Source: Halobaculum sp. MBLA0143 (GTDB lineage: Archaea; Halobacteriota; Halobacteria; Halobacteriales; Haloferacaceae). From it: a DNA stretch of 64,000 nucleotides. The notes beneath the pieces are model-generated. The model did no database searches and was not told the DNA's origin. It worked only from the letters and a program-made list of their open reading frames with translations. The stretch is from assembly GCF_041361465.1 (NCBI RefSeq), contig NZ_JBGKAC010000001.1, forward strand, positions 558,001 to 622,000. Reading direction: 5' to 3'. A program made the position numbers and the translations under genes. Positions 1 through 64,000 of the stretch are shown piece by piece. Each line of letters starts with the position of its first letter. Position 1 is the stretch's first letter.

Positions 1-125
1 CGGTTCGCCTGCGCGGCGAGCACGGCCCGCCGGATCACGTCCGGGCGGAACGTCGTGTCGAACACGGCCGGGAGCTCCGTCTCCCCGCTCGCTTCGCCGT
101 CCAGGTCGTACACTGTCGTCGTCAT
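1..125 (-). CDS. rpl4: 50S ribosomal protein L4 (uL4), N-terminal fragment
   Basis: Only the first 41 codons lie in the window; the gene continues past the left edge. The protein begins [10 protein letters not shown] and goes on with the [16 protein letters not shown] stretch typical of archaeal uL4, which lines the peptide exit tunnel of the large subunit. The ATG overlaps the stop codon of the upstream L3 gene (ATGA, 122-125), so the two are translationally coupled in the S10-type ribosomal operon. The acidic N-terminus is normal for haloarchaea. Confidence 0.9.
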
Positions 126-1138
126 CCTTGGTTAGACTCCGTGGACACGTACCGCACCTCGGGGTCGAGACGCGGCTGGTCGTTCGGTCGGACCGCCGGA
201 CGGAAGCGGAGGAGCCGCTTCTCCGGACCGGGCAGCGAACCCTTCACGAGGGCGTACCGCCCGTCGACCTCGCCGTAGTTGACGAAGCCGCCGTCGACGG
301 AGGCGTCGTCCCCCTCGCCGAAGTCCAGCAGTCGCTTGTTCAGTTCCGTCCGCTGGTGGTAGCCGGTCTGCCCCTGCTGGGGCACCGTCGACCGGACCCG
401 GGAGGGGTTCCACGGACCGAGGTTGCCGATCCGGCGCCGCCACCCCTGGCGGGCGTGCTTCCCCTTCCGCTTCTGGACGCCCCAACGCTTGACGGGGCCC
501 TGAGTTCCCTTCCCCTTCGTGATCCCGGCGGTGTCGAGGTACTCCCCCGCCCGGAACACGTCACCGAAGGTGTGGCTGCCGCCACCCTCGACCAGGTCGA
601 GGGCGTACTCCAGCCGATCCTCGATACTGCCGCCGCCGACGCGCGTCTCCATCACGTCCGGCTCCTTCTTCGGGACGTTCGACAGCGTCGCCGGCTGCGT
701 GTGGGTGATGAACCGCAGGTCGTCGACCGTGCCGTCGTCGACGAGCTCCCGCAGCTCCGCGGCGTCCGGCTCGAAGGTGTCCTCGTTCGGGAGGTCGAGT
801 GTGCGGTCCAGTTCGCTGTGGAACTCACTCGTCCACACCTCCGTCAGCGGTTTCTTTCCGTACGACGTTTCCTCGTAGGCTCTGACTGCGACCGCGCGCA
901 TCTCCGGGACCTCCACGACGGTGACCGGTACGGACTCCTCCATCCCCTGTCGGGCGGAGTCGTCCTCGTCGTTCACCATCACGACGTGGGTCATCCCTGC
1001 CTTGTAGCCCGCGAAGCCCTGCACTCCGGCGGCCCCGTCGTCGTCGGGCCACGAGCGGAGGCGCGGGACTTCGCTGGCCGAGCGCGTGCGCGGGCCGAAG
1101 CCCGTCGAGCCCTTGCGTGGTCTGCTTGGTTGTGGCAT
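122..1138 (-). CDS. rpl3: 50S ribosomal protein L3 (uL3)
   Basis: This 338-residue protein matches archaeal uL3, an early-assembling protein near the peptidyl transferase centre. The N-terminus [17 protein letters not shown] is the conserved archaeal start, followed by [14 protein letters not shown]; further on are the [13 protein letters not shown] and [11 protein letters not shown] segments of the family. A longer open frame exists upstream, but its extra residues are arginine-rich and unlike a haloarchaeal protein, so the ATG at 1138 was chosen. It lies 23 bases after the SPOUT methyltransferase gene and overlaps rpl4 by four bases. Confidence 0.97.
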
Positions 1139-1161
1139 GTTGTTGTGTTCGCGGCGTTCGA

Positions 1162-1986
1162 TCACGGGGGCAGCGAGAGGGCGCTCAGCGAGGCGAACAT
1201 CGCCTCCTCCGTGCGCACCACCTCGCTGCCCTGGTTCGGAACCGTGTTCAGCCAGCGGTCGAACCGCGTGTCTGCGGGGTCGACCGCCGCGTCCTCGGGG
1301 TACCCGAGGATCGACGGCAGCCCCCTGGCCGGGGCGCCGAACGCGACGGCGACGCGGTCCGCGTCGCGCAGCCGGGCCGTGACCACCTCTAACTCCGTCA
1401 CGGAGAGGGTGTCCCCGTGACGGGAGGCGGCGACCGACACGTCGGCGTCGGCGAGGGCGTCCGCGAGGTCCGCACGCTCGACGGCCGGCGACGGTGTGTC
1501 GCCGTCCGCCAGCTTCGCGCGGACCGGCTCTCTCGAAGAGACCCTGACGGTGACGCGCTCTCCCTCCGAAGGCACCTCGTCTGGAGGCGCCCGCAGGGAG
1601 ATCGGGTGTTGCGTTCCGCAATTGACCCGGACGCGGCCTTCAGGTCCGACCTCGGTCACGATTCCGTCTCGTAGCTCCGACCCGTCCGGGCCGGAGGTGT
1701 CTGGCAGCAGGGGCGGGAGCACGCCGACGTGTTGGAGCTCCTCGCGGCGGTCCCACGCCTCGCGTCTGAGGTAGGGTGCGGTCGCCGCGTACGCCAACAC
1801 CGTGTAGACGAACTCCTCGCCCCTGTCTGTCTCGCCTTCCCCGTCGGGGAAGACGGCCAACCGGTCCGCCCGGAAGACCGTCGCCGCGCGGGCGACGTAG
1901 CCGAGCTTTCGCGTGGCCTCGCGGCCGTCCTCGGCCTCCCGGACGAGCGACGACGGCACGAGCACGTCGAGTCCCGTCCCGTTCAT
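1162..1986 (-). CDS. Putative SPOUT-class RNA methyltransferase (archaeal COG2106 type)
   Basis: This 274-residue protein has the layout of archaeal SPOUT methyltransferases placed just before rpl3: an N-terminal segment MNGTGLDVLVPSSLVREA, an internal OB-like insert (about residues 105-155, with TEVGPEGRVRVNCG), then a C-terminal knot region with VAFGAPARGLPSIL and a late NTVPNQGSEVVRTEEAM segment that should bind S-adenosylmethionine. The family is predicted to methylate rRNA or tRNA, possibly at uridine N3; the substrate cannot be read from sequence. It is the first gene of the ribosomal operon and has its own TATA-like box about 45 bases upstream. Confidence 0.8.
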   Translation of the reverse strand: MNGTGLDVLVPSSLVREAEDGREATRKLGYVARAATVFRADRLAVFPDGEGETDRGEEFVYTVLAYAATAPYLRREAWDRREELQHVGVLPPLLPDTSGPDGSELRDGIVTEVGPEGRVRVNCGTQHPISLRAPPDEVPSEGERVTVRVSSREPVRAKLADGDTPSPAVERADLADALADADVSVAASRHGDTLSVTELEVVTARLRDADRVAVAFGAPARGLPSILGYPEDAAVDPADTRFDRWLNTVPNQGSEVVRTEEAMFASLSALSLPP

Positions 1987-2025
1987 TGTCGCTTCACCGG
2001 ACTGTGTCCGTACTGTTCCCTCGCA

Positions 2026-2035
2026 GCTTAAAAGG
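2026..2035 (-). promoter_or_regulatory. TATA-like box of the SPOUT-rpl3-rpl4 operon
   Basis: On the minus strand this reads CCTTTTAAGC, an A/T patch in very GC-rich surroundings. It lies about 41-49 bases before the ATG at 1986, which would give a short untranslated leader of about 15-20 bases. Assigned by eye. Confidence 0.45.
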
Positions 2036-2296
2036 ACTCCGGATCGGTCTGCGCCCGAGACGGCTTGTCACACCCGTTGTCGGTGGCGTCCGGCGGTGGA
2101 GCGAACACCGCCCGTCGGTTCGTTGTCGACTGTGGCCGCCGCCGGTGGTCGTCACCCGCCCGGCGCGCCCACGGCGGCGCGAGACGAGAGCCCAGCAGTT
2201 CTCCAGCCGTGCTGTGGCCGACCCGGAGATCTCTACTGTCGCCCTCGTAGACAGTCGCTGACAGTCGCCACGCTCTCGTTTCTCCGTAAATGAGTA
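2036..2296. other. Intergenic stretch, no gene seen
   Basis: Between the divergent promoters of the SPOUT gene and the membrane protein gene no frame has a convincing haloarchaeal protein: the open frames here are arginine- or serine-rich. The only small structure noticed is a GACAGTCGC direct repeat around 2250-2270. Confidence 0.5.
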
Positions 2297-2304
2297 GTTT
2301 TATC
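2297..2304 (+). promoter_or_regulatory. TATA-like box for the 2331 membrane protein gene
   Basis: GTTTTATC lies 27-34 bases before the ATG at 2331, the spacing of a leaderless haloarchaeal transcript. Confidence 0.5.
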
Positions 2305-2330
2305 TGTAGAGTGAGTAATCTGCAACTGCA

Positions 2331-2789
2331 ATGTTCGATACCACATCCCTCGAGAGAGGAATCGTCGCCTTCTGGACGCTGTGGACTGGCATCGTGTTCT
2401 CCACCAACTTCTTCGACGGGCTGAAAGCCCTCGGCGTGCTCGGGGACGGCTGGTCGTACGCCTCGGGGAACTGGGGGTACATGCTCGACGTCACGTCCGT
2501 CCACGGGACGCCGACCGTGGTCGTCGGGGTGTTGTTCGTCGGCGTACTCGTCTGGGAACTCCTCTCGACCGTGTTGTTCGCCCGGGCGTACACTGCCGTC
2601 GAAGAGCTCGGTGACGAACAGACCGGACCGAACCCGGTGACCGTGGCGTTCTTCGTCTCACTGGCGTTGTGGGCGGCGTTCATGCTCGCCTCCGAGATCT
2701 TCGTCGCGTACGGCGCCGAGGCGACCCACCGCCGGATCTTCACCTCACAGCTGCTGTCGTTGGTCGCACTCTTCTGGCTCCCCGACTGA
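2331..2789 (+). CDS. Hypothetical four-helix membrane protein
   Basis: This 152-residue protein was not assigned to a family. Four hydrophobic segments are visible: about 10-24 (IVAFWTLWTGIVFST), 61-82 (PTVVVGVLFVGVLVWELLST), 103-122 (VTVAFFVSLALWAAFMLA) and 139-150 (SQLLSLVALFWL). The loops carry acidic residues such as EELGDEQTG, and there is no metal-binding or catalytic motif. It stands alone behind its own TATA box and is followed by the separately promoted amidohydrolase, so context does not suggest a role. The compact 4-TM layout recalls DoxX-like or small integral membrane proteins, but this is only a resemblance in shape. Confidence 0.75.
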   Translation: MFDTTSLERGIVAFWTLWTGIVFSTNFFDGLKALGVLGDGWSYASGNWGYMLDVTSVHGTPTVVVGVLFVGVLVWELLSTVLFARAYTAVEELGDEQTGPNPVTVAFFVSLALWAAFMLASEIFVAYGAEATHRRIFTSQLLSLVALFWLPD

Positions 2790-2865
2790 GGCGACACGAC
2801 GGTGTCGGGCCCACGGTGACTCGACCGAGAACACCCCCCGAGGCCGGCGAACGGGGACAGGAACT

Positions 2866-2876
2866 GATATTTAAAG
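2866..2876 (+). promoter_or_regulatory. TATA box for the amidohydrolase gene
   Basis: The sequence GATATTTAAAG ends 25 bases before the GTG at 2901, an excellent match in sequence and spacing to a leaderless haloarchaeal promoter. Confidence 0.65.
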
Positions 2877-2900
2877 TCGGGAGCCGTCAGACAGGCTACC

Positions 2901-4460
2901 GTGACAGACGCCGCAGATCTCGTGATCTCGGACGGGGTGGTCCACACGCTCGACGAGCCAGACGAGGTGTACGAGGCGGTCGCCGTCCGCGACGGCACAG
3001 TCGTCCGTCTGGGGTCGACACACGACGTGGAGTTCCTCGCCGGCCCGGAGACGGAGCGGATCGACCTGGAGGGGCGCGTGCTCCTCCCGGGGTTCGTCGA
3101 CGCACACACCCACCTGACCAACGCCGGGCGTAGCCTGGTCCACGCCGACCTCTCTCCGGCCGGGTCCGCCGACGAGGCGGTCGACCTGCTGGCCCGGCGA
3201 GCCGCGGAGACGGCCGACGGAGCCAGCGCGGCCGACGCCGGCGACCCCGCCGAGTACGTCCTCGGGTTCGGCTACGACGAGAGCACCTGGCCCGAGGGGG
3301 AGTACCTCACCGCCGCACAGTTGGACTCCGTCGGCGACGACCGCCCGGTCGTCGCCTTCCGCGAGGACATGCACGTCGCCTCCGTCGACAGTGTCGCGCT
3401 GGAGCGCCACCGCGACGACATGCCGGACGACGATGTCCAGACCACCGACGGTGAGCCGACGGGTGTCGTCGTCGAGGAGGCGGTCGACCCACTGTACGAG
3501 GCCGTCGAGCCGGACCCCGGCGACACCCGCGAACTGATCGAGGCCGCACAGGCGGCCGCTGCCAGTCGAGGCGTCACCGGTGTCCACGACATGGTTCGGC
3601 GTTCACACGCGCCCGGAGTGTACCGCGAGATGGCCGCCACGGACGACCTCGACGTGCGGGTCCGGCTCAACTACTGGACGGACCACCTCGACGCCCTGAT
3701 CGAGACCGGCGCGCGGACGAACCACGGGAGCGAGATGGTCCAGACCGGCGCGGTCAAGACGTACACGGACGGCTCCTTCGGCGGCCGGACGGCGAAGCTG
3801 TCGGAGCCGTACGCCGACGGCGACGGGACCGGACAGTGGGTCGTCGACCCGGCGGAGCTGCGCGAACACGTCCGGCGCGCGACGGCTCACGGCTTCCAGT
3901 TCACCGCCCACGCCATCGGTGACGAGGCCGTCCGGGCGGTCGTGGAGGCGTACGAGACACACGGCGACCCGGACGCCCGCCACCGGATCGAACACGTCGA
4001 ACTGGTCGACGACGACCTGCTCGACCGGATGGCCGACGCCGGGATCGTCGCGTCCGTCCAACCGAACTTCCTGAAGTGGGCCGGCGAGGACGGACTGTAC
4101 GACGCCCGGCTGGGCGACCGACGCACCCGGACGAACCGCCTGGCCGACTACCGTGACCACGACGTTCGGCTCGCCTTCGGCAGCGACTGTATGCCGCTCG
4201 ACCCCCTGCTCGGCGTCCACCACGCCGTGAACGCCCCCGCCGAGCGCCAACGACTCGGCGTCACCGACGCGCTGCGGGCGTACACCGGCGGCGCGGCGTA
4301 CGCCGGCTTCGACGAGGACCGTCTCGGGACGCTCGCGCCCGGCAAGCGCGCCGACTTCGTCGTCCTCGCCGACTCTCCGTGGGAGAACCCGGACGCGATC
4401 CGGGAGATCGACGTGGCCGCGACGCTCGTCGACGGCCGACTCACTCACGACGACCTGTAG
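2901..4460 (+). CDS. Amidohydrolase family protein (YtcJ-like, COG1574)
   Basis: This 519-residue metal-dependent hydrolase has the amidohydrolase fold: a small N-terminal beta domain (LVISDGVVHTLDE), a metal-binding loop GFVDAHTH near residue 70, later FTAHAIGDEAV and RIEHVEL segments supplying further metal ligands, FGSDCMPLDP, and the C-terminal GTLAPGKRADFVVL closing strand. These are the signatures of the Amidohydro_3 / YtcJ group; the substrate is unknown (amide, carbamate or cyclic amide). The GTG start sits 25 bases after a strong TATA box. It is a single-gene transcript followed by a stable hairpin. Confidence 0.88.
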   Translation: MTDAADLVISDGVVHTLDEPDEVYEAVAVRDGTVVRLGSTHDVEFLAGPETERIDLEGRVLLPGFVDAHTHLTNAGRSLVHADLSPAGSADEAVDLLARRAAETADGASAADAGDPAEYVLGFGYDESTWPEGEYLTAAQLDSVGDDRPVVAFREDMHVASVDSVALERHRDDMPDDDVQTTDGEPTGVVVEEAVDPLYEAVEPDPGDTRELIEAAQAAAASRGVTGVHDMVRRSHAPGVYREMAATDDLDVRVRLNYWTDHLDALIETGARTNHGSEMVQTGAVKTYTDGSFGGRTAKLSEPYADGDGTGQWVVDPAELREHVRRATAHGFQFTAHAIGDEAVRAVVEAYETHGDPDARHRIEHVELVDDDLLDRMADAGIVASVQPNFLKWAGEDGLYDARLGDRRTRTNRLADYRDHDVRLAFGSDCMPLDPLLGVHHAVNAPAERQRLGVTDALRAYTGGAAYAGFDEDRLGTLAPGKRADFVVLADSPWENPDAIREIDVAATLVDGRLTHDDL

Positions 4461-4472
4461 CCGACTCCCGAC

Positions 4473-4494
4473 GACTCCGGAGCCCTCCGGAGTC
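4473..4494 (+). terminator. Perfect hairpin after the amidohydrolase gene
   Basis: A 9-bp perfect inverted repeat (GACTCCGGA / TCCGGAGTC) with a 4-base loop begins 12 bases after the stop codon. No T-run follows at once, so it may act as a 3'-end stabiliser rather than a classical terminator. Confidence 0.45.
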
Positions 4495-4663
4495 GGACCA
4501 CGAATCTTCTCCACACGAGCTGTTCGATGGAAAACTGCCGCGCTAGCCGACTGAAGGTCACTATCTGTCTACAACTGCGGGTCGTCAGAGTACTGTTCTC
4601 TGAGAAACGGGTATCGAAGAGAAATCTTCTTCAATGCTCCGGATCGAACAGTCAGTGAACACA

Positions 4664-5797
4664 ATGCCTCGGATGGAGACGGCAGACATCGAGACGGACC
4701 TGAGTCTGTTCAAGTACGACAACTTAGAGCAGTTGCCGGCCCACTACCGGGAGCTGTCGGAGCCCGAACGGACCGAACGAATCGAGTCGGCGCTGTCGAC
4801 GCTGGGTGACGACGTGGTGATCCTGGGTCACAACTACCAGCGCCGAGAGATCGTCGAGCACGCGGACTTCGTCGGCGACTCCTACCAGCTGTCGAAGCAG
4901 GCCGCCGAGTCGGACGCGGAGTACGTCGTCTTCGGCGGGGTGACGTTCATGGCGGAGTCGGCGGACATCATCACGGACGACGACCAGACCGTCCTGCTGC
5001 CGTCGATGGAGGCGTCGTGTCCGATGGCGGGGATGGCGGAGGCGCTACAGGTCGACGCGGCGTGGGCGGAGATCACCGAGGCGGCGGGCGACAGGGAGAT
5101 CACACCCGTCACCTACATGAACAGCTACGCGGACCTGAAGGCGTTCTGTGCCGAGCAAGGGGGGCTCGTCTGTACCTCCTCGAACGCGGCCGACGCCTTC
5201 GAGTGGGCGTTCGAACGGGGTGACGCCGTCCTGTTCCTCCCGGACAAACACCTCGGGACGAACACCGCCTACGAACTCGGGATGGAGGACAGCGTTGTGG
5301 AGTGGGACCCGTGGGACCCCGAGGGCAAGGACGTAGAGGAGGTCGCCGACGCGGAGATCGTCCTCTGGGACGGCTACTGTCAGGTTCACGAACGGTTCCG
5401 CGAGAGCCACGTCACGGAGCTGCGCGAGCGACGGCCGGACGCCAACGTCGTCGTCCACCCGGAGTGTCGCCGCGAAGTCGTGGAGGCGGCGGACGTGGTC
5501 GGGTCGACGGCCACGATCACGGAGGTCGTCGAGACGGCCGACCCCGGCGACACCTGGGCCATCGGGACCGAGATCCACCTCGCCAACCACCTCGACCGGT
5601 GGAACCCGGAGGTGGAGGTGTTGCCGTTGTGTGGCGACGCCTGTATGGACTGTAACGCCATGCGCCAGATCGACCCGAACTACCTCTCGTGGATCCTCGA
5701 CGGGCTCGTCGAGGGGGAAGAACGGAACGTCGTCTCCGTCCCGCCCCGCGAGAAGGAACTGGCGGGTGTCGCAACCGAACGGATGCTGGAGCTGTGA
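4664..5797 (+). CDS. nadA: Quinolinate synthase NadA
   Basis: NadA condenses iminoaspartate with dihydroxyacetone phosphate to quinolinate using a [4Fe-4S] cluster, in NAD synthesis. The three expected cluster cysteines are visible in MEASCPMAGMAE, GGLVCTSSNAAD and CGDACMDCNAMRQI. Other family marks are ILGHNYQRREIVEHADFVGDSYQLS near the start and VVHPECRREVVEAAD. The frame opens earlier at 4634 (MLRIEQSVNT), but haloarchaeal NadA proteins begin close to the METADIETDLSLFKYDN segment, so MPRMET at 4664 was chosen. Only two bases separate its stop from nadB. Upstream at 4586-4602 there is a small inverted repeat (CAGAG, 7-base spacer, CTCTG) that could be an operator. Confidence 0.95.
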   Translation: MPRMETADIETDLSLFKYDNLEQLPAHYRELSEPERTERIESALSTLGDDVVILGHNYQRREIVEHADFVGDSYQLSKQAAESDAEYVVFGGVTFMAESADIITDDDQTVLLPSMEASCPMAGMAEALQVDAAWAEITEAAGDREITPVTYMNSYADLKAFCAEQGGLVCTSSNAADAFEWAFERGDAVLFLPDKHLGTNTAYELGMEDSVVEWDPWDPEGKDVEEVADAEIVLWDGYCQVHERFRESHVTELRERRPDANVVVHPECRREVVEAADVVGSTATITEVVETADPGDTWAIGTEIHLANHLDRWNPEVEVLPLCGDACMDCNAMRQIDPNYLSWILDGLVEGEERNVVSVPPREKELAGVATERMLEL

Positions 5798-5799
5798 CC

Positions 5800-7434
5800 A
5801 TGTCGGACACGACCACCCCCGCGTTGGCCACTCGGACGGACGGCGGCGACCCCGAGCAGTTCGAGGCGGACGTGCTCGTCGTCGGCAGCGGGATCGCCGG
5901 CTGTGCGGCGGCGCTCGCGGCCGCCCGCGAGGGCGCAGACGTGCTCGTCGCCACGAAGGCGACCCGGCCGGAGGACGCCGCCACCGACTGGGCTCAGGGC
6001 GGCATCGCCGTCACCCAGTCCGACCCGGCGTCGTTCGCGGCCGACGTGCACGCGGCCGGCGCCGGCGAGTCCGACGACGAGGCCGTCGACGTGCTCGTCT
6101 CCGAGGCTCGCGCGGCCGTCGACGACGTGTTGCTGGACACGCTGGGCGTCGCGTTCGACCGCGACGGTGACGACCTCGACCTCGGCCGGGAGGCGGCCCA
6201 CTCACAGCGGCGCATCCTCCACGTCGACGCCGCCACCGGCCGTCACCTCCTCCGGCCGTTCCTCGCGCACCTCGACGACCACGACGACGTCCGCATCCGA
6301 GCGGACACGGCCGCCTACGACCTGCTCACTCACGAGGGGCGCGTCCACGGCGCACTGTTGGAGACGGACGACCCCGACCGAGCGGCCGTCCCGGCGTACG
6401 CCGGCGCGACCGTGTTGGCGACCGGCGGGGTCGGCGCGCTGTACCGCGACTCCACCAACCCGGACGGCGCGACCGGCGACGGCGTCGCCATGGCCGCGCT
6501 CGCCGGCGCGGACGTGTCCGACACACAGTACGTCCAGTTCCACCCGACCGTCCTCGACACAGACGCGGTCGAGACGGACGACCCGTTCCTGATCAGCGAG
6601 GCCGTCCGCGGCGAGGGGGCCGTCCTCCGCGACGGGAACGGGGAACGGTTCATGACCGAGGTCCACGAGGACGCGGAGCTGGCGCCGCGGGACGTGGTCG
6701 CGCGCGGCGTCGCCGACGCCCGCGAGGCCACCGGCGAGGTGCGACTGGACGTGTCGCCGTTGTCGTTCCGCGAGGAGTTCCCCGGACTCGCCGAGAAGTG
6801 TGCCGACCGCGGCGTCGACCCGGACGACGGCGTCCCGGTCGCGCCCGCCGAACACTTCCTGTGTGGCGGCGTCGACGTAGACACCCGTGGCCGCGCGTCG
6901 CTCGACCGGCTGTTCGCCGCCGGCGAGTGCGCCCGGACTGGGGTCCACGGCGCCAACCGGCTCGCCTCCACCTCACTCCTGGAGGGGCTCGTCTGGGGGC
7001 GTCGCGCCGGCGAGACCGCGGCCGGCTTCGACCCCGCGCCCGAGGCCGTCGACGCCCCGGAGCCACGGGACAGCGACCCGGCGATGCCGGACAACTTCGC
7101 CCGCGGGAAGTTCCGTCGGCTCCGGCGCGTCATGACGGAGACGTTCGGCTTGGAGCGCGACCGGACGTCGATGCGCCGGGCGGCGGCCGTCCTCCGCCGG
7201 CTGAAGGGGGAGGTGGACGCCTACACCCGCACCCGCACCTCTCGGGGGCTGTACGAACTCCGCAACGCCGCCGTGACGGCACTCCTGATCGCCCGTGACG
7301 CCGTCGACGCTCCCTCCGCCGGCACACACTACGTCGTCGACGAGGAGAGTGCCGACGACCCGGAGAGTGCCGGCGACTCGGAGAGTGAGGGAGCGCAGAA
7401 GACTTCGCCGGACTCCGGGGTGGGCGGGTCGTGA
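5800..7434 (+). CDS. nadB: L-aspartate oxidase NadB
   Basis: This 544-residue flavoprotein oxidises L-aspartate to iminoaspartate, which NadA then uses. It has the N-terminal FAD-binding motif VVGSGIAGCAAALAAAREGADV, the AATDWAQGGIAV segment of the family, TQYVQFHPT-type text (here DTQYVQFHPTVLDT), SEAVRGEGAVL, and GVHGANRLASTSLLEGLVWG near the C-terminal flavin site. The C-terminus carries an acidic extension (about 25 residues after THYVVDEE), typical of haloarchaeal tails. The start lies two bases after nadA and the stop overlaps the GTG of nadC, so the three genes form one operon. Confidence 0.96.
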   Translation: MSDTTTPALATRTDGGDPEQFEADVLVVGSGIAGCAAALAAAREGADVLVATKATRPEDAATDWAQGGIAVTQSDPASFAADVHAAGAGESDDEAVDVLVSEARAAVDDVLLDTLGVAFDRDGDDLDLGREAAHSQRRILHVDAATGRHLLRPFLAHLDDHDDVRIRADTAAYDLLTHEGRVHGALLETDDPDRAAVPAYAGATVLATGGVGALYRDSTNPDGATGDGVAMAALAGADVSDTQYVQFHPTVLDTDAVETDDPFLISEAVRGEGAVLRDGNGERFMTEVHEDAELAPRDVVARGVADAREATGEVRLDVSPLSFREEFPGLAEKCADRGVDPDDGVPVAPAEHFLCGGVDVDTRGRASLDRLFAAGECARTGVHGANRLASTSLLEGLVWGRRAGETAAGFDPAPEAVDAPEPRDSDPAMPDNFARGKFRRLRRVMTETFGLERDRTSMRRAAAVLRRLKGEVDAYTRTRTSRGLYELRNAAVTALLIARDAVDAPSAGTHYVVDEESADDPESAGDSESEGAQKTSPDSGVGGS

Positions 7435-8273
7435 TCACGGACGCGGACGTGGAGCGGTGGCTCCGCGAGGACGTGGGGCACCACGACGTGACGAACCACG
7501 TTCCCGGCGAGACGACGGGGCGACTCGTCGCCAAGGAGTCGGGGGTCGTCGCCGGTCTGGACGCCGCCGTCGCCGTGTTCGACTACCTGGGCGTCGACGC
7601 CGTCGCGGAGACGGCCGCCGACGGTCCGGTCGGGGCCGGTGACGCCGTCGCGGCCGGCGGCACGGCCGAGCCCGGCGACACCGTGTTGCGGGTCGCCGGC
7701 CCGGCCCGCGAGGTGTTGCGCGGCGAGCGGGTGGCGGTCAACCTGGTCGCGCACGCCTCGGGAGTGGCGACGGAGACGCGCCGAGCCGTCGACGCCGCCC
7801 GCGAGGTCGCCGACGACGTGGAGATCGCCGCCACCCGGAAGACCACACCCGGGCTGCGGGGCGTCGAGAAACGGGCCGTCGTCGCCGGCGGCGGCGACAC
7901 CCACCGGCTCGACCTCTCGCACATGGTGATGGTGAAGGACAACCACGTCGCGGAACTCGGGCTGGAGACGGCAGTCGAGCGGTTCTGCGAGCGCACCTCC
8001 TTCGCCACGAAGGTGGAGGCGGAGGTGGAGACGGCCGCCGACGGTCGGCGGGCAGCCGAGGCGGGCGCGGACGTGGTGTTGTTCGACAACCTGTCGCCGG
8101 CGGCGCTGCGCGAGGGGGTCGAACGGCTGCCCGAGGACACGCTCGCGGAGGCCAGCGGCGGCATCGGCGTCGCGGACGTGTCGGCGTACGCCGAGACCGG
8201 CGTGGACGTGATCTCGATGGGGTCGCTCACCCACTCTGCGCCGGCCGTCGACTTCTCCTTCCGGACGGGGTAG
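7431..8273 (+). CDS. nadC: Nicotinate-nucleotide pyrophosphorylase NadC
   Basis: This 280-residue protein converts quinolinate and PRPP to nicotinate mononucleotide, the last step of the operon's pathway. Recognisable parts are VERWLREDVGHHDVTN, ERVAVNLVAHASGVAT, the substrate-binding ATRKTTPGLRGVEKRAV, and HMVMVKDNHV, with EASGGIGVADVSAYAETGVDVISMG at the phosphate-binding end. It starts with GTG and overlaps nadB by four bases (GTGA), so translation is coupled. No new promoter is seen before it. Confidence 0.96.
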   Translation: MITDADVERWLREDVGHHDVTNHVPGETTGRLVAKESGVVAGLDAAVAVFDYLGVDAVAETAADGPVGAGDAVAAGGTAEPGDTVLRVAGPAREVLRGERVAVNLVAHASGVATETRRAVDAAREVADDVEIAATRKTTPGLRGVEKRAVVAGGGDTHRLDLSHMVMVKDNHVAELGLETAVERFCERTSFATKVEAEVETAADGRRAAEAGADVVLFDNLSPAALREGVERLPEDTLAEASGGIGVADVSAYAETGVDVISMGSLTHSAPAVDFSFRTG

Positions 8274-8360
8274 TCTCTCCCGCGCGCCCGGTTCCGACCC
8301 GCCGGGAAGCGGCCAGCGCGGTGAAGTACCGGGTCCCCGTAGCTCCGCTCGGTGACTAGC

Positions 8361-9299
8361 ATGACCGACACGATTCTCGTCCCGACGGACGGCAGCGACC
8401 CGGCGGCGGCCGCCGCCCGGCACGCACGACTCCTGGCGACCGGGCTGGGGGCGGACGTACGAGTCCTGAGCGTCGTCCCCGAGGGCGGATCTGGGGGCCA
8501 GGAGAACCCGCGGACGGCCGCGGAGTCGGCCGCCGCAGACGCCGCCGCGCTCGTCGGCGGCTCCGACGCCGACGCCGGCGAGACAACGGTCGAGGCGACC
8601 ACCGTCGTCCGCCAAGGTGATCCCGCGGAGACGATTCTGGAGTACGCCGACGCCGCACACGCCGACCTGATCGTGATGGGGACACACGGTCGGACGGGCG
8701 TCGACCGGGTCGTCTCCGGCTCCGTGACGGAACACGTCACGCGGCTGTCTGAGGTGCCGGTGTTCACCGCTCGCGGGTCGGAGACGCCAGCGCCGACGAC
8801 GTACGACCGACTCCTCCTCCCGACGGACGGCAGCGACTGTGCGGAGGTGGCCGTCGCGGCGGCGATCGACCTCGCTCGCGCGCTCGACGCGAGCGTCGAC
8901 GTGGTGAGCGTCGTCGACGTGAACACGGTCGCGGCCCAGTCGGAACTGACGAACGCCCGGCTCGTGGTCGACGAACTGGAGCATCAGGCGCAGGCCGGGG
9001 TCGAACGAGTCGCCGACCGACTCGCCCAGGCGGGCGTCGGCGGCGAGACGGCAGTCGTCCAGGGGACGCCCGCGACCGGGATCGCCGACTACGCCGACGA
9101 CTCGGGCGCGGACCTGATCGTGATGGGGACCCACGGCCGCAGCGGGCTCGGACGGTTCCTCCTCGGGTCGACCACGGAGCGGCTGATCCGGCACGCGCCC
9201 GTGCCGGTGTTGTCCGTGCGGGCGGGCGACGCGAACGGAGAGGCGAGCGACGCGAACGGAGAGACGAGCGACGCGAACGGAGAGGCGAGCGACGACTGA
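8361..9299 (+). CDS. Double-domain universal stress protein (UspA family)
   Basis: This 312-residue protein holds two tandem Usp domains: residues 1-137 begin MTDTILVPTDGSDPAAAA and end with the nucleotide-binding VMGTHGRTGVDRVVSGSVTEH; residues about 147-285 begin YDRLLLPTDGSDCAEVAV and end VMGTHGRSGLGRFLLGSTTER. Both keep the G-x2-G-x9-G-S/T type ATP-binding loop, so ATP binding is likely. The start ATG at 8361 places the first strand correctly; an in-frame codon nine bases earlier is less likely. The extreme C-terminus is a low-complexity tail of three DANGE(A/T)S heptads. Role in stress response is inferred from the family. Confidence 0.9.
   Translation: MTDTILVPTDGSDPAAAAARHARLLATGLGADVRVLSVVPEGGSGGQENPRTAAESAAADAAALVGGSDADAGETTVEATTVVRQGDPAETILEYADAAHADLIVMGTHGRTGVDRVVSGSVTEHVTRLSEVPVFTARGSETPAPTTYDRLLLPTDGSDCAEVAVAAAIDLARALDASVDVVSVVDVNTVAAQSELTNARLVVDELEHQAQAGVERVADRLAQAGVGGETAVVQGTPATGIADYADDSGADLIVMGTHGRSGLGRFLLGSTTERLIRHAPVPVLSVRAGDANGEASDANGETSDANGEASDD
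9228..9290 (+). repeat. 21-bp tandem repeat in the Usp C-terminus
   Basis: Three nearly identical 21-bp units (GACGCGAACGGAGAGGCGAG plus one base) encode DANGEAS-DANGETS-DANGEAS just before the stop. The period is a multiple of three, so copy-number change would keep the frame. Confidence 0.85.
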
Positions 9300-9327
9300 C
9301 GCGCGGCGGACGACCCACGCGCTCGCG

Positions 9328-10134
9328 TCAGCCGTCGTCCGTCTCGGCCCACTCGGGCCGCTCGACGGTCGCCTCGCCGAGGGCGTCGTAGCGGACGGTC
9401 GTCTCCACCCGGACGCGCTCGCCGTCGACGGTCGCGCCGTAGGTCACGGTCAGTTCCGTCACGACGCCGTCGGCGTTCACCCGGAGCGTGGCGTTCGCCG
9501 AGCCGGGGTCGGAGACGTACGAGGGTGCGATGGGCTGTGCGCCCGCGAGTCGGATCACAGTCGGCCCGTCGTTCGCCGGCGCGGGCGACACCTCGACCGA
9601 CTCCGCCGAGACCAACAGTTGGTAGAGTCGGTCGTCGTCCACCAGCCCGAGTCGCTCGACGACGACCGCCGACGCCTCGCGTGGCGGGGAGACGGACTCC
9701 GAGCCGTCCCAGCCGACGATCAGCCGCCGTGTCGTGTCGCCGTCGGCGTAGTAGGCCACTCGTGGGCCGACGCCGACCGGGGTCCACGCGCCGCGTTGTT
9801 CGACGGTGGCGGTGTAGTGGTCGCTGGCCGCGACCGAGCCCGAACGGCTGATCGCCGCGTACACCGTCCCGTTGGCGTACGTCACGCGCGTCGTGTAGTT
9901 CACCTCGTAGGCCGTCTCGGAGAGGCTACTCCCGTGCGCGTTCGCCAGGTCCTGGGGGACGACGCCGGTCTCGTTCACTCCGGGCGGGAGTGGTGTAGTC
10001 GTCGTGTCGGTCGCCGTGGTGGCGTCGCCGGACGACACCGCGCCGCCACAGCCGGCTAGGAGGACGAGGAGGGCGAGGGCGCCGACGACGGCCGGGCGCA
10101 CCGGTCTGATTCGGCTCGTTCGGCTCGGGGACAT
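9328..10134 (-). CDS. Secreted lipoprotein (haloarchaeal DUF7537-like)
   Basis: This 268-residue protein starts with a basic n-region (MSPSRTSRIRPVRP), a hydrophobic core (VVGALALLVLLAG) and a lipobox LLAGC with Cys at residue 28, so it should be lipid-anchored outside the membrane. A Thr-rich linker follows, then a beta-rich domain with YEVNYTTRVTYANGTVYAAISR, VGPRVAYYADGDTTRRLIVG and ELTVTYGATVDGERVRVETTVRYD. This pattern is that of a large haloarchaeal family of unknown function resembling LolA/LppX-like carriers in layout; the exact family name is from memory. It is monocistronic with a TATA-like box 24-30 bases upstream. Confidence 0.8.
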   Translation of the reverse strand: MSPSRTSRIRPVRPAVVGALALLVLLAGCGGAVSSGDATTATDTTTTPLPPGVNETGVVPQDLANAHGSSLSETAYEVNYTTRVTYANGTVYAAISRSGSVAASDHYTATVEQRGAWTPVGVGPRVAYYADGDTTRRLIVGWDGSESVSPPREASAVVVERLGLVDDDRLYQLLVSAESVEVSPAPANDGPTVIRLAGAQPIAPSYVSDPGSANATLRVNADGVVTELTVTYGATVDGERVRVETTVRYDALGEATVERPEWAETDDG

Positions 10135-10157
10135 GCGCAGAGTGATTTTCTCCCACG

Positions 10158-10164
10158 GATAAAC
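10158..10164 (-). promoter_or_regulatory. TATA-like box for the lipoprotein gene
   Basis: The minus-strand reading GTTTATC lies 24-30 bases before the ATG at 10134, in an otherwise GC-rich region. Confidence 0.5.
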
Positions 10165-10218
10165 AACTTTGTGGTGGTTCTCTGCGCTCTACCAACGATC
10201 GACGCTCTCGCGTGCCAG

Positions 10219-10228
10219 CTTTTTTACT
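10219..10228 (+). promoter_or_regulatory. TATA-like box for the 10252 zinc-finger gene
   Basis: CTTTTTTACT is 24-33 bases before the ATG at 10252, and supports that ATG over the longer frame that starts further upstream. Confidence 0.5.
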
Positions 10229-10251
10229 GCTCGCGAGAGTGGCTTCGGGGC

Positions 10252-10431
10252 ATGGTCGAGACGTTCGTCAGACTGGTGTGTCCCGAGTGTGGGAAAGACT
10301 GGGAGGAGAACCCGACGGCGCTCGACGACCACAGGAGTCAGTTCTCCTGTCCGGGGTGTCACGCGACACGACGCCTGGCGGAGTTCGCCCGGACGGAACA
10401 CGACCTAGAGAACATCAAACAGTTCCAGTAG
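10252..10431 (+). CDS. Small zinc-ribbon protein
   Basis: This 59-residue protein starts MVETFVRLVCPECGKDWEEN and carries two CxxC knuckles, CPEC at residues 10-13 and CPGC near 37-40, which form a single zinc ribbon. The C-terminus is helical (LAEFARTEHDLENIKQFQ). The longer frame back to 10171 was rejected because the TATA box lies inside it. Many such tiny zinc-ribbon proteins exist in haloarchaea; most have no known role, and some act in regulation or RNA metabolism. It converges on the aIF2-beta gene, with about ten bases between the stops. Confidence 0.8.
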   Translation: MVETFVRLVCPECGKDWEENPTALDDHRSQFSCPGCHATRRLAEFARTEHDLENIKQFQ

Positions 10432-10441
10432 CTGCGACTCC

Positions 10442-10846
10442 CTACGACTCCGTCGGCGACAGGGCGCCACAGGCGTCACACCGCAGCATCTCTGCGCCGC
10501 GTTGGGTGACCAGATTCGTGTCCGGGAGTCCACACTCCGGGCAGATGACGAACCCTTCGGTGTAGGCGTCGAGCGCGTTGCCGACGCGGCGTTGCTTGAA
10601 ACCGCCGGTGAGGCGCGCGCGCCCGCTCTCGTCGATGTGTGCGGCCGTGCCGAGCTCGTCCTGGAGGAACTTCAGGACCGCCTCCTCGTCACGGTCCAGC
10701 CTGTCGACGATGTCCTGGTAGTTCTCGACGACCGTCGTGTTCCCCTCCTGGCGGACATTCGCGTCCGGCACCTCGAACCGAGACTCCCCCTCCTCGATCT
10801 CCGGGGTCTCTTCGACCGCACGGTCGAGCATGTCCTCGTAGTCCAT
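10442..10846 (-). CDS. Translation initiation factor aIF2 subunit beta
   Basis: This 134-residue protein is the beta subunit of the archaeal initiator-tRNA-binding factor aIF2. It has the N-terminal helix (MDYEDMLDRAVEETPE), the central alpha-beta domain with VENYQDIVDRLDRDEEAVLKFLQDELGTAA and RLTGGFKQRRVGNALDAYTEGFVIC, and the C-terminal zinc ribbon with CPECGLPDTN and CDACGALSP. The start was set at MDYEDML because the upstream residues (MARPPWR) are not part of the family. It stands alone here, as it usually does in haloarchaea. Confidence 0.95.
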   Translation of the reverse strand: MDYEDMLDRAVEETPEIEEGESRFEVPDANVRQEGNTTVVENYQDIVDRLDRDEEAVLKFLQDELGTAAHIDESGRARLTGGFKQRRVGNALDAYTEGFVICPECGLPDTNLVTQRGAEMLRCDACGALSPTES

Positions 10847-10998
10847 ACGCCACGGTGGGCGGGCCACCGGGAAAACGTTCGCGGAGTCGCCCCGGGTGGT
10901 CGGGGCCTGAACGACCGTGACAGTCCGACAGCCGGATTCCGGCGACTCGGGGGCTCACGCCGCCGCCCAACCCGAATCGTGGTAACGACACTCAAGAT

Positions 10999-11009
10999 AG
11001 ATCTTTAAC
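10999..11009 (+). promoter_or_regulatory. TATA-like box for the UPF0058 gene
   Basis: AGATCTTTAAC lies 27-37 bases before the ATG at 11036, the only A/T-rich patch in the region. Confidence 0.5.
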
Positions 11010-11035
11010 CCCTCGGTCGTTAACGGTTCGTGCCC

Positions 11036-11275
11036 ATGAAGAAGCAAGAGCTCATCCACCTGCACGGCCTTCTCAGCGAAGTACAGACCCAGTACGAACA
11101 CTGGAACGAGGACGTCGACCTGGAGTCGTACGACGAACTCGGCGTGAAACCGACCTCTATTCACAAGTCGAAGACAGACCACAAGGCTGCAGTGTTCGAA
11201 CTGGCGGAGGGGATCACCGGAGCGTCTCCGGAGAAGAACACGGAGTCCGAGCCGGTCGCCCCGAAGGCCGACTGA
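11036..11275 (+). CDS. UPF0058 family protein
   Basis: This 79-residue protein begins MKKQELIHLHGLLSEVQTQYEHW, which is the hallmark of the archaeal UPF0058 family, followed by a short linker and HKSKTDHKAAVFELAEGIT. The function is not known. It is predicted soluble and mostly helical, with histidines (HLH, HKSKTDH) that might bind metal. The tail (SPEKNTESEPVAPKAD) is acidic and disordered. ATG 11036 was preferred to an in-frame ATG six bases earlier because the family begins at MKKQEL. Confidence 0.85.
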   Translation: MKKQELIHLHGLLSEVQTQYEHWNEDVDLESYDELGVKPTSIHKSKTDHKAAVFELAEGITGASPEKNTESEPVAPKAD

Positions 11276-11326
11276 GGGTTCTCGCGCACTACTCCACACA
11301 GCAGACGCGCCAGTGGCGACGCCGTC

Positions 11327-11827
11327 TCACGACGACTCCTCTTCCACCATCTCCTCGAACTCCGGGAGGAGTTCGTCGTCGTCGCTCGTCGCCGTCTCTG
11401 CCGTCGCCGCCTCCGTCGTCTCCGCTGTCTCCGTCGTCTCCACCGTCTCCGTCCCGCCGGTGTCCGTCTCCTCTGTCTCGGGCTCTCCGTCGTCGGCCAC
11501 CTCCTCGACCCGGACGACTTTCAGTGGGATGTTCTCCATCCGTTGGCCGATCTCCTTGCGGGCGATCCGCGAGGCGTGTTCGTCTCGTTCGACGTTGAAC
11601 ACTGTCATCTCCAGCTCCAGGGCGACCAGCGCCTCGTCGGCCGCGATGAACGCGGGCGGGAGCTCCTCGCCCCCGGGCGAGGTGCGGTCCGCCATGTCGA
11701 TCTCGACGTAGTTGAGGTCCGGGTTCAGCATCTCACCCGTCTTCGAGATGGCGATCCGGACGGCCTCGTCGGGAGACCCGACGTCGTACACGGGCACGGC
11801 GGCCTCCACGACAACTCTGCGGTCCAT
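11327..11827 (-). CDS. DUF555 / UPF0212 family protein
   Basis: This 166-residue protein starts MDRRVVVEAAVPVYDVGSPDEAVRIAISKTGEMLNPDLNYVEI-type text, the conserved core of the archaeal DUF555 family (about residues 1-110). The remaining 55 residues are an acidic Thr/Glu-rich tail (TETVETTETAETTEAATAE) that looks like a disordered extension grown by small repeats. Function is unknown. It lies between UPF0058 and tRNA-Gly. A TATA-like TATAT element around 11874-11882 could serve it with a short leader. Confidence 0.85.
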   Translation of the reverse strand: MDRRVVVEAAVPVYDVGSPDEAVRIAISKTGEMLNPDLNYVEIDMADRTSPGGEELPPAFIAADEALVALELEMTVFNVERDEHASRIARKEIGQRMENIPLKVVRVEEVADDGEPETEETDTGGTETVETTETAETTEAATAETATSDDDELLPEFEEMVEEESS

Positions 11828-11945
11828 GTCGTGTCACTGTTGGGTTTCACACAGTATGAAGGTGTTGCCGGGGTGTATATTTCCGGTTCTCGATAACTGG
11901 CACAGTTAAACCGCGAGGCCGCGGCTCGGCGTGTGAGAACGGAGA

Positions 11946-12016
11946 TGCGTCGGCCGGGATTTGAACCCGGGTTGTGACCATGGCAAGGTCACGTGATACC
12001 ACTACACTACCGACGC
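11946..12016 (-). tRNA. tRNA-Gly (GCC anticodon)
   Basis: The minus strand folds into a cloverleaf. The acceptor arms are GCGTCGG and CCGACGC, with discriminator A at 11946. The anticodon stem TGACC/GGTCA encloses loop TTGCCAT with anticodon GCC, and the T-arm is CCGGG-TTCAAAT-CCCGG. Total length is 71 bases with no intron. The CCA end is not encoded. Confidence 0.95.
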
Positions 12017-12146
12017 GCACCTACACGTACCGCCGAGTGACACTTAAGCCCGTCGAATCGACAGCAGACAGGGGTGTGGTGGCGCGAGGCGTACGCGACG
12101 TCCGCAGGTGGGAACCGCCCGCGGCCGGGGAGAGAGGAACGCCGGC

Positions 12147-12156
12147 AATTTATACC
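12147..12156 (+). promoter_or_regulatory. TATA box for the E1-alpha gene
   Basis: AATTTATACC lies 22-31 bases before the GTG at 12178 and decides that start: the transcript is leaderless at the GTG. Confidence 0.6.
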
Positions 12157-12177
12157 GGTCGGCAGCGACGCTGGTGT

Positions 12178-13224
12178 GTGAACCGGATCATCGGCGAGCG
12201 CGACCTGGCAGAGACGTGGTTCGACTCCACGGACGCCAGAGCAGCGCTGCGTGATCTCCTGCGGACGCGACGGTTCGACGAGCGTGCCCTCGCCCTCCAA
12301 CGGCGGGGGTGGATGTCCGGCTACCCGCCGTTCGAGGGTCAGGAGGCGGCCCAGGTCGGGGCCGCCCACGCGCTGCGGGACGCGGACGTGGCGTTCCCGA
12401 CGTACCGGTCGAACGCACTCCAGATCGCCCGCGGGGTCCCGATGTCCGACGTTCTCCTGTTCCGGCGGGGGTTCCCGGAGTACCACTCCGACCACGACGA
12501 ACGAGTGTTCCCGCAGGCGGTGCCCATCGCCTCGCAGATTCCTCACGCCGCCGGCGCGGGAATGTACGCCGCTCGGGAAGACGAGTCGTGGGCAGCACTG
12601 TGTTGTCTCGGCGACGGTGCCACGAGCGAGGGGGACTTCCACGAGGGGTTGAACTTCGCGGGCGTGTTCGACGCCCAGACGGTGTTCTTCTGCGAGAACA
12701 ACGGCTGGGCGATCTCGCTGCCGCGACAGCGCCAGACCGCGAGCGACACGATCGCCCAGAAGGCGAACGCCTACGGCTTCGACGGCGTCCGGGTGGACGG
12801 CAACGATCCGTTGGCCGTCCGCGAGACCGTGACGGAGGCGCTGGCGAGCGCGCGCGACGGCGAGCCGGTGCTCGTCGAGGCGCTCACCTACCGTCAGGGG
12901 GCACACACGACAGCCGACGACCCGAGCCAGTACCGCGACGGCGAGCCGGATCTCCCGGAGTGGCGACTGGCCGACCCGGTGGAACGCTTCCGGGGGTGGT
13001 GTCTCGATCAGGGGATCGTCGACGACGACTGGATCGAGACGACCGAAGCCGAGGTAGAGTCGGAGATAGAGACCGCGGTGGAGACGGCCGAGTCCGTCGA
13101 CCGCCCGGAGCCGGAAGACATGTTCGAGCACGTGTTCGCGGAGGCGACGCCGCACCTCGACCGCCAGCGCGACGAGGTCCGCGCGTTCACCGACGAACAC
13201 GACACGTACGAACTGGAGCGATAG
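12178..13224 (+). CDS. Thiamine-diphosphate-dependent 2-oxoacid dehydrogenase E1, alpha subunit
   Basis: This 348-residue protein is the alpha subunit of a pyruvate or branched-chain 2-oxoacid dehydrogenase E1 enzyme, which decarboxylates the 2-oxoacid using thiamine diphosphate. The cofactor motif runs from GDGATSEGDFHEGLNFAG (about residue 145) to CENNGWAIS. Other conserved segments are RGWMSGYPPFEGQEAAQVG, FPTYRSNALQIARGV and LTYRQGAHTTADDPSQYR. Families of this type normally need a beta subunit, usually encoded directly downstream, but here the next gene is an unrelated membrane protein on the other strand. The partner must lie elsewhere, or this subunit works differently. The substrate is not determinable. 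Confidence 0.88.
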   Translation: MNRIIGERDLAETWFDSTDARAALRDLLRTRRFDERALALQRRGWMSGYPPFEGQEAAQVGAAHALRDADVAFPTYRSNALQIARGVPMSDVLLFRRGFPEYHSDHDERVFPQAVPIASQIPHAAGAGMYAAREDESWAALCCLGDGATSEGDFHEGLNFAGVFDAQTVFFCENNGWAISLPRQRQTASDTIAQKANAYGFDGVRVDGNDPLAVRETVTEALASARDGEPVLVEALTYRQGAHTTADDPSQYRDGEPDLPEWRLADPVERFRGWCLDQGIVDDDWIETTEAEVESEIETAVETAESVDRPEPEDMFEHVFAEATPHLDRQRDEVRAFTDEHDTYELER

Positions 13225-13230
13225 CGGTCG

Positions 13231-14049
13231 TCAGGCGGTGCGTGTCTCGGTCGGCAGCCGGCGGAGCACGAACTCACCGAGCGCGACGGCCGCGAGCAGA
13301 ACGGCCAGCGTCACCCACTTCAGCGCGTAGTCCGGGCCGGGCGAGAGACTGATCCAGTTCGGTTGGCTGAACTCCGTCAGTGGCAGCACACTCGCCACCC
13401 GCCAGGTCTCGGAGACACCGAACGCGAGCCACCCCGCGAGCACGGCCAGTGGAGCGATCAGCTGGCGAGACAGCCAGAGGTACACCGGAAGAGCCCCAGT
13501 GACGGCGAGCCCGACCATCGACACACAGACCAGCACCCCGAACAGGACGCGACCGGCCGAGAACGCAGAGACGACGCCCGTCTGGCGCGACAGCGACTGG
13601 ATGGCGTACCCGACGAACAGGTGTCCCATCCCGGCGGCGACAGCGTACTGTCCGTCCGTCTGCGACAATGCGGCGGTGACTCTGTTGGGGAAGCGTCCGA
13701 CGGCCTCGACAGCTCCCAGCACGAGCAGTCCGACGAACGGGATCGCGGGGGTGCCCGGGCTCGCAACCCTCGTCGAGACGAACAGCCACGGCCAGCACGC
13801 GAGCAACAGACAGCCGGTCACGGGGGCGACACGGAGCCCGAAACCCCAAGCCACCGCCAGTCCGCCGGCCGTCACACCCAGAATCAGAGCGTACAGCCAC
13901 GGATCGGCGCTCGCAAGCGGCCGCACCACGACCGGAACGTCTTGGAGACGCTGGACACCGATCTCGTAGCCGAGGAACGCCGGCGGCACTGCGAACGCTG
14001 CAACGATGGCTAGCCTGGCACCCCTGGCCGACAAACTGCTGTCCCACAT
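13231..14049 (-). CDS. Hypothetical multi-spanning membrane protein
   Basis: This 272-residue protein is not recognised. It has about seven or eight hydrophobic segments, for example LAIVAAFAVPPAFLGY, LYALILGVTAGGLAVAWGFG, VTGCLLLACWPWLFV, TPAIPFVGLLVLGAVEAV, VLFGVLVCVSMVGLAVTG, LIAPLAVLAGWLAFGV and WVTLAVLLAAVALGEFVL. There are few charged residues in the helices and no signature motif. The gene ends six bases from the stop of the convergent E1-alpha gene. An A/T-rich box at 14098-14112 may be its promoter with a leader of about 25-30 bases. Confidence 0.7.
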   Translation of the reverse strand: MWDSSLSARGARLAIVAAFAVPPAFLGYEIGVQRLQDVPVVVRPLASADPWLYALILGVTAGGLAVAWGFGLRVAPVTGCLLLACWPWLFVSTRVASPGTPAIPFVGLLVLGAVEAVGRFPNRVTAALSQTDGQYAVAAGMGHLFVGYAIQSLSRQTGVVSAFSAGRVLFGVLVCVSMVGLAVTGALPVYLWLSRQLIAPLAVLAGWLAFGVSETWRVASVLPLTEFSQPNWISLSPGPDYALKWVTLAVLLAAVALGEFVLRRLPTETRTA

Positions 14050-14097
14050 GTCGATCCTACCCCTGCGAGAGGTACTCTGTTCGTACCCGGCGGCCGT

Positions 14098-14112
14098 ACT
14101 ATAAATAAGTTC
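14098..14112 (-). promoter_or_regulatory. A/T-rich promoter-like element upstream of the membrane protein gene
   Basis: The plus strand reads ACTATAAATAAGTTC; on the minus strand this gives a TTATTTATAGT box 49-63 bases before the ATG at 14049. It is also TATA-like on the plus strand, where it would point into the repeat array. Which direction it serves is not certain. Confidence 0.4.
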
Positions 14113-14200
14113 GAATTCAGACGAGCCCTCGATACACGAGTGAGTGACCGCAGGGGGCGAGCAGACAGGCCCAACAAAATCGAAAGACGCACCCCGAGTA

Positions 14201-14423
14201 GACTCGCCGGGAGTCGTGCTCGTTCCCTCAACAGAATACCCTCACACAGATGGACTCGCCGGGAGTCGTGCTCGTTCCCTCAACAGAATACCCTCACACA
14301 GATGGACTCGCCGGGAGTCGTGCTCGTTCCCTCAACAGAATACCCTCACACAGATGGACTCGCCGGGAGTCGTGCTCGTTCCCTCAACAGAATACCCTCA
14401 CACAGATGGACTCGCCGGGAGTC
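14201..14423. repeat. 52-bp tandem repeat array carrying the tRNA-Ala 3'-end sequence
   Basis: Units begin at 14201, 14253, 14305, 14357 and 14409, exactly 52 bases apart. Four units are complete and identical as far as read; the fifth breaks off after GACTCGCCGGGAGTC. Each unit opens with GACTCGCCGGGAGTC, itself an inverted repeat (GACTC-GCCGG-GAGTC). Units 2-5 are preceded by TG, so they read TGGACTCGCCGGGA, identical to the last 14 bases of the nearby tRNA-Ala gene in plus-strand orientation (14498-14511). The period is not a multiple of three, so the frames crossing the array are not protein-coding. It is followed by GAGCGAGCG-type filler up to the tRNA. Confidence 0.9.
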
Positions 14424-14497
14424 ACGCGAGCGAGCGCAGCGAGCGAGCGTGACTACGGCGAGTCCAGTGACTGAGCGAACGAAGTGAGCGAAGGAAC

Positions 14498-14569
14498 TGG
14501 ACTCGCCGGGATTCGAACCCGGGGCCTTCTCCTTGCGAAGGAGACGATCTACCGCTGATCTACGAGCCC
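14498..14569 (-). tRNA. tRNA-Ala (CGC anticodon)
   Basis: The minus strand gives a complete cloverleaf. The acceptor is GGGCTCG paired with CGAGTCC (one G-U), with discriminator A at 14498. The anticodon stem TCTCC/GGAGA carries loop TTCGCAA with anticodon CGC, and the T-arm is CCGGG-TTCGAAT-CCCGG. Length is 72 bases with no intron. Its 3' end is copied in the 52-bp repeats 75-300 bases downstream. Confidence 0.95.
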
Positions 14570-14718
14570 GCAATCCGATGGATGGGAGAGTGACACTTGA
14601 GGATTCCGTTCTGTCGCCGTCGCGTGGGGGACACACACGCTCCCGAACGTCAGCTACTTCCCGACGAACGCCACAGTGTCGACCGTCCGACGACGGCGGG
14701 AGCCGGGAGGGGCCACAG

Positions 14719-15402
14719 ATGGGACCGACAGACACAGTCGACAGCCTGTCCGCACCGCTCGCGCCGCTCCCGGAGCGAGTGGAGACGGCGACACTCAGGC
14801 TCGCCTGGGTGGTCGTCGGAGTGAACCTGCTGGGCACGGCGTTCGGCTTCTGGCACTACCGGTTCCAGCTGTCTGCGGCCCCGCTGGCGGCGTGGCCGGT
14901 GGTGCCGGACAGCCCGGTCGCCACGCTGCTCATGGCCGGGAGCGTGGCCTCTTGGAAGGTGGGCCGTGACGACGACTGGCTCCACGCGCTGGCCTTCCTC
15001 GGTAGCCTGAAGTACGGTCTCTGGGTGGTGTACGTCCAGCTCGTGGTCAACGACGTCCTCGTCTCGGGGAGCCTCTACCAGTGGTTCCTGTTGTGGAGTC
15101 ACCTCGGGATGGGGCTCCAGGCGTTGGTCGTCTACCGGTACGCGACGTTCGACCCGCGGGCGGTCGCCGTCGCCGTCGGGTGGTTCGGGTTCAACGACGT
15201 CGTCGACTACTTCGTCCCGATCGGCGGCGACTACTACCACACCCACTTCGGACCCGGGCTGGCGGGCGCCAGCAGCCACGCGGGCTCGGTTCACCACCTG
15301 GCTGCGGTCGGGGCCGTCGGGCTGACGGCGCTGGGGACGTACCTGGCGCTGGCGGTTCGTGTCCGACGACTCGAACGTCGACAGGAAGAGAGACGATCGT
15401 GA
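14719..15402 (+). CDS. DUF1405 membrane protein
   Basis: This 227-residue protein has the layout of DUF1405: about six membrane helices (LAWVVVGVNLLGTAFGFWHY, VATLLMAGSVASW, LHALAFLGSLKYGLWVVYV, WFLLWSHLGMGLQALVVY, AVAVAVGWFGFNDVVDYF, VGAVGLTALGTYLALAV) with conserved FGFWHYRFQL and NDVVDYFVPI segments. Function is unknown. ATG 14719 was chosen because the upstream part of the open frame is basic and overlaps the tRNA gene. It converges on rps10, separated by a cluster of three hairpins. Confidence 0.82.
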   Translation: MGPTDTVDSLSAPLAPLPERVETATLRLAWVVVGVNLLGTAFGFWHYRFQLSAAPLAAWPVVPDSPVATLLMAGSVASWKVGRDDDWLHALAFLGSLKYGLWVVYVQLVVNDVLVSGSLYQWFLLWSHLGMGLQALVVYRYATFDPRAVAVAVGWFGFNDVVDYFVPIGGDYYHTHFGPGLAGASSHAGSVHHLAAVGAVGLTALGTYLALAVRVRRLERRQEERRS

Positions 15403-15439
15403 GAACGCCGATGTCGTCGGGCGGTGCCCGACGACCCGC

Positions 15440-15509
15440 GCGGAGTCGAAGACTCCGCTCAGTCCTATCGAGCGAAGCTCGACGACCCTCGCGAGGCCTC
15501 CGGCCTCGC
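15440..15509. terminator. Three tandem triloop hairpins between convergent genes
   Basis: Three perfect inverted repeats with 3-base loops follow one another: GCGGAGTC-gaa-GACTCCGC (15440-15458), TCGAGC-gaa-GCTCGA (15468-15482) and GCGAGGCC-tcc-GGCCTCGC (15491-15509). The last one touches the rps10 stop codon. The sequence GCTCAGTCCT follows the first and third hairpins. They lie between the ends of DUF1405 (plus) and rps10 (minus) and may end transcription or protect 3' ends from both directions. Confidence 0.5.
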
Positions 15510-15824
15510 TCAGTCCTCGAGGACGATCTCGATGTTCACGTCGTTCGGCACCTGAATCCGCATCAGCTGCCGGAGCGCCCGCTCGTCCGCGTCGATGTCG
15601 ATCAGCCGCTTGTGGACCCGCATCTCCCAGTGCTCCCAGGTCGCGGTCCCCTCACCGTCCGGGGACTTGCGAGCCGGGATCTCCAGCGTCTTCGTCGGCA
15701 ACGGGATCGGTCCCGACAGCGCGACGCCGGTCTTGTCCGCGATCTCGCGCACGTCGCCACAGATCTCGTCGAGGTCCTCCGGCGAGGTTCCGACCAGTCG
15801 GACGCGAGCCTGCTGTCCGGGCAT
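15510..15824 (-). CDS. rps10: 30S ribosomal protein S10 (uS10)
   Basis: This 104-residue protein is uS10 of the small-subunit head: [42 protein letters not shown] and the C-terminal [20 protein letters not shown] are all conserved. It starts directly after the stop of the EF-1alpha gene with no spacer, forming the tuf-rps10 pair that is usual in archaea. Confidence 0.98.
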
Positions 15825-17090
15825 CTATCGCTCTTCGACGCCCAGGACCTGGCCGGCCGCGATGGTCTGACCCATGTCACGCACGGCGAAGCTGCCGAGC
15901 TCCGGAATCTCGCTTGCCGCCTCGATCGAGAGGGGCTTCTGCGGTCGCACGGTGACGACCGCCGCGTCGCCGGACTTGATGAAGTCCGGGTTCTTCTCCT
16001 CGACCTCGCCGCTGGACGGGTCGATCTTCTGGTCGAGCGACTCGATGGTACACGCCACCTGCGACGTGTGGGCGTGGAACACCGGCGTGTACCCCTCGGT
16101 GATGACCGACGGGTGCTGCATGACGACGACCTGCGCCTGGAACGTCTCGGCGACGGACGGCGGGTCGTCGGCCGGCCCACACACGTCGCCACGACGGATG
16201 TCGTCCTTGCCGACGCCACGGACGTTGAACCCGACGTTGTCGCCGGGGCCCGCGTAGTCGACCTCCTCGTGGTGCATCTCGATCGTCTTCACCTCGCCGC
16301 CGATGTCACTCGGCTGGAACGAGACGTTGTCGCCCGGGGTCATCTCGCCCGTCTCCAGGCGCCCGACCGGGACGGTCCCGATACCGGAGATGGTGTAGAC
16401 GTCCTGGATCGGCAGCCGAAGCGGGGCGTCCGTCGGCGGCTCCGACTCCGGCAGATTGTTCAGCGCCTCCAGCAGCGTCGGTCCGTCGAACCACGAGAGC
16501 TCGTCGGACTCCTCGGCGACGTTGTCGCCCTCGAACGCCGAGATCGGAATGAACGAGGCGTTGTCGCTGCTGAACTGGACCTGCTTCAGCAGGTCCTGGA
16601 CCTCGGACTTGACCTGCTCGAACTCCGTCTCGCCGTAGTCGACGAGGTCCATCTTGTTGACGCCGATGATGAGTTCGCCGATTCCCAGCGTGCGAGCGAG
16701 GAAGACGTGCTCGCGTGTCTGGGGCGCGACGCCGTCGTCGGCCGCAACGACGAGGACGGCGTTGTCCGCCTGGGAGGCGCCCGTGATCATGTTCTTCACG
16801 AAGTCACGGTGGCCCGGACAGTCGACGATGGTGAAGTAGTACTCGTCGGTGTCGAACTCCTGGTGGGCGATGTCGATGGTGACCCCGCGCTCACGCTCCT
16901 CTGCGAGGTTGTCCATGACGTAGGCGAACTCGAAGCCCCCCTTGCCCTTCTCCTCGGCTTCCTCTCGGTGCTGCTCGATGACGTGCTCGGGGACGCTCCC
17001 GGTCTCGAAGAGGAGCCGGCCCACGAGCGTCGACTTCCCGTGGTCGACGTGGCCGATGATGGCCAGGTTCTGGTGTGGTTTGTCGCTCAT
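15825..17090 (-). CDS. tuf: Translation elongation factor EF-1 alpha
   Basis: This 421-residue GTPase brings aminoacyl-tRNA to the ribosome. GTP-binding motifs are in place: G1 GHVDHGKS (residues 14-21), switch [10 protein letters not shown], and NKMD. Archaeal marks such as [14 protein letters not shown] are present, and domains II and III ([33 protein letters not shown]) are complete. The start [19 protein letters not shown] is typical; the longer frame upstream is not. A TATA-like GGTTTTACC at 17141-17149 (minus) would give a leader of roughly 25-30 bases. Confidence 0.98.
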
Positions 17091-17140
17091 TTGTGGATCA
17101 CGCGCGAAGGCGCTCTGTACTGTCACGTTCGTTCGATCCG

Positions 17141-17149
17141 GGTAAAACC
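17141..17149 (-). promoter_or_regulatory. TATA-like box for tuf-rps10
   Basis: The minus-strand GGTTTTACC is 51-59 bases before the tuf ATG. The region from 17091 to 17254 holds no gene. Confidence 0.4.
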
Positions 17150-17254
17150 ATTTCGATACGTCACACAGGCCGTCTGCCCGCCGTCCTGCGATTATCGCGT
17201 GTGGACTACTCCCGTGTGCTCCGTTCGCACGACGACCCTCCCGTCTGCGGGTTC

Positions 17255-17923
17255 TCACTCCTCGGGCTGTTGACCGTACGTCTCGAACCGGTCGCGGGCG
17301 TCCGCGAGGTCCGTCGCCGACAGGGTCGTCGGCTCGCCGACGCTCCGGGCACGGAGGTACGCGCCCGCCGACGACTCTACGTGAACGGTGTTCTCGACGG
17401 CGTCTTCGAGGTCGTCGCCACAGACGACGAGCCCGTGGTTGGCCAGGATCACCGCGTCCGCGTCCGCGGCCGCCATCGCGCCGACGGCGTTGGCCGCCAG
17501 CTCCGCCGTCCCGAACGGCGCGTAGTCCGCCACCGGCACCTCGCCGCCGACGGCCACGAGCATGTAGTGGATCGGCGGCAACGGCTCGCCGAGGATCGAC
17601 AGTGTCGTCGCGGCGGGTGCGTGGGCGTGGACAATTGCTCCCACCTCTCGCTCCCGGTAGATCCCGGTGTGCATCGGCACCTCGCTAGAGGGCGCCATCT
17701 CGCCGTCGGTCCACTCCCCGTCCAGACTGACCACCGGCACGTCCGCCGGCTCGAACCCGTCGTAGGCGACGCCGGTCGGGGTGACGGCGACCCGGTCGCC
17801 GACCCGGACGCTGAGGTTGCCGCTGCGGCCGGGCGTCAGTTCCGCCAGCCGTGGGGCGTACGTCACGACCGCCTCGCGGGCGGCCGCGACGCTCTCGGCG
17901 CCGCTCGTCGGGTCGTCGCTCAC
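17255..17923 (-). CDS. Class II aldolase/adducin family protein (fuculose-phosphate-aldolase type)
   Basis: This 222-residue enzyme has the class II aldolase fold. [24 protein letters not shown] binds the substrate phosphate, the acidic residue is in [13 protein letters not shown], and the zinc histidines lie in [16 protein letters not shown] and [11 protein letters not shown]. Members split fuculose-1-phosphate, ribulose-phosphates or deoxy-sugar phosphates into dihydroxyacetone phosphate and an aldehyde; the substrate is unknown. Its start overlaps the stop of the upstream HAD phosphatase gene by four bases, suggesting that the two act in one sugar-phosphate pathway. Confidence 0.85.
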
Positions 17924-18645
17924 GCCACCACCTCCCGGACGGCGGCGAAGGAGTCGACGTAGTGGTCCGGGTGCTGGGTCTCCGGCAGCGTCTCGTCGAC
18001 GGCGTCCCCGTCGCCGTGTGCGTGTGCGTGGTCGAACAGTACGGTGTCGATCCCGAGGGCGTTGGCCCCGGCGACGTCTGCTGCCGGGTTGTCGCCGACG
18101 ACGACCGCGTCGCCGACTCGACAGTCCACTCGGGCCAACGGGAGAGTGAACATCGCCGAGCCGGGCTTGTCCCGGCCGACCTCCTCGGAGGTGACGAGCG
18201 CGTCTACGGCGTCGCCGACCCCCAGCGCCGACAGCTTCCGCAGCTGTGTCCGAGTCTGGAGGTTGGTCGTGACGGCGACGGCCGTGCCGGCCGACGCCAG
18301 CGCCGACAGCGTCGGCCGCAGTTCGGCGAACGGCGCCATCGTCTCACAGAACTCGTCCCAGTACGCCTCGCCGAGGGCGTGGGCGTCGCCCGGCCGCGGC
18401 TCGCCCGTGTACTCCTCCAACCCACGCTTGAAGTAGGCGAACCGATCGTGGCTCGCGGCGCCGGCCGGCACCTCCCGTTTCGCCTCCCGACGGCCCGTCT
18501 CGTAGACGGTCTCGAACGTCTCGCGGTCGAACTCGTAGCCGAGCGTCCGGGCTCGCTCGAACGCCGCCGTCCGCCCGGCTGTCGCGGCCGGCTCGTACGG
18601 GTAGAGAGTGTCGTCGAGATCGAACAACACTGCCTCGTAACGCAT
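17920..18645 (-). CDS. HAD-superfamily hydrolase
   Basis: This 241-residue protein shows the HAD motifs: DLDDTLYPY (motif I, with Asp nucleophile near residue 9), [10 protein letters not shown] (motif II), and [10 protein letters not shown] with [22 protein letters not shown] (motifs III and IV). The cap is a helical insert typical of the subfamily that includes phosphoglycolate phosphatases and haloacid dehalogenases. Start [12 protein letters not shown] was chosen over a longer basic leader. The overlap with the aldolase gene implies co-translation. Confidence 0.85.
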
Positions 18646-18737
18646 GTGTCTCCGGTGTCTCGGGAGGCTCAAACCTCTGTCGCCACCGTCCGGTGAAAGC
18701 GGGAGAACTACGTGCCGGCGGCCCGTGACACGACACG

Positions 18738-18983
18738 ATGGCGGGACCCGACGATCCGATCACGGAGGTCGACGAGGAACTGTTAGACGAAGAGGCGTCC
18801 GACGACTCCTCGTCGGACGACTCGATCCCGGACGAACTCCTCCTGTTCGCAATCACGGGGGTGATGGCCGTCGCCACTGCGGGGGTGTTCCTCACCGTCG
18901 ACATCCCGAACGGGTCGGCGGTGATGCCCGTGACTATCGGACTCGGGACGGCGGCGCTCGGCGTCCGGGCACGTCTCCGCTGA
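18738..18983 (+). CDS. Small membrane protein, acidic N-terminus and two helices
   Basis: This 81-residue hypothetical protein has a very acidic first 33 residues (MAGPDDPITEVDEELLDEE and following Ser/Asp run), then two hydrophobic segments, LLLFAITGVMAVATAGVFLTV and VMPVTIGLGTAALGVRA. No family was recognised. Such acidic-head, two-helix proteins are common orphans in haloarchaeal genomes. It is transcribed away from the HAD gene and converges on the DUF5781 gene. Confidence 0.65.
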   Translation: MAGPDDPITEVDEELLDEEASDDSSSDDSIPDELLLFAITGVMAVATAGVFLTVDIPNGSAVMPVTIGLGTAALGVRARLR

Positions 18984-19010
18984 CCACGCACCGACCGAAC
19001 CGGGGTCTCG

Positions 19011-19784
19011 TCAGTCCGCCGCCGGCTCTCCCGGCCCCGCCGCCGCCGACTCCGCCGCGTACGCTCGTGTCACGTCGACGAGCTCCTTCCGGTAGTCCGA
19101 CTCGCTCGGCTCCGCCGCCAGCGACGCGAACCGCTCGCGGAACAGGTCCAAGTCCACGCCGGGCGCTTCGCCCGCCAGCGCGTCGGCGAGCTCGTAGATC
19201 CGGTGGTCGTCGTCGGCGAGGTCGTGTCGCTCCACCATCGCCAGCGCGAACGCGGCGTTCACGACGGAGATGTCCGGGTCCGTCTCCGCCGTGTCGGCGT
19301 CCGTCCCGTGGGACGGGGTGTAGCCGGAGCGGTCGGCCAACGCAGTCGCCAGCTGTGACTCGAAGAAGGTGACGAGCTTCGACGCCGGCGCGACCGAGAG
19401 CGTGATGTCGTCGGCGTAGATGTCCTTCATGTGGTTGGCGATCTGGTAGCAGTGGGTCACCTTCCGGCGCTCGACGGACTGGCCGGCCAACGCGAGGAAC
19501 AACGCCTCGTCCGTCGACTGGGTGTGTGACGGGTGGTCGTTCTCGTACCGGACCATGTGAGCGAACTCGTGGAGAGCGAGCTCGCGGGCCATCGCGCTCG
19601 TCGCCGCTTTCCGGGAGATCTTCAGGACGTGTCGGTCGTCGTAGTGGGCCGCCAGCGTCCGTTCGTCCGGGTGCTCCCTGATCTCTACGTCGACCGGGAG
19701 CGCCAGGTCGTGTTCCGTCTCCAGCAGGCTGGCGGCGCCGAGAAAGGGGTCGGTCGGGCCGGTCCCGCGCACTCGGATGTCCAT
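19011..19784 (-). CDS. Putative zinc metallopeptidase, DUF5781-like
   Basis: This 257-residue haloarchaeal protein contains HEFAH (in ELALHEFAHMVRYENDHPS), a complete HExxH zincin motif, with downstream acidic residues in STDEALFLALAG that could supply the third ligand. A structured N-terminal part (MDIRVRGTGPTDPFLGAASL) and a C-terminal helical part (YRKELVDVTRAYAAES) flank it. I recall the family as DUF5781, of unknown function, commonly next to the EF-2 gene as here. Catalytic activity is inferred from the motif only. Confidence 0.7.
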   Translation of the reverse strand: MDIRVRGTGPTDPFLGAASLLETEHDLALPVDVEIREHPDERTLAAHYDDRHVLKISRKAATSAMARELALHEFAHMVRYENDHPSHTQSTDEALFLALAGQSVERRKVTHCYQIANHMKDIYADDITLSVAPASKLVTFFESQLATALADRSGYTPSHGTDADTAETDPDISVVNAAFALAMVERHDLADDDHRIYELADALAGEAPGVDLDLFRERFASLAAEPSESDYRKELVDVTRAYAAESAAAGPGEPAAD

Positions 19785-19949
19785 GCGTACAGTTCACAGG
19801 GTGTCCGGCGGTTTGACTCTTGTGTCGGGGGTGGCGTGGCACCGTGGCTCACGGAATTTCGTCGCACAGAGACACGAACGGCCGAGACGACCCGTCTCCG
19901 GCACCGGAAAGCACTACCCTTTTGACGGGGCGTCCAGTACCGGACGCCA

Positions 19950-22133
19950 ATGGGCCGACGAAAGAAGATCGTACAGGAGTGCGAGACGCTGATGGACAAG
20001 CCGGACCAGATCCGGAACATCGCCATCGCGGCGCACGTCGATCACGGGAAGACGACACTGACGGACAACCTCCTCGCTGGGGCCGGGATGATCGCCGACG
20101 AGGGCGAGGCCACCAAGCTGATGATGGACACCGAGGAGGACGAACAGGAACGCGGAATCACCATCGACGCGGCGAACGTGTCGATGACACACGAGTACGA
20201 GGAGACGAACCACCTCGTCAACCTCATCGACACGCCGGGCCACGTCGACTTCGGCGGTGACGTGACCCGCGCGATGCGAGCGGTCGACGGGGCGCTCGTC
20301 GTCGTCGACGCCGTCGAGGGAGCGATGCCGCAGACAGAGACGGTGCTCCGGCAGTCCCTGCGAGAGGGTGTGAAGCCGGCACTGTTCATCAACAAGGTCG
20401 ACCGCCTCATCAACGAGCTCCAGGAGGGGCCCCAGGAGATGCAACAGCGCCTCCAGGAAGTGATCAGCGACGTGAACGAGCTGATCCGGGGAATGACCGA
20501 GGAGGAAGACTACGACTGGACCGTCTCCGTCGAGGAGGGGACAGTCGCGTTCGGCTCCGCGCTGTACAAGTGGGGTGTGTCGCTCCCGTCGATGGAGCGG
20601 ACCGGCATCTCCTTCGGCGAAGTGATGGAGATGGAACGGGACGACGACCGGCAGGGGCTCCACGAGCGGACCCCGTTGTCGGACGTGGTGTTGGACATGG
20701 TCGTCGAGCACTTCCCGGACCCGTTGGACGCCCAGCCGCGTCGTATCCCGCGTATCTGGCGGGGTGACGACACGCTGGACGTCTCCGAGAGCATGCAGCA
20801 GGTGGACCGTGACGGCGACACCGTCCTGATGGTGACGGACATCGAGATGGACCCCCACGCCGGTGAGGTCGCCATCGGCCGCGTGTTCTCCGGCACGGTG
20901 AAGAAGGGCGACGAGCTGTACGTCTCCGGCACGGCCGGCAAGAGCAGACTCCAGTCCGTCGGGATCTACATGGGCGGCGAGCGCGAGGAGCTCGATCGAG
21001 GCGTTCCGGCGGGCAACATCGCGGCCGTCACCGGGCTCGCGGACGCCATCGCCGGCTCCACCGTCTCCGACACGGAGATGACGCCGTTCGAGTCGATCGA
21101 GCACATCTCCGAGCCGGTGATCACGAAGAGCGTGGAGGCGACGAACATGGACGACCTGCCGAAGCTCATCGAGACGCTCCAACAGGTCGCCAAGGAGGAC
21201 CCGACGATCCGGGTGGAGATCAACGAGGACACCGGCGAACACCTCATCTCCGGGCAGGGTGAGCTCCACTTGGAGGTCATCACCCAACGGATCCGCGACA
21301 ACCAGGGTATCCCGGTCCACACCGGTGAGCCGATCGTCGTGTTCCGGGAGTCGCCACAGGGCGAGAGCGACGAGGTGGAGGGGATCTCCCCGAACCGTCA
21401 CAACCGGTTCTACATCTCCGTCGAGCCGCTCGGTCAGGACGTCGTCGAGACGATCCAGCTGGGCGAGGCGACGATGGACATGCCCGAACTGGAACGCCGC
21501 GAGGCGCTCCAGGAGGCCGGCATGGACAAGGAGACCTCCCAGAACGTCGAGCACATCCACGGCACCAACGTGTTCATCGACGACACGAAGGGGATCCAGC
21601 ACCTCAACGAGACGATGGAGCTCGTCGTCGAGGGGCTGGAGGAGGCGTTGAACGACGGGCCGCTGGCGAACGAACCGGTCCAGGGTTCGCTCGTCCGGCT
21701 CCACGACGCCCGGCTCCACGAGGACACGATCCACCGCGGTCCGGCGCAGGTGATCCCGGCCACCCGAGAGGCCGTCCACCGCGCGCTGATCGACGCGGAG
21801 ATCATGATGCTGGAGCCGATCCAGGACGTGCGGATCGACGTGCCCAACGCCTACATGGGCGACGCCTCCGGCGAGATCCAGGGCCGCCGTGGCCGTGTCG
21901 ACGACATGTACCAGGAGGGTGACCTGATGGTGATTGAGGGAATCGCCCCCGTCGAGGAGATGATCGGCTTCTCCTCGGACATCCGGTCTGCGACGGAGGG
22001 GCGCGCCTCCTGGAACACGGAGAACGCCGGCTTCCGCGTGATGTCCGACACGCTCCAGCGCGACCAGATCATGGACATCCGCGAGCGCAAGGGGATGAAG
22101 CAGGAGCTGCCCGAGAGCATCGACTACTTCTAA
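19950..22133 (+). CDS. fusA: Translation elongation factor EF-2
   Basis: This 727-residue GTPase translocates the ribosome. It has [14 protein letters not shown] (G1), [13 protein letters not shown] (switch I), [12 protein letters not shown] (switch II) and INKVDRLI (G4), all five EF-2 domains, and the diphthamide loop [15 protein letters not shown] with the modified histidine at about residue 595. Length and start [26 protein letters not shown] are those of the archaeal family. It is monocistronic; the A/T-richest patch upstream is around 19915-19923 (CCCTTTTGA). Confidence 0.98.
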
Positions 22134-22167
22134 CGCTCTGCGGGCTTCTTCGGGCGTCTTTCTGGTG

Positions 22168-22176
22168 GATTTTAGG
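22168..22176 (+). promoter_or_regulatory. TATA-like box for the DUF6338 gene
   Basis: The GGATTTTAG patch lies 24-32 bases before the ATG at 22200 and supports that start over a GTG at 22182. Confidence 0.45.
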
Positions 22177-22199
22177 CAAGAGTGACGACGTTCCACAGG

Positions 22200-22994
22200 A
22201 TGGCGAATCCAGGGACGCTCCCCGTCACGTTGGTGACGATCCTGTTGTTGGTCGCGCCCGGCTACCTGGCGATTCGGGTGTTCCTCCGCGTCGCCGAGCG
22301 CAACGACACGCTCGACCGAACTGCGAAGATCGTCTGGAGTTCGGCCGCGAGTCTCGGCTCGCTGTTGCTGTTGTACCTCGCATCCCCGGTCTACTTCGAC
22401 CGTGTGACCGACTTCGGGAAGGCGCTGACAGAGTCCGGCGTAGTCACAGGAGAGACGCTGTTCGGCTCGTCACTCTCGACGGGCGTTCTCCTGTACGGCA
22501 GCCACCTGCTCGTGTTGTTCGTCCTAACCGGGCCGTTGGGCCTCGCGGACAGACAGCGAGGTGACGACGACCGCGACAGACGCGAGCCGTGGCGGTACGC
22601 CTTCGACGACGCTGGTGGCGGACAGATAGAGGTGTTCTTGGAGAACGGTCCCCACATCCGTGGTGAGTTCGATCCCTCCGCGTGGGACTCCTCGCGGAAG
22701 GACCTGTACCTGAGAGATCCGAAGAGTCTGTCCGACGGCAAGCCGGTGCCGCTCGAACAGAGTATGCTTATCAGATCGGAGTGGATCACTGGCGTCGTGT
22801 TCCCCGAAGACGATCCAAACGGTGGACTGATGGAAAACGAAAAACTGTCCGAACAGCAAATGCAGATTCTCGACAATTATCTCGGCAGTTTGGAGTTGGT
22901 CGGAACAAATTCATTCACGACACGTAAATCTGAAATAAATGACGGCCTGAACAACGACAGCACCGAAGACACAGACGGAGATGAGAGTTCGTAG
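22200..22994 (+). CDS. DUF6338-like membrane protein
   Basis: This 264-residue protein has three N-terminal membrane helices (VTLVTILLLVAPGYLAI, ASLGSLLLLYLASPVYF, LYGSHLLVLFVLTGPLGL) and a cytoplasmic domain with IEVFLENGPHIRGEFDP and RKDLYLRDPKSL, the arrangement of the DUF6338 family. The function is unknown; such genes are often accessory. The last third of the gene is markedly richer in A and T than its neighbours (22800-22960), which suggests recent acquisition. It ends 12 bases from the convergent SocA-like gene. Confidence 0.65.
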   Translation: MANPGTLPVTLVTILLLVAPGYLAIRVFLRVAERNDTLDRTAKIVWSSAASLGSLLLLYLASPVYFDRVTDFGKALTESGVVTGETLFGSSLSTGVLLYGSHLLVLFVLTGPLGLADRQRGDDDRDRREPWRYAFDDAGGGQIEVFLENGPHIRGEFDPSAWDSSRKDLYLRDPKSLSDGKPVPLEQSMLIRSEWITGVVFPEDDPNGGLMENEKLSEQQMQILDNYLGSLELVGTNSFTTRKSEINDGLNNDSTEDTDGDESS

Positions 22995-23006
22995 CTGGAG
23001 TAACGG

Positions 23007-23459
23007 CTACGCCCCCTCAGCAGAGTTCAGTCCACTCTCTGTGGTGTACTGCGGATACGTCTTGTACACCTGCCGCAGAACCCTGTCGATCGTCTTGTCG
23101 CCTAGGTCCCGTTTGAGTTCCTCTACAGAGCCGAGTACACGCTCTAAGCCCTCTTGTTCGCGGAGCAGTGCCTCGACGAGTTTTGCCCCCTCGTCTGTGA
23201 GTGAGTAGACGAGAATCTCGCTGCCGCCGGGGACCTGTTCCTCACGCTTCTCCACGAATCCTTTCTGTTCCAGCGCGTTCACAGTACCCGCCAGACTCTC
23301 CGAGAACGGCCCGTATCTGTCAGGCTCGAACTCGTGGAGTTCCTCGACACCGTACTCCTCCTGTGCGAGAAAGGCCAGCTTCTGGAGCTTGGTCGCACCG
23401 CGGATCTCGCTGCGGCCGTCGGCGTACAGCAGCGCGAGCGGGAGCAGCACGTCGGTCAC
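23007..23459 (-). CDS. Panacea/SocA-like (DUF4065-related) protein
   Basis: This 150-residue protein contains ATKLQKLAFLAQEEYG and FEPDRYGPFSESLAGTVNALEQKGFV, which match the pattern K-L-Q-K-L ... Y-G-P-F/V ... L of the Panacea/SocA antitoxin-like domain. A winged-helix-like element follows (ILVYSLTDEGAKLVEALLREQ), then a coiled helix ending DKTIDRVLRQVYKTYPQYT. Proteins of this kind serve as antitoxins, adaptors or regulators. No toxin gene is in the same transcript; the nearest candidate partner is the convergent DUF6338 gene. A GTG start with a GAGGTGG ribosome-binding site about 10 bases upstream was used. Confidence 0.55.
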   Translation of the reverse strand: MTDVLLPLALLYADGRSEIRGATKLQKLAFLAQEEYGVEELHEFEPDRYGPFSESLAGTVNALEQKGFVEKREEQVPGGSEILVYSLTDEGAKLVEALLREQEGLERVLGSVEELKRDLGDKTIDRVLRQVYKTYPQYTTESGLNSAEGA

Positions 23460-23561
23460 AGTCGCCCCACCTCGCAGATCATACTCGACAATCCATCGGC
23501 TCTGAAGCTAAAGCCTGCGGCTCGCTCCCTCCGACCGGTAACGTTCGCCAACGGCAGGCAG

Positions 23562-23568
23562 TTTATAC
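23562..23568 (+). promoter_or_regulatory. TATA box of the leader-ACT-hom operon
   Basis: TTTATAC in GC-rich surroundings lies 24-30 bases before the ATG at 23592. This is the best TATA box for the operon and predicts transcription starting at or next to that ATG. Confidence 0.6.
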
Positions 23569-23591
23569 GGTGGGGGCGTCGAAAGGGTAGT

Positions 23592-23777
23592 ATGCGCCAG
23601 TGTGACTCCCACCGACGGCGCGACGTGCGCGAACTGTTCCGACTCGCCGGCTCCCGGACGGGAATCGGTATCGGAACACGCACAATTCCGGGAGTCACGA
23701 CACTCCCCCCACACGGCCGCGACGACGACGCGAACGCGACCGTGCCCGACACGCGGGGGTATCGACGTGCAGTCTGA
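23592..23777 (+). CDS. Candidate 61-codon leader ORF before the ACT-hom operon
   Basis: This frame starts at an ATG placed exactly where the TATA box predicts a leaderless start and runs for 61 codons. It overlaps the GTG of the ACT gene by 11 bases. The middle of the peptide is GSRTGIGIGTRTIPGVTTLP, containing four Thr and three Ile, the end products of the pathway that homoserine dehydrogenase feeds. The remainder is Arg/Asp-rich and resembles no family. It may be a regulatory leader, a small protein, or a chance frame; the alternative is that the ACT gene starts at GTG 23602 in another frame. Confidence 0.35.
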   Translation: MRQCDSHRRRDVRELFRLAGSRTGIGIGTRTIPGVTTLPPHGRDDDANATVPDTRGYRRAV

Positions 23778-24354
23778 CACCGTCGGCGACGCCACAGACG
23801 GGGACCCGAGCGACGACCTGGAGACGGACGGCGGCCGCGGGGACCCGCAGGTCCACACGGTCCAGCTGGAGCTCCCGGACGAGCCCGGGCAGTTGTTGGC
23901 GGCCCTCCAGCCGATCGCGGACAACGGCGGTAACCTGATGTCGGTCGTCCACGAGCGGGGCGAGCGAACGCCACGCGGCCGCATTCCCGTGGAGATCGAT
24001 CTCGAGTGCCCGCCGGCGCGGTTCGACGGCGTCCTGGCGGGGCTGCGTGACGCGGGCGTGACCGTCGTCACTGCGGACGCGGAGGCGTACGCCGACGAGG
24101 TGACGGTCGTACTCGTCGGTCACCTCGTCGACACGGGGCTGTCGGGGACGCTCCAGGACGTGCGTGACGACGCCGAAGTGACGGTCGCGGACGTGGCGTT
24201 GTCGGCGCCGGACGCGGACGCCCGCGAGGAGCCGTCTGCGGCACGGCTCCACCTCCGGACCCGCGAGGGGTGTACGGAACGGGCCTTGGAGGCGGTTCGG
24301 GCGGTGGCAGCGGAGAAGGACCTGACCGTGATCGAGCCGCTGGGGGGTGTCTGA
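23767..24354 (+). CDS. ACT-domain amino-acid-binding regulatory protein
   Basis: This 195-residue protein carries an ACT domain: HTVQLELPDEPGQLLAALQPIADNGGNLMSVVHER has the Gly-rich ligand loop, followed by a second ACT-like half with VVLVGHLVDTGLSGTLQDV. ACT domains bind amino acids and confer feedback control. It lies two bases before homoserine dehydrogenase, whose own C-terminal ACT domain is absent, so this protein probably acts as its separate allosteric subunit. The start is uncertain: GTG 23767 was used because earlier residues in the same frame (CANCSDSPAPGR) look unlike the family. Confidence 0.75.
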   Translation: MQSDTVGDATDGDPSDDLETDGGRGDPQVHTVQLELPDEPGQLLAALQPIADNGGNLMSVVHERGERTPRGRIPVEIDLECPPARFDGVLAGLRDAGVTVVTADAEAYADEVTVVLVGHLVDTGLSGTLQDVRDDAEVTVADVALSAPDADAREEPSAARLHLRTREGCTERALEAVRAVAAEKDLTVIEPLGGV

Positions 24355-24356
24355 CC

Positions 24357-25328
24357 GTGCGGCTCGCAGTGCTCGGCGCCGGTGCGGTCGGCGGCGCGGT
24401 CGCGGAGCTGGCGGACGAGTACGGCCACGAGGTGGTGGCGCTCGCGGACTCTTCGACCGCGGCCGTCGACGACGACGGCGTCGACGCCGCGGCGGCGCTG
24501 CAGGCGAAGGCCGCCGACGCCGGCCTCGGCACGGCGGCCCCCGAAGACGCTCTCGCGGCCGACTACGACGTGCTCGTGGAGGCGACACCGACGACGCTGG
24601 GCGACGCACAGCCCGGCTTCGACCACGTCGCGTCTGCGCTCGAACGCGACCGAGATGTCGTGTTGGCCAACAAGGGGCCCGTCGCCGAGCGGTACGCCGA
24701 CGTGCGTGCGCTGGCGGCCGACTCCGCCGGCAGCGTCCAGTTCGAGGCGACCGTCGCCGGCGCGATTCCGGTGTTGTCGACGCTGTCGGATCTGGGCCCC
24801 TCGCGGGTGGACGCCGTCCGAGGGGTGCTCAACGGGACGGCGAACTTCGTCCTCTCGCGGATGGCCGCCGAAGGGTTGGGGTACGAACACGTGCTCGCGG
24901 AGGCCCAGGACCTGGGCGTCGCGGAGGCGGACCCCGCCTTCGACGTGGAGGGGACGGACGCCGCGTTGAAGTGCGTGATCCTGTCGAACCGGCTCGCCGA
25001 GGCGGAGACGGAGTCGGTCGCGGAGCTACGGGCGGCGACGACGAGCCTGGCCGAGGCAGAGATTCAGGGGATCACCGACCTGCCGCCGAACGCGCTGGAG
25101 CTGGCGGCAGACGACGGCCAAACGGTACGGCTGATCGGCGAGGCCACCCGCGACTCCGTCCGGGTCGGCCCGCGGCTCGTCCCGGAGAACGGGACGCTCG
25201 CGGTGTCGGGCACCCGTAACATCGTGGAACTGGAGACGGCACACGCCGGGCGGCTGGCGATCTCCGGACGCGGCGCCGGCGGCGACGCCACCGCGACGGC
25301 GGTGCTGTCGGACGTGAACCGGCTGTAG
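24357..25328 (+). CDS. hom: Homoserine dehydrogenase
   Basis: This 323-residue enzyme reduces aspartate semialdehyde to homoserine, on the way to threonine, isoleucine and methionine. It has the NAD(P)-binding motif LAVLGAGAVGGAVAELA, the VLANKGPVAERYADV segment, VRGVLNGTANFVLSRMAAEGL and EAQDLGVAEADPAFDVEGTDAALKCVIL, the catalytic core of the family. The regulatory ACT domain found at the C-terminus of many bacterial forms is missing; the upstream gene supplies one. It starts with GTG two bases after that gene and converges on sdhB. Confidence 0.93.
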   Translation: MRLAVLGAGAVGGAVAELADEYGHEVVALADSSTAAVDDDGVDAAAALQAKAADAGLGTAAPEDALAADYDVLVEATPTTLGDAQPGFDHVASALERDRDVVLANKGPVAERYADVRALAADSAGSVQFEATVAGAIPVLSTLSDLGPSRVDAVRGVLNGTANFVLSRMAAEGLGYEHVLAEAQDLGVAEADPAFDVEGTDAALKCVILSNRLAEAETESVAELRAATTSLAEAEIQGITDLPPNALELAADDGQTVRLIGEATRDSVRVGPRLVPENGTLAVSGTRNIVELETAHAGRLAISGRGAGGDATATAVLSDVNRL

Positions 25329-25364
25329 CGAACGACGCGCGTGGATCCCCCGCCGAGGGGGTCG

Positions 25365-26249
25365 TCACCAGAACTTGAGGTTGTTCTTCACTGCCTCCCG
25401 CTTGAGCTCCTGGATGTGCTCGGTGAGCGGGATGTCCTTCGGACACACCTCCGTGCAGGAGAACTGGGTCTGACACCGCCAGACGCCGTTCTCCTGTTCC
25501 ACGATCCGGAGCCGGTGTTCTTTCATCTCCTCGCCTTCGCGTTCGTCCATCGTGAAGCGGTAGGCCTTGTTGATGGCCGCGGGGCCGAGGTACTCGTTGT
25601 TTCCGGCGGCGACGTTACAGGAGGACATACACGCCCCACACCAGATACACCGGGTGGACATCTTGATCTTCTCGCGGTTCTCCCGGCTCTGGCGTTGTTC
25701 GGCCAACTCCTCGTCCGGTGTCTCGTCCGTCTGGAAGTACGGCTCGACGGACTCCATCTGGTCGTAGAAGTGCGACATGTCGACGACGAGGTCCTTGCGC
25801 ACCTCGGCGTGAGGCAACGGCTCCACACGGACGGGGTCCGCGAGGTCGGCCAACTGCGTCTTACAGCCGAGCCGCTGGCGGCCGTTGACGAACAGGGCGT
25901 CGGAGCCACAGATCGCCTGTCGGCAGGAGTGACGGAACGTGAGCGAGGCGTCGTAGTTGTCGCGGGCGTAGATGAGGGCGTCCAGGACCGTCATCCCCTT
26001 CTCGAAGGGGACGTGGAAGTCGTCGAACCGGGGCTCCATCTTCCCCTCCACGTCCGGGTCGTACCGGAACACCTTGAGGTGAACCGTGTCCTCGTCCCCG
26101 TCGGGCGCGGCCTCTGTCTCGCGGCGGAGGCGTTCGGCCGCGTCCGAGCGGCCCTCGTCGCGCTGCCGACGCCGTTGGTCGCCCGGGCTCTCTTCGGTCT
26201 CTGTCTCGGCTTCTGCGTCCGTCTCGGACTTCGGAACTTGTGTGCTCAT
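25365..26249 (-). CDS. sdhB: Succinate dehydrogenase iron-sulfur subunit
   Basis: This 294-residue subunit carries electrons from SdhA to the membrane. It has the [2Fe-2S] cysteines in FRHSCRQAICGSDALFVNGR followed by RLGCKTQL, the [4Fe-4S] motif RCIWCGACMSSCNVA, and the later cluster FSCTEVCPKDIPL. An unusual charged N-terminal extension of about 55 residues (MSTQVPKSETDAEAETETEE and following) precedes the core DEDTVHLKVFRYDPD. It is the last gene of sdhC-sdhD-sdhB; in haloarchaea sdhA usually follows, but here the convergent hom gene comes next. Confidence 0.96.
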   Translation of the reverse strand: MSTQVPKSETDAEAETETEESPGDQRRRQRDEGRSDAAERLRRETEAAPDGDEDTVHLKVFRYDPDVEGKMEPRFDDFHVPFEKGMTVLDALIYARDNYDASLTFRHSCRQAICGSDALFVNGRQRLGCKTQLADLADPVRVEPLPHAEVRKDLVVDMSHFYDQMESVEPYFQTDETPDEELAEQRQSRENREKIKMSTRCIWCGACMSSCNVAAGNNEYLGPAAINKAYRFTMDEREGEEMKEHRLRIVEQENGVWRCQTQFSCTEVCPKDIPLTEHIQELKREAVKNNLKFW

Positions 26250-26251
26250 TG

Positions 26252-26623
26252 TTAGATCAGTGAGATACCGGCCCACTCGTTCGCGGTTCGGACACCCTGG
26301 ACGATCAACACGGCGCTGGCGGCGATCAGCGTCCACTTGACTGCCCGGCGCCGACGGCCGGACAGCCCTTGGTTGATGAGTGCGTTGTACACGCCGTTGA
26401 CCCCGTGGAACGTCGCCGTCAACAGGAACAACACCATCAGCGAGTAGTAGGTCCACTGGCTCATCCGGGCGCTGGAGGCGGCGAACGACACCTCGGCGGC
26501 GTGGTTGACGAAGTGCAACAGGAAGAAGTGGAACGCGAGCACGACGACGAGGAACGCCGCCGTGATGCGCTGCCACAGCCACCGTCGCCCGCCCGGCTCG
26601 AACGAGGAGTAACGTTCGCTCAC
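26252..26623 (-). CDS. sdhD: Succinate dehydrogenase membrane subunit D
   Basis: This 123-residue membrane anchor has three helices: ITAAFLVVVLAFHFFLLHFV, WTYYSLMVLFLLTATFHGVNGVY and VKWTLIAASAVLIVQGV. The histidines in FHFFLLHFVNH and ATFHGVNG are candidate heme or quinone-site ligands. It begins with GTG one base before the sdhC stop codon and is two bases ahead of sdhB, so the genes are tightly coupled. Confidence 0.9.
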   Translation of the reverse strand: MSERYSSFEPGGRRWLWQRITAAFLVVVLAFHFFLLHFVNHAAEVSFAASSARMSQWTYYSLMVLFLLTATFHGVNGVYNALINQGLSGRRRRAVKWTLIAASAVLIVQGVRTANEWAGISLI

Positions 26624-26624
26624 G

Positions 26625-27017
26625 TCAGAACACCCCCGCGAGGAACGTCGGGACGGACGCGACGACGATGGCGCCGGTCAGCCCCAACGAGGCGTAGAAC
26701 GCCCGATCCTGTGCCTCCAAGCCGATGCCGAGGTCGACGAGCAGGAGCCGGAGCCCGTTGAGGATGTGGAAGACGGCGACGGCCAACAGCCCGATTTCCA
26801 ACACCCGCACGAGCAACAGACTCTCCAGCGTCGCAATGGTTTCCGTGTACATCCCGGGGCTCTGGAGCGCGGTACTGAGGACGGCGATGTGGGTGAACAG
26901 GTAGCCGACGAGCACCCAGCCCGTGAACTTGTGGAACACCCAGGCCCACATACCCGCGGAGAACTCCCGCCACCGGCCGAAGTCTTCCACGAGACCCCGT
27001 TCGTACGACTGGCTCAT
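26625..27017 (-). CDS. sdhC: Succinate dehydrogenase cytochrome b subunit C
   Basis: This 130-residue membrane subunit has [20 protein letters not shown], the characteristic first helix with its histidine, then [24 protein letters not shown] and a third helix [17 protein letters not shown]. The two histidines in HKFTG and FHILNG fit heme ligation in SdhC-type cytochromes. First gene of the operon; a CTACTAAG element at about 27042-27050 on the minus strand is a possible TATA box. Confidence 0.93.
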
Positions 27018-27130
27018 GTCCGGTCGTGAGGTTCCTCCCGGCTTAGTAGTTTCGCGTGCGGGTCGTCACCGCCACGACCGGCGGACGGACCGCGGAAAGG
27101 CTTTGAGTTGGGGGTGGGTTAGGGGGTGAC

Positions 27131-28243
27131 ATGGAGACGGACGCGCTGGTCGACACGCTCCAGGACGCTGGCCTCTCGCCGTACCAGGCGAACGCCTACG
27201 TAGCCCTCCTGGAGCTGGGTGTCGCCTCGGCCACGGAGGTGGCGGAGGTGAGTGACGTGCCGGCCCCACGCATCTACGACGTGCTCGGCGCCTTGGAGGA
27301 TCAAGGGTACATCGAGACGTACGAACAGAACACGCTCCACGCCCGCGCCCACAGCCCGACGGACGTGCTGGAGGACCTCCGAACCCGGTCGGATCGGTTC
27401 GAACGCGCCGCAGACGAGGTGGAAGACCGTTGGGAGCAGCCGGAACTGGAGGGCAACGAGGCCAGTATCGTCTCGCGATTCCGGACGGTGTTGGAGCGTG
27501 CGGAGACGTTCGTCGACGAGGCCGCCCACCAGGTGCTGCTGTCGACGACGACGGATCACTTCCGCCGGCTGCGCCCGAGCCTGGAGGCCGCCTACGACCG
27601 GGGCGTCAGCGTCCGGGTGTCGCTCCACACGGAACGCGAGACGGACGTGGACACGCTGCCAGACCCGGCCGGCGTCGCCACGGAGGTGCGTCACCGACCG
27701 CTGCCGGCGCCGTTCCTGGCGCTCGCGGACCGCCGTCGCGCCTGTTTCGCACACCACCCGGAGGCGTACGACCAGTACGGCGTCCTCATCAGCGACCGGA
27801 CCCACACGTTCGTGTTCTACTGGTACTTCCTGACGAGCCTCTGGGAGCAGTGGGAGCCGGTCCACGACGACCAGACTGACGGGCTCCCGGTGGAGTACAT
27901 GGACATCCGCAACTGCGCCCGCGACCTCTCGGCGTTGGACCTGTCGGAACACGACGCCCGGCTGCGCGTCGAAGGGTACGACGTCGACACCGGGGAGGAA
28001 CGGGAGCTCGTCGGCACCGTCGAGGCGATCAGGTGTCCCGTGCCGGTGGAGCCGGACACACACGTCGTGGACCTGGTCGGTCAGGTCACGCTCGACGTGC
28101 GGACGGAGGAGGGGACGGTGCCGGTCGGCGGCTGGGGAGCGCTGATCGAGGACGTGGAGGCGACTCGGATCACGCTGTTGTCGGTCGAGCCGGACCCCGG
28201 GTCGGAGTGGGTCGACGCCCACCGCGACCGCACGCTGGAGTGA
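27131..28243 (+). CDS. TrmB-family transcriptional regulator
   Basis: This 370-residue protein starts with a TrmB winged helix (LQDAGLSPYQANAYVALLELG, ATEVAEVSDVPAPRIYDVLGALEDQGYIE) followed by a coiled linker (VLEDLRTRSDRFERAADEVEDRW) and a C-terminal effector domain with SRFRTVLERAETFVDEAAHQVLLSTTTD and later beta-rich ETYDVDTGEERELVGTVEAI-like text. This is the full-length sugar-sensing TrmB form, which in Halobacterium controls gluconeogenesis and related pathways. A GGGGGTGAC ribosome-binding site touches the ATG. Being the sugar regulator itself is likely but other TrmB paralogues exist. Confidence 0.85.
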   Translation: METDALVDTLQDAGLSPYQANAYVALLELGVASATEVAEVSDVPAPRIYDVLGALEDQGYIETYEQNTLHARAHSPTDVLEDLRTRSDRFERAADEVEDRWEQPELEGNEASIVSRFRTVLERAETFVDEAAHQVLLSTTTDHFRRLRPSLEAAYDRGVSVRVSLHTERETDVDTLPDPAGVATEVRHRPLPAPFLALADRRRACFAHHPEAYDQYGVLISDRTHTFVFYWYFLTSLWEQWEPVHDDQTDGLPVEYMDIRNCARDLSALDLSEHDARLRVEGYDVDTGEERELVGTVEAIRCPVPVEPDTHVVDLVGQVTLDVRTEEGTVPVGGWGALIEDVEATRITLLSVEPDPGSEWVDAHRDRTLE

Positions 28244-28262
28244 CGCGGCGGCGGCTCCGGAA

Positions 28263-28271
28263 TGGATAAAC
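28263..28271 (+). promoter_or_regulatory. TATA box for the RFC large-subunit gene
   Basis: TGGATAAAC is 25-33 bases before the ATG at 28296, consistent with a leaderless transcript. Confidence 0.55.
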
Positions 28272-28295
28272 GGGCGCTGGCCGAACGACGAGTAG

Positions 28296-29738
28296 ATGAG
28301 CGATTGGACGGAGAAGTACCGACCGTCGTCGCTGTCGGAGCTGCGAGGCAACGACTCGGCGGTCGACGCGGTACGCGAGTGGGCCCGCTCCTGGGACGAC
28401 CACGGCGAGGCCGCGGTGTTGCACGGTTCCCCGGGGATCGGGAAGACCTCGGCGGCACACGCCCTCGCGGCGGACAGGGGCTGGGAGACGGTGGAGCTGA
28501 ACGCCTCCGACCAGCGCACCGCCGACGACATCGAGCGGTACGCCGGCCGGGCGGCGAGCAACACCACCCTCGGGAGCGCCGGCGACGACGGGGACGACGG
28601 CCGTCAGCTCGTGATCGTCGACGAGGCGGACAACATCCACGGCAACTACGACCGTGGCGGCGCGGGCGCGGTGACCCGGCTCGTCGAGGAGGCGCGCCAG
28701 CCGGTCGTCCTGATCGCCAACGACTACTACGACATGTCCCGCGGGCTCCGCAACGCCACCCGCGAGATCGAGTTCCGCGACGTGTCCGCGCGGTCGATCC
28801 TCCCGGTGCTCCGTGACCTCTGTCGAAAGGAGGGGATCGAGTTCGAGACGGCGGCGCTCGAACGTATCGCCGAACAGAACGACGGTGACCTCCGGGGGGC
28901 GGTCAACGACCTCCAAGCGGTCGCCGAGGGGCGCGAACACCTGGAGCTCGCGGACGTGGTGACGAGCGACCGCGACCAGACGGTCGATCTGTTCCCGTTC
29001 TTGGATCTCGTGTTGAAGGAGACGGACGACGCCCGGGAGGCGCTGCAGACCTCATACGACGTCGAGGAGACGCCGGACGACCTCGTCGGCTGGATCGAGG
29101 AGAACGCCCCGAAGGAGTACGACGGCGCGGCGCTGGCCCGCGCGTACGACAGTCTGGCGAACGCCGACCGCTGGCTCGGCGTCGTCCGGGCGACCCAAGA
29201 CTACTCCTACTGGCGGTACGCGGGTGACGCGGCGACTGCGGGCGTCGCCGCAGCCCGCGACGGCACCGGCGGCGGCTGGACCCGATGGACCCGGCCGACG
29301 TTCTACCACTCCAGTTCGAACACGGCCGACCACGTCGTCAGACAGATCGCCCGGGCCGAGGGGACGAGCATGGCGACGGCCCGCCGCGAGGTGTTGCCGT
29401 TCCTGTCGACGCTCACTCACCACTGCAAGCCACGAGAGCTCACGGTCCGGATGGCGGCCGCCTACGACTTAGAGGAGGATCACGTCGCGTTCGTCACCGG
29501 CTCCGGCGAGACGACGAACAAGGTCCAGTCCATCGTGGAAGACGCCGCCGAGCGCCGTGCGGCGTTGGTCGAGGAACACGCCGCCGGCGCGTTCGAGGGG
29601 ACCGCCTCTCTCGCCGAGGACGCGGAGCAGCCGGACGACGCGGCGGCAGACGACGCGTCGGCGGACACGGAGACCGACGCGGACGCAGAAGGAGAGGAGG
29701 AAGACGACGATCAGTCCGGACTCGGCGACTTCGTGTAG
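28296..29738 (+). CDS. rfcL: Replication factor C large subunit
   Basis: This 480-residue clamp-loader subunit opens the PCNA ring at primed DNA. It has Walker A GSPGIGKT (44-51), Walker B LVIVDEAD (105-112), the RFC box EKYRPSSLSELRGN at the N-terminus, and the sensor 2 region DGDLRGAVNDLQAV. The C-terminal third includes the collar and an acidic linker, ending in QSGLGDFV, a PCNA-interacting (PIP) motif. The stop is directly adjacent to that of the convergent PNPOx-like gene, without any spacer. Confidence 0.97.
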   Translation: MSDWTEKYRPSSLSELRGNDSAVDAVREWARSWDDHGEAAVLHGSPGIGKTSAAHALAADRGWETVELNASDQRTADDIERYAGRAASNTTLGSAGDDGDDGRQLVIVDEADNIHGNYDRGGAGAVTRLVEEARQPVVLIANDYYDMSRGLRNATREIEFRDVSARSILPVLRDLCRKEGIEFETAALERIAEQNDGDLRGAVNDLQAVAEGREHLELADVVTSDRDQTVDLFPFLDLVLKETDDAREALQTSYDVEETPDDLVGWIEENAPKEYDGAALARAYDSLANADRWLGVVRATQDYSYWRYAGDAATAGVAAARDGTGGGWTRWTRPTFYHSSSNTADHVVRQIARAEGTSMATARREVLPFLSTLTHHCKPRELTVRMAAAYDLEEDHVAFVTGSGETTNKVQSIVEDAAERRAALVEEHAAGAFEGTASLAEDAEQPDDAAADDASADTETDADAEGEEEDDDQSGLGDFV

Positions 29739-30212
29739 CTACGTGGACGGCGACGCGGCGTAGCCGGTGACGGCCGTCGCCTCCAACGCCCACAGGTCCA
29801 CGCTCCCGCGCGGGTCGGCCTCGCGGAACAGACTGGGGTACCAGCCGTTGTCGTCGATGGCCTCGCGGGCGGCCGCCCACTCCGCCTCCGACTCCAACTG
29901 CTCTACGGCCCCGCGGACGAGCACACTGTGCCAGTCCGTCCGACTGTCCTCGGCGTACACTGTCAGCGTCGCCCGTTCAGTCGTCTCCGCGAACGTCGCC
30001 TTCGTGCTCGGCTCGTGGTAGCCGACGAACACGAAGTGACAGTGGTCGCCGTCGTAGCCGAACGACACCGGCACCGCGTACGCCTCGTTCTCGCGGGCCA
30101 ACGCCAACACACCGGTGCCGTGGTCTCGCAGCGCCTCGTCTCTCGCCCCGTCCGACATCTCGTTGGCGACGAGCGCGTCCACGTCCGCCGACGTCTCGGA
30201 TGGATCTGTCAT
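29739..30212 (-). CDS. Pyridoxamine 5'-phosphate oxidase-like, FMN-binding split-barrel protein
   Basis: This 157-residue protein has the split beta-barrel pattern: GTGVLALARENEAYAVPVSFGYDGDHCHFVFVGYHEPSTK gives the two first strands, then ATLTVYAEDSRTDWHSVLVRGAVEQL. Haloarchaeal genomes hold many of these proteins; most bind FMN or F420 and act as small reductases or nitroreductase-like enzymes of unknown substrate. A TATA-like GTTGATTAGC around 30239-30247 lies upstream on the minus strand. Confidence 0.85.
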   Translation of the reverse strand: MTDPSETSADVDALVANEMSDGARDEALRDHGTGVLALARENEAYAVPVSFGYDGDHCHFVFVGYHEPSTKATFAETTERATLTVYAEDSRTDWHSVLVRGAVEQLESEAEWAAAREAIDDNGWYPSLFREADPRGSVDLWALEATAVTGYAASPST

Positions 30213-30289
30213 GGTACGGGTGTGGGTACGATTGACACGCTAATCAACGTACCCCCGGTTCACCACACCAGAACGTCGTGTCGGTGGTC

Positions 30290-31054
30290 TCAGGCCTCCG
30301 CGAGTTCCTCTTCGAGCAACACGTCGTTGAGAGCGTCTCGGACGCGCTCCCCGGTCTCGCGGTCGCCGGCGGTAGTGACGATCCGGTTCTCCTGGACGCT
30401 GGAGCCGTCACGGAGGAGGAGTCTGACGTTGCCGTGTTCGTCGGCGCGGGTCACCTTCGCCCGCAGCCCGCGCTGGGAGCCCTGGCCGCCGGCGTCGATG
30501 GGGCCGGGGATGATCTTCTTGACGTGTGGGTGTTCGGCGACCGTCTGGATCGCCCGCCGACCGACTCGTTCGCCGATCAGCGTGGAGTGGCTGCCGCCGA
30601 TCTTCTCGGCGGGCGACTTCTCTACCACCTCCAACGCCGGCTCGCCGCGCCGCCGGAGCACGGCCGTCACCGGTTCCTCGTCGGGCACCCGGAGGAACTC
30701 GTAGTGGAGCTGTGCCCTGGTCTCCCGGAGGGCGGCGCGGTCGCCGGCGGCGTACACCGTCTCCGGGCGCTTGCGTCTGATCTCGTCTGCCACCCGCCCG
30801 GCGTAGTTGCGGAGCTGGGCGCGTCTGGTGCGTTCGCCGTCGTCGGGCACGGTCGTGATATCCGTTCGGCCGAGGAACGCGGCCGTCTCCGACGGTGCCG
30901 AGAAGTCGGGGTCGTCCGGTTCGCCGTACAGCATCGTCAGCCGGGCTCGGTCCGGACCGAAGACGACGACGACACTGTCCGCGTTGGCCGTCTCGCAGGC
31001 CAGACAGTAGTCGCCGGGCCGATCTAACGACTGGCCACACCGGCGACAGTTCAT
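30290..31054 (-). CDS. DUF2103 predicted metal-binding protein
   Basis: This 254-residue protein begins with a zinc ribbon, MNCRRCGQSLDRPGDYCLACE (Cys at residues 3, 6, 17 and 20). A middle part has ADSVVVVFGPDRARLTMLYGEP, and a conserved C-terminal domain starts KIGGSHSTLIGERVGRRAIQTVAEHPHVKKIIPGPI and continues RLLLRDGSSVQENRIVTTAGDRETG. The C-terminal part is the archaeal DUF2103 domain, described as metal-binding and of unknown role. The start MNCRRCGQ at 31054 was chosen because the TATA box is 24-30 bases upstream of it. Confidence 0.8.
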   Translation of the reverse strand: MNCRRCGQSLDRPGDYCLACETANADSVVVVFGPDRARLTMLYGEPDDPDFSAPSETAAFLGRTDITTVPDDGERTRRAQLRNYAGRVADEIRRKRPETVYAAGDRAALRETRAQLHYEFLRVPDEEPVTAVLRRRGEPALEVVEKSPAEKIGGSHSTLIGERVGRRAIQTVAEHPHVKKIIPGPIDAGGQGSQRGLRAKVTRADEHGNVRLLLRDGSSVQENRIVTTAGDRETGERVRDALNDVLLEEELAEA

Positions 31055-31077
31055 CGTCACTGTTAGCACCGCCGGCC

Positions 31078-31084
31078 GGATAAG
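31078..31084 (-). promoter_or_regulatory. TATA-like box for the DUF2103 gene
   Basis: The minus-strand CTTATCC lies 24-30 bases before the ATG at 31054. Confidence 0.5.
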
Positions 31085-31100
31085 TCTCTCCGTCCGGTCG

Positions 31101-31382
31101 CTACTCCTCGTCGTCGACGACGACCTCGGCGGGCTCCGACTCCTCCGAGCCGTCGTCGTCGCCGCCTCCGGACTGTTCCTGGTACAACAGCCCTCCGACG
31201 ACCAACACGACGATCCACGACCGCCAGTTGGCGAGGTTCAGAGTGTAGCCGACGCCGAACGGCTTCTGTACGAGCATCCCCTCGCCCGGCTGCCAGTACG
31301 ACGACAGCATCCGGCCCAGGCTCGGGCGCTCGAAGTTGTACGGTACTCCGAACAGTTCGCCCGACTGCGGTTTGTCTGCCAT
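31101..31382 (-). CDS. DUF5808-type membrane-associated protein
   Basis: This 93-residue protein contains LFGVPYNFERPSLGRMLSSYW followed by QKPFGVGYTLNLANWRSW, the two halves of the DUF5808 domain, then one hydrophobic helix (WIVVLVVGGLLYQ) and an acidic tail (GSEESEPAEVVVDDEE). The function is unknown; the domain is often linked to membrane proteins. ATG 31382 has a TATA box 24-31 bases upstream. Confidence 0.8.
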   Translation of the reverse strand: MADKPQSGELFGVPYNFERPSLGRMLSSYWQPGEGMLVQKPFGVGYTLNLANWRSWIVVLVVGGLLYQEQSGGGDDDGSEESEPAEVVVDDEE

Positions 31383-31405
31383 ACGCGACGTTTCTCCACG
31401 CCGCT

Positions 31406-31413
31406 GTATATCT
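31406..31413 (-). promoter_or_regulatory. TATA box for the DUF5808 gene
   Basis: The minus strand reads AGATATACA around here, 24-31 bases before the ATG at 31382. Confidence 0.6.
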
Positions 31414-31523
31414 CTTGCCGTCGACCTCGCCGACTCGAACTGATCGCCGACTCGGGTCGACCGTCGAGTCGAACCGACTGTCGACACACTAATCGAACCG
31501 GCCGACGAGTCGATACATCGGTT

Positions 31524-31546
31524 TACGTTAAACGTAGCGTCACGCT
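31524..31546 (+). promoter_or_regulatory. Two adjacent perfect palindromes, candidate operator
   Basis: TACGTTAAACGTA (31524-31536) is a perfect 13-bp palindrome around a central A. It is joined directly to AGCGTCACGCT (31536-31546), an 11-bp palindrome around a central C. The first contains the only TATA-like TTAAA upstream of the plus-strand gene, so a dimeric repressor there could block TBP. Confidence 0.45.
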
Positions 31547-31619
31547 AGAGCGGACGTGTTGTCAGTACGATGACGTGCGTGGTGGCGTGGTCGACCGTCG
31601 GCGGCCGACAGGGCGACTC

Positions 31620-32168
31620 GTGATCGGGGGTGTCGCGGACACGGAGGTGGACGGGGAGATCGTCCAGATCGTCACGGACAGCGCGGCGACCGTCTCGGCC
31701 GTGTTCGAGGAGAAGGTGCGGCACGTGCTCGCCGCCAACGGTATCACGGGGGTGTCGGACACGGCGTGGTACACGGTCCCACCGGTCGCTTGGACGCTCG
31801 AACGGATCGGTGAAGCCGCAGGACGGACGGTTCTCCGCCGAATCGGCGGGCGAGTGGTGACCGACGACCGGTCGCTGTCGGTGCCGCCGGAGCCAGGGCG
31901 GGCGTTCGTGGCACTCGCGGAGTTCGTGAGCGAGGACGTCCACCGGGGGCCGGCGGCAGACCGTGTGGCGGCCTGTCGGGCACGTCGTCGGGAGCCGGGG
32001 CGTTGGCGGTTGGCGGCGGTGGACGGCTACCAGTACCCGCCGGCGTTCGCCGAGGGCGTGTTCCGGGCGACGGCCGCGACGGCCGCCGGCGTGGCGCCCG
32101 AGCGGGTCGCAGTCGAGGCGGTCACGCCGGCGGCGGACGAGCGACACGCGGTCGCGCTCTCCTGGTAG
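31620..32168 (+). CDS. Hypothetical haloarchaeal protein
   Basis: This protein of 182 residues (from GTG 31620) is not recognised. The N-terminal part DTEVDGEIVQIVTDSAATVSAVFEEKVRHVLAAN predicts long helices; the C-terminal part AAFAEGVFRATAATAAGV-like helix and strand RVAVEAVTPAADERHAVALSW ends the protein. The layout loosely recalls small ligand-sensing domains, but nothing specific supports this. The frame also opens at GTG 31575, but the extra residues (RGGVVDRRRPTGRL) are basic and unlike a haloarchaeal protein. It is preceded by two perfect palindromes and followed 35 bases later by the SDR gene. Confidence 0.55.
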   Translation: MIGGVADTEVDGEIVQIVTDSAATVSAVFEEKVRHVLAANGITGVSDTAWYTVPPVAWTLERIGEAAGRTVLRRIGGRVVTDDRSLSVPPEPGRAFVALAEFVSEDVHRGPAADRVAACRARRREPGRWRLAAVDGYQYPPAFAEGVFRATAATAAGVAPERVAVEAVTPAADERHAVALSW

Positions 32169-32203
32169 CCAACACACAAGTGCGCCCCCGGCGAGGTGTG
32201 CGT

Positions 32204-32944
32204 GTGCCAGCAGCAATTGTCACCGGCTCCTCTCGGGGGATCGGCGCGGCGACCGCGATCCGGTTCGCGCGTGACGGCTACGACGTGACCGTCAACTATC
32301 ACACGTCACCGGACGCGGCCGCGGAGACGGCCGCGACCGTCCGCGAGGCCGGCCGGGAGGCGACGGTCGTGGAGGCGGACGCCAGCGACCCGGCGGGCGC
32401 CCGGCGACTCGTCGACCGGACCGTCGAGGCGTTCGGCGGCGTCGATCACCTCGTCAACAACGCCGGCATCGACCAACACGTGTACACCGACGAGCTGTCG
32501 CCCGACGACTTCGACCGGGTGATGGACGTGAACGTCAACTCCGCGTTCTGCTGTACGAAGGCGGCGCTGTCGGCACTCCGGGAGAGCGACGGCGGCGAGG
32601 CGTCGACGGCGTCCGTGACGAACGTCTCGTCGATCCTCGCGTTCACCGGGGCACCCGTCGAGGTTCACTACGCCGCCTCCAAGGGCGGACTGATCTCGCT
32701 GACGAAGAGCCACGCGGCAGACTTCGCCCCGGAGGTCCGGGTGAACGCCGTCGCTCCCGGTCACGTCGAGACGGACATGACCGCCGACCGCACGCCAGCG
32801 GAGAAACGCGAGGAGTTGGCGGCGATTCCGGTGGATCGGTACGGCCAGCCCGAAGACATCGCCGAGGCGGTCGCGTACCTCCGTGACGCCGGCTTCGTCA
32901 ACGGAGAGACGCTCCACGTCAACGGTGGGGAGCTGATGCGGTAG
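32204..32944 (+). CDS. Short-chain dehydrogenase/reductase (FabG-like)
   Basis: This 246-residue SDR has the cofactor motif TGSSRGIG at residues 7-14, the NNAG motif (LVNNAGID), the catalytic Ser in VSSILAFTG, and Tyr-Lys in YAASKGGLISLTKSHAADFAPEVRVNAVAPGHVETDM. The sequence resembles 3-oxoacyl-ACP reductases, but haloarchaea use such enzymes for many alcohols and ketones, so the substrate is unknown. GTG 32204 was taken as start; another GTG lies six bases earlier. It ends one base before the convergent aminotransferase. Confidence 0.88.
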   Translation: MPAAIVTGSSRGIGAATAIRFARDGYDVTVNYHTSPDAAAETAATVREAGREATVVEADASDPAGARRLVDRTVEAFGGVDHLVNNAGIDQHVYTDELSPDDFDRVMDVNVNSAFCCTKAALSALRESDGGEASTASVTNVSSILAFTGAPVEVHYAASKGGLISLTKSHAADFAPEVRVNAVAPGHVETDMTADRTPAEKREELAAIPVDRYGQPEDIAEAVAYLRDAGFVNGETLHVNGGELMR

Positions 32945-34093
32945 CTACACCGCGTCCGCCAGTCGATCCAGCCCCGTCTCCAGCCGTTCACGGGAGTTGG
33001 CGAACGACAGCCGCAGACGGCCCTCGTCGCCCTCGCCGAAGCCGGAGCCGGGGGCGAGCACGACGCCGTGCTCCGAGAGGAGTCGTTTCGCCAGCGCCAG
33101 GCTGTCAGTCGCGCCCTCGACGTCGAGGAAGGCGTAGAAGGCCCCCTCCGGTCGTGGTGCGCGCACCCCGTCGATCTCGTCGAGTCGGCGGGCGACGTAG
33201 TCGCGGCGCTCGCGGAACGCCGCGTACATCTCCTCGGCCGGCGCCGCCGGGCCGGTGAGCGCCGCCAGCGCGGCGTGTTGGGAGGGTGCCGGCGGGCAAC
33301 TGGTCGTCCCCTCTCGAACCTTCGTCGCGCCGTCGACGACGGCGTCGGGGGCGGCGAGCCAGCCGAGCCGCCAGCCGGTCATCGCGTGGGTCTTCGACAG
33401 CGAGCCGACGGTGACGACACGCTCCGGGTGGTCGACGACCGCGGCGACACCGGTCGGGTCGCGGTCGTACGTCAGGCCGGCGTACACCTCGTCGGCGATC
33501 ACGTAGGCGTCGTGTTCGGCGGCGGCTTCGGTGACGCGCGCCACTGGCTCCGGGTCGTACACGCGGCCGGTGGGGTTGGAGGGGGTCGTGAGGACGACCG
33601 CGGCGGTGTCGTCGTCGACGGCGTCGATCACGCGGTCGGCGTCCAGGTCGTACGGGTACGACAACGGCACTTCCCGGAGGTCCCCCCCGGCGAGGGCGGC
33701 GTGGATCTCGTAGTTGGGCCAGACGGGGCTGGGGGTGACGACAGTCTCGCCGGGGTCGACGAGCGTGAGCATGGTGACGTGGAGCGCCTCCATGCCGCCG
33801 ACCGTGGCGACGACCTGGTCGGGGTCGTACGGGAGGTCGTAGTCGGCGGCGAGGGTGTCGGCGATCGCACGCCGGAGGGGGTCGATGCCGGCGCTGGCGG
33901 TGTAGTCGGTGGCGCCGTCGCGGACGGCCTCGAAGGCGGCCTCGGTGACGTGTTCGGGGGTGTCGAAGTCGGGCTCGCCGACCTCCAGCCGGACGGGGTC
34001 TTCGCCGGCGGCCTCGGCCTCGCCGGCGAGGTCGAACATGACGCGAATCTGGGAGCGCTCGAAGTCGTCGACGCGCCCCGCGAGTTCGTGCAT
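32945..34093 (-). CDS. Class I/II pyridoxal-phosphate aminotransferase
   Basis: This 382-residue enzyme is an aspartate-aminotransferase-fold transaminase: LEVGEPDFDTPEHVTEAA near the N-terminus, VVATVGGMEALHVTM, TPSNPTGRVYD, ADEVYAGLTYD, the PLP-lysine motif GSLSKTHAMTGWRLGW, and RLRLSFANSRERLE at the C-terminus. The substrate may be aspartate, aromatic or branched amino acids. ATG 34093 was preferred to the in-frame ATG nine bases earlier because a GTGATAACTT element is about 23-32 bases upstream. Confidence 0.88.
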   Translation of the reverse strand: MHELAGRVDDFERSQIRVMFDLAGEAEAAGEDPVRLEVGEPDFDTPEHVTEAAFEAVRDGATDYTASAGIDPLRRAIADTLAADYDLPYDPDQVVATVGGMEALHVTMLTLVDPGETVVTPSPVWPNYEIHAALAGGDLREVPLSYPYDLDADRVIDAVDDDTAAVVLTTPSNPTGRVYDPEPVARVTEAAAEHDAYVIADEVYAGLTYDRDPTGVAAVVDHPERVVTVGSLSKTHAMTGWRLGWLAAPDAVVDGATKVREGTTSCPPAPSQHAALAALTGPAAPAEEMYAAFRERRDYVARRLDEIDGVRAPRPEGAFYAFLDVEGATDSLALAKRLLSEHGVVLAPGSGFGEGDEGRLRLSFANSRERLETGLDRLADAV

Positions 34094-34114
34094 ACCTCTC
34101 ACTGTGACGGCTGG

Positions 34115-34124
34115 GTGATAACTT
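34115..34124 (-). promoter_or_regulatory. TATA-like box for the aminotransferase gene
   Basis: The minus-strand reading is AAGTTATCAC, 22-31 bases before the ATG at 34093. Confidence 0.45.
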
Positions 34125-34195
34125 CCTCGTCACGACGGTCGACGGGGGGTGAACGCGAGACCGGAGTGACCACGGCGGACCGTCTCCGCGACAGA

Positions 34196-34435
34196 ACTCT
34201 GTGGGGCGGTTGCGGTGCGGCGGTGGCGGTGCCGCCGCGGCGGCGGCGGTGCGGAGGTCAGACAGACCGAGGTTAGGGCACGACTAACGGCCCGCTCGAC
34301 AGGATCTGTGTCGCGGTCGCGGTGTGGTGGCGGGGCGGTGGCGGGGCGGTGGCGGCACAGCGACCGAACAACAAAATTCACCGGTGCGGTTGCGGTGCGG
34401 AGGCGGAGCGGAGGCAGTGTGGAGGCGGGACGGCA
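34196..34435. repeat. Low-complexity GGCGGTG-rich intergenic repeat region
   Basis: The sequence is built from GCGGTGGCGG-type words, including a 12-bp unit GCGGTGGCGGGG repeated near 34328-34355, and two copies of GCGGTTGCGGTGCGG (about 34206 and 34387). No frame looks like a haloarchaeal gene. It fills most of the 495-base space between the divergent aminotransferase and gatE genes. Confidence 0.7.
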
Positions 34436-34450
34436 CTAGAATCGGGACGC

Positions 34451-34548
34451 GAGCGAGGGCCGAAGGCCCGAGCGAGCGCCTTTTTAATCGACATTTTTGC
34501 TCCGAGTGGTGCACGCCGCAGGCGCGCACCCGAGGAGGAAAAGTGTCG
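34451..34548 (+). other. Hairpin-T-run-hairpin intergenic element upstream of gatE
   Basis: First a GGGCC-gaa-GGCCC triloop hairpin inside GAGCGAG/GAGCGAG flanks, then a CCTTTTTAATC run at 34479-34489, then a second long hairpin with arms CGACATTTTT (34489-34498) and AAAAGTGTCG (34539-34548) around a GC-rich imperfect stem. The first half looks like an intrinsic terminator, yet no plus-strand gene ends here. Similar CGAAG-loop, T-run elements are, to my recollection, dispersed in haloarchaeal genomes. Confidence 0.45.
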
Positions 34549-34555
34549 GTCGAAG

Positions 34556-34563
34556 ACTTTTCG
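34556..34563 (+). promoter_or_regulatory. TATA-like box for gatE
   Basis: ACTTTTCG lies 26-33 bases before the ATG at 34589; the TTTTTAAT run at 34481-34488 is an alternative that would include the second hairpin in a leader. Confidence 0.4.
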
Positions 34564-34588
34564 ACTGCGGCTGTTGGAGTCTTGATCG

Positions 34589-36457
34589 ATGACCGACCAC
34601 GACTACGACGACGTGGGACTCGTCGCCGGCTTGGAGATTCACCAACAACTGGACACGGAGACGAAGCTGTTCTGCGAGTCGCCGACGGAGCTACGGGAGC
34701 CCTCGGAGGCGACACGGACGTTCACGCGGTACCTGCACCCGACGAAGTCGGAGTTGGGAGAGATCGACGAGGCGGCCCTAGAGGAGTCACAGGTCGACAG
34801 AGAGTTCGAGTACCTGGCGTACGACACGACCTGTCTCGTAGAGGAAGACGACGAGCCGCCGGGCGAGGTGGACGAGGAGGCGTTGTCGGTGGCGATCCAG
34901 ATCGCGGAGCTGTTGGACGCGGAGGTGGTCGACGAGATCCAGGTGATGCGGAAGATCGTGATCGACGGCTCGAACACCTCCGGGTTCCAACGGTCGATGT
35001 TGGTCGCCCGCGGCGGCGAGATCCAGACGGACGAGGGTCCCGTCGGGATCGAGGACATGATGTTGGAAGAGGAGTCGGCACAGAAGGTGGCCGAGACGGA
35101 CTCGGGGGTGCGGTACTCCTTGGACCGGCTGGGGATCCCGCTCGTAGAGATCGGGACGGCACCGGACATCCGGACGCCGGCACAGGCGCAGGAGGCGGCA
35201 GAGCAGATCGGGACGCTGCTGCGGTCGACCGGTGCCGTCCGGCGGGGGCTGGGGACGATCCGACAGGACGTGAACGTCTCCGTCGCCGAGGGGGCGCGGG
35301 TGGAGATCAAGGGCGTGCAGGCGTTGGATCAGATCGACGAGATCGTCGCGCTGGAGGCGGACCGCCAGTTGGCGCTCGTCGAGATCGCGGAGACGCTCCA
35401 GGAGCGTGACGCGGCCGTCGGGGATCCGGTCGAGGTGACGGACGTGTTCGCGGAGACGGAGTCGGCGGTGATCGGCGGAGCGTTGGACGACGGCGGCGAA
35501 GTTCACGCCGTCGGGCTGGCGGGCTTCGACGGGCTGGTGGGACGAGAGATCCAGCCGGACCGGCGGCTCGGGACGGAGCTGTCGGACCACGCCAAGCGCG
35601 CGGGCGCCGGCGGTGTGTTCCACACGGACGAACTGCCGGCGTACGGCGTGACGGACGCGGAGGTGACGGCGCTGCGGGCGGCGGTCGACGCCGACGACGG
35701 TGACGCGGTCGTGTTGGTCGCGGACGACCCGGAGACGGCCGCGGCGGCGATCGAGAACGCGGCCGACCGGGCGCAGACGGCGATCGACGGGGTGCCAGAG
35801 GAGACCCGCGGCGCCAACGACGACGGGACGACACGGTACCTCCGGCCGTTGCCGGGGGCCGCACGGCTCTACCCGGAGACGGACGTGCCGCCGGTGGAGC
35901 CGGACACGTCGTCGGTCGAGACGCCGGAGGTGTTAGACGAGAAGGCGGCGCGGTACGCCGACGAGCACGGCCTCGATCCGGACCTGGCCGAGCAGGTCGC
36001 CTTCGGTCGGCGGTGGCAGACGTTCGAGGCGGCCGTCGACGCGGGCGTCGACCCGACGCTGGCGGCGACGACGCTGGAGTCGACGCTGACGGAGCTCCGG
36101 CGAGACGGCGTCGCCGTCGAGGAACTGGACGACCCGGCGCTGCGGGGGACGCTCGAACTGGTGGAGACGGGGGACCTGGCCAGCGAGGGGATCACGGAGA
36201 CGCTGACGACGCTGGCCGAACGGCCGGAACTGTCGCCGTCGGAGGCGGTGGAGGCCGCCGGACTGACCGGCGTCGACGAGAACGAGGTGCGCGAGGCGGT
36301 CGTCGAGGTGGTCGAGCGCAACGAGGCCCAAGTGGCCGAGGAGGGGATGGGTGCCTTCTCCGGACTGATGGGTGAGGCGATGGGGGCGCTGCGTGGGAAG
36401 GCGGACGGCGACCTCGTCAGCGACGTGCTGCGCGAGGAGATCCAGAAGCGCGCCTGA
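34589..36457 (+). CDS. gatE: Glutamyl-tRNA(Gln) amidotransferase subunit E
   Basis: This 622-residue subunit is the archaeal tRNA-binding and kinase partner of GatD, which together turn misacylated Glu-tRNA(Gln) into Gln-tRNA(Gln). It begins GLVAGLEIHQQLDTETKLFC and has KIVIDGSNTSGFQRSMLVARGG and GTIRQDVNVSVAEGARVEIKGVQ of the GatB/GatE cradle domain. The extra GAD domain typical of GatE follows (ETESAVIGGALDDGGEVHAVGLAGFDGLVG), and the C-terminal Yqey-like tail ends GLMGEAMGALRGKADGDLVSDVLREE. The length fits GatE rather than GatB. gatD is not in the window. Confidence 0.96.
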   Translation: MTDHDYDDVGLVAGLEIHQQLDTETKLFCESPTELREPSEATRTFTRYLHPTKSELGEIDEAALEESQVDREFEYLAYDTTCLVEEDDEPPGEVDEEALSVAIQIAELLDAEVVDEIQVMRKIVIDGSNTSGFQRSMLVARGGEIQTDEGPVGIEDMMLEEESAQKVAETDSGVRYSLDRLGIPLVEIGTAPDIRTPAQAQEAAEQIGTLLRSTGAVRRGLGTIRQDVNVSVAEGARVEIKGVQALDQIDEIVALEADRQLALVEIAETLQERDAAVGDPVEVTDVFAETESAVIGGALDDGGEVHAVGLAGFDGLVGREIQPDRRLGTELSDHAKRAGAGGVFHTDELPAYGVTDAEVTALRAAVDADDGDAVVLVADDPETAAAAIENAADRAQTAIDGVPEETRGANDDGTTRYLRPLPGAARLYPETDVPPVEPDTSSVETPEVLDEKAARYADEHGLDPDLAEQVAFGRRWQTFEAAVDAGVDPTLAATTLESTLTELRRDGVAVEELDDPALRGTLELVETGDLASEGITETLTTLAERPELSPSEAVEAAGLTGVDENEVREAVVEVVERNEAQVAEEGMGAFSGLMGEAMGALRGKADGDLVSDVLREEIQKRA

Positions 36458-36469
36458 GTCGGCGTCGGT

Positions 36470-36907
36470 CTACTCCGTCTCCCGTTCCCGCTCCGGGTCT
36501 GGGCGGGCCTCGCCGGCGGGGACGACGGTGAACTGGTCGAGATCGGTCGTACACCAGTGACAGAAGCTCAGCTCCGGGTCCACGTCGTTGCCGCAGACGG
36601 GACACGTCAGGAGGTCACCCTCGCTCGTGATCGTGAGGTACTGTTGGCTCTGGCGGGCGATGCCGACTGCGTCGACCGTCGCGGCGACGACGAGGAGGTA
36701 CACCGGGGCGAGCGCGACGAGGTCGAGACTGCCGTTCGACAGCGCCGTCAAGGCGGACTCTTCGACCCACAACCCGGCGGTGGCGACCGTCAACAGCATC
36801 CACGCCGCCCCGCGGCGGAACCGCCGGAGGTAGAGGTGGCCGAGCCCGACGACGAGCAGCCCGAGCAGCCCGGCCGTCAGCGGGCGGCGCAGGCGGGAGA
36901 CGTTCAC
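36470..36907 (-). CDS. Membrane protein with C-terminal zinc ribbon
   Basis: This 145-residue protein has three hydrophobic segments (LTAGLLGLLVVGLGHLYL, AWMLLTVATAGLWV, LVALAPVYLLVVAATVDAVGIA) followed by a cytoplasmic zinc ribbon with CPVCGNDVD and CHWC. The layout is common in haloarchaea for small TM2-like proteins of unknown role. GTG 36907 was chosen because the longer open frame is the antisense of elp3 and reads as Ser/Arg-rich nonsense. Confidence 0.75.
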   Translation of the reverse strand: MNVSRLRRPLTAGLLGLLVVGLGHLYLRRFRRGAAWMLLTVATAGLWVEESALTALSNGSLDLVALAPVYLLVVAATVDAVGIARQSQQYLTITSEGDLLTCPVCGNDVDPELSFCHWCTTDLDQFTVVPAGEARPDPERERETE

Positions 36908-37004
36908 GTCCCGACAGTGACGAGGTCGGGGCTTGAACCTTGTGACCAGTCTCACCGTCGGGGCTCCGACACGCTTACGACCGCGAGGCGCCGAGTGACG
37001 GTCG

Positions 37005-38708
37005 ATGAGCGGCACCGCGGCGGACGGCGACGACAGCGAGGAGCCACCGGCGTTCAGACGAGTGTGTGAAGAGCTCGTCGAGCGCATCCTCCAGGGAGAG
37101 TTGGACCGCGACGGGCTGGAGTCGGCGAAGCTCGACGTCTGTTCTGAACACTCCTCGCCGAAGGTGCCGAAGAACACGGACATCCTCCAGCACGCGCCGA
37201 AGGGGCGCCGCGAGGAGGTGAAGGAGGTGGTGCGGCGCAAGCCGGTGCGGACGGCGTCGGGTGTCTCCCCGATCGCGATCATGACCTCCCCGCACACCTG
37301 CCCACACGGGAAGTGTCTGTACTGTCCGGGCGGGCCGGCCTCGGAGTTCTCCAGCGCCCAGAGCTACACGGGCCACGAGCCGGCGGCGGCGCGCGGGAAA
37401 CAGAACGACTACGACCCGTACGGCCAGGTGACGCTCCGACTGGAGCAACTGCGACACATCGGTCACCCGGTTGACAAGGCGGAGCTGATCGTGATGGGGG
37501 GGACGATGACGTCTCGGAGCCACGACTACCAGGAGTGGTTCGTCAAGCGGGCGCTCCAGGCGATGAACGAGTACGACACGGACTCGCTGCCGGCGCCGTC
37601 GGACTCGGAGTCGTTCGCCCAGGCGCCCGAGGAGTACGACTTCGAGTACCTGGAGGACGTGAAGGCCCGCAACGAGACGAGCGACGTGCGGTGTGTCGGG
37701 ATCACGTTCGAGACGAAGCCGGACTGGTGTGACCCCGAACAGATCGACCGGATGCTGCGGCTGGGCGGCACGAAGGTGGAGGTGGGGGTCCAGACCACGT
37801 ACGAGCGGATCAACCGGGAGATGCACCGCGGCCACGGCGTCGGCGCCTCCCGGGACGCCAACCGCCGGCTGCGTGACGCGGCGTTCAAGGTGGGGTTCCA
37901 CATGATGCCGGGCCAGCCGGGCATGACCGAGCGGATGGTCCGGGAGGACTTCCAGCAGTTGTTCGACAACCCGGACTGGCGGCCGGACTACCTGAAGATC
38001 TACCCGACGCTCGTCGTCCGCGGGACGCGGGTGTACGACCAGTGGCGCCGCGACGACTTCGAGCCGTTGGACAACGAGCAGGCCGCGGACCTGATCGCGG
38101 ACGTGATGCGGGAGGTGCCGAACTACTGCCGGCTCCAACGGGTCCAACGGGACATCCCGGCCGACTTCATCGACGGCGGCGTCTGGAAGTCGAACCTTCG
38201 GCAGTTGGCCCAACAGCGCGCCGAGGAGAAGGGGTACACCGTCTCGGACATCCGCGCCCGGGAGGTGGGTCACAGCGACGAGACGCCGGAGCCGGACGAC
38301 GTGGAACTGACCGTGACGGAGTACGAGGCCGGCGGCGGGGTCGAACAGTTCCTCTCGTTCGAGGACACCGAACGGAACCTGTTGGTCGGCTTCTGCCGGC
38401 TCCGGTTCCCGTCGTACTCGCACGCGGCCCCGGGGACGGGCGACGACGACCCGGTCCGGCGGGAACTGCGGGACGCGGCGCTCGTCCGGGAACTGCACGT
38501 CTACGGCTCGCCGGCGACGTTCGACGGCGACGACGGCGACTGGCAACACCGCGGCTACGGCCGACGACTGATCGAGGCAGCCGAGGAACGGGCCCGCGAG
38601 GCCGGCTTCTCCAAGCTGTCCGTCATCTCCGGAGTCGGCGTCCGGGGGTACTACCGGGAGAAACTGGACTACTACCAGGACGGCCCGTACGTGAGCCGCC
38701 GGCTGTGA
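37005..38708 (+). CDS. elp3: Elp3-family tRNA U34 carboxymethyltransferase
   Basis: This 567-residue enzyme combines a radical-SAM domain with a GNAT acetyltransferase domain and starts carboxymethylation of wobble uridine in tRNA. The iron-sulfur cysteines are C99, C104 and C107 in CPHGKCLYCPGGPASEF. Then follow GITFETKPDWC, GGTKVEVGVQTTYE, YPTLVVRGTRVYDQW and the C-terminal GNAT with VRELHVYG, HRGYGRRLIEAAEERAREAGF and ISGVGVRGYYRE. Archaea have Elp3 alone without the rest of the Elongator complex. Confidence 0.96.
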   Translation: MSGTAADGDDSEEPPAFRRVCEELVERILQGELDRDGLESAKLDVCSEHSSPKVPKNTDILQHAPKGRREEVKEVVRRKPVRTASGVSPIAIMTSPHTCPHGKCLYCPGGPASEFSSAQSYTGHEPAAARGKQNDYDPYGQVTLRLEQLRHIGHPVDKAELIVMGGTMTSRSHDYQEWFVKRALQAMNEYDTDSLPAPSDSESFAQAPEEYDFEYLEDVKARNETSDVRCVGITFETKPDWCDPEQIDRMLRLGGTKVEVGVQTTYERINREMHRGHGVGASRDANRRLRDAAFKVGFHMMPGQPGMTERMVREDFQQLFDNPDWRPDYLKIYPTLVVRGTRVYDQWRRDDFEPLDNEQAADLIADVMREVPNYCRLQRVQRDIPADFIDGGVWKSNLRQLAQQRAEEKGYTVSDIRAREVGHSDETPEPDDVELTVTEYEAGGGVEQFLSFEDTERNLLVGFCRLRFPSYSHAAPGTGDDDPVRRELRDAALVRELHVYGSPATFDGDDGDWQHRGYGRRLIEAAEERAREAGFSKLSVISGVGVRGYYREKLDYYQDGPYVSRRL

Positions 38709-38726
38709 CCCTCGCGCGGGAGTGGA

Positions 38727-38735
38727 ACTTTTACC
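38727..38735 (+). promoter_or_regulatory. TATA-like box for the MscS gene
   Basis: ACTTTTACC lies 23-31 bases before GTG 38758. A second GTG seven bases earlier is out of frame. Confidence 0.5.
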
Positions 38736-38757
38736 CCGTGGCGACGGACCGTGAGCC

Positions 38758-40059
38758 GTGAGCCAATCGACACCGACCGCCACGCCCGCGACCCCGACAC
38801 CGACGGGTGAGCCGGCGGAGGGGGGGAGCCTGGTCGGCTCGTTGGGCGAGCAGACACTGTCGACGATCGCGGCGGCCGTCGACGGACTGGCGTCGACGGA
38901 GGCCAGGGTCGCGGTGACGGTCGCGGTGGTGGGCGGGCTGGTGGTCGTCGGGCTGTTGGCCGTCCCGGCGGGGGTGCGGCTCGTCGGTCGACTGTCCGTG
39001 CGGCTCGTCTTGAGCCGCGAACCTCCGCCGGACGAGACGCACGGCTACGACTACGTGCTCGCGGAGACGCTGGTCGTCCGGACACTCCAGTTCGGGCTGG
39101 GACTGTTGGCAGTCGTCTCCCTGTTGTTCGTCTGGGAACTGGACACGATAGCGGCGGCGTTCGCGGATCTGTTGGGCGGCACTGCGCCCAGCATCGGCCG
39201 AGTGTTGGTGACACTCCTCCTGTTCGCCGGCGCGTTCGTCGGCGCGGACCTGTTGGAGACGAAGATGACGACGTTCGCGGAGCGGTCGACCCTGATCAAC
39301 CGCCACCAACAGGGGATCGCCTTCCAGGCGATCCGGGTGTCGTTGCTGATCGCGGTCGGGTTGACGACACTGTCCGTCTGGGAGTTCTCGTTGGACGGGC
39401 TGCTCGTCGGGGCGGGGTTCCTCGGGATCGTCGTCGGGATCGCCGCCCAACAGACTCTCTCCGCGTTGATCGCGGGGTTCGTCATCATGTTCTCCCGACC
39501 GTTCGAGCTGGGTGACTGGGTGGAGATCGGCGGCACGGAGGGTGTCGTCACGGACATCACGATCATGAACACCCGGCTGCGAACCGCCTGGGGTGACACG
39601 GTCGTGTTGCCCAACGACGCCGTCAGCAACGCCACCGTGACGAACCACACGGCCCAGAACCGACTCCGCCTGTCCGTCGACGTGGGCGTCGACTACACGA
39701 CGGAGTTAGAGAAGGCCCGGGAACTGGCGCTGGAGGGAGTAGAGTCCGCGGACAAGGCACAGCCAGTGCCGACACCGCAGGTGTTGCCGAAGGCGTTCGG
39801 CGACTCCGCGGTCGTCCTGGAGTGTCGGTTCTGGATCGAGAACCCCAGCGCCCGGACCCGGGCGTTGGCGACGGCCCAAGTGGTGTCGGCGATCAAGGCT
39901 CGCTTCGACGAGGCGGGCGTGAAGATCCCGTTCCCACAGCGGGAACTGTCCGGGCGGGCGGAGACGGGGGGCTTCCAGGTCGCCGACGACCGGACGACCG
40001 TCCCGACGGGCGACGGCGAGCGAACCTCGCCGCCGGAGGGGGCCGAGGCGGACGAGTGA
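38758..40059 (+). CDS. MscS-family mechanosensitive ion channel
   Basis: This 433-residue protein has four or five N-terminal membrane helices (VAVTVAVVGGLVVVGLLAV, LQFGLGLLAVVSLLFV, VLVTLLLFAGAFVGADLL, AIRVSLLIAVGLTTLSV) and then the pore-lining helix GAGFLGIVVGIAAQQTLSALIAGFVIM. The MscS beta domain continues FELGDWVEIGGTEGVVTDITIMNTRL, VVLPNDAVSNATVTN and an alpha-beta C-terminus. Channels of this kind open on membrane tension during hypo-osmotic shock. The C-terminal 40 residues are acidic and likely disordered. Confidence 0.93.
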   Translation: MSQSTPTATPATPTPTGEPAEGGSLVGSLGEQTLSTIAAAVDGLASTEARVAVTVAVVGGLVVVGLLAVPAGVRLVGRLSVRLVLSREPPPDETHGYDYVLAETLVVRTLQFGLGLLAVVSLLFVWELDTIAAAFADLLGGTAPSIGRVLVTLLLFAGAFVGADLLETKMTTFAERSTLINRHQQGIAFQAIRVSLLIAVGLTTLSVWEFSLDGLLVGAGFLGIVVGIAAQQTLSALIAGFVIMFSRPFELGDWVEIGGTEGVVTDITIMNTRLRTAWGDTVVLPNDAVSNATVTNHTAQNRLRLSVDVGVDYTTELEKARELALEGVESADKAQPVPTPQVLPKAFGDSAVVLECRFWIENPSARTRALATAQVVSAIKARFDEAGVKIPFPQRELSGRAETGGFQVADDRTTVPTGDGERTSPPEGAEADE

Positions 40060-40096
40060 CACCCCACCGAGCGGCACACTGATAGTTCGCAAGCCC

Positions 40097-40594
40097 GTGA
40101 CACTGGCTGTGATTCGAGCAGGCGCGACGGCACCGGAGTTCGAGGCGTCGCTCGTGACGACCGAAGGGGAGTTAGCCCGGACACGGCTCTCGGAGTGGAC
40201 CCAGGAGCCGCCGGTGGTGCTCGCCTTCTTCCCGGCGGCGTTCTCGGGCACCTGCACGGACGAGGTGAGAGCGATCCAGACGGACATCGAGCGGTACGCC
40301 GACGCCGGCGGGACCGTCTTGGGTGTGAGCACGGACCTCCCGTGGACGCTCCGGGCGTTCGCCGCCGAAGAGGGGTTGTCGTTCCCGTTGGTCGGCGACC
40401 ACGACCGCGAGGCCGTGCGGGCGTTCGACGTGGTCGACGACTTCCCCGACCTGGGGCTGTCTGCCGTCGCCCGCCGGTCCGTGTTCGTGCTCGACGGCGA
40501 CGGCACCGTCACGTACGCCTGGGCGGCCGACGACCCGGACGCGGAGCCGCCCTACGAAGACGTTCTGGCGGCTGTCCGGGGCACACAGTCGTAG
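40097..40594 (+). CDS. Peroxiredoxin (AhpC/TSA or AhpE-like)
   Basis: This 165-residue protein has a thioredoxin fold and the peroxidatic cysteine at residue 53 in FFPAAFSGTCTDEV (pattern P-x4-S/T-x2-C). Other expected parts are VLGVSTDLPWTLRAFAAEEGLSFPLVGDHDREAVRAFDV and a C-terminal VFVLDGDGTVTYAWAADDP strand pair. No second conserved cysteine is seen, so a one-cysteine or atypical mechanism is likely. GTG start. Confidence 0.9.
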   Translation: MTLAVIRAGATAPEFEASLVTTEGELARTRLSEWTQEPPVVLAFFPAAFSGTCTDEVRAIQTDIERYADAGGTVLGVSTDLPWTLRAFAAEEGLSFPLVGDHDREAVRAFDVVDDFPDLGLSAVARRSVFVLDGDGTVTYAWAADDPDAEPPYEDVLAAVRGTQS

Positions 40595-40622
40595 TTCCCT
40601 CTCGGTTCACTGTCGGTCGCAG

Positions 40623-41396
40623 TCACGGGTCGGCCGACTCGGAGCGGTCGCGCTCGCACACCGCCCGGACCACGTCGACGAGCGCCTCGCTCGCGGTCGA
40701 CAGTAGCTCTCCGCCACGGTCGGCGTCACCCTCGCGCGGGTCGCCGACGACGCCGTTGTCGGTGAACTCGTGGCTGTCGTGTGCGAGGTTGACGCCTCGA
40801 ACCCACTCCCCCCAGCCGTCGGCGGCGTCGGCCGCGGCCGTCTCGACGCGGTCCTCGCGGACCAGACCCGGCGCGACGTGACGCAACAACGCCGTCTCCA
40901 ACGGGCCGGCGTGGCCCATGTCGCTCGCGTGCTCGCCGACCGCCTCGAACCAGGTGAACGCGACCGTGTACGGCCCCGTCTCCGACCGGGAGAGTCGACG
41001 GGCCGTCTCTGCCAACGCCTCCACGTTGCCGCCGTGGCCGTTGACGAGCACCGTCCGGGAGACCCCGTGGCTCGCCAGGCTCTCGACCGTCTCGCGGACG
41101 TACGCTCGGAACGTCTCCGGCGACACCCAGAGTGTCCCGTCGAACGCCCGGTGTTCCTCGCTCACGCCGACGTGGACCGGCGGCGCGACGACCGCCGTCG
41201 GGTCCGTCTCGTCTAATCGGTCGTCGGCGGCTTCCGCGACCGCCGCGGCCGCCGTCGCGTCCGTCCCCAGCGGGGCGTGTGGGCCGTGTTGCTCCGTGCT
41301 CCCGACGGGCACGAGCGCGATCTCGGGTGTCGTCTCGCGTACGTCCGTCCAGGTCGCCTCCGAGAGGTTCACACGGACGCTCGGACGGGCCGACAC
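40623..41396 (-). CDS. Creatininase-family amidohydrolase (ArfB-like?)
   Basis: This 257-residue protein has the creatininase metal site: VPVGSTEQHGPHAPLGTDATAA (Glu and His), then VLVNGHGGNVEAL and EVGEHASDMGHAGPLETALL-like text with the remaining ligands. In archaea a member of this family (ArfB) deformylates the pyrimidine intermediate in F420 and riboflavin synthesis, which is a plausible role here; a creatinine or other amide substrate cannot be excluded. It begins with GTG 16 bases after the top6A stop and is probably the last gene of the top6B-top6A transcript. Confidence 0.8.
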   Translation of the reverse strand: MSARPSVRVNLSEATWTDVRETTPEIALVPVGSTEQHGPHAPLGTDATAAAAVAEAADDRLDETDPTAVVAPPVHVGVSEEHRAFDGTLWVSPETFRAYVRETVESLASHGVSRTVLVNGHGGNVEALAETARRLSRSETGPYTVAFTWFEAVGEHASDMGHAGPLETALLRHVAPGLVREDRVETAAADAADGWGEWVRGVNLAHDSHEFTDNGVVGDPREGDADRGGELLSTASEALVDVVRAVCERDRSESADP

Positions 41397-41412
41397 TTCA
41401 ACGTCGTCGGTG

Positions 41413-42540
41413 TCAGATCACATCCATCTCGTCGAGCCGCTCGGGGAGGTACGTCTCCGTCACGAAGTCCAGCCCCTGGGAAGCCAGTGACTGTTGTTCG
41501 GCTTTCCTCTCCAAGTCGAGTTGGAGCTGGATCTGTTCTTCCCAGAACTCCGTCTGGAAGCGGGGGTCTTCCAGCTCCGACTCCAAGGCGTTCACGTCGG
41601 AGTCCGACAACGGATCCGTCGGGAGGTCGTAGTCGACGATGTCCTGCGGTCGGATACCGACGAACTCCGCCTCGGGGGTGGCGAGGTACTCCGAGAGGTG
41701 AGCGGACTTGATGGAGCCGTAGGCGACGGAGCCGTAGATCCGGTACGACCACGGGTCACTGTCCGTGAACACCACCACCGGCACACTGAGTTCGTCGTGG
41801 ACCCGTTTGGTGATCCGACGGGTCGCACGGGCGGGCTGGCCCTTGAGGTGGACGACCAGACAGTCGTACGCCTCGTCGAACCCGTTCTCGATCAGCCGGT
41901 CGCGCATCCCGCCGGTCTCGACGGCCAACGCGAACTCGATGTCGTGGTCGAGGAACTCGATCATGTCCGGGTTGTTCGGAATCTGGTAGCCACCCTCGCC
42001 CACGTCCTCCTGGCAGTGGATGACCCGCTCCCCCCGGCGGGTCTGCTCGCGCAGCTTCAACGGCCCCATCAGCGTCGCGCCGGACTCCTCGGGCCGCATG
42101 TGGAAGTCCTCGCGGGTGACCCCCGACACCACCTCTAAGTCCTCCACCAACTGGTTGGACTCGTCCTGGCTGTCGAACTGCGCTTCCTCGGAGTCCCACG
42201 ACTCCGAGAGGTAGTACAGCTCCCGCAGCGTCGACGACCGGTCTTCCGCGAGCTGTTGATCGAGGAACTCCACCGTGTAGATGGACTTCAACAGCTTCCG
42301 GGCGCCCCGGACGGAGTTGGCCGACCGCGTGGACGTGCGGTCACCGTACACCCACACGTCCGACTCCTCGTCGTACTCGATGTTGCTCTTCGTCCGGGTG
42401 GGTAGAGACAGCGAGGGCACGTCGCCGGACTCGAACTGCTCGTACAGCTCCGAGGCCAGTGACAGCAGCTCCTCGCGGGCCCGTTGTTCGTTCAGTCGCG
42501 TTCCGTCGTCCGTCTCGTCCGCGTCTGTGTCCGTGCTCAT
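41413..42540 (-). CDS. top6A: DNA topoisomerase VI subunit A
   Basis: This 375-residue subunit cuts both DNA strands. The 5Y-CAP domain has the catalytic tyrosine in [11 protein letters not shown] (Tyr109 or Tyr110), and the Toprim metal site is in the region [15 protein letters not shown] and [22 protein letters not shown] (D-x-D). It is homologous to Spo11. The ATG overlaps the stop of top6B by four bases (ATGA), ensuring balanced production. The acidic N-terminal 15 residues are a haloarchaeal feature. Confidence 0.97.
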
Positions 42541-45500
42541 GCGTCCGTCTCCGTGGTGAGTTTCTCGTCTGTGACGCCGTCTACGCTCAGTTCGACCGTG
42601 GCGTCCGTCGGGAGGTCGACGGCGACCGTCTCCGTCTCGCCGCCGGCCACCTCCGGGTGCCACTTCAGGAACCACTCGCCGTCCACCTCGACCACGGTCG
42701 CCCCCTCCGGGGTCTCCGCCGGCTCGGCGGACAACACGGCGGTCACGTCCGGCGACTCCGTCGTGTCCGTGTGGTTGCGGACCGCGACAGTGACCGTCTC
42801 CCCGTCGCGTTCCGTTTCGACGGCGACGTTGTTCATGATTCGGGCGAGCGCGCCGCCGATCTCCGGCCGGTCGCGGTCGGTCACCTCCGCAACCTTCTCG
42901 GCCATCTCCGGGAGGATTCGGCCGAGCACGTCCTGCTTCTGGCGGCGCTTCCGGAGCGACCGCCGCTCGTTGAGGAACGACTTCAGGTCTCGGGCGGCCT
43001 CCCGGATCGCCAGTTCGATCTCGTCTTCGATCTCCGGCACGTTCGCCACGGCGTCTTTCGACTCGCTCGTGAACGGGACGTTGGTGGAGGCGACGTGGAC
43101 GCTGATGACCGCCGGCCCGTTCGGCAGCCCGCTGCCGCCGGGGTGGTCCAGCCCGTAGTTGCGCCAACCGATCCGTTTGACCACGTCCGTCGTCGCACAC
43201 GCGCCGCGCTGGTAGACGAGCGGCACCCGGTTGGCGAACCGCAACACGTCCACCTGGCCGCCGTCCTCCAGCTCGCCGCCGTAGGCGATCCCCGCCTCCA
43301 CGACGAACGGGTCACCGCCGCTCACCTCCGCGTCGCGGGTGGCGGCCGCGTAGAAGTCGGCGTCGAACTCCTTGCGGAGCCCCTCCTCGACGAGTTCCTC
43401 CGTGATCGGTGCCAGACAGTCCGTCGGGGGCGAGATCACGTCTGTCGCCCGCATCGCCTCTAGGAGCGCCGACGCCGTGTCCCGCTCGCCGGCCACCGTC
43501 GACACCTTCGGCGGGTCGTCCGGCACCGCGACCGTCCGGTCCCACAGCGCCTCCGTCACGTTCTCCCGGGCGGTGTCGCCGAACGTGGCGTCGTCGTACT
43601 CCTGCGTGTCGTCTGCGGCACCGTCGACGTACCCGCGGAGCCGGGCGCGGGTGAGCCGGTGGCCGTCGTCGTGGTCCGCTATCCGGCGGGCGAGCCGCGT
43701 CGCGACGCCGTGGACCACCTCGTCGTCCTTCTGGGTGGTCGTCGCGTCGTCAACGACCGTGTACAGGTCCGGCGTGAGCAGGTCGAACTCACCGCCGTCC
43801 TCGCGGCGGTCGGCGCCCGCCGAGACATCGATCGTCTCGCCGAACGCCGTCAGCGCCGCCCACGCCGCCGCCACGGCGTTCTCGCGGACGGTGTCACCGA
43901 ACGTCGTGTCGTACTCTTCGGCCACGTCGTCGGCGACTGTGCCGACCACGTCGACGACCTGCGAGCGGCTCGTCCGCTCGCGGCTCTGGAGAGTGTCCGC
44001 CACCCGGTCGGCGAACGCCGCCGTCGCCTCCGCGCCCTTGTTGGCGACCGCGTCCTCGACGGCCCGCCCGAGGTCGACCGGCTCCGCCGACCCGGGAGCG
44101 CTCCAACCCAACTCCCGGCCGACGTGCCGGTCCATGAACCCCTCGATGATGCTCGCGGCGGACTTCTTGCCCACGCGGGTGAACTCCTCCTGGAGGAAGC
44201 CGGACAGCGAGTACGACTCCGTCGACTCCAGCATCTTGATGAGCGTCCCCAGCTCCACCCCGTGGGGGTGGGGACGGATCTCCTCCGTCTCTGCCGGAAG
44301 GTCGTCCGTCGCCCGTTCGAACTTCATCGGCTCGTCCAGTCCGGGTTCGTCTAACTCCAGCCGGGCGTGTGGGTTGACGACCGCCGTCTCCTGGATGTAG
44401 TCGCGGAGCTGTGACCGCGCCCGCATGTTCGCCTCCATCTCCAGCTCGATCCGCGTGCCGTAGCGGTCCCACGACCGGTGTTCCTCCCGACGGATGTCCG
44501 GCTCGTTTTCGTCCGTGTCGATGATCAGCTCGAAGTACTGCGCGTCCGACTGTCCCCGAGGGCGCGAGGTGATCTTGGCGGGCTTGCCCGAAGTGAGCTG
44601 AGAGTAGAGTACAGCGGCTGAGATGCCGATACCTTGTTGACCGCGGCTGTTCTTCACACAGAGTCCGCCCTCGTTGGCGACGACGAAGTTCTCGTCGTCG
44701 CCGTTGACGCCGGGCACCGAGATGTCGTAGACGTACTCCGGCGGCTCCGTCTCGGTCACGTCTGTCACCTCCAGCAGACACAGGTCCGTCTCGGTGAACC
44801 CCTGGATACTGTGGAGGGCGTCCCACAGCGACTCCAGCCGTCCCGTCGGCTCGTTGTCCTCGGTGAACAGCCCGTAGTCGGTTAGACGTGTGGTGAAGCG
44901 GTCCGACGGCACGTCCTCGCCCGCCAGTGCGGTCTCGATCCGGTCCCGGTACTCCGCCGCGAACGTCGGGCTGGAGCCGACGCCACAGCCACACAACAGC
45001 CCGGGAATCGTGTCCGGCACCGTCTGGTGTGACGGCTCTCCGACGGCAATCGGCTCCAAGACACGAGTCGGAATCCGTTTGTGTGCTTGTTCTCCGGCCT
45101 CGGTGTGGAGGTCGAACCGGTCACCCAGCGCGGCGTCCTCGCCGTACACCTTCGTCCGGTGCACCTCCGTGTCGCCGTCACCGTACCCGTCGGACGTGGT
45201 CGTCTCGCTAGAGGCGACGACGCCCAGCGAACTCCACAGCGCCGACACCTGTCTGGCGAGGGTCTCGCTCGCGGTCGTGTGTGACAGTTCGTTCGACGGG
45301 TGACTGTCGGAGCCGTCCCCCTCGTGGAGCGCCCGCAGGAACGTCTCTCGGTGCTCCGGCGCTACGTCGAACACGAACCGTGGGACACGCTTGTTCGCGG
45401 CCGCGTCCCCGCAGGCGTCCTCCAAGAACGACGCGAGCGGGCTCCCGAACGCCTTCACCCGTGTCGAGTTCCGTTCCCGCTCGACGGTCGTCGTCTCCGT

Positions 45501-46706
45501 CCCGACGGTCGCCGCGACCGCGGTCTCCGTCGCCTCGACCAACTCCGGCTCGTGTGACCCGAAGGTGAATCCGACCTGGCGGTCGTCCGCGTGTCCCTCC
45601 GCGACGTAGTAGCCCAGCAGTTCCATCAGCTCCTCCGTCACCGGCACGGTCACCGGAACCTCGGTGGGCTCACCGCCGACCTGGTACGTCCGGAGGCGAC
45701 AGTCGCTCGCACGCTCCTCCCAGCCCAGTCGCTTGACCGTCTCGGCCGGGAGGTAGCCCTGCTCGACGTAGTTCGACCGGAAGCTGTCCTTCAGCACGTC
45801 GACGCCGTCGTACCGGTAGTAGTACCGCTTCCGGTCGCTGTCCGGGTTGGGGTACTTCCGGACCGTCTCGCCGGTCTCGATCTCCCGCAGCGTCTCCTCG
45901 TCGAAGCCGTAGACGTACATCCGGCGGTCGGTCAGCTCGTCGACCGTGAGGTGGTTCAGGAGATTGACGGACGTGACCGTCCGACCCGTCTCCGGAAGCT
46001 GCTGGGGGGCGAGAACGACATCGCCGGCGGTCAACTCCGAGGCGGCGACCTCGCGGGTCTCCCCGCGCTCGTCGACGGTGAACACGCTGTGGTCGCCGGT
46101 GACTTCCGTGGTCCGGCCTCTCTGTGTGGTGATCTCGTACGTCGCGGCGTCTGTCTCGTGTCTGATCGCGTGGGTCACGTCCTGCCACGATAGCTCGTGT
46201 GTGTCGCGGTCGAACGACGGCGCGCGGATCTCGTCTGGAATCCGCGCCGTGCTGGCACCCTCCCCCGAGATGTAGGCGTCACACAGTCGACCGATGGGAA
46301 CGGACTCCACCCCACCGTCTCGTTCGATCAGAATCTGTTGATCTGGCGTCAGTGACTGCTCGCGCTTGTGAAATCTCGACCCGTACAGAAGCTTACCGAA
46401 AACTTTCGGCAGTTGTTCTCTCGTGATTCCAGGACCGTTGTCCTCGATGACGAGTCGGTAGTAGTCGCCGAGATCCTCGATTTCGACGTAGATGTCGGGC
46501 ATGACACCGGCCTCCTCGCAGGCGTCGAGCGCGTTGTCGACGCCCTCCTTGACGGCGGTGACGAGCCCGCGAGCGCCCGAGTCGAACCCGAGCATGTGCT
46601 TGTTCTTCTCGAAGAACTCGGCGATGGAGATCTGCCGCTGGCTCTCGGCCAGCTCGTCGGCGATCCCCTCTTCCTCCTCGCCGAGTGTCGACTGGAACGA
46701 GGTCAT
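42537..46706 (-). CDS. top6B: DNA topoisomerase VI subunit B, intein-containing precursor
   Basis: The 1389-residue precursor holds the ATPase subunit of topoisomerase VI, split by an intein at residues 118-686; the spliced protein would have 820 residues. N-extein: GHKL ATPase start with [19 protein letters not shown] (metal-binding Asn) and [25 protein letters not shown]-extein: [18 protein letters not shown] (ATP lid), H2TH-like helices, and the transducer with [20 protein letters not shown] and [13 protein letters not shown] haloarchaeal insert between about residues 870 and 1090 shows two related copies of a [14 protein letters not shown]-like motif. The ATG has a TATA box 25-33 bases upstream. 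Confidence 0.95.
44649..46355 (-). other. LAGLIDADG intein in Top6B (569 residues)
   Basis: The intein begins with Ser118 ([19 protein letters not shown], splicing block A), with block B around TGDHSVFTV. It has two LAGLIDADG-type endonuclease helices, LLGYYVAEG (363-371) and [10 protein letters not shown] (456-465), and ends with block F/G text VYDISVPGV and NEGGLCVKN. Extein residue +1 is Ser687. Removing it joins [10 protein letters not shown] to [10 protein letters not shown]. The residue before the terminal Asn is Lys685 rather than the usual His, so splicing chemistry may be altered. The homing endonuclease appears intact. Boundaries are read from homology of the exteins. Confidence 0.92.
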
Positions 46707-46730
46707 CTACGGACAGCTATCCCGGCTTCG

Positions 46731-46739
46731 GTTAAAAGG
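46731..46739 (-). promoter_or_regulatory. TATA box for top6B-top6A
   Basis: The minus strand reads CCTTTTAAC, 25-33 bases before the top6B ATG at 46706. It is divergent from the gyrB promoter about 110 bases away. Confidence 0.55.
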
Positions 46740-46842
46740 GTGTGGCCACCGAGGCGGAAGTGGAGCACGCCGGGGGCATTCGCCCTCAGTAACTCTGAGG
46801 TGATCTTATTTAGACCGGGCGCCCTCGCGCGCGCCTGCGAGG

Positions 46843-46851
46843 GGTTTATAC
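46843..46851 (+). promoter_or_regulatory. TATA box for gyrB-gyrA
   Basis: GGTTTATAC lies 31-39 bases before the ATG at 46882, giving a leader of a few bases in which GGAG (46869-46872) can act as ribosome-binding site. A second A/T patch, CTTATTTAG near 46805-46813, may be an additional promoter element. Confidence 0.5.
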
Positions 46852-46875
46852 CCGAAGGTGCCCTAACTGGAGTAG

Positions 46876-48816
<1,941 letters not shown>

Positions 48817-48884
48817 CCGCCCTCCGGCGACCGACGGTACAGTGACGCGACACAGACGGAGTCAGGCGGCCACGAGGTGACTTA

Positions 48885-51374
48885 ATGAGTTCGAAACGAG
48901 GAGAACACGCAGCCCGGGTCGAAGAGGTCCGGATCGAAGACGAGATGGAACAGTCGTACATCGACTACGCGATGTCCGTCATCGCGGGGCGGGCGCTCCC
49001 GGACGTTCGGGACGGCCTGAAGCCGGTTCACCGGCGGATCCTCTACGCGATGCACGAGATGGGAGTCACGTCCGGCTCCGGCCACCGGAAGTCCTCCTCC
49101 GTCGTCGGGGAGACGATGGGGAACTACCACCCGCACGGTGACAAGGCGATCTACGACACGCTCGTCAACATGGCACAGGAGTTCTCCATGCGTCACCCGT
49201 TGGTGGACGGCCAGGGGAACTTCGGGTCGATGGACGGCGACCCGGCGGCGGCGATGCGGTACACGGAAGCCCGGATGTCGCCCATCGCGGAGGAACTGTT
49301 GGATGACATCGAGCGCGACACCGTCGACTTCCAGCCCAACTACGACGACCGGCTGGAGGAGCCGGGGGTGTTGCCCGCGGCGTTCCCGAACCTCCTCGTC
49401 AACGGCTCGACGGGGATCGCCGTCGGGATGTCGACGAAGATCCCGCCACACAACCTGGGCGAGGTGATCGAGGCGACGATCCACCTGATCCGGAACCCGG
49501 ACTGTGACGTGCGGGAGCTGATCGACACGGAGGCGCTCCTCCCCGGCGAGGGCGGAACGGACGGCCCGATCCAGGGGCCGGACTTCCCGACGGGCGCCCA
49601 GATCGTCGGCAGTGACGGTGTCATCGACGCCTACACGACCGGCCGGGGTCGGATCCGCGTCCGGGCCACCTTCGAGGAGGAGACGAGCGCGAACGGCCGC
49701 GAACGGATCGTCGTGAAGGAACTGCCGTTCCAGGAGAACAAAGCGCGGATCGTCGAACGAATCGCCGAGGACGTGAACGAGGGGACGATCGAGGGGATCG
49801 CCGACCTCCGAGACGAGTCCGACCGGGACGGCGTCCGGATCGTGATCGACCTCAAGCGAGGCGCCTCTCGGGACGTGGTGAAGAACCAACTGTTGGAACA
49901 CCACCTGGAGTCCACGTTCGGCGTCATCAACCTCGCGCTCGTCGACGGGCAACCCCGAGTGTTGACGCTGAAGGAGACGCTGGCGGAGTACGTCGACCAC
50001 CGGAAGGAGGTCGTCACCCGGCGGACGGAAGACGAACTTGCGGAAGCCGAAGACCGTGCACACATCCTGGAGGGCCGGCTCCGGGCGTTAGAGCAGGTCG
50101 ACGACGTGGTCGAGACGATCCGGGACAGCGAGGACCGCGACGCGGCGAAGGCGGCGCTGCGCGAACGGTTCGACCTCTCGGAGCCACAGGCGGCCCACAT
50201 CGTCCGGATGCAGTTGGGCTCGCTCACGTCGATGGAGGCGACGGAGATCGAGGCGGAGTACGAGGACCTCACCGACCGGATCGAACGACTGGAGGAGATC
50301 CTGGCCGACGAGTCGGAGCTCGAAGACGTGATCGTCTCCGAGCTGCGGGAGGTGCGCGAAGAGTACGACGAACCACGCCGGACGGGGTTCGTCCGCGACG
50401 CCGGCAACGTGACCCGCGAGGACCTGATCGCCGAAGAGGACATGGTGGTCGTCGTCACGGAAGACGACTACGTCAAGCGGGTGCCCGCAGACACGTTCAC
50501 GCCGCAGCGCCGCGGCGGTAAGGGAGTGATCGGCGCAGACCCGAAGGAGGACGACCGGGTGGCGTCGGCGTTCGTCGCCAGCACCCACGACAACCTCCTG
50601 TGTTTCACCGATCACGGCCAGGTGTACCGGATGAAGACGTACGAGGTGCCGGAGTACGGCCGGACGGCGCGTGGCACCTCGATGGTGAACGTCCTCGACT
50701 TGGACGACGGAGAACAGATCACGGCCGTCGTCAACTGCGGGGCGTTCACCGAGGGGAGCTACGTGACGATGGTCACCCGACGGGGCTACGTGAAACGGAC
50801 CGCCGGCGAGGAGTTCGAGAACATCCTCTCGACGGGAATCCGCGCCATCTCGCTGGCCGACGGCGACGAGCTCGCGGACGTCGAGGTGACCGACGGGAGT
50901 CAGGACGTGGTGATCGGCACGGAAGCCGGGATGGCGATCCGGTTCGACGAGACGGACGCCCGGGCGATGGGGCGGTCGGCGCGTGGTGTCCGCGGGATCA
51001 GCCTCCGCGAGGACGACCGCGTCGCCGGGCTCGCGGCTATCGACGACGACGTGTCGTGGACGCTGACGGTGACGGCGAACGGCTACGGCAAGCGAACGGC
51101 TGTCTCCGCCTACCGCCGGCAGAACCGCAACGGCCACGGCCTGATCGACATCGACACCGGGGAGCGCAACGGGCCGGTTCGCGCCATCGAGACGGTGTCG
51201 CCCGGCGACCACCTGTTCGTGGCCAGCGAGCAGGGGCAGATTACCCGCACGCCGGTGGAGGAACTGTCCGAGCTCGGGCGCAACACGATGGGCGTGAAGG
51301 TGATGGAGACGGACGACGACGACGCCGTCGCCTGCGTCGCCATCGGCGAGCCAGACGAGGGAGACGAGGAGTAG
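48885..51374 (+). CDS. gyrA: DNA gyrase subunit A
   Basis: This 829-residue subunit carries the DNA-cutting tyrosine at about residue 126 in [16 protein letters not shown]. The winged-helix region [20 protein letters not shown]-like text (here [20 protein letters not shown]) and the QLR-type [16 protein letters not shown] segment are intact. The GyrA box QRRGGKG at 541-547 and six C-terminal beta-pinwheel repeats (for example [21 protein letters not shown]) show a true gyrase able to wrap DNA and introduce negative supercoils. It is translated with gyrB from one transcript. Confidence 0.98.
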
Positions 51375-51380
51375 TCGCCG

Positions 51381-52562
51381 TCAGAAGAAGTCGTTCAGCT
51401 TCTGGAAGAACCCCTCTCCGACGTCGACCTCCTCGCCGCCGGCCTCGGCGAACTGTTGGAGCGCCTCCTTCTGATCCTTGTTGAGGTCGTCGGGAGTGAC
51501 GACCCGCACCTGGACGTAGAGGTCACCGCTGCCCCGGCCACGGAGCCGCGGCATCCCCTTCCGCTTGAGTCGGAACGTCTCGCCGCTCTGGGTGCCGGCG
51601 GGCACGTCCACGTCGATCTCCCCGTCGAAGTGGTCGACGCGGATCGTGTCGCCGAAGACGGCCTGTGGGAACGAGATCGGCTCCGTGACGTGGAGGTCCG
51701 TGCCGTCGCGCTCGTAGCGGTCGGACGACTCGATCTCCACGTCGATCAGGAGGTCGCCGTCGGGCGCGCCCCGTTCGCCGGGGGCACCCTCACCGTCCAT
51801 CCGGAGCGTCTGACCGCTCTCGATGCCGCCGGGCACGTCGACGGTGAGCGTTGCCTCTTCGCGGGTGATGCCGGAGCCGTCACAGACGGCACACGTCTCC
51901 TCGGGCACCTCGCCGTTCCCCTCACACTCCGGACAGGTGGTGGTCTGTTGGACACGCCCGAGCGGGGTCTGTTGGACCTGTCGGACCTGGCCGCGGCCGT
52001 TACACTCCGGGCAGGTGTGGACGTCGGCGTCTCGGGGGTGTCCCCGACCGCCACACTCGTCGCACTGCCCCGGACGGGCGGCGGTGAACTCCTTGGTCGT
52101 GCCGGCGTACGCCTCCTCCATCGTGATCTGCATCCGAGTGCGGAGGTCTTTGCCGGCACGGCGACCGTTGCGACCGCCGCCGCCGCCGAAGAACTCCTCG
52201 AAGATGTCGCCGATACCACCCATGCCGCCGCCGCCACCGCCGCCGCCGCCGAACGGACCGCCGGCACCGCCGCCGAACGGGCCCTGCCCCGGGCCACCGC
52301 CACCGCCGCGGCCGTCCTCGAACCCGCCGCGCTTCTCCGCCTGTTCGAACTGGTCGTGGCCCATTCGGTCGTACGCCTGCCGTTTCTCCTCGTCCGTGAG
52401 GACCTCCTTGGCCTTCTTGATCTGCTTGAACTTCTCTTCGGCGTCCGGCTCGTCGCTCACGTCCGGGTGGTACTCCGTTGCTTTCTGGCGGTACGCCTGC
52501 TTGATCTCCTCTTCGCCGGCGTCTCTGGAGACGCCCAACACCTCGTAGAAGTCCTCGCTCAT
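51381..52562 (-). CDS. dnaJ: Chaperone protein DnaJ
   Basis: This 393-residue type I J-protein has a J domain (residues 1-65, DFYEVLGVSRDAGEEEIKQAYR, HPD in YHPDVS), a long Gly/Phe-rich linker (GGGGGPGQGPFGGGAGG), four zinc-finger repeats (CDECGGRG, CPECNGRG, CPECEGNG, CAVCDGSG) and the C-terminal substrate domains with DLLIDVEIESS. It activates DnaK. dnaK and grpE are not beside it here; the gene instead ends six bases from gyrA. The upstream frame extension to 52655 was not used since MSEDFYEVLG is the usual start. Confidence 0.97.
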   Translation of the reverse strand: MSEDFYEVLGVSRDAGEEEIKQAYRQKATEYHPDVSDEPDAEEKFKQIKKAKEVLTDEEKRQAYDRMGHDQFEQAEKRGGFEDGRGGGGGPGQGPFGGGAGGPFGGGGGGGGGMGGIGDIFEEFFGGGGGRNGRRAGKDLRTRMQITMEEAYAGTTKEFTAARPGQCDECGGRGHPRDADVHTCPECNGRGQVRQVQQTPLGRVQQTTTCPECEGNGEVPEETCAVCDGSGITREEATLTVDVPGGIESGQTLRMDGEGAPGERGAPDGDLLIDVEIESSDRYERDGTDLHVTEPISFPQAVFGDTIRVDHFDGEIDVDVPAGTQSGETFRLKRKGMPRLRGRGSGDLYVQVRVVTPDDLNKDQKEALQQFAEAGGEEVDVGEGFFQKLNDFF

Positions 52563-52632
52563 CGGTCGTTGTGTGGCGTTGGCGGCGACGGTATTTGAAT
52601 CGCCTGCCTCGTGCCCCGAGACGACCGCGTGC

Positions 52633-52641
52633 AGTTTATCA
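52633..52641 (+). promoter_or_regulatory. TATA box for the RimI gene
   Basis: AGTTTATCA lies 23-31 bases before GTG 52664 and decides that start. Confidence 0.55.
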
Positions 52642-52663
52642 ACGGCGCGAGCCAACCCGTTCC

Positions 52664-53212
52664 GTGACGACTGTGGCGTCGGGTAACCACGACGGGGGGG
52701 TCGTCGTCCGGGAGGCGTGTCGTGAGGACCTGCTGTCCGTCTACCGGATCGAGAAGACCGCGTTCGAACAGCCGTGGCCGTACGCGGCGTTCGAGCGACT
52801 GCTGTCTGCGCCGGCGTTCCTGGTCGCCGAGCGGGACACCGACCGCCCGCCCGTCGACCCGGCGGCCGAGCAGTACGCCGACGGCTCCGGAATCGTCGGC
52901 TACGTCGTCGGCGACGTGACGCCGAACCACGGCCGCGACATCGGCCACATCAAAGACATCGCCGTCAGACCGGACGCCCAGGGGAGCGGGCTGGGGCGGC
53001 GGCTGCTCCGACGGGGGCTCCACCGACTCGCCGCCGCCGGGGCGAGCGTCGTGAAGTTAGAGGTCCGGGCGTCGAACACCCGCGCACAACGGCTGTACGA
53101 CTCCGAGGGGTTCGAGCCCGTCCGGACGGAGCCGCGGTACTACGGCGACGGGGAGGCGGCGTACGTGATGGCGCTGGAGTTGGGCGACTGGATCCGGGGC
53201 GAACGGGGGTGA
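52664..53212 (+). CDS. rimI: Ribosomal protein alanine N-acetyltransferase-like protein (RimI)
   Basis: This 182-residue GNAT enzyme has VVVREACREDLLSVYRIEKTAFEQPWPYAAFERLL, typical of RimI, then GYVVGDVTPN, the acetyl-CoA-binding loop DIAVRPDAQGSGLGRRLLRRGL (R/Q-x2-G-x-G/A) and KLEVRASNTRAQRLYDSEGF. Archaeal RimI/Ard1-type enzymes acetylate N-termini of many proteins. GTG start with a TATA box 23-31 bases upstream. It converges on the methyltransferase gene. Confidence 0.9.
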   Translation: MTTVASGNHDGGVVVREACREDLLSVYRIEKTAFEQPWPYAAFERLLSAPAFLVAERDTDRPPVDPAAEQYADGSGIVGYVVGDVTPNHGRDIGHIKDIAVRPDAQGSGLGRRLLRRGLHRLAAAGASVVKLEVRASNTRAQRLYDSEGFEPVRTEPRYYGDGEAAYVMALELGDWIRGERG

Positions 53213-53218
53213 CCTCGG

Positions 53219-54424
53219 TCAGTCGGCGGAGTCGAGCGTCGCCTGCTTGGCGAAGCCGTCCGTCGTCGCCGACGATTCGAACTCCGACAGCGAGCGGCCA
53301 CCGGACCGGAGCCGGTGGACGCGCTCGCGGTCTCCACGCGACAGCGTCTCGCCGAACACGTCTCTCCGGAGGTAGTAGCCGACGGCCTCGGCCAGATACG
53401 GCGGCACGGCGTTCCCGATCTGTCGGCGAACGGAGACGAGCCCACCACTGAACCGGTAGTCGTCCGGAAACGTCTGGAGCCGTGCCCCCTCGCGGGGCGT
53501 GAGCCCGCGGTCCTCGAACGGATGGATACACCGGGCGCTCGACGGCTTGGACATGTTCGAGGTGATCGCAACTGCCGGCGCCGTCGAGTCCAGCCGAGAG
53601 TAGGAGTTGTGGTAGCCAGACGACGGCTGTAGCTCCGCTGGAATCGCCGTCCGGTCGCCGCCGTCTGGGATGTGTGAGATCATCTCCACCATGTCGTCGC
53701 TGTGGTTCGCAGCGACGTGTGCAGACAGTTTCGTCGTGTCGCCGCGGAGATCCGCCTGTAGCGCGGTCTCTGGCTGTGCCGTGTACTGGGTGGCTTCCTC
53801 GCCGGGAGCGACGCGCGGCAGATCGCCGATGGCGTCTGCGACGCCCGGTTCGGAGATTGTGTCGAGATCGAACTCGTCGAACGGACTCTCGGCAACGTCA
53901 GACTTCGAGGCCAACACGAGGAGCCGTCGGCGGTGCTGTGGGACGCCGAACTCCGATGCCTCGACCACGCGGTGTGTCACGTCGTAGCCGAGACGGTCGA
54001 ACGAGGCCGTCACCGCCTCCAGAAACTCTCCGCCGGCGGTCTTCTGCATCCCACGGACGTTCTCGAACAACACCGCCGTCGGATCGAGCGCTGCCACCCA
54101 GTCGACGAAGTTCTCGAACAGGTGATTCCGCTCGTCGGAGCCATCCGGGCTGACAACCTCCGAGAACCCCTGACACGGCGGCCCCCCGACGACGAGATCG
54201 ACACGGTCGCGGCCGACGACTTCTGGGATCTCGGCCAGCGCTACCTCGCGGATGTCGCCCGAGAGGTCTGTGGCCGCGAGCCCGTCCCGGTTGTCTGTGA
54301 ACGTCTGGCGGGCGTCTTCGTCCACCTCGACCGCGTGGACCAACTCGAAGCCCGCCCGTTCGAGCCCGACGGACAGCCCACCTGCGCCCGCAAACAGGTC
54401 GACGTAGCTCAGCTCTCCGGCCAT
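53219..54424 (-). CDS. C5-cytosine DNA methyltransferase
   Basis: This 401-residue enzyme methylates cytosine at C5. Motif I is YVDLFAGAGGLSVGL (about 7-21), motif IV GGPPCQGFS with the catalytic Cys84, motif VI ENVRG (121-125), motif VIII QHRRR (163-167) and motif X RQIGNAVPPYLAEAVGYY near the end. The target-recognition region lies between about 190 and 325. It is divergent from the regulator-nuclease pair at 54545-55946, so it is most likely the protective methyltransferase of a type II restriction system. The ATG at 54424 is 25-32 bases from a TATA box. Confidence 0.93.
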   Translation of the reverse strand: MAGELSYVDLFAGAGGLSVGLERAGFELVHAVEVDEDARQTFTDNRDGLAATDLSGDIREVALAEIPEVVGRDRVDLVVGGPPCQGFSEVVSPDGSDERNHLFENFVDWVAALDPTAVLFENVRGMQKTAGGEFLEAVTASFDRLGYDVTHRVVEASEFGVPQHRRRLLVLASKSDVAESPFDEFDLDTISEPGVADAIGDLPRVAPGEEATQYTAQPETALQADLRGDTTKLSAHVAANHSDDMVEMISHIPDGGDRTAIPAELQPSSGYHNSYSRLDSTAPAVAITSNMSKPSSARCIHPFEDRGLTPREGARLQTFPDDYRFSGGLVSVRRQIGNAVPPYLAEAVGYYLRRDVFGETLSRGDRERVHRLRSGGRSLSEFESSATTDGFAKQATLDSAD

Positions 54425-54448
54425 CACACGTCTTTGTCGCCAGATGCT

Positions 54449-54456
54449 GTTTAAGG
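54449..54456 (-). promoter_or_regulatory. TATA-like box for the methyltransferase gene
   Basis: The minus strand reads CCTTAAAC, 25-32 bases before ATG 54424. Confidence 0.5.
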
Positions 54457-54475
54457 ATTCGCACCAGGGCAATAG

Positions 54476-54508
54476 TTGGTAACTGTCTGGTAACCATTTG
54501 GTAGCTTT
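54476..54508. promoter_or_regulatory. Three 11-bp iterons between divergent RM promoters
   Basis: Three direct repeats follow without gaps: TTGGTAACTGT (54476), CTGGTAACCAT (54487) and TTGGTAGCTTT (54498). The common core is YTGGTARC with a period of 11, one helical turn, so a protein would see all three on the same face. They abut the TATA-like box of the regulator operon and lie about 20 bases from the methyltransferase TATA box. The small regulator encoded next to them is the obvious candidate ligand. Confidence 0.65.
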
Positions 54509-54509
54509 T

Positions 54510-54518
54510 TCTTTACTC
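54510..54518 (+). promoter_or_regulatory. TATA-like box for the regulator-nuclease operon
   Basis: TCTTTACTC is 27-35 bases before GTG 54545 and directly follows the third iteron. Confidence 0.45.
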
Positions 54519-54544
54519 GGTGCTCGTAATGAGTAGACGGCAAG

Positions 54545-54847
54545 GTGACTGCGACAGTGAACGCCGGAGACGACGGCGAGGCGGAGCTACTCGAACTCGT
54601 CGCGTACGTCAGTAGCTCGAAGTACCGTCGTCTGGTGACCGAGTGTCTCGATGCTCGTCCGAGACAGCCGAGTCGAATCGCAGACGAGAACGACCTGGCG
54701 AGACCACACGTTAGCCGCGCTCTCGCCGAACTGCGCGAGAGGCAGTTAGTCCGCTCGCACTCGTCGGACTCCAGAGCCAAGCTCTACACTCTGACAGATT
54801 TAGGCGACGAAGTCGCAACACGACTCGAGGGGCGTTCGGATGACTGA
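54545..54847 (+). CDS. Winged-helix transcriptional regulator of the RM locus
   Basis: This 100-residue protein has one winged-helix domain: ELLELVAYVSSSKYRRLVTECLDARPRQPSRIADENDLARPHVSRALAELRERQLVR is helix-turn-helix with the recognition helix ARPHVSRALAELRER, followed by the wing SDSRAKLYTLTDLGDEVATRL. It belongs broadly to MarR/ArsR-type DNA-binding proteins, not to the HTH-XRE type of classical restriction controllers. The reading frame overlaps the nuclease gene by eight bases. By position it should control both divergent promoters through the iterons upstream. GTG start. Confidence 0.75.
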   Translation: MTATVNAGDDGEAELLELVAYVSSSKYRRLVTECLDARPRQPSRIADENDLARPHVSRALAELRERQLVRSHSSDSRAKLYTLTDLGDEVATRLEGRSDD

Positions 54848-55946
54848 CCCGGAACTCCCGACGGAGGCCCGCGAATTTCTCTCCGACCACTTCCCCGAAC
54901 GGGTGCCGGTGTTCGACGGGACGCCAGCAGAGCGTGACACAGTCCAGTCGATGGTGGCGACTGTCGCCGACTCACTCCACGACAACGTCGGGGAACTAGG
55001 AGTCGCACTCGACTTTCTGATCGTCGCGGAAGAACTATCACAGGTGGACGGCTGGCGGTCAGGGTTCGACCCGGATATCACGACAGACGACATCTTCGAC
55101 CGATACGATACGAAGGACACGAAGACGCTGACGGTCCTCTATGATGGCAATCAGTACGGGATTCGCTCTGTTCAGAACGAGATCCGTGACCTGTTCATCT
55201 ACGATCTCCGACGGACGAACTTCCCGAGTTCGCCAGGACACCACACTGGAAACTGGCGTGACTACAGTGATCTCCTGGAACAGGCGTTCAGACTCTCTCG
55301 GTCCGGCCGATTCGAAGCTACGGTGCGGCTGTTCGAAGTTGGACTGGAGAAGCTGCAAGAGAAGCGTCTAGAGTCGAGAGAACCGGCGTTTCCGACACCG
55401 TTCTCTGCCGTCGTCCGCGAGTACGAGCGGAGTCATCCGGACGAGAACGGCGGACTGGCGTTTCAGGCGATTGCGTACGGCTACAGTAAAGCCGAGTGGT
55501 CTCACCTCTCGTTCCGTGCCAGTAAAGTCCGCACTGGCTCGTCGAGACAGAACCGATACGGAGACATCGACGGATTCCTCGGCCCGGATCTGATGATTTC
55601 GGTCGAGGTAAAGGACCTTCTGATCGACGAGTCGAACGTCGACGGGGAGCTTGGAACGACAATACAACTCGCGGAAGACACGACGACAGTTCCGATTGCG
55701 ATGTGTCGAGAACTGTCTGACGGAGCGAGAAATCACCTCCGGTCGCGTGGTGTGGAACCACTCGACGACGGCGACCTCCTCTCTGAACTACGCCGGTGGG
55801 ACTACCACAAGCAGAATCGAGCTGTTCAGGCGACACTTCACTATCTCGCCAACGTGGAGGAGAATCCCGATGCCGTCCAGCGGTTCCTCCAGTTCATCGA
55901 AGAAGTCGACGAGGACAACCGCGCACTGGATCACCTCATCGACTGA
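54840..55946 (+). CDS. Putative type II restriction endonuclease, PD-(D/E)XK
   Basis: This 368-residue protein is not named, but residues 238-259 read QNRYGDIDGFLGPDLMISVEVK: Asp242, Asp244, Pro-Asp 249-250, Glu256 and Lys258 form a credible PD-(D/E)XK catalytic site (D ... E-x-K). Just before it is SHLSFRASKVRTGSSRQN, likely part of the same fold. The rest is helical with no other domain. It is co-translated with the winged-helix regulator and divergent from the C5 methyltransferase, and A/T content at third positions is higher than in flanking genes, all typical of an imported restriction-modification system. The target sequence is unknown. Confidence 0.7.
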   Translation: MTDPELPTEAREFLSDHFPERVPVFDGTPAERDTVQSMVATVADSLHDNVGELGVALDFLIVAEELSQVDGWRSGFDPDITTDDIFDRYDTKDTKTLTVLYDGNQYGIRSVQNEIRDLFIYDLRRTNFPSSPGHHTGNWRDYSDLLEQAFRLSRSGRFEATVRLFEVGLEKLQEKRLESREPAFPTPFSAVVREYERSHPDENGGLAFQAIAYGYSKAEWSHLSFRASKVRTGSSRQNRYGDIDGFLGPDLMISVEVKDLLIDESNVDGELGTTIQLAEDTTTVPIAMCRELSDGARNHLRSRGVEPLDDGDLLSELRRWDYHKQNRAVQATLHYLANVEENPDAVQRFLQFIEEVDEDNRALDHLID

Positions 55947-56014
55947 CGAGCGAACACCGACTCTATCCGCCCGCCTCCGACACGCCTACGGCCGTCGAAC
56001 CCCCACTCGGGAGC

Positions 56015-56500
56015 ATGGGCTACGCCTGTCCGGTGTGTGACACCCCTCAGCGGGACGCCGAACACCTCGCCAACCACCTCGCCTTCACCGCGATGCTGCG
56101 CGGCGGGGATCACGAGGCGTGGCTGGACGACCAGGTGCCGGAGTGGGAGGAGCTAGAGCCGTCGTCGCTGGCGGACCGCGCCGCCGACCACGCCGAGTCG
56201 GCGACGTACGACGAGGTGTTCGAGGACACGACCGAAGGCGACGACCACGGTCACGGACCGGACCACGGTCAGGGCGGGGACCACGCACACGGTCGGGACA
56301 CGGTGCGACAGACGCCCGCGGGCCGGGGGTACGACGCCACGGCGGACGCGGAGGAGACGGAGAACGTGCTCGCGGAGGCACGGCGACTCACGGCAGCGAT
56401 GTACGACGACGGCGACGACACGACGGGGGACAGCGACGCGGAGACGACCGACGGGGACGACGACGTGGACACGGCGGACGGCGACGACTCGACGGCGTGA
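56015..56500 (+). CDS. DUF5810 zinc-finger protein
   Basis: This 161-residue protein starts MGYACPVCDTPQRDAEHLANHLAFTAML, in which CPVC and the HLANHLA histidines form a C2H2-like zinc site; this is the signature of the haloarchaeal DUF5810 family. The rest is low complexity: a His/Gly/Asp-rich segment (DDHGHGPDHGQGGDHAHG) that could bind metal, and an Asp-rich tail. Function is unknown. The frame upstream of ATG 56015 is antisense-like and was dropped. Confidence 0.78.
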   Translation: MGYACPVCDTPQRDAEHLANHLAFTAMLRGGDHEAWLDDQVPEWEELEPSSLADRAADHAESATYDEVFEDTTEGDDHGHGPDHGQGGDHAHGRDTVRQTPAGRGYDATADAEETENVLAEARRLTAAMYDDGDDTTGDSDAETTDGDDDVDTADGDDSTA

Positions 56501-56682
56501 TACCGTCGGTGGACCGTTTGTCTCAGCCTGATTCTGGAGAAATGTGTTCGACGGGACCACAGTTTTCGGAGGTACGACAGGTATATCCGACCGGGCCGGG
56601 TTACACCGCTCGGTGACACGATCAGCCGCACCACGACGGCAGTTCACCAGATCACCATCACACCCCCGAGGAGGGGATCACA

Positions 56683-58443
56683 ATGGAAGACACATCGAAG
56701 TACCTCATTCACGCACGCATCACCGCGGACGGCGTCGTCGAGCGGTCGGACGTCGTCGGCGCGGTGTTCGGACAGACGGAGGGACTGTTGGGCGACGAAC
56801 TGGACCTCCGGGGCCTCCAGGAGTCCTCGAAGATCGGGCGTATCGACGTCGAGATCGACAGCGAACACGGACAGTCGTTCGGCGAACTGACGATCACCTC
56901 CAGTCTCGACAAAGTCGAGACGGCGATTCTGGCGGCCTCGTTGGAGTCGATCACGCGGGTGGGCCCGTGTGAGGCGCGCGTCGAGGTCGCGGAGATCGAG
57001 GACATGCGCGCCGCCAAGCGTCGGGAGGTAGTCGAACGCGCGAAAGAGCTGTTGGCGGAGTCGTTCGACGACGGCGTGATGGACTCGACGGAGATCCTCG
57101 CGGAGGTTCGTGACGCCCAGCGGGTCGAACGGATCGACGACTACGCCGGCTACCCCGCCGGCCCGCGAGTGACCGACTCCGACGCGGTGATCGTCGTCGA
57201 GGGACGCGCGGACGTGACGACACTGCTGGACTACGGTATCAAGAACGCCGTCGCCGTCGAAGGGACGAACGTCCCGAGCGAGGTGGCCGACCTCACCCAG
57301 GACCGTACCGTGACGGCGTTTCTCGACGGCGACCGCGGCGGCGACCTGATCCTGCGCGAGCTCGCGCAGGTGGGCGACGTGGACTACGTCGCGTACGCCC
57401 CGGAGGGGACGTCCGTCGAGGACCTCTCTCGCGAGGCCGTGATGAACGCGCTCCGGGACAAGGTGCCGTTCGAGACGCTGCCGGCGGCCGACCAGGAGGA
57501 GGCGACACGGCCGAGCAGCCGGGCGTCGACGAACGGCGCCAGCGAGTCGGAGCCGTCGGTGGCCGCGGACGACGAAGACAACGATCGGACGACCGGGAGC
57601 GTCCGCACGAGCGGCACGGACAGTCGCGAGGCGATCGGCGGCGTCGGGACGACGAGCGACGGCACCGTCTCCGTCGACCCGGAGGCAGTCGCCGACGAGA
57701 TTGCCAACGACGGGCCGACGACCGACGGTGACGACACGACCGACGGTGACGATACGACCGACGCCGACGGCGACGGAGTAGACCAGAGAGTCGACGGTGA
57801 GGAGACGGACGGATCGGTCGACGGCGAGGCGGAGAGCGAGACAGGCGAGTCGGTCGACGGCGAGGCGGAGAGCGAGACAGACAGATCGGTCGACGGCGAC
57901 GTGGAAAACGAGACGGACGGATCGGTCGACGGCGACGAGAGAGCCGACAGCGACGAGACGGACGGATCGGTCGACGGCGACGAGAGAGCCGACAGCGACG
58001 AGACGGACGGGTCGACCGACGGCGAGGAGGAGGCAGAGACAGACGAGAGAGCCGACAGCGACGAGACGGACGAGTCGGTCGACGACGAGGAGGAGCGTGA
58101 GACAGACGAGACGGTCGACGGCGACGAGTCGAGCGCCGGCACCCCGGCGACCCTGCGCGGGCACGTCGAGGCGGTGATCGACGCCGGGACGAACACGGCC
58201 CGACTGCTGGACCGCGAGATGGAAGTCGTCGCGGACGTGCCGGTCGGCGCGGCGTTCGACACGCTCGCAGACGAGGAGACGACGGGGTTCGCGCTCGTCG
58301 TCGACGGCCAGGTGGACCAGCGACTGTTAGACGTGGCCGCCCAACGGGGGGTCGAACAGATCGTCGCGCAGTCCAGCGGGGAGTTCGTCAAACGGCCGGC
58401 GTCCGTCCGGGTCGTCACCGCAGACCGGCTCGCGTCCGCGTGA
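56683..58443 (+). CDS. dnaG: Archaeal DnaG primase-like protein
   Basis: This 586-residue protein has the archaeal DnaG layout: an N-terminal domain (KYLIHARITADGVVERSDVVGAVFGQTEGLL), the Toprim domain with VIVVEGRADVTTLL (169-182) and LDGDRGGDLILREL (214-227), and a conserved C-terminal domain LRGHVEAVIDAGTNTARLLD after residue 490. Archaeal DnaG acts both as a primase and in the exosome. Between about 344 and 485 lies an acidic, repeat-built linker (GSVDGE, ADSDETDG and variants). This makes the protein roughly 100 residues longer than usual. A TATA-like GGTATATCC lies near 56580-56588. Confidence 0.95.
   Translation: MEDTSKYLIHARITADGVVERSDVVGAVFGQTEGLLGDELDLRGLQESSKIGRIDVEIDSEHGQSFGELTITSSLDKVETAILAASLESITRVGPCEARVEVAEIEDMRAAKRREVVERAKELLAESFDDGVMDSTEILAEVRDAQRVERIDDYAGYPAGPRVTDSDAVIVVEGRADVTTLLDYGIKNAVAVEGTNVPSEVADLTQDRTVTAFLDGDRGGDLILRELAQVGDVDYVAYAPEGTSVEDLSREAVMNALRDKVPFETLPAADQEEATRPSSRASTNGASESEPSVAADDEDNDRTTGSVRTSGTDSREAIGGVGTTSDGTVSVDPEAVADEIANDGPTTDGDDTTDGDDTTDADGDGVDQRVDGEETDGSVDGEAESETGESVDGEAESETDRSVDGDVENETDGSVDGDERADSDETDGSVDGDERADSDETDGSTDGEEEAETDERADSDETDESVDDEEERETDETVDGDESSAGTPATLRGHVEAVIDAGTNTARLLDREMEVVADVPVGAAFDTLADEETTGFALVVDGQVDQRLLDVAAQRGVEQIVAQSSGEFVKRPASVRVVTADRLASA
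57712..58137 (+). repeat. Acidic coding repeat region inside dnaG
   Basis: About 142 codons of Asp, Glu, Ser, Thr and Gly in imperfect repeats. The clearest is a 45-bp unit (SVDGDERADSDETDG) present twice in tandem at 57922-58011, with related shorter SVDGEAESET units before it. All periods are multiples of three, so the frame is kept. Confidence 0.85.
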
Positions 58444-58495
58444 GCGATCTGCGGGAGTGGCAACGGTTTTGCGGGCACGGTTCCCATCGACGGAC

Positions 58496-58915
58496 ATGTT
58501 GTACGACGCGTTGCCGGAGGCAGACGAGCCGACGCCCGCGGACCTGGAGGCGGCGTACGCAGCCGAGCTCGGGGCCGTGGTCGACGAACACGGCCGGGAG
58601 ACGGTCGCGGACGCCAGCGGCGTCCCCGCGGAGACGCTCGCGGCGTTCCAGTCGGGGGAGGTGGCCGACGCGACCGTCTCGGACGCCGCGGCGGTGCTCG
58701 CCGTCGACGGACCCGACGCGGACGTGGTCGTCGCCGAGGTGCGCGACGACCTCATGATGGGGCTGTCGACCGCGATCCTGGACGTAGACACGGTGGCCGT
58801 CGAGATCGACAGCGAGCTGGACGGCCGCGAGGTGCGCCAGGCGCTGGAGGGGCAGATCAGACTGCGGCTGGACGAACTGGCGGCGATCCAGTCGTTGATC
58901 CGATCGCGGGAGTAG
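58496..58915 (+). CDS. DUF5791 family protein
   Basis: This 139-residue acidic protein reads MLYDALPEADEPTPADLEAAYAAELGAVVDEHGRETVADASG and continues SGEVADATVSDAAAVLAV, then LDGREVRQALEGQIRLRLDELAAIQSLI. It fits the haloarchaeal DUF5791 family as I recall it; the central part resembles a small helix-turn-helix (AETLAAFQSGEVADATVSDAAAVL). Function is unknown. It is two bases upstream of the epimerase gene and likely co-transcribed with it. Confidence 0.72.
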   Translation: MLYDALPEADEPTPADLEAAYAAELGAVVDEHGRETVADASGVPAETLAAFQSGEVADATVSDAAAVLAVDGPDADVVVAEVRDDLMMGLSTAILDVDTVAVEIDSELDGREVRQALEGQIRLRLDELAAIQSLIRSRE

Positions 58916-58917
58916 CC

Positions 58918-59853
58918 GTGCGGGTGACTGTCGTCGGCGCGGGCTACGTCGGGCTGGCGCTGTGTCGCCGGCTGGACGGCCTGGGCCACGAGGTGACTGG
59001 GGTGCGGCGGTCGCCGGCGCCGGTCCGTGAGGCCGGTGTCTCCGCCGTCGCCGCGGACGTGACGGACCCGGAGACGTTGGAGGCGCTGCCGGACGCGGAC
59101 GCGGTCGTGTTCGCCGCCAGCAGCGGCGGCCGCGGCGCCGACGCCGCCCGGCGCGTGTTCGTCGACGGGCTACGGAACACGATCCGGACGTACGCCGACC
59201 GGTCGTCGCCGCCGGACAGGCTCGTCTACACCTCCAGCACCGGCGTGTACGGCGACCACGACGGCGACTGGGTGGACGAGGACACCTCGCTGGACCCACA
59301 GACGGAGAAGACGGAGGTGCTCGTGGAAGCCGAGCGGGTCGCCGTCGAGACGGCCGGCGAGGCGGGTATCGACGGCACGGTCGCCCGCTTCGCGGGGCTG
59401 TACGGTCCGGAGCGTTACCGCCTCTCCCGGTACCTGGAGGGGCCGGTGACGGAGGGGTACCTCAACTCCGTCCACCGCGACGACGCGGCCGGTGCGGTCG
59501 CGTTCCTCCTGACCGGCCGCTCGAACGAGGAGTCGGGCGGCGACCCGCGGGCGCGGCCGGCCGACCACGCCCGTGGCGAGGTCGTCGTGGTCGCGGACGA
59601 CGAACCGGTCGACAAGTGGTCGTTCGCCGACTGGCTCGCCGACGAGTGTGGCGTCGAACGCCCGGACAAGCGGACGAAAGCAGAGCGACTGGCTGCGGGT
59701 GACCTGTCGGCGGCCGCGCGCCGACGGATCCAGACGAGCAAGCGCGTCGACAACGCGAAGCTCCGCGGACTGGGGTACGACCCCGAGTACCCGACCGTCC
59801 ACGAGGGGTACCGAGCGGCCGTCGCCGACCACCGCGCGGCCGACGACGGGTGA
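58918..59853 (+). CDS. NAD(P)-dependent epimerase/dehydratase-like SDR
   Basis: This 311-residue protein begins with a Rossmann motif MRVTVVGAGYVGLALCRRLDGLG, then AVVFAASSGGRG, and a tyrosine-lysine region around VYTSSTGVYGDHDGDWVDED (YeeZ-like extended SDR). RFAGLYGPERYRL and NSVHRDDAAGAVAFLL complete the fold. The classical YxxxK is not obvious, as in some atypical extended SDRs. Substrate is unknown. GTG start two bases after the DUF5791 gene. Confidence 0.8.
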   Translation: MRVTVVGAGYVGLALCRRLDGLGHEVTGVRRSPAPVREAGVSAVAADVTDPETLEALPDADAVVFAASSGGRGADAARRVFVDGLRNTIRTYADRSSPPDRLVYTSSTGVYGDHDGDWVDEDTSLDPQTEKTEVLVEAERVAVETAGEAGIDGTVARFAGLYGPERYRLSRYLEGPVTEGYLNSVHRDDAAGAVAFLLTGRSNEESGGDPRARPADHARGEVVVVADDEPVDKWSFADWLADECGVERPDKRTKAERLAAGDLSAAARRRIQTSKRVDNAKLRGLGYDPEYPTVHEGYRAAVADHRAADDG

Positions 59854-59946
59854 CGACGAACGTCGAAACTCGGGGAGAATCCGTCGCAGTCGGGCGGTTG
59901 AACGGTCGCGTACTTTCTTGTGTCTCGGTCTACTGCGTCTGTGTGT

Positions 59947-61122
59947 ATGTTCCCGCCACAGATCGACCGACTGTCGCAGGCGACACGCGAGGCCCTGGGT
60001 GTCGGGCCAGACGTGCTGGCGGCGGCGGTCGTCGTCGGAGTGGTCCTCGTGGGGCTGGCGGTGGTCGTCGCCCGGCGACTGCGCCAGTCACCCGGCGAGC
60101 GACTCCGGGACGTGTTGCGGGAGTACGACGAGGTGTCGGTCCTGCTGCACCCGGACCCGGACGCGGACGCGATGGCCGCCGGCGTCGGCGTCGCGAAGCT
60201 GGCAGACTGGGTCGACACGGAGACGACGATCCAGTACTCCGGGCAGGTGCGGCGCCAGGAGAACCGCGCCTTCCGGACGGTGTTGGACGTCGAGCTGGAG
60301 TGTATCGACCACGTCACGGACATCTCTGCGGAGGCGGTCGTCCTCGTCGACCACAACGAACCCCGAGGGTTCGGCGGCGCCGACGGCGTCCTCCCGGCGG
60401 TCGTGGTGGACCACCACCCCGGGGACGGCTCCGCCGAGGAGTTCACCGACGTGCGGACGGACTACGGCGCCTCCGCCAGTCTCGTCGCGGAGTACTTCCG
60501 GGATCTGAACGCCACCCCGGTGCCGCCGGACCGTCACGACAGCGAGGTGGCGGACCCGGCGCTGCCGACCTGGATCGCCACGGGGCTGTTGTACGGGGTG
60601 TTGTCGGACACGGCCCGGCTCACTCGCGGGGCGTCGGACGCCGACTTCGCGGCCGCGGGCTACCTCTCTCCGGGCGTCGACGAGGACCTCCTGTCGCGTA
60701 TCGCCGACCCGGACGTGTCGACGGAGACGCTGGAGGTGAAGGCCCGAGCCATCGCCGGCCGGGAGATCCAGGGGTCGTACGCCGTCAGCGACGTCGGGTC
60801 GGTGTCGAACGCGGACGCTATCCCGCAGGCCGCAGACGAGCTCGTCGGACTGGAGGGGGTGTCGGCGGTGGTCGTCGTCGGCGACAAGGACGGCACGCTC
60901 CACCTCTCCGGACGGTCGCGCGACGACCGGGTTCACATGGGTCGAGCGTTGGACGCGGCCGTCGGTGACCTCCCGAACGCCTCTGCCGGCGGCCACGCCC
61001 GAATGGGCGGCGGGCGCGTTCCGCCGGCGGTCCAGGCGGACGGCACCCGCGAGGTGACCGCGCCCCGGGGCGAGCAGCTGGAGTCGCGGTTGTTCGACGC
61101 GATGGACGGGGAGCTCCAGTGA
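59947..61122 (+). CDS. Membrane-anchored DHH/DHHA1 phosphoesterase
   Basis: This 391-residue protein starts with a short segment and one membrane helix (VLAAAVVVGVVLVGLAVVVA, about 22-41), followed by a DHH domain with LLHPDPDADAMAAGVGVAKLADW, DHNEPRGFGGADGVLPAVVVDHHPG and GVLSDTARLTRGA, and a DHHA1 domain with VVVVGDKDGTLHLSGRSR and ASAGGHARMGGG. DHH-DHHA1 enzymes cleave oligonucleotides, pAp or cyclic dinucleotides such as c-di-AMP. The membrane anchor is like that of GdpP, although no PAS or GGDEF domain is present. Start ATG 59947 has a TATA-like TACTTTCTT about 35 bases upstream. Confidence 0.85.
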   Translation: MFPPQIDRLSQATREALGVGPDVLAAAVVVGVVLVGLAVVVARRLRQSPGERLRDVLREYDEVSVLLHPDPDADAMAAGVGVAKLADWVDTETTIQYSGQVRRQENRAFRTVLDVELECIDHVTDISAEAVVLVDHNEPRGFGGADGVLPAVVVDHHPGDGSAEEFTDVRTDYGASASLVAEYFRDLNATPVPPDRHDSEVADPALPTWIATGLLYGVLSDTARLTRGASDADFAAAGYLSPGVDEDLLSRIADPDVSTETLEVKARAIAGREIQGSYAVSDVGSVSNADAIPQAADELVGLEGVSAVVVVGDKDGTLHLSGRSRDDRVHMGRALDAAVGDLPNASAGGHARMGGGRVPPAVQADGTREVTAPRGEQLESRLFDAMDGELQ

Positions 61123-61172
61123 CCGGCGACGGGAGCGGTCGGTGAGTCCGGCGACGGGCGGCGACGAACGGG

Positions 61173-61182
61173 GCGTTTAATG
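61173..61182 (+). promoter_or_regulatory. TATA box for metG
   Basis: GCGTTTAATG is 26-35 bases before GTG 61208, in a GC-rich setting. Confidence 0.5.
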
Positions 61183-61207
61183 AGTCCCCGACTCCAGAGA
61201 CACGGAC

Positions 61208-63382
61208 GTGAGCCACGAGGACTTTCCGACGGAGTCGCCGGCGGTGGTGACGTGTGGGCTGCCGTACGCCAACGGTGACCTCCACATCGGACACCTCCGG
61301 ACGTACGTCGGCGGCGACGTGTACGCCCGGGCGTTGGAGTCGGTCGGCCAGGAGACGGCGTTCGTCTGTGGGTCGGACATGCACGGCACGGCCATCGCCG
61401 TCCTGGCCGAACAACGGGGGGTCGAGCCGGCGGAGCTGGCGACCGGCTACCACGAACAGTACCGGGAGACGTTCCCGGAGTTCGGCGTGGAGTTCGACAG
61501 CTACGGCCACACGGACGACGAGACGAACCACGCCACCACCCGGGAGTTCGTCCAGACCCTGATCGACGAGGACCACGTCTACGAACGATCCATCGAGGTG
61601 GCGTACGACGTGGCGGCCGATCAGTCGCTGCCGGACCGGTTCGTCGAGGGGACGTGCCCGTACTGCGGCGAGCGAGCCCGCGGCGACGAGTGTGACGACG
61701 GCTGCGGTCGACACCTGGAGCCGGGAGAGATCGAGTCGCCGGAGTCGACGATCACCGGCAACCCCGCGGAGTACCGCGAACAGGAACACCGCTTCTTCCG
61801 GGTGTCGGAGTTCCAGGAGTACCTCTCGTCGTTCCTCGACCGTCTGGAGGGGACGGCCAACGCTCAGAACCAACCCCGCGAGTGGATCGAAGGGGAACTG
61901 CGGGACTGGTGTATCTCCCGCGACATGGACTGGGGTGTCGACTACCCGGGAGACGACGAGGGGACGGACGATCTCGTCTTGTACGTCTGGGTGGACGCCC
62001 CCATCGAGTACGTCTCCGCGACGAAACAGTACACGGAGCAGGTCGGCGCCGAGACGTTCGACTGGGGCGAGGCGTGGGGGGTACCCGAGGCCGACGGCGG
62101 CTTCGAGCCGTTCGCGTCGCCGGAGACGGCCAACGACGGCGGGGAGATCGTCCACGTCATCGGCCGGGACATCATCCAACACCACACCGTGTTCTGGCCC
62201 GCGATGTTGCGGGGCGTGGGCTACGGTGAGCCCCGGGCGGTGATGGCCAGCGGCTTCATGACGCTCGACGGCGAGGGCTTCTCCACCTCGCGTGACCGCG
62301 CCGTCTGGGCCCAAGAGTACCTCGAGGAGGGGTTCCACCCGGACCTGTTGCGCTACTACCTCGCCACCAACGGAGCGTTCCAACGGGACGTGGACTTCTC
62401 CTGGGAGAAGTTCCGCGAACGGGTGAACACGGAGCTGGTCGGCACGGTCGGCAACTTCCTCTACCGGTCGTTGCTGTTCGCGTACCGCAACTTCGACGGC
62501 GTGCCGGACGCGACCGCCTCGGAGCCCGTCCGCGCGGAGATCGAAGACGCCGTAGACGCCGTCCGGGACGGGGTGAACGACTACTCCGTCCGGCAGGTGG
62601 GCGAGGCGGTGACGGATCTCGCACGCTTCGGCAACGAGTACATCCAGCGGGAGGAGCCGTGGAACCTCACGGACGACGACCCCGACCGGGCCGCACAGGT
62701 GATCTTCGACTGTGTCCAGCTGGCCCGTGCGGTGGCGGTGTTGTTCGAGCCGGTGGCACCCGGGAAGGCGGAGGAGCTGTGGACACAGCTCGACGAGGAC
62801 GGGTCGGTCCACGACACGACCGTCGAGGACGCGACCCGGGCACCGTCCGGCGACCTCCGGGAGCCGACGGAGCTGTTCGAGAAGATCGAAGACGAGCGGG
62901 TCGAGGAACTCAACGAGAAGCTGGAAGAACGGGTGGCCGCCGCGACGGACGGTGACGAGACGGACGGAGACGACGCGGACGCGGCAGAGACGGACGAGAC
63001 CGAAACTGACGAGACCGCCGCGGCCGACGGCTCGGACGTGACCGATCTCGACCCCGTCGCCGAGGACCGCATCGGCTTCGACCAGTTCCAGGAACTCGAC
63101 TTGCGTGTCGGGGAGATTCTCGTCGCCGATCCCGTCGAGGACGCGGACGACCTCGTCCGTCTCGAAGTGGACGTCGGCGTCGAGGAACGCCAGATCGTCG
63201 CCGGGATCAAACGGCTCCACGACACGGACGACCTGCCGGGCACCCGAGTCGTGATCGTCGCCAACCTGGAGCCGACGGAGCTGTTCGGCCTGGAGTCGAA
63301 CGGAATGCTGCTCGCGGCCGGCGAGGAGGCGGACCTGTTGACCACCCAAGGGGACGCCGTCCCGGGGACACAGGTGCGGTAG
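61208..63382 (+). CDS. metG: Methionyl-tRNA synthetase
   Basis: This 724-residue enzyme charges tRNA-Met. HIGH is at residues 26-29 (YANGDLHIGHLRTYVGGD), the zinc knuckles are in CPYCGERARGDECDDGCGRH, and the second ATP motif has the form FSTSRDRAVW instead of KMSKS, as in other archaeal MetRS. The anticodon-binding helices follow (WEKFRERVNTELVGTVGNFLYR). An acidic linker precedes a C-terminal tRNA-binding (EMAP-like) domain from about residue 620 (IGFDQFQELDLRVGEILVAD). GTG start. Confidence 0.97.
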   Translation: MSHEDFPTESPAVVTCGLPYANGDLHIGHLRTYVGGDVYARALESVGQETAFVCGSDMHGTAIAVLAEQRGVEPAELATGYHEQYRETFPEFGVEFDSYGHTDDETNHATTREFVQTLIDEDHVYERSIEVAYDVAADQSLPDRFVEGTCPYCGERARGDECDDGCGRHLEPGEIESPESTITGNPAEYREQEHRFFRVSEFQEYLSSFLDRLEGTANAQNQPREWIEGELRDWCISRDMDWGVDYPGDDEGTDDLVLYVWVDAPIEYVSATKQYTEQVGAETFDWGEAWGVPEADGGFEPFASPETANDGGEIVHVIGRDIIQHHTVFWPAMLRGVGYGEPRAVMASGFMTLDGEGFSTSRDRAVWAQEYLEEGFHPDLLRYYLATNGAFQRDVDFSWEKFRERVNTELVGTVGNFLYRSLLFAYRNFDGVPDATASEPVRAEIEDAVDAVRDGVNDYSVRQVGEAVTDLARFGNEYIQREEPWNLTDDDPDRAAQVIFDCVQLARAVAVLFEPVAPGKAEELWTQLDEDGSVHDTTVEDATRAPSGDLREPTELFEKIEDERVEELNEKLEERVAAATDGDETDGDDADAAETDETETDETAAADGSDVTDLDPVAEDRIGFDQFQELDLRVGEILVADPVEDADDLVRLEVDVGVEERQIVAGIKRLHDTDDLPGTRVVIVANLEPTELFGLESNGMLLAAGEEADLLTTQGDAVPGTQVR

Positions 63383-63440
63383 ACTACCCGGTCTGCCGTC
63401 TGTGCGGTCCGTAGTCTGTGCCGTCACCTCTGTCCGGACG

Positions 63441-63447
63441 TTTATCC
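63441..63447 (+). promoter_or_regulatory. TATA box for the HVO_0758-type gene
   Basis: TTTATCC lies 24-30 bases before the ATG at 63471. Confidence 0.55.
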
Positions 63448-63470
63448 TCCGGGGGAGCGTAAGCGAGGGT

Positions 63471-63641
63471 ATGGAGAGCGTGCGGAAGGGGCTGCGGAGA
63501 GGAGATCTGGCGAAGGACAACTACGAGCGGCTCCAGTGCGCGAACTGTGACGAGAACCTGAAGACGGAGAACGACCCGGACGAGGTGTTCACGCGACGGG
63601 TCTGTCCGGAGTGTGGCGGGGAGTGGAAGGAGATCGGGTAG
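63471..63641 (+). CDS. HVO_0758-family zinc-finger protein
   Basis: This 56-residue protein MESVRKGLRRGDLAKDNYERLQC-type start continues with CANCDENLKTENDPDEVFTRRVCPECGGEWKEI, giving CxxC pairs CANC and CPEC of one zinc ribbon. The spacing and ends match the haloarchaeal HVO_0758 family of small zinc-finger proteins. The role is unclear. It is monocistronic and leaderless, with the stop six bases from that of the convergent aldo/keto reductase. Confidence 0.85.
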   Translation: MESVRKGLRRGDLAKDNYERLQCANCDENLKTENDPDEVFTRRVCPECGGEWKEIG

Positions 63642-63645
63642 CCTA

Positions 63646-64000
63646 CTACTCGAACACTTCGTCGAACTGGCCCGCGCCCATCGGGTCGAACGTGCCCGCA
63701 GCGACGTTCTCGCGGAGGTGGTCGACCCGTCTGGCGCCGACGAGCGCCGCCGTCACCGCCGGCGCCGACCGAGCGAAGTTGAGCGCACGCTGTGCCGGCG
63801 TGTCACCCTCTAGCCTCGCGTCGACGGCCGGCGGGGTCGACCCCTCCGTCGTCAGCTCCCCCTGTGCGAGGCTGGCGCTCGTGAACACGGACAGCCCCTC
63901 GCGGTGGGCGAACTCCAGGGCACTCACCCGGTCGCCGTCGTGGTCGTGGGCGGCGACGGTGAACGCGTCGGCCATCCGGACGTTGAACGGGAGCTGAACG
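63646..64000 (-). CDS. Aldo/keto reductase, C-terminal part
   Basis: Only the last 117 residues are inside the window; the gene continues past the right edge. The visible part ends an (alpha/beta)8 aldo/keto reductase: QLPFNVRMADAFTVAAHDHDGDR, then the NADPH-binding QRALNFARSAPAVTAALVGARRVDHLRENVAA, which binds the cofactor phosphate, and a C-terminal MGAGQFDEVFE. The substrate is not known. Start and N-terminal half are missing. Confidence 0.85.
   Translation of the reverse strand, partial: VQLPFNVRMADAFTVAAHDHDGDRVSALEFAHREGLSVFTSASLAQGELTTEGSTPPAVDARLEGDTPAQRALNFARSAPAVTAALVGARRVDHLRENVAAGTFDPMGAGQFDEVFE

Follow-up and report, generated by a model that had tools for sequence, protein, structure and literature searches.

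Many tRNA genes of haloarchaea are trailed by short non-coding cassettes in tandem, each of which carries hairpins and ends in a copy of the 3' end of its own tRNA gene. Here we describe one such stack, located behind tRNA-Ala(CGC) in a 64,000-nt stretch of the genome of Halobaculum sp. MBLA0143 (contig NZ_JBGKAC010000001.1, positions 558,001 to 622,000; hereafter the window), together with similar units at other tRNA genes and in other genomes. An initial annotation had reported a 52-bp tandem array derived from the end of this tRNA gene and had read it as a scar of repeated integration and excision or as a stack of att-like sites. We conclude with moderate confidence that this array forms the amplified outer portion of a stack of gene-free, non-autonomous cassettes, which would move into and out of a tRNA attachment site by site-specific recombination with the recombinase acting in trans, and that its 52-bp units multiplied later. 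The reading as a stack of attachment sites is supported in part; the surprise is a wide system of tRNA-fitted hairpin units.

The preference of archaeal mobile DNA for tRNA 3' ends has mostly been approached from the integrase side; in the present case, it is the sites that have a structure of their own. Copies of their own ends trail 18 of 43 and 20 of 40 tRNA genes in two genomes from different families, many with strand-specific hairpins. Mobile units would amount to a class of integrative elements that lack genes and have target-fitted ends; units that are a host feature would form an undescribed structured zone behind tRNA genes. The inverted arm that matches each tRNA poses a question of DNA mechanics. 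A description of these units was found neither among the open-licence literature titles listed nor in the available parts of PMC8371274, PMC3119063 and PMC4046053; because this result covers the open-licence papers among the matches listed, it is weak evidence of novelty.

Structure of the stack at tRNA-Ala(CGC)

The tandem period of 52 bases was recovered by TRF at positions 14201-14423 of the window (4.3 copies, 100% matches, score 446). The five unit starts of the initial annotation were found again, with GACTCGCCGGGAGTC at 14201, 14253, 14305, 14357 and 14409, as were the exact junctions of units 2-5, with TGGACTCGCCGGGA at 14251, 14303, 14355 and 14407; the outermost junction copy (14199) has one mismatch to TGGACTCGCCGGGA. 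The repeated block is indeed the tRNA end, namely the last 14 nt of tRNA-Ala(CGC). The array had also been drawn up to the tRNA gene, but the intervening positions 14421-14497 are a hairpin segment, within which 14456-14466 repeat the tRNA end in inverted orientation. Read along the tRNA strand, tRNA-Ala(CGC) comes first; 77 bp and the 14-bp block TCCCGGCGAGTCCA follow, and then four times a 38-bp spacer plus block, all four spacers being identical. The 77 bp adjoining the tRNA gene consist of the inverted tRNA-end copy flanked by two quasi-palindromes and form, with their block, a 91-bp unit. This hairpin unit next to the tRNA is called B and the 52-bp units are called C. The features are as follows.

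14498-14569, minus strand: tRNA-Ala(CGC), anchor of the stack (ARAGORN; Rfam tRNA, 70 bits); the repeated block is its last 14 nt, 14498-14511
14467-14497, minus strand: B unit, first quasi-palindrome; GA-mismatch hairpin on the plus strand
14456-14466, plus strand: B unit, inverted tRNA 3'-end copy; reads CGGCGAGTCCA on the plus strand
14421-14455, minus strand: B unit, second quasi-palindrome; GA-mismatch hairpin on the plus strand; nearly the same 42-bp core lies behind tRNA-Arg(CCT) of the same genome
14407-14420, minus strand: B unit, direct 14-bp tRNA 3'-end copy
14355-14406, minus strand: C unit 1; 38-bp spacer and exact 14-bp copy
14303-14354, minus strand: C unit 2; identical to C unit 1
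14251-14302, minus strand: C unit 3; identical to C unit 1
14199-14250, minus strand: C unit 4, outer end of the stack; spacer identical, 14-bp copy with one mismatch

The doubly GA-mismatched hairpins of the B unit are two of three such places in the 64-kb window, and five shuffles gave none. The third place (34449-34477, plus strand) has the same design, and no tRNA was called nearby. One large RNA across the array was considered and rejected, as the 389-nt fold is ordinary (z -1.12) and Rfam returned the tRNA and one below-threshold match. Elsewhere in the window, overlapping GAC/GAG-rich tandem repeats of 18-63 bp at 57715-58128 perhaps encode an acidic repeat protein, and a 21-bp repeat of 3.5 copies (9221-9294) lies 3'-terminally in an open frame resembling, by eye, a universal stress protein.

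Related units in the same genome

The assembly comprises 3.58 Mb in two contigs. A second stack (C1:827405-827731) was found downstream of tRNA-Ala(GGC), 255 kb from that at tRNA-Ala(CGC), after which the idea of the 52-bp unit as an isolated curiosity was dropped. Its 77-bp B segment shows two differences from the first by hand count, and its three C units are also 52 bp long, with a different spacer sequence; two are identical and one has three changes. That C spacers are alike within a locus and different between loci points to local spread by slippage or unequal exchange. In the 52-bp part at tRNA-Ala(CGC), the four identical spacers look more like the outcome of slippage than of the repeated integration suggested by the initial annotation.

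Copies of the last 16 nt of a tRNA gene (at most three mismatches, at most 700 bp away) were counted in the flanks of all 43 tRNA matches of the assembly. They were present downstream of 18 of the 43 genes and upstream of none, and were exact downstream of 10. Shuffled downstream sequence (200 shuffles) gave a mean of 0.24 of 43 and a maximum of 3, and the ends of other tRNAs were found in the same downstream stretches in 13 of 1640 pairings. Full 16-nt inverted end copies occurred downstream of two of the 43 tRNAs, and the inverted 13-nt T-arm (at most two mismatches) downstream of 12.

Hairpin cores are shared between different tRNA genes of this genome, namely by Ala-GGC with Arg-CCT (42 bp, 95%), by Arg-TCG with Leu-TAG (47 bp, 94%) and by Asp with Thr-GGT (63 columns, 92%). 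The acceptor copy behind each of these shared cores is that of its own tRNA. A stray or decayed unit may be represented by a B-type core (L004 1501-1555, G000:C1:1983140-1983194) in a 3-kb stretch where no tRNA was called.

Two classes of units

Class A units are about 122 bp long (median 122) and read from an inverted T-loop copy through a loop into a direct copy of about 22 nt, which runs from the T-loop to the tRNA end; their GA-mismatch hairpins form on the tRNA strand. Class B units are about 86 bp long (median 86), with a copy of 13-14 nt, often an internal inverted acceptor copy, and GA-mismatch hairpins on the opposite strand. The class count was based on 212 units distinct by exact sequence, with near-identical units kept and an exact 11-nt end copy required. 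An inverted T-loop was present in 121 units (A) and absent from 42 units behind Ala or Arg tRNAs (B); 49 units fell into neither class and were left out of the A/B statistics. These stricter rules were adopted because class 'other' of a looser, earlier sorting had been mixed in polarity (GA/GA in 29 and TC/TC in 44 of 88).

The exact copy measured 21-24 nt in 103 of 121 A units and 12-14 nt in 37 of 42 B units. Tandem GA/GA mismatches framed by Watson-Crick pairs were found on the tRNA strand of 104 of 121 A units and 1 of 42 B units, and their complement, TC/TC, in 9 of 121 and 41 of 42, respectively. An inverted end copy was found in only 28 of the 42 B units. After similar A loops had been collapsed (n = 104), GA/GA was found in 67 and TC/TC in 3 (shuffle expectation 1.4), and the tRNA strand folded better in 77 and worse in 26. 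Loops share common ancestry, so that the events behind these loop statistics are not independent, and this also applies to the 108 of 132 loops that folded better than the mean of their own shuffles, to the agreement of the two arms in the T-loop (123 of 132), and to the match of the acceptor copy with the own tRNA (110 of 131). Of the 68 different four-base helix starts in the same loop set, some are not fully paired. Terminal inverted repeats of at least 8/10 showed no excess over chance (0 of 136 A units, 0.3 expected; 1 of 84 other units, 0.2 expected). Inversion of the loop between the arms was rejected, as loops of a given type all point the same way (judged by eye only). A role as single-stranded DNA would suit both polarities, whereas an RNA role of the tRNA transcript would suit class A only.

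Distribution

In a genome of another family of the same order (G112), own-end copies were found behind 20 of 40 tRNAs and upstream of none. In a genome of the same phylum and another order (G373), there were none downstream of the 45 tRNAs used (of 46; matches inside other tRNAs were dropped) and none upstream. The A pattern (GATTYGAAC, 25-55 nt, GTTCRAATC), which is its own reverse complement so that each site is listed on both strands, occurred in 61 of 72 genomes of the order, that of MBLA0143 included, and was absent from the other 11; it was found in 2 of 223 other genomes of the phylum, and a reversed control pattern gave no match in any of them. Among 30 representative A loci, a called tRNA lay upstream of the hairpin on the same strand in 29, and the last (L119) showed a tRNA-like 3' end by eye.

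A related pattern was present in at least 119 stretches of named genomes. Of the 80 titles listed, 72 read as haloarchaea; the others are Actinarchaeum halophilum, three contigs of the 'Euryarchaeota' MAGs Ods02 and Ods04, which at a guess belong to the Ordosarchaeia, and four further records. The 80 listed stretches contain 84 hairpins, 74 of which have a same-strand tRNA at most 700 bp upstream, a count that leaves out L326 and L339 (tRNAs present, orientation missed). From these 74 hairpins the sequence continues into the acceptor strand of the own tRNA with 11/11 matches in 51 cases and with at least 9 in 68. No tRNA was called for hairpins L294, L343 and L347. In Halorubrum alkaliphilum (L334 2835-2901 and 4712-4784), an A hairpin lies 1.8 kb from tRNA-Ala(GGC), as if there were an insertion between them. 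Two tandem A-pattern hairpins are found in a Micrarchaeota MAG (L305 3798-3907) on a contig without a called tRNA, and a dense cluster of tRNA matches, several of them low-scoring, occupies less than 2.7 kb at G038:C1:2635124-2637763.

Matches in plasmid (12) and phage (9) records were confined to query positions 1-72, which is the tRNA part. Among viral contigs, the A pattern was found in 67 stretches, by the pattern alone, and a crude marker flagged three (L136, L163 and L182). Several G+C-rich viral contigs (L139, L152, L165, L168, L184 and L188) have long, near-perfect palindromes ending in T-loop-like GTTCAAATC.

Copies as possible attachment sites and differences between relatives

The 14-bp block also accompanies integrase genes in two genomes. 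In G059, tRNA-Ala(GGC) and a 14-bp block bound a 13.6-kb stretch with genes for a DUF1424 Rep-like protein and a tyrosine integrase; outside it, a B unit comes next. In G035, the order is integrase gene, 14-bp block and two B units, without a called tRNA in the 18 kb read. Units also lie beyond the element end in L222 and L221. The att copies beside integrase genes in L202, L208, L221 and L222 had no inverted tRNA-end arm in the stretch read.

The 30 tRNA-Ala(GGC) loci of one genus carry stacks that read, by eye, as none, B, A-B, B-A or B-A-B. A single 132-bp A unit at the tRNA boundary is the exact difference between L238 and L245, whose next 694 bp are 93.7% identical; L233 has, compared with L262, an extra B unit ahead of A-B. 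Deletion between direct copies could also produce such presence or absence of units. A family of sequences with a common left end, presumed to be an integrated element, directly adjoins the tRNA itself at three loci (L243, L246 and L248); at three others (L235, L255 and L261) it directly adjoins a unit copy. In the latter three, either integration used the unit copy or the units came in later. L261 has a left-end remnant of this presumed element behind a unit and L243 has one behind the tRNA, each followed by other sequence. No integrase was identified in the family, and a second block copy was not found within about 19 kb in L263 and L267.

Origin of the units

We propose that the cassettes are non-autonomous elements that would enter and leave at the tRNA 3' end through site-specific recombination at the copies. 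The recombinase would come from elsewhere, either from passing elements whose integrases share these cores or from the host as a XerA-like recombinase. At tRNA-Ala(CGC), one B cassette lies next to the tRNA, and the outer C units would owe their number to unequal exchange or slippage at the 14-bp copies. We count in favour of this explanation the own-end copies (18 of 43 downstream and none upstream, against 13 of 1640 for other ends), the near-identical cores that lead into the own acceptor sequence at different tRNAs, the two discrete core lengths with opposite GA/TC polarity, the exact junctions (L238/L245 and L233/L262) together with the integrase elements ending in the block, the four identical spacers here with another spacer at the sister locus, and the distribution (G112, 20 of 40; G373, 0 of 45).

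Counted against it are the tRNA-matched inverted arm, which integration at the core leaves unexplained, and the results that no movement, circle or empty-to-filled event was seen, that the examined integrase elements ended in no type of unit, and that plasmid and phage records matched the tRNA part only. The recombinase repertoire of the genome also counts against it: the only PF00589 match is a XerA-like gene (NCBIfam XerA_Arch, 116.5 bits, below the cut-off of 220), and one further weak relative lies on contig 2 (E 2.4e-5). As the single PF00589 match lies 595 kb away, the earlier statement that no integrase gene is nearby holds. The XerA-like gene has matches in 29 of 30 genomes searched, its own included, 28 of them at 49% identity or more, and mobilisation in trans is possible.

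An origin without any recombinase, which we consider unlikely, would have replication slippage between direct copies lengthen and shorten the stacks; template switching at quasi-palindromes would copy the tRNA end both ways and keep the arms alike. This would account for the fitted inverted arm, for C units that are identical within a locus and different between loci, and for presence/absence junctions on direct copies, as slippage predicts. However, similar cores at different tRNAs and stacked units with different loops at one tRNA need a non-local source, and two discrete core lengths with fixed opposite polarity are not predicted.

It is improbable that the units are a host feature, that is, structured tRNA 3' flanks acting in tRNA transcription, RNA processing or replication. 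The occurrence of the A pattern in 61 of 72 genomes of the order and the strand preference in the folding of A loops (77 of 104 fold better as the tRNA strand and 26 fold worse) would agree with such a role, but copies lie behind only 18 of 43 and 20 of 40 tRNAs, unit number and order at one tRNA vary within a genus down to none, and the reversed polarity of class B is ill-suited to an RNA role of the tRNA transcript.

The initial reading of the units as scars, the end pieces of departed integrase-bearing elements, is quite improbable. What stands of it is the att-like nature of the copies: the 14-bp block also ends integrase elements (G059, G035), and the presumed element lies behind the tRNA or a unit copy, with left-end remnants in both positions (L243, L261). 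Evidence against a plain integration scar comes from the examined att copies, which had no inverted arm in the stretch read, from the units beyond the element in L222 and L221, from the two hairpin classes at many tRNAs, and from the likeness of the units in length, polarity and hairpins, which is not that of random remnants. The annotation would have taken the same array in relatives without a mobile element as evidence against itself, and this was partly found, with copies behind 18 of 43 tRNAs in a genome with one PF00589 match.

Cas1-type (casposon or CRISPR-like) integration duplicating a 14-bp target is extremely improbable, and was rejected for this genome: the duplications made by casposons are 15 nt long in the median, and in five euryarchaeal cases the casposon overlaps a tRNA 3' end (PMC4046053), but this assembly, which is 97.2% complete, has no PF01867 (Cas1) match, the casposon inverted repeats of 25-602 nt given in the same paper have no counterpart beyond chance in the units, and the spacers at tRNA-Ala(CGC) are identical.

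Comparison with known systems

On a broader scale, we tentatively suggest that Halobacteria, with traces in two neighbouring halophilic lineages, may possess a gene-free integron-like system, in which single-strand-folding cassettes of two polarities are inserted at tRNA genes and acquire the 3' end of the target tRNA in direct and inverted copy; the tRNA genes would be platforms on which stacks grow and on which viruses and plasmids land as well. The core of integron attC sites, which IntI recombines as folded single strands, has the consensus RYYYAAC / GTTRRRY. The class A arms (GATTYGAAC / GTTCRAATC) have a C at the fourth place and do not fit this core. Like attC arrays, the units stand in tandem at one anchor, have imperfect hairpins that depend on the strand (GA/GA versus TC/TC in 104 versus 9 of 121 A units and in 1 versus 41 of 42 B units), and carry copies that may be usable as recombination sites. 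Unlike them, they are without genes, their anchor is a tRNA gene to which their ends are fitted, and the T-loop copy reads GTTCRAA instead of GTTRRRY; IntI was not found here by a test.

Haloquadratum MITEs, PATEs and SMRs are short, gene-free and palindromic (PMC3119063), as are the haloarchaeal units described here; in PATEs, the palindromes lie near the termini and are akin to IS605-type ends. The units differ in having no terminal inverted repeats beyond chance, a trait of MITEs and SMRs, in their fixed position behind tRNAs, in their direct tRNA-end copies of 13-24 nt and in their tRNA-fitted arms. Casposons are large coding elements with inverted repeats and Cas1 (PMC4046053) and are like the units in that some tRNA 3' ends have direct repeats about 15 nt long; the units are gene-free, have no inverted repeats beyond chance, and occur here in a genome without Cas1. 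Archaeal tyrosine integrases act at tRNA sites, with a 13-bp core in SNJ2 and reported tandem integration at one locus (PMC8371274). Their sites resemble the units in using the tRNA 3' end as core, and the units differ in being gene-free stretches of 50-200 bp that have inverted arms and form hairpins. The trait of a stack of attachment sites, an intact tRNA gene with direct copies of its 3' end behind it, is present in this genome (18 of 43, none upstream).

Follow-up and report, generated by a model that had tools for sequence, protein, structure and literature searches.

A probable horizontally mobile haloarchaeal Type II restriction-modification unit with a proposed winged-helix controller

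Restriction genes that enter a new cell must somehow avoid killing it, a classic problem for which many bacterial restriction-modification (RM) systems employ C-proteins of the HTH-XRE type. A locus in the haloarchaeon Halobaculum sp. MBLA0143 raises the question whether a small DNA-binding protein of another kind could play such a part in archaea. Within the window, i.e., the whole stretch of 64,000 nucleotides that was analyzed, the ORF calls delineate an RM unit spanning positions 53219-55946, in which a methyltransferase gene (M) is divergent from an operon encoding a winged-helix protein (wHTH) and, downstream of it, a predicted restriction endonuclease (R), with several candidate regulatory elements in the spacer:

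53219..54424, minus strand: M, C5-cytosine DNA methyltransferase, 401 aa, ATG start (PF00145, TIGR00675 and PADLOC matches)
54450..54461, minus strand: predicted TATA/BRE promoter of M, TTTAAGGATTCG on the plus strand, CGAATCC-TTAAA on the minus strand
54477..54482, plus strand: operator-like box 1, TGGTAA
54488..54493, plus strand: operator-like box 2, TGGTAA, 11 bp past box 1
54499..54504, plus strand: operator-like box 3, TGGTAG, 11 bp past box 2
54511..54517, plus strand: predicted TATA-like element of the wHTH-R operon, CTTTACT (from sequence)
54545..54847, plus strand: wHTH, 100-aa winged-helix protein, proposed controller, GTG start
54840..55946, plus strand: R, 368-aa predicted Type II restriction endonuclease, D242/D244/E256/K258 (PADLOC match, conserved residues)

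The ORFs agree with the first-pass annotation, which had described a C5-cytosine methyltransferase divergent from a two-gene operon for a 100-residue winged-helix protein and a 368-residue protein, the two genes overlapping by eight bases; wHTH (54545-54847) is the upstream gene and R (54840-55946) the downstream one.

Genomic setting and linkage of M and R

By sequence, the window belongs to a haloarchaeal chromosome with approximately 68% G+C, and the genes for TopVIB, GyrB, GyrA, DnaJ and DnaG are located nearby. The gene for topoisomerase VI subunit B (42537-46706) looks intein-bearing, the candidate intein being an extra block that ends in CVKN ahead of the conserved NSRGQQGIG segment. 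The RM unit is flanked by a GNAT acetyltransferase gene that ends at 53212 and a small ORF that begins after ~56015. Across the wHTH and R genes, the G+C content falls to 57-59%, as expected of acquired DNA. In one genome of the same genus (G001), the acetyltransferase gene and the next gene flank a different small ORF, and the RM genes are absent. A second same-genus genome, the draft G002 (L104, contig C141, 2194-3457), carries an intact M at the same site and is 82% identical to the window at the DNA level across 3 kb including M; beside the retained M, neither its promoter nor wHTH nor R is present, although an assembly error could also account for this absence given that the draft is fragmented. 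The empty site and the M-only site together imply that the RM unit is strain-variable and that, in G002, R was lost and M retained, an order that would be expected if the toxicity of the unit resides in R. The unit is best interpreted as a horizontally mobile haloarchaeal Type II RM unit.

The same set of 391 haloarchaeal genomes was searched with M (threshold E<=1e-80) and with R. Close homologs of M were detected in 20 genomes and homologs of R in 22; R is present in all 20 M-containing genomes, so that M without R was never found in this sample, and the two R-only genomes harbor only remnants of R, in which the open frames span 131-144 codons. The M homologs are 65-73% identical and adjoin R. 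Where both genes fell within the retrieved stretch, they are neighbors, either divergent or in an M-then-R tandem, and in one Halorubrum locus approximately 4 kb separates them. The first-pass annotation had named nuclease homologs found mostly without a methyltransferase as the pattern that would speak against it; the observed pattern is the opposite, with M beside R in 20 of the 22 genomes. A DNA methyltransferase gene adjacent to the gene for a separate restriction endonuclease is the arrangement of Type II systems.

The methyltransferase, the nuclease and their target site

M matches the full domain of PF00145 in Pfam (1.8e-63), TIGR00675 (dcm) in NCBIfam (4e-54) and the PADLOC MTase_II model (5.8e-103). 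All the motifs of C5-cytosine methyltransferases that were sought, namely I, IV (PCQ), VI (ENV), VIII and X, are found, including the segments FAGAGG, PPCQGFS, ENV, QHRRR and GNAVPP. As the start of M, we prefer the ATG at 54424 to the TTG at 54472: a TATA/BRE-like promoter (CGAA...TTAA), conserved among the divergent homologous loci compared and located ~26-31 bp before the ATG in these loci, fits a leaderless message. The promoter sequence T.TTAA...TTCG is invariant in all four loci that contain wHTH (see below) and recognizable in divergent loci without it. The distance between promoter and ATG, ~26 bp in the window, suggests leaderless, constitutive expression of M.

For R, no family match was found in Pfam or NCBIfam, and the first-pass annotation had left the nuclease family unrecognized. 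This can now be amended: R matches the PADLOC REase_II model PDLC03399 (E=4.5e-28), which also matches all 21 R homologs. Among the homologs, the motif KVRTGSSRQ.RYGDIDG...GPDLMISVEVKD shows almost no variation; its GDIDG segment holds D242 and D244 and is followed by E256-V-K258. These four residues, which had been proposed from the window alone as a PD-(D/E)XK-like site, are strictly invariant in 21 homologs down to 28% identity, and a structure model of moderate confidence tends to agree with a PD-(D/E)XK fold, the absence of which from a predicted structure was the other pattern that the first-pass annotation had named as speaking against it. The 28% homolog is a Microvirga plasmid protein whose gene immediately follows one for a DNA methyltransferase, and the invariance of the four residues in a set that includes this bacterial protein argues that the PD-(D/E)XK motif is no chance match. 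One of the homologs, the Halorubrum coriense nuclease (L008, 6001-7194), shows an internal duplication of ~30 residues in which some bases are undetermined, probably an assembly artefact. When viral contigs were scanned with the R alignment and with the provirus (see below) and bacterial versions of R, no relatives were detected.

The AlphaFold model of R has a moderate overall pLDDT of 69.9, which falls below 50 at residues 230-251, the loop that holds D242 and D244, and comprises a strand (253-262), a helix (267-280) and a strand (284-292). The best match of this model among solved structures is EcoT38I, from an Escherichia coli P2 prophage (PDB 7e8r, 7edb), with Z 9.8 over 155 residues at 3.6 A, and the structures ranked below it, BspD6I, AspBHI and MspJI, are likewise restriction enzymes; Foldseek with the same model gave no match at E <= 0.001. 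EcoT38I is also the top PDB sequence-profile match of R, a weak one (E=0.025, 47 positions) in which the catalytic D...EVKD is aligned, and the sequence similarity between the two is very low, at 8-10% in the structural alignment. Judging from these sequence and structure comparisons, R is a predicted PD-(D/E)XK Type II restriction enzyme and is probably EcoT38I-like.

M would methylate C5 of cytosine at its target site and so protect the host, and R would cut the same site when unmethylated. EcoT38I itself recognizes GRGCYC. Palindrome avoidance was compared among three carriers of the RM unit and one genome lacking it, each sampled over 260-400 kb, and no palindrome was avoided solely in the carriers; the palindrome counts revealed no special avoidance of GRGCYC or CGGCCG in the window genome. 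In 400 kb sampled from this genome, TCGCGA is strongly avoided (observed/expected 0.15 versus 0.72 in a same-genus genome), and CACGTG is avoided as well (0.16 versus 0.42). The avoidance of TCGCGA is not common to the two other carriers.

The winged-helix protein and the TGGTAA boxes

The wHTH protein matches the Pfam family HVO_A0261_N (PF25213; 2.4e-10, above the cut-off) as well as HTH_27. No HTH-XRE match was obtained, and the Pfam and NCBIfam searches returned winged-helix and related HTH regulator families. The protein had been described in the first-pass annotation as MarR/ArsR-like: the winged helix is borne out, the assignment to MarR or ArsR proper is not. A single-sequence structure model (pLDDT 56.6) is too poor for use. 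A wHTH gene lies between M and R in only four of the 20 loci (the window and the genomes G112, G141 and G046), all divergent and spread over three families, and the four proteins all match both HVO_A0261_N and HTH_27. The M-R gap is ~420 nt in these loci and ~120-230 nt in most of the divergent loci without wHTH, where it is too short for such a gene. Considering that 16 of the 20 loci dispense with it, wHTH is inessential for establishing the RM unit. In the genome G362, a different small ORF of ~85 aa (L013, ~949-1200) occupies a 502-nt M-R gap without wHTH, and could encode another kind of regulator.

Relatives of wHTH are present in 164 of the 391 genomes, which indicates that it derives from a common haloarchaeal stock and, since these relatives are common away from RM genes, that it might also act elsewhere. 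The best four matches are exactly the four copies linked to M and R. Inspection of the flanking ORFs by eye placed none of the nearest single-domain relatives outside the four loci beside RM-like genes. The RM-linked proteins show 38-56% identity to the window copy, and the recognition-helix residues HVSR..L.EL are conserved among them.

In all four wHTH-containing spacers, TGGTAA boxes recur in tandem every 11 bp (TTGGTAAn5TGGTAA), followed 11 bp further on by a third box, TGGTAG, in the window genome and in G141. The boxes are located clear of the M promoter, and in each of the four loci the last one begins 10-13 bp ahead of the TATA-like element of the wHTH-R operon (12 bp in the window). 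None of the other M-R spacers that were checked, 16 in all, has the tandem pattern; their best matches differ from it at 2-6 positions, and the nearest, with two mismatches, is the degenerate TGGTATTTCGATGGAAA in G108 (L025), possibly a relic operator left after loss of the controller. Among the 391 genomes, the 18-base pattern TTGGTAAN5TGGTAA has 13 exact sites, four of which are the M-wHTH spacers of the wHTH loci, and a reversed control pattern has ~6. By our arithmetic, ~9 background sites in roughly 1.4 Gb correspond to a chance expectation below 0.001 for all M-R spacers together, and the association of boxes with wHTH (4/4 versus 0/16) has a probability of ~1/4845 if shared ancestry is ignored. 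In the R tree, the four wHTH-linked R proteins form no resolved clade, which is compatible with a single origin of the four loci, so that inheritance could explain part of the association. Nevertheless, in the four-way spacer alignment, the principal blocks of invariant sequence coincide with the boxes and the M promoter, and the remainder is largely unalignable; together with the divergence of the wHTH proteins, this makes the boxes look selected. No wider regulon is claimed, given that the nine other exact sites lie away from wHTH relatives.

The co-occurrence of the boxes with wHTH suggests that this protein very probably regulates its own operon by binding them, in the manner of C-proteins. 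The first-pass proposal of a winged-helix controller for the RM genes thus gains an operator-like repeat that co-occurs exactly with wHTH, but not generality, such a controller being found in four of the 20 loci. We consider it likely that the locus is an RM unit in which wHTH controls its own operon through the boxes, an assessment that extends to control in either direction.

Proposed mode of control and comparison with known systems

We propose that M is expressed from its own strong-looking leaderless promoter. The wHTH protein would bind two or three helically phased TGGTAA boxes abutting the wHTH-R promoter and would thereby govern the production of both R and itself. By analogy with C-proteins, we regard autogenous activation as the most likely mode, in which case R would rise only once wHTH accumulates, giving M a head start. 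This mode is favored because the haloarchaeal activator GvpE likewise uses a site directly adjoining BRE: in a divergent promoter region, it acts through a two-part element of roughly 20 nt, whose short distance to BRE is essential (PMC4390858). GvpE differs from wHTH in that it has been characterized as leucine-zipper-like and acts on gas vesicle genes.

A close second is autorepression, in which wHTH would simply cap the wHTH-R operon of the same RM unit by blocking TFB/BRE at the last box; we give this reading somewhat less than an even chance. A protein bound 10-13 bp before the TATA-like element, where the last box begins in all four loci, could occlude BRE, and there is a precedent in RptR (RMS-proximal transcriptional regulator), which, similarly to the role proposed for wHTH, is a small regulator of RM genes outside the C-proteins, is dedicated to these genes and binds serial direct repeats in its own promoter (PMC12255303), but is a bacterial repressor of Type I RM islands that recognizes TAGCTA sites. 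Autorepression would, however, make R high early in a naive cell, a dangerous order of events unless the basal promoter is weak, and GvpE provides a haloarchaeal case in which boxes at such a position activate (PMC4390858).

It is improbable that wHTH is a captured host-type regulator without a specific role in RM and that the boxes serve another factor. The wide spread of wHTH relatives in haloarchaea and the 16 loci that lack wHTH are compatible with such a capture, but not readily so are the strict co-occurrence with the boxes in four divergent loci from three families, the overlap of the wHTH and R genes, and the conservation of the recognition helix alongside the boxes. The idea that M is a regulatory orphan and that its neighbor of 368 aa is not the cognate restriction enzyme, as the M-only site in G002 might suggest, is highly improbable given that M never occurs without R in the 391-genome sample, that the R homologs all match a Type II restriction enzyme model, and that even the distant bacterial relative of R directly adjoins a DNA methyltransferase gene.

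Returning to autogenous control by wHTH, the closest parallels are the C-protein systems such as PvuII, BamHI and Esp1396I, in which the gene for a small DNA-binding protein is likewise located directly upstream of R and operator sites precede its own promoter, as the candidate boxes do here. These systems combine an HTH-XRE protein with C-boxes, whereas here an HVO_A0261_N winged helix is combined with direct TGGTAA boxes of 11-bp period and an archaeal TATA/BRE promoter. In the EcoT38I system, M and R are reportedly arranged head to head on the prophage, with a small C gene between them that partly overlaps R; the EcoT38I controller is an ordinary HTH C-protein, unlike wHTH. The 8-nt overlap of wHTH and R parallels the spacing or overlap of C and R genes within +/-20 nt that is typical of C-controlled systems (PMC2997769). 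An orthologous divergent pair of M (67%) and R (56%) is encoded by the Haloferax virus Halfgib1 (MW344766, L032), an inducible pleolipovirus provirus (PMC7911831), but this pair has neither a wHTH gene nor TGGTAA boxes. The annotation of this virus lists R simply as hypothetical.

Our search of the openly accessible literature found no description of winged-helix controllers of archaeal RM systems. The RM unit belongs to a known type, and the module of wHTH plus boxes is a new form of the controller idea. There is an about even chance that haloarchaea have evolved a controller class of their own, in which a single-domain HVO_A0261-type wHTH and phased boxes next to BRE would act as an autogenous switch and time nuclease expression via TFB/TBP, matching C-proteins in function but being of independent evolutionary origin. 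The natural loci with and without wHTH are ready comparisons, and haloarchaea are genetically tractable for tests. If borne out, a wHTH dedicated to RM control and paired with its own conserved operator would solve the problem of admitting restriction genes into a new cell independently, by way of the archaeal basal transcription factors.
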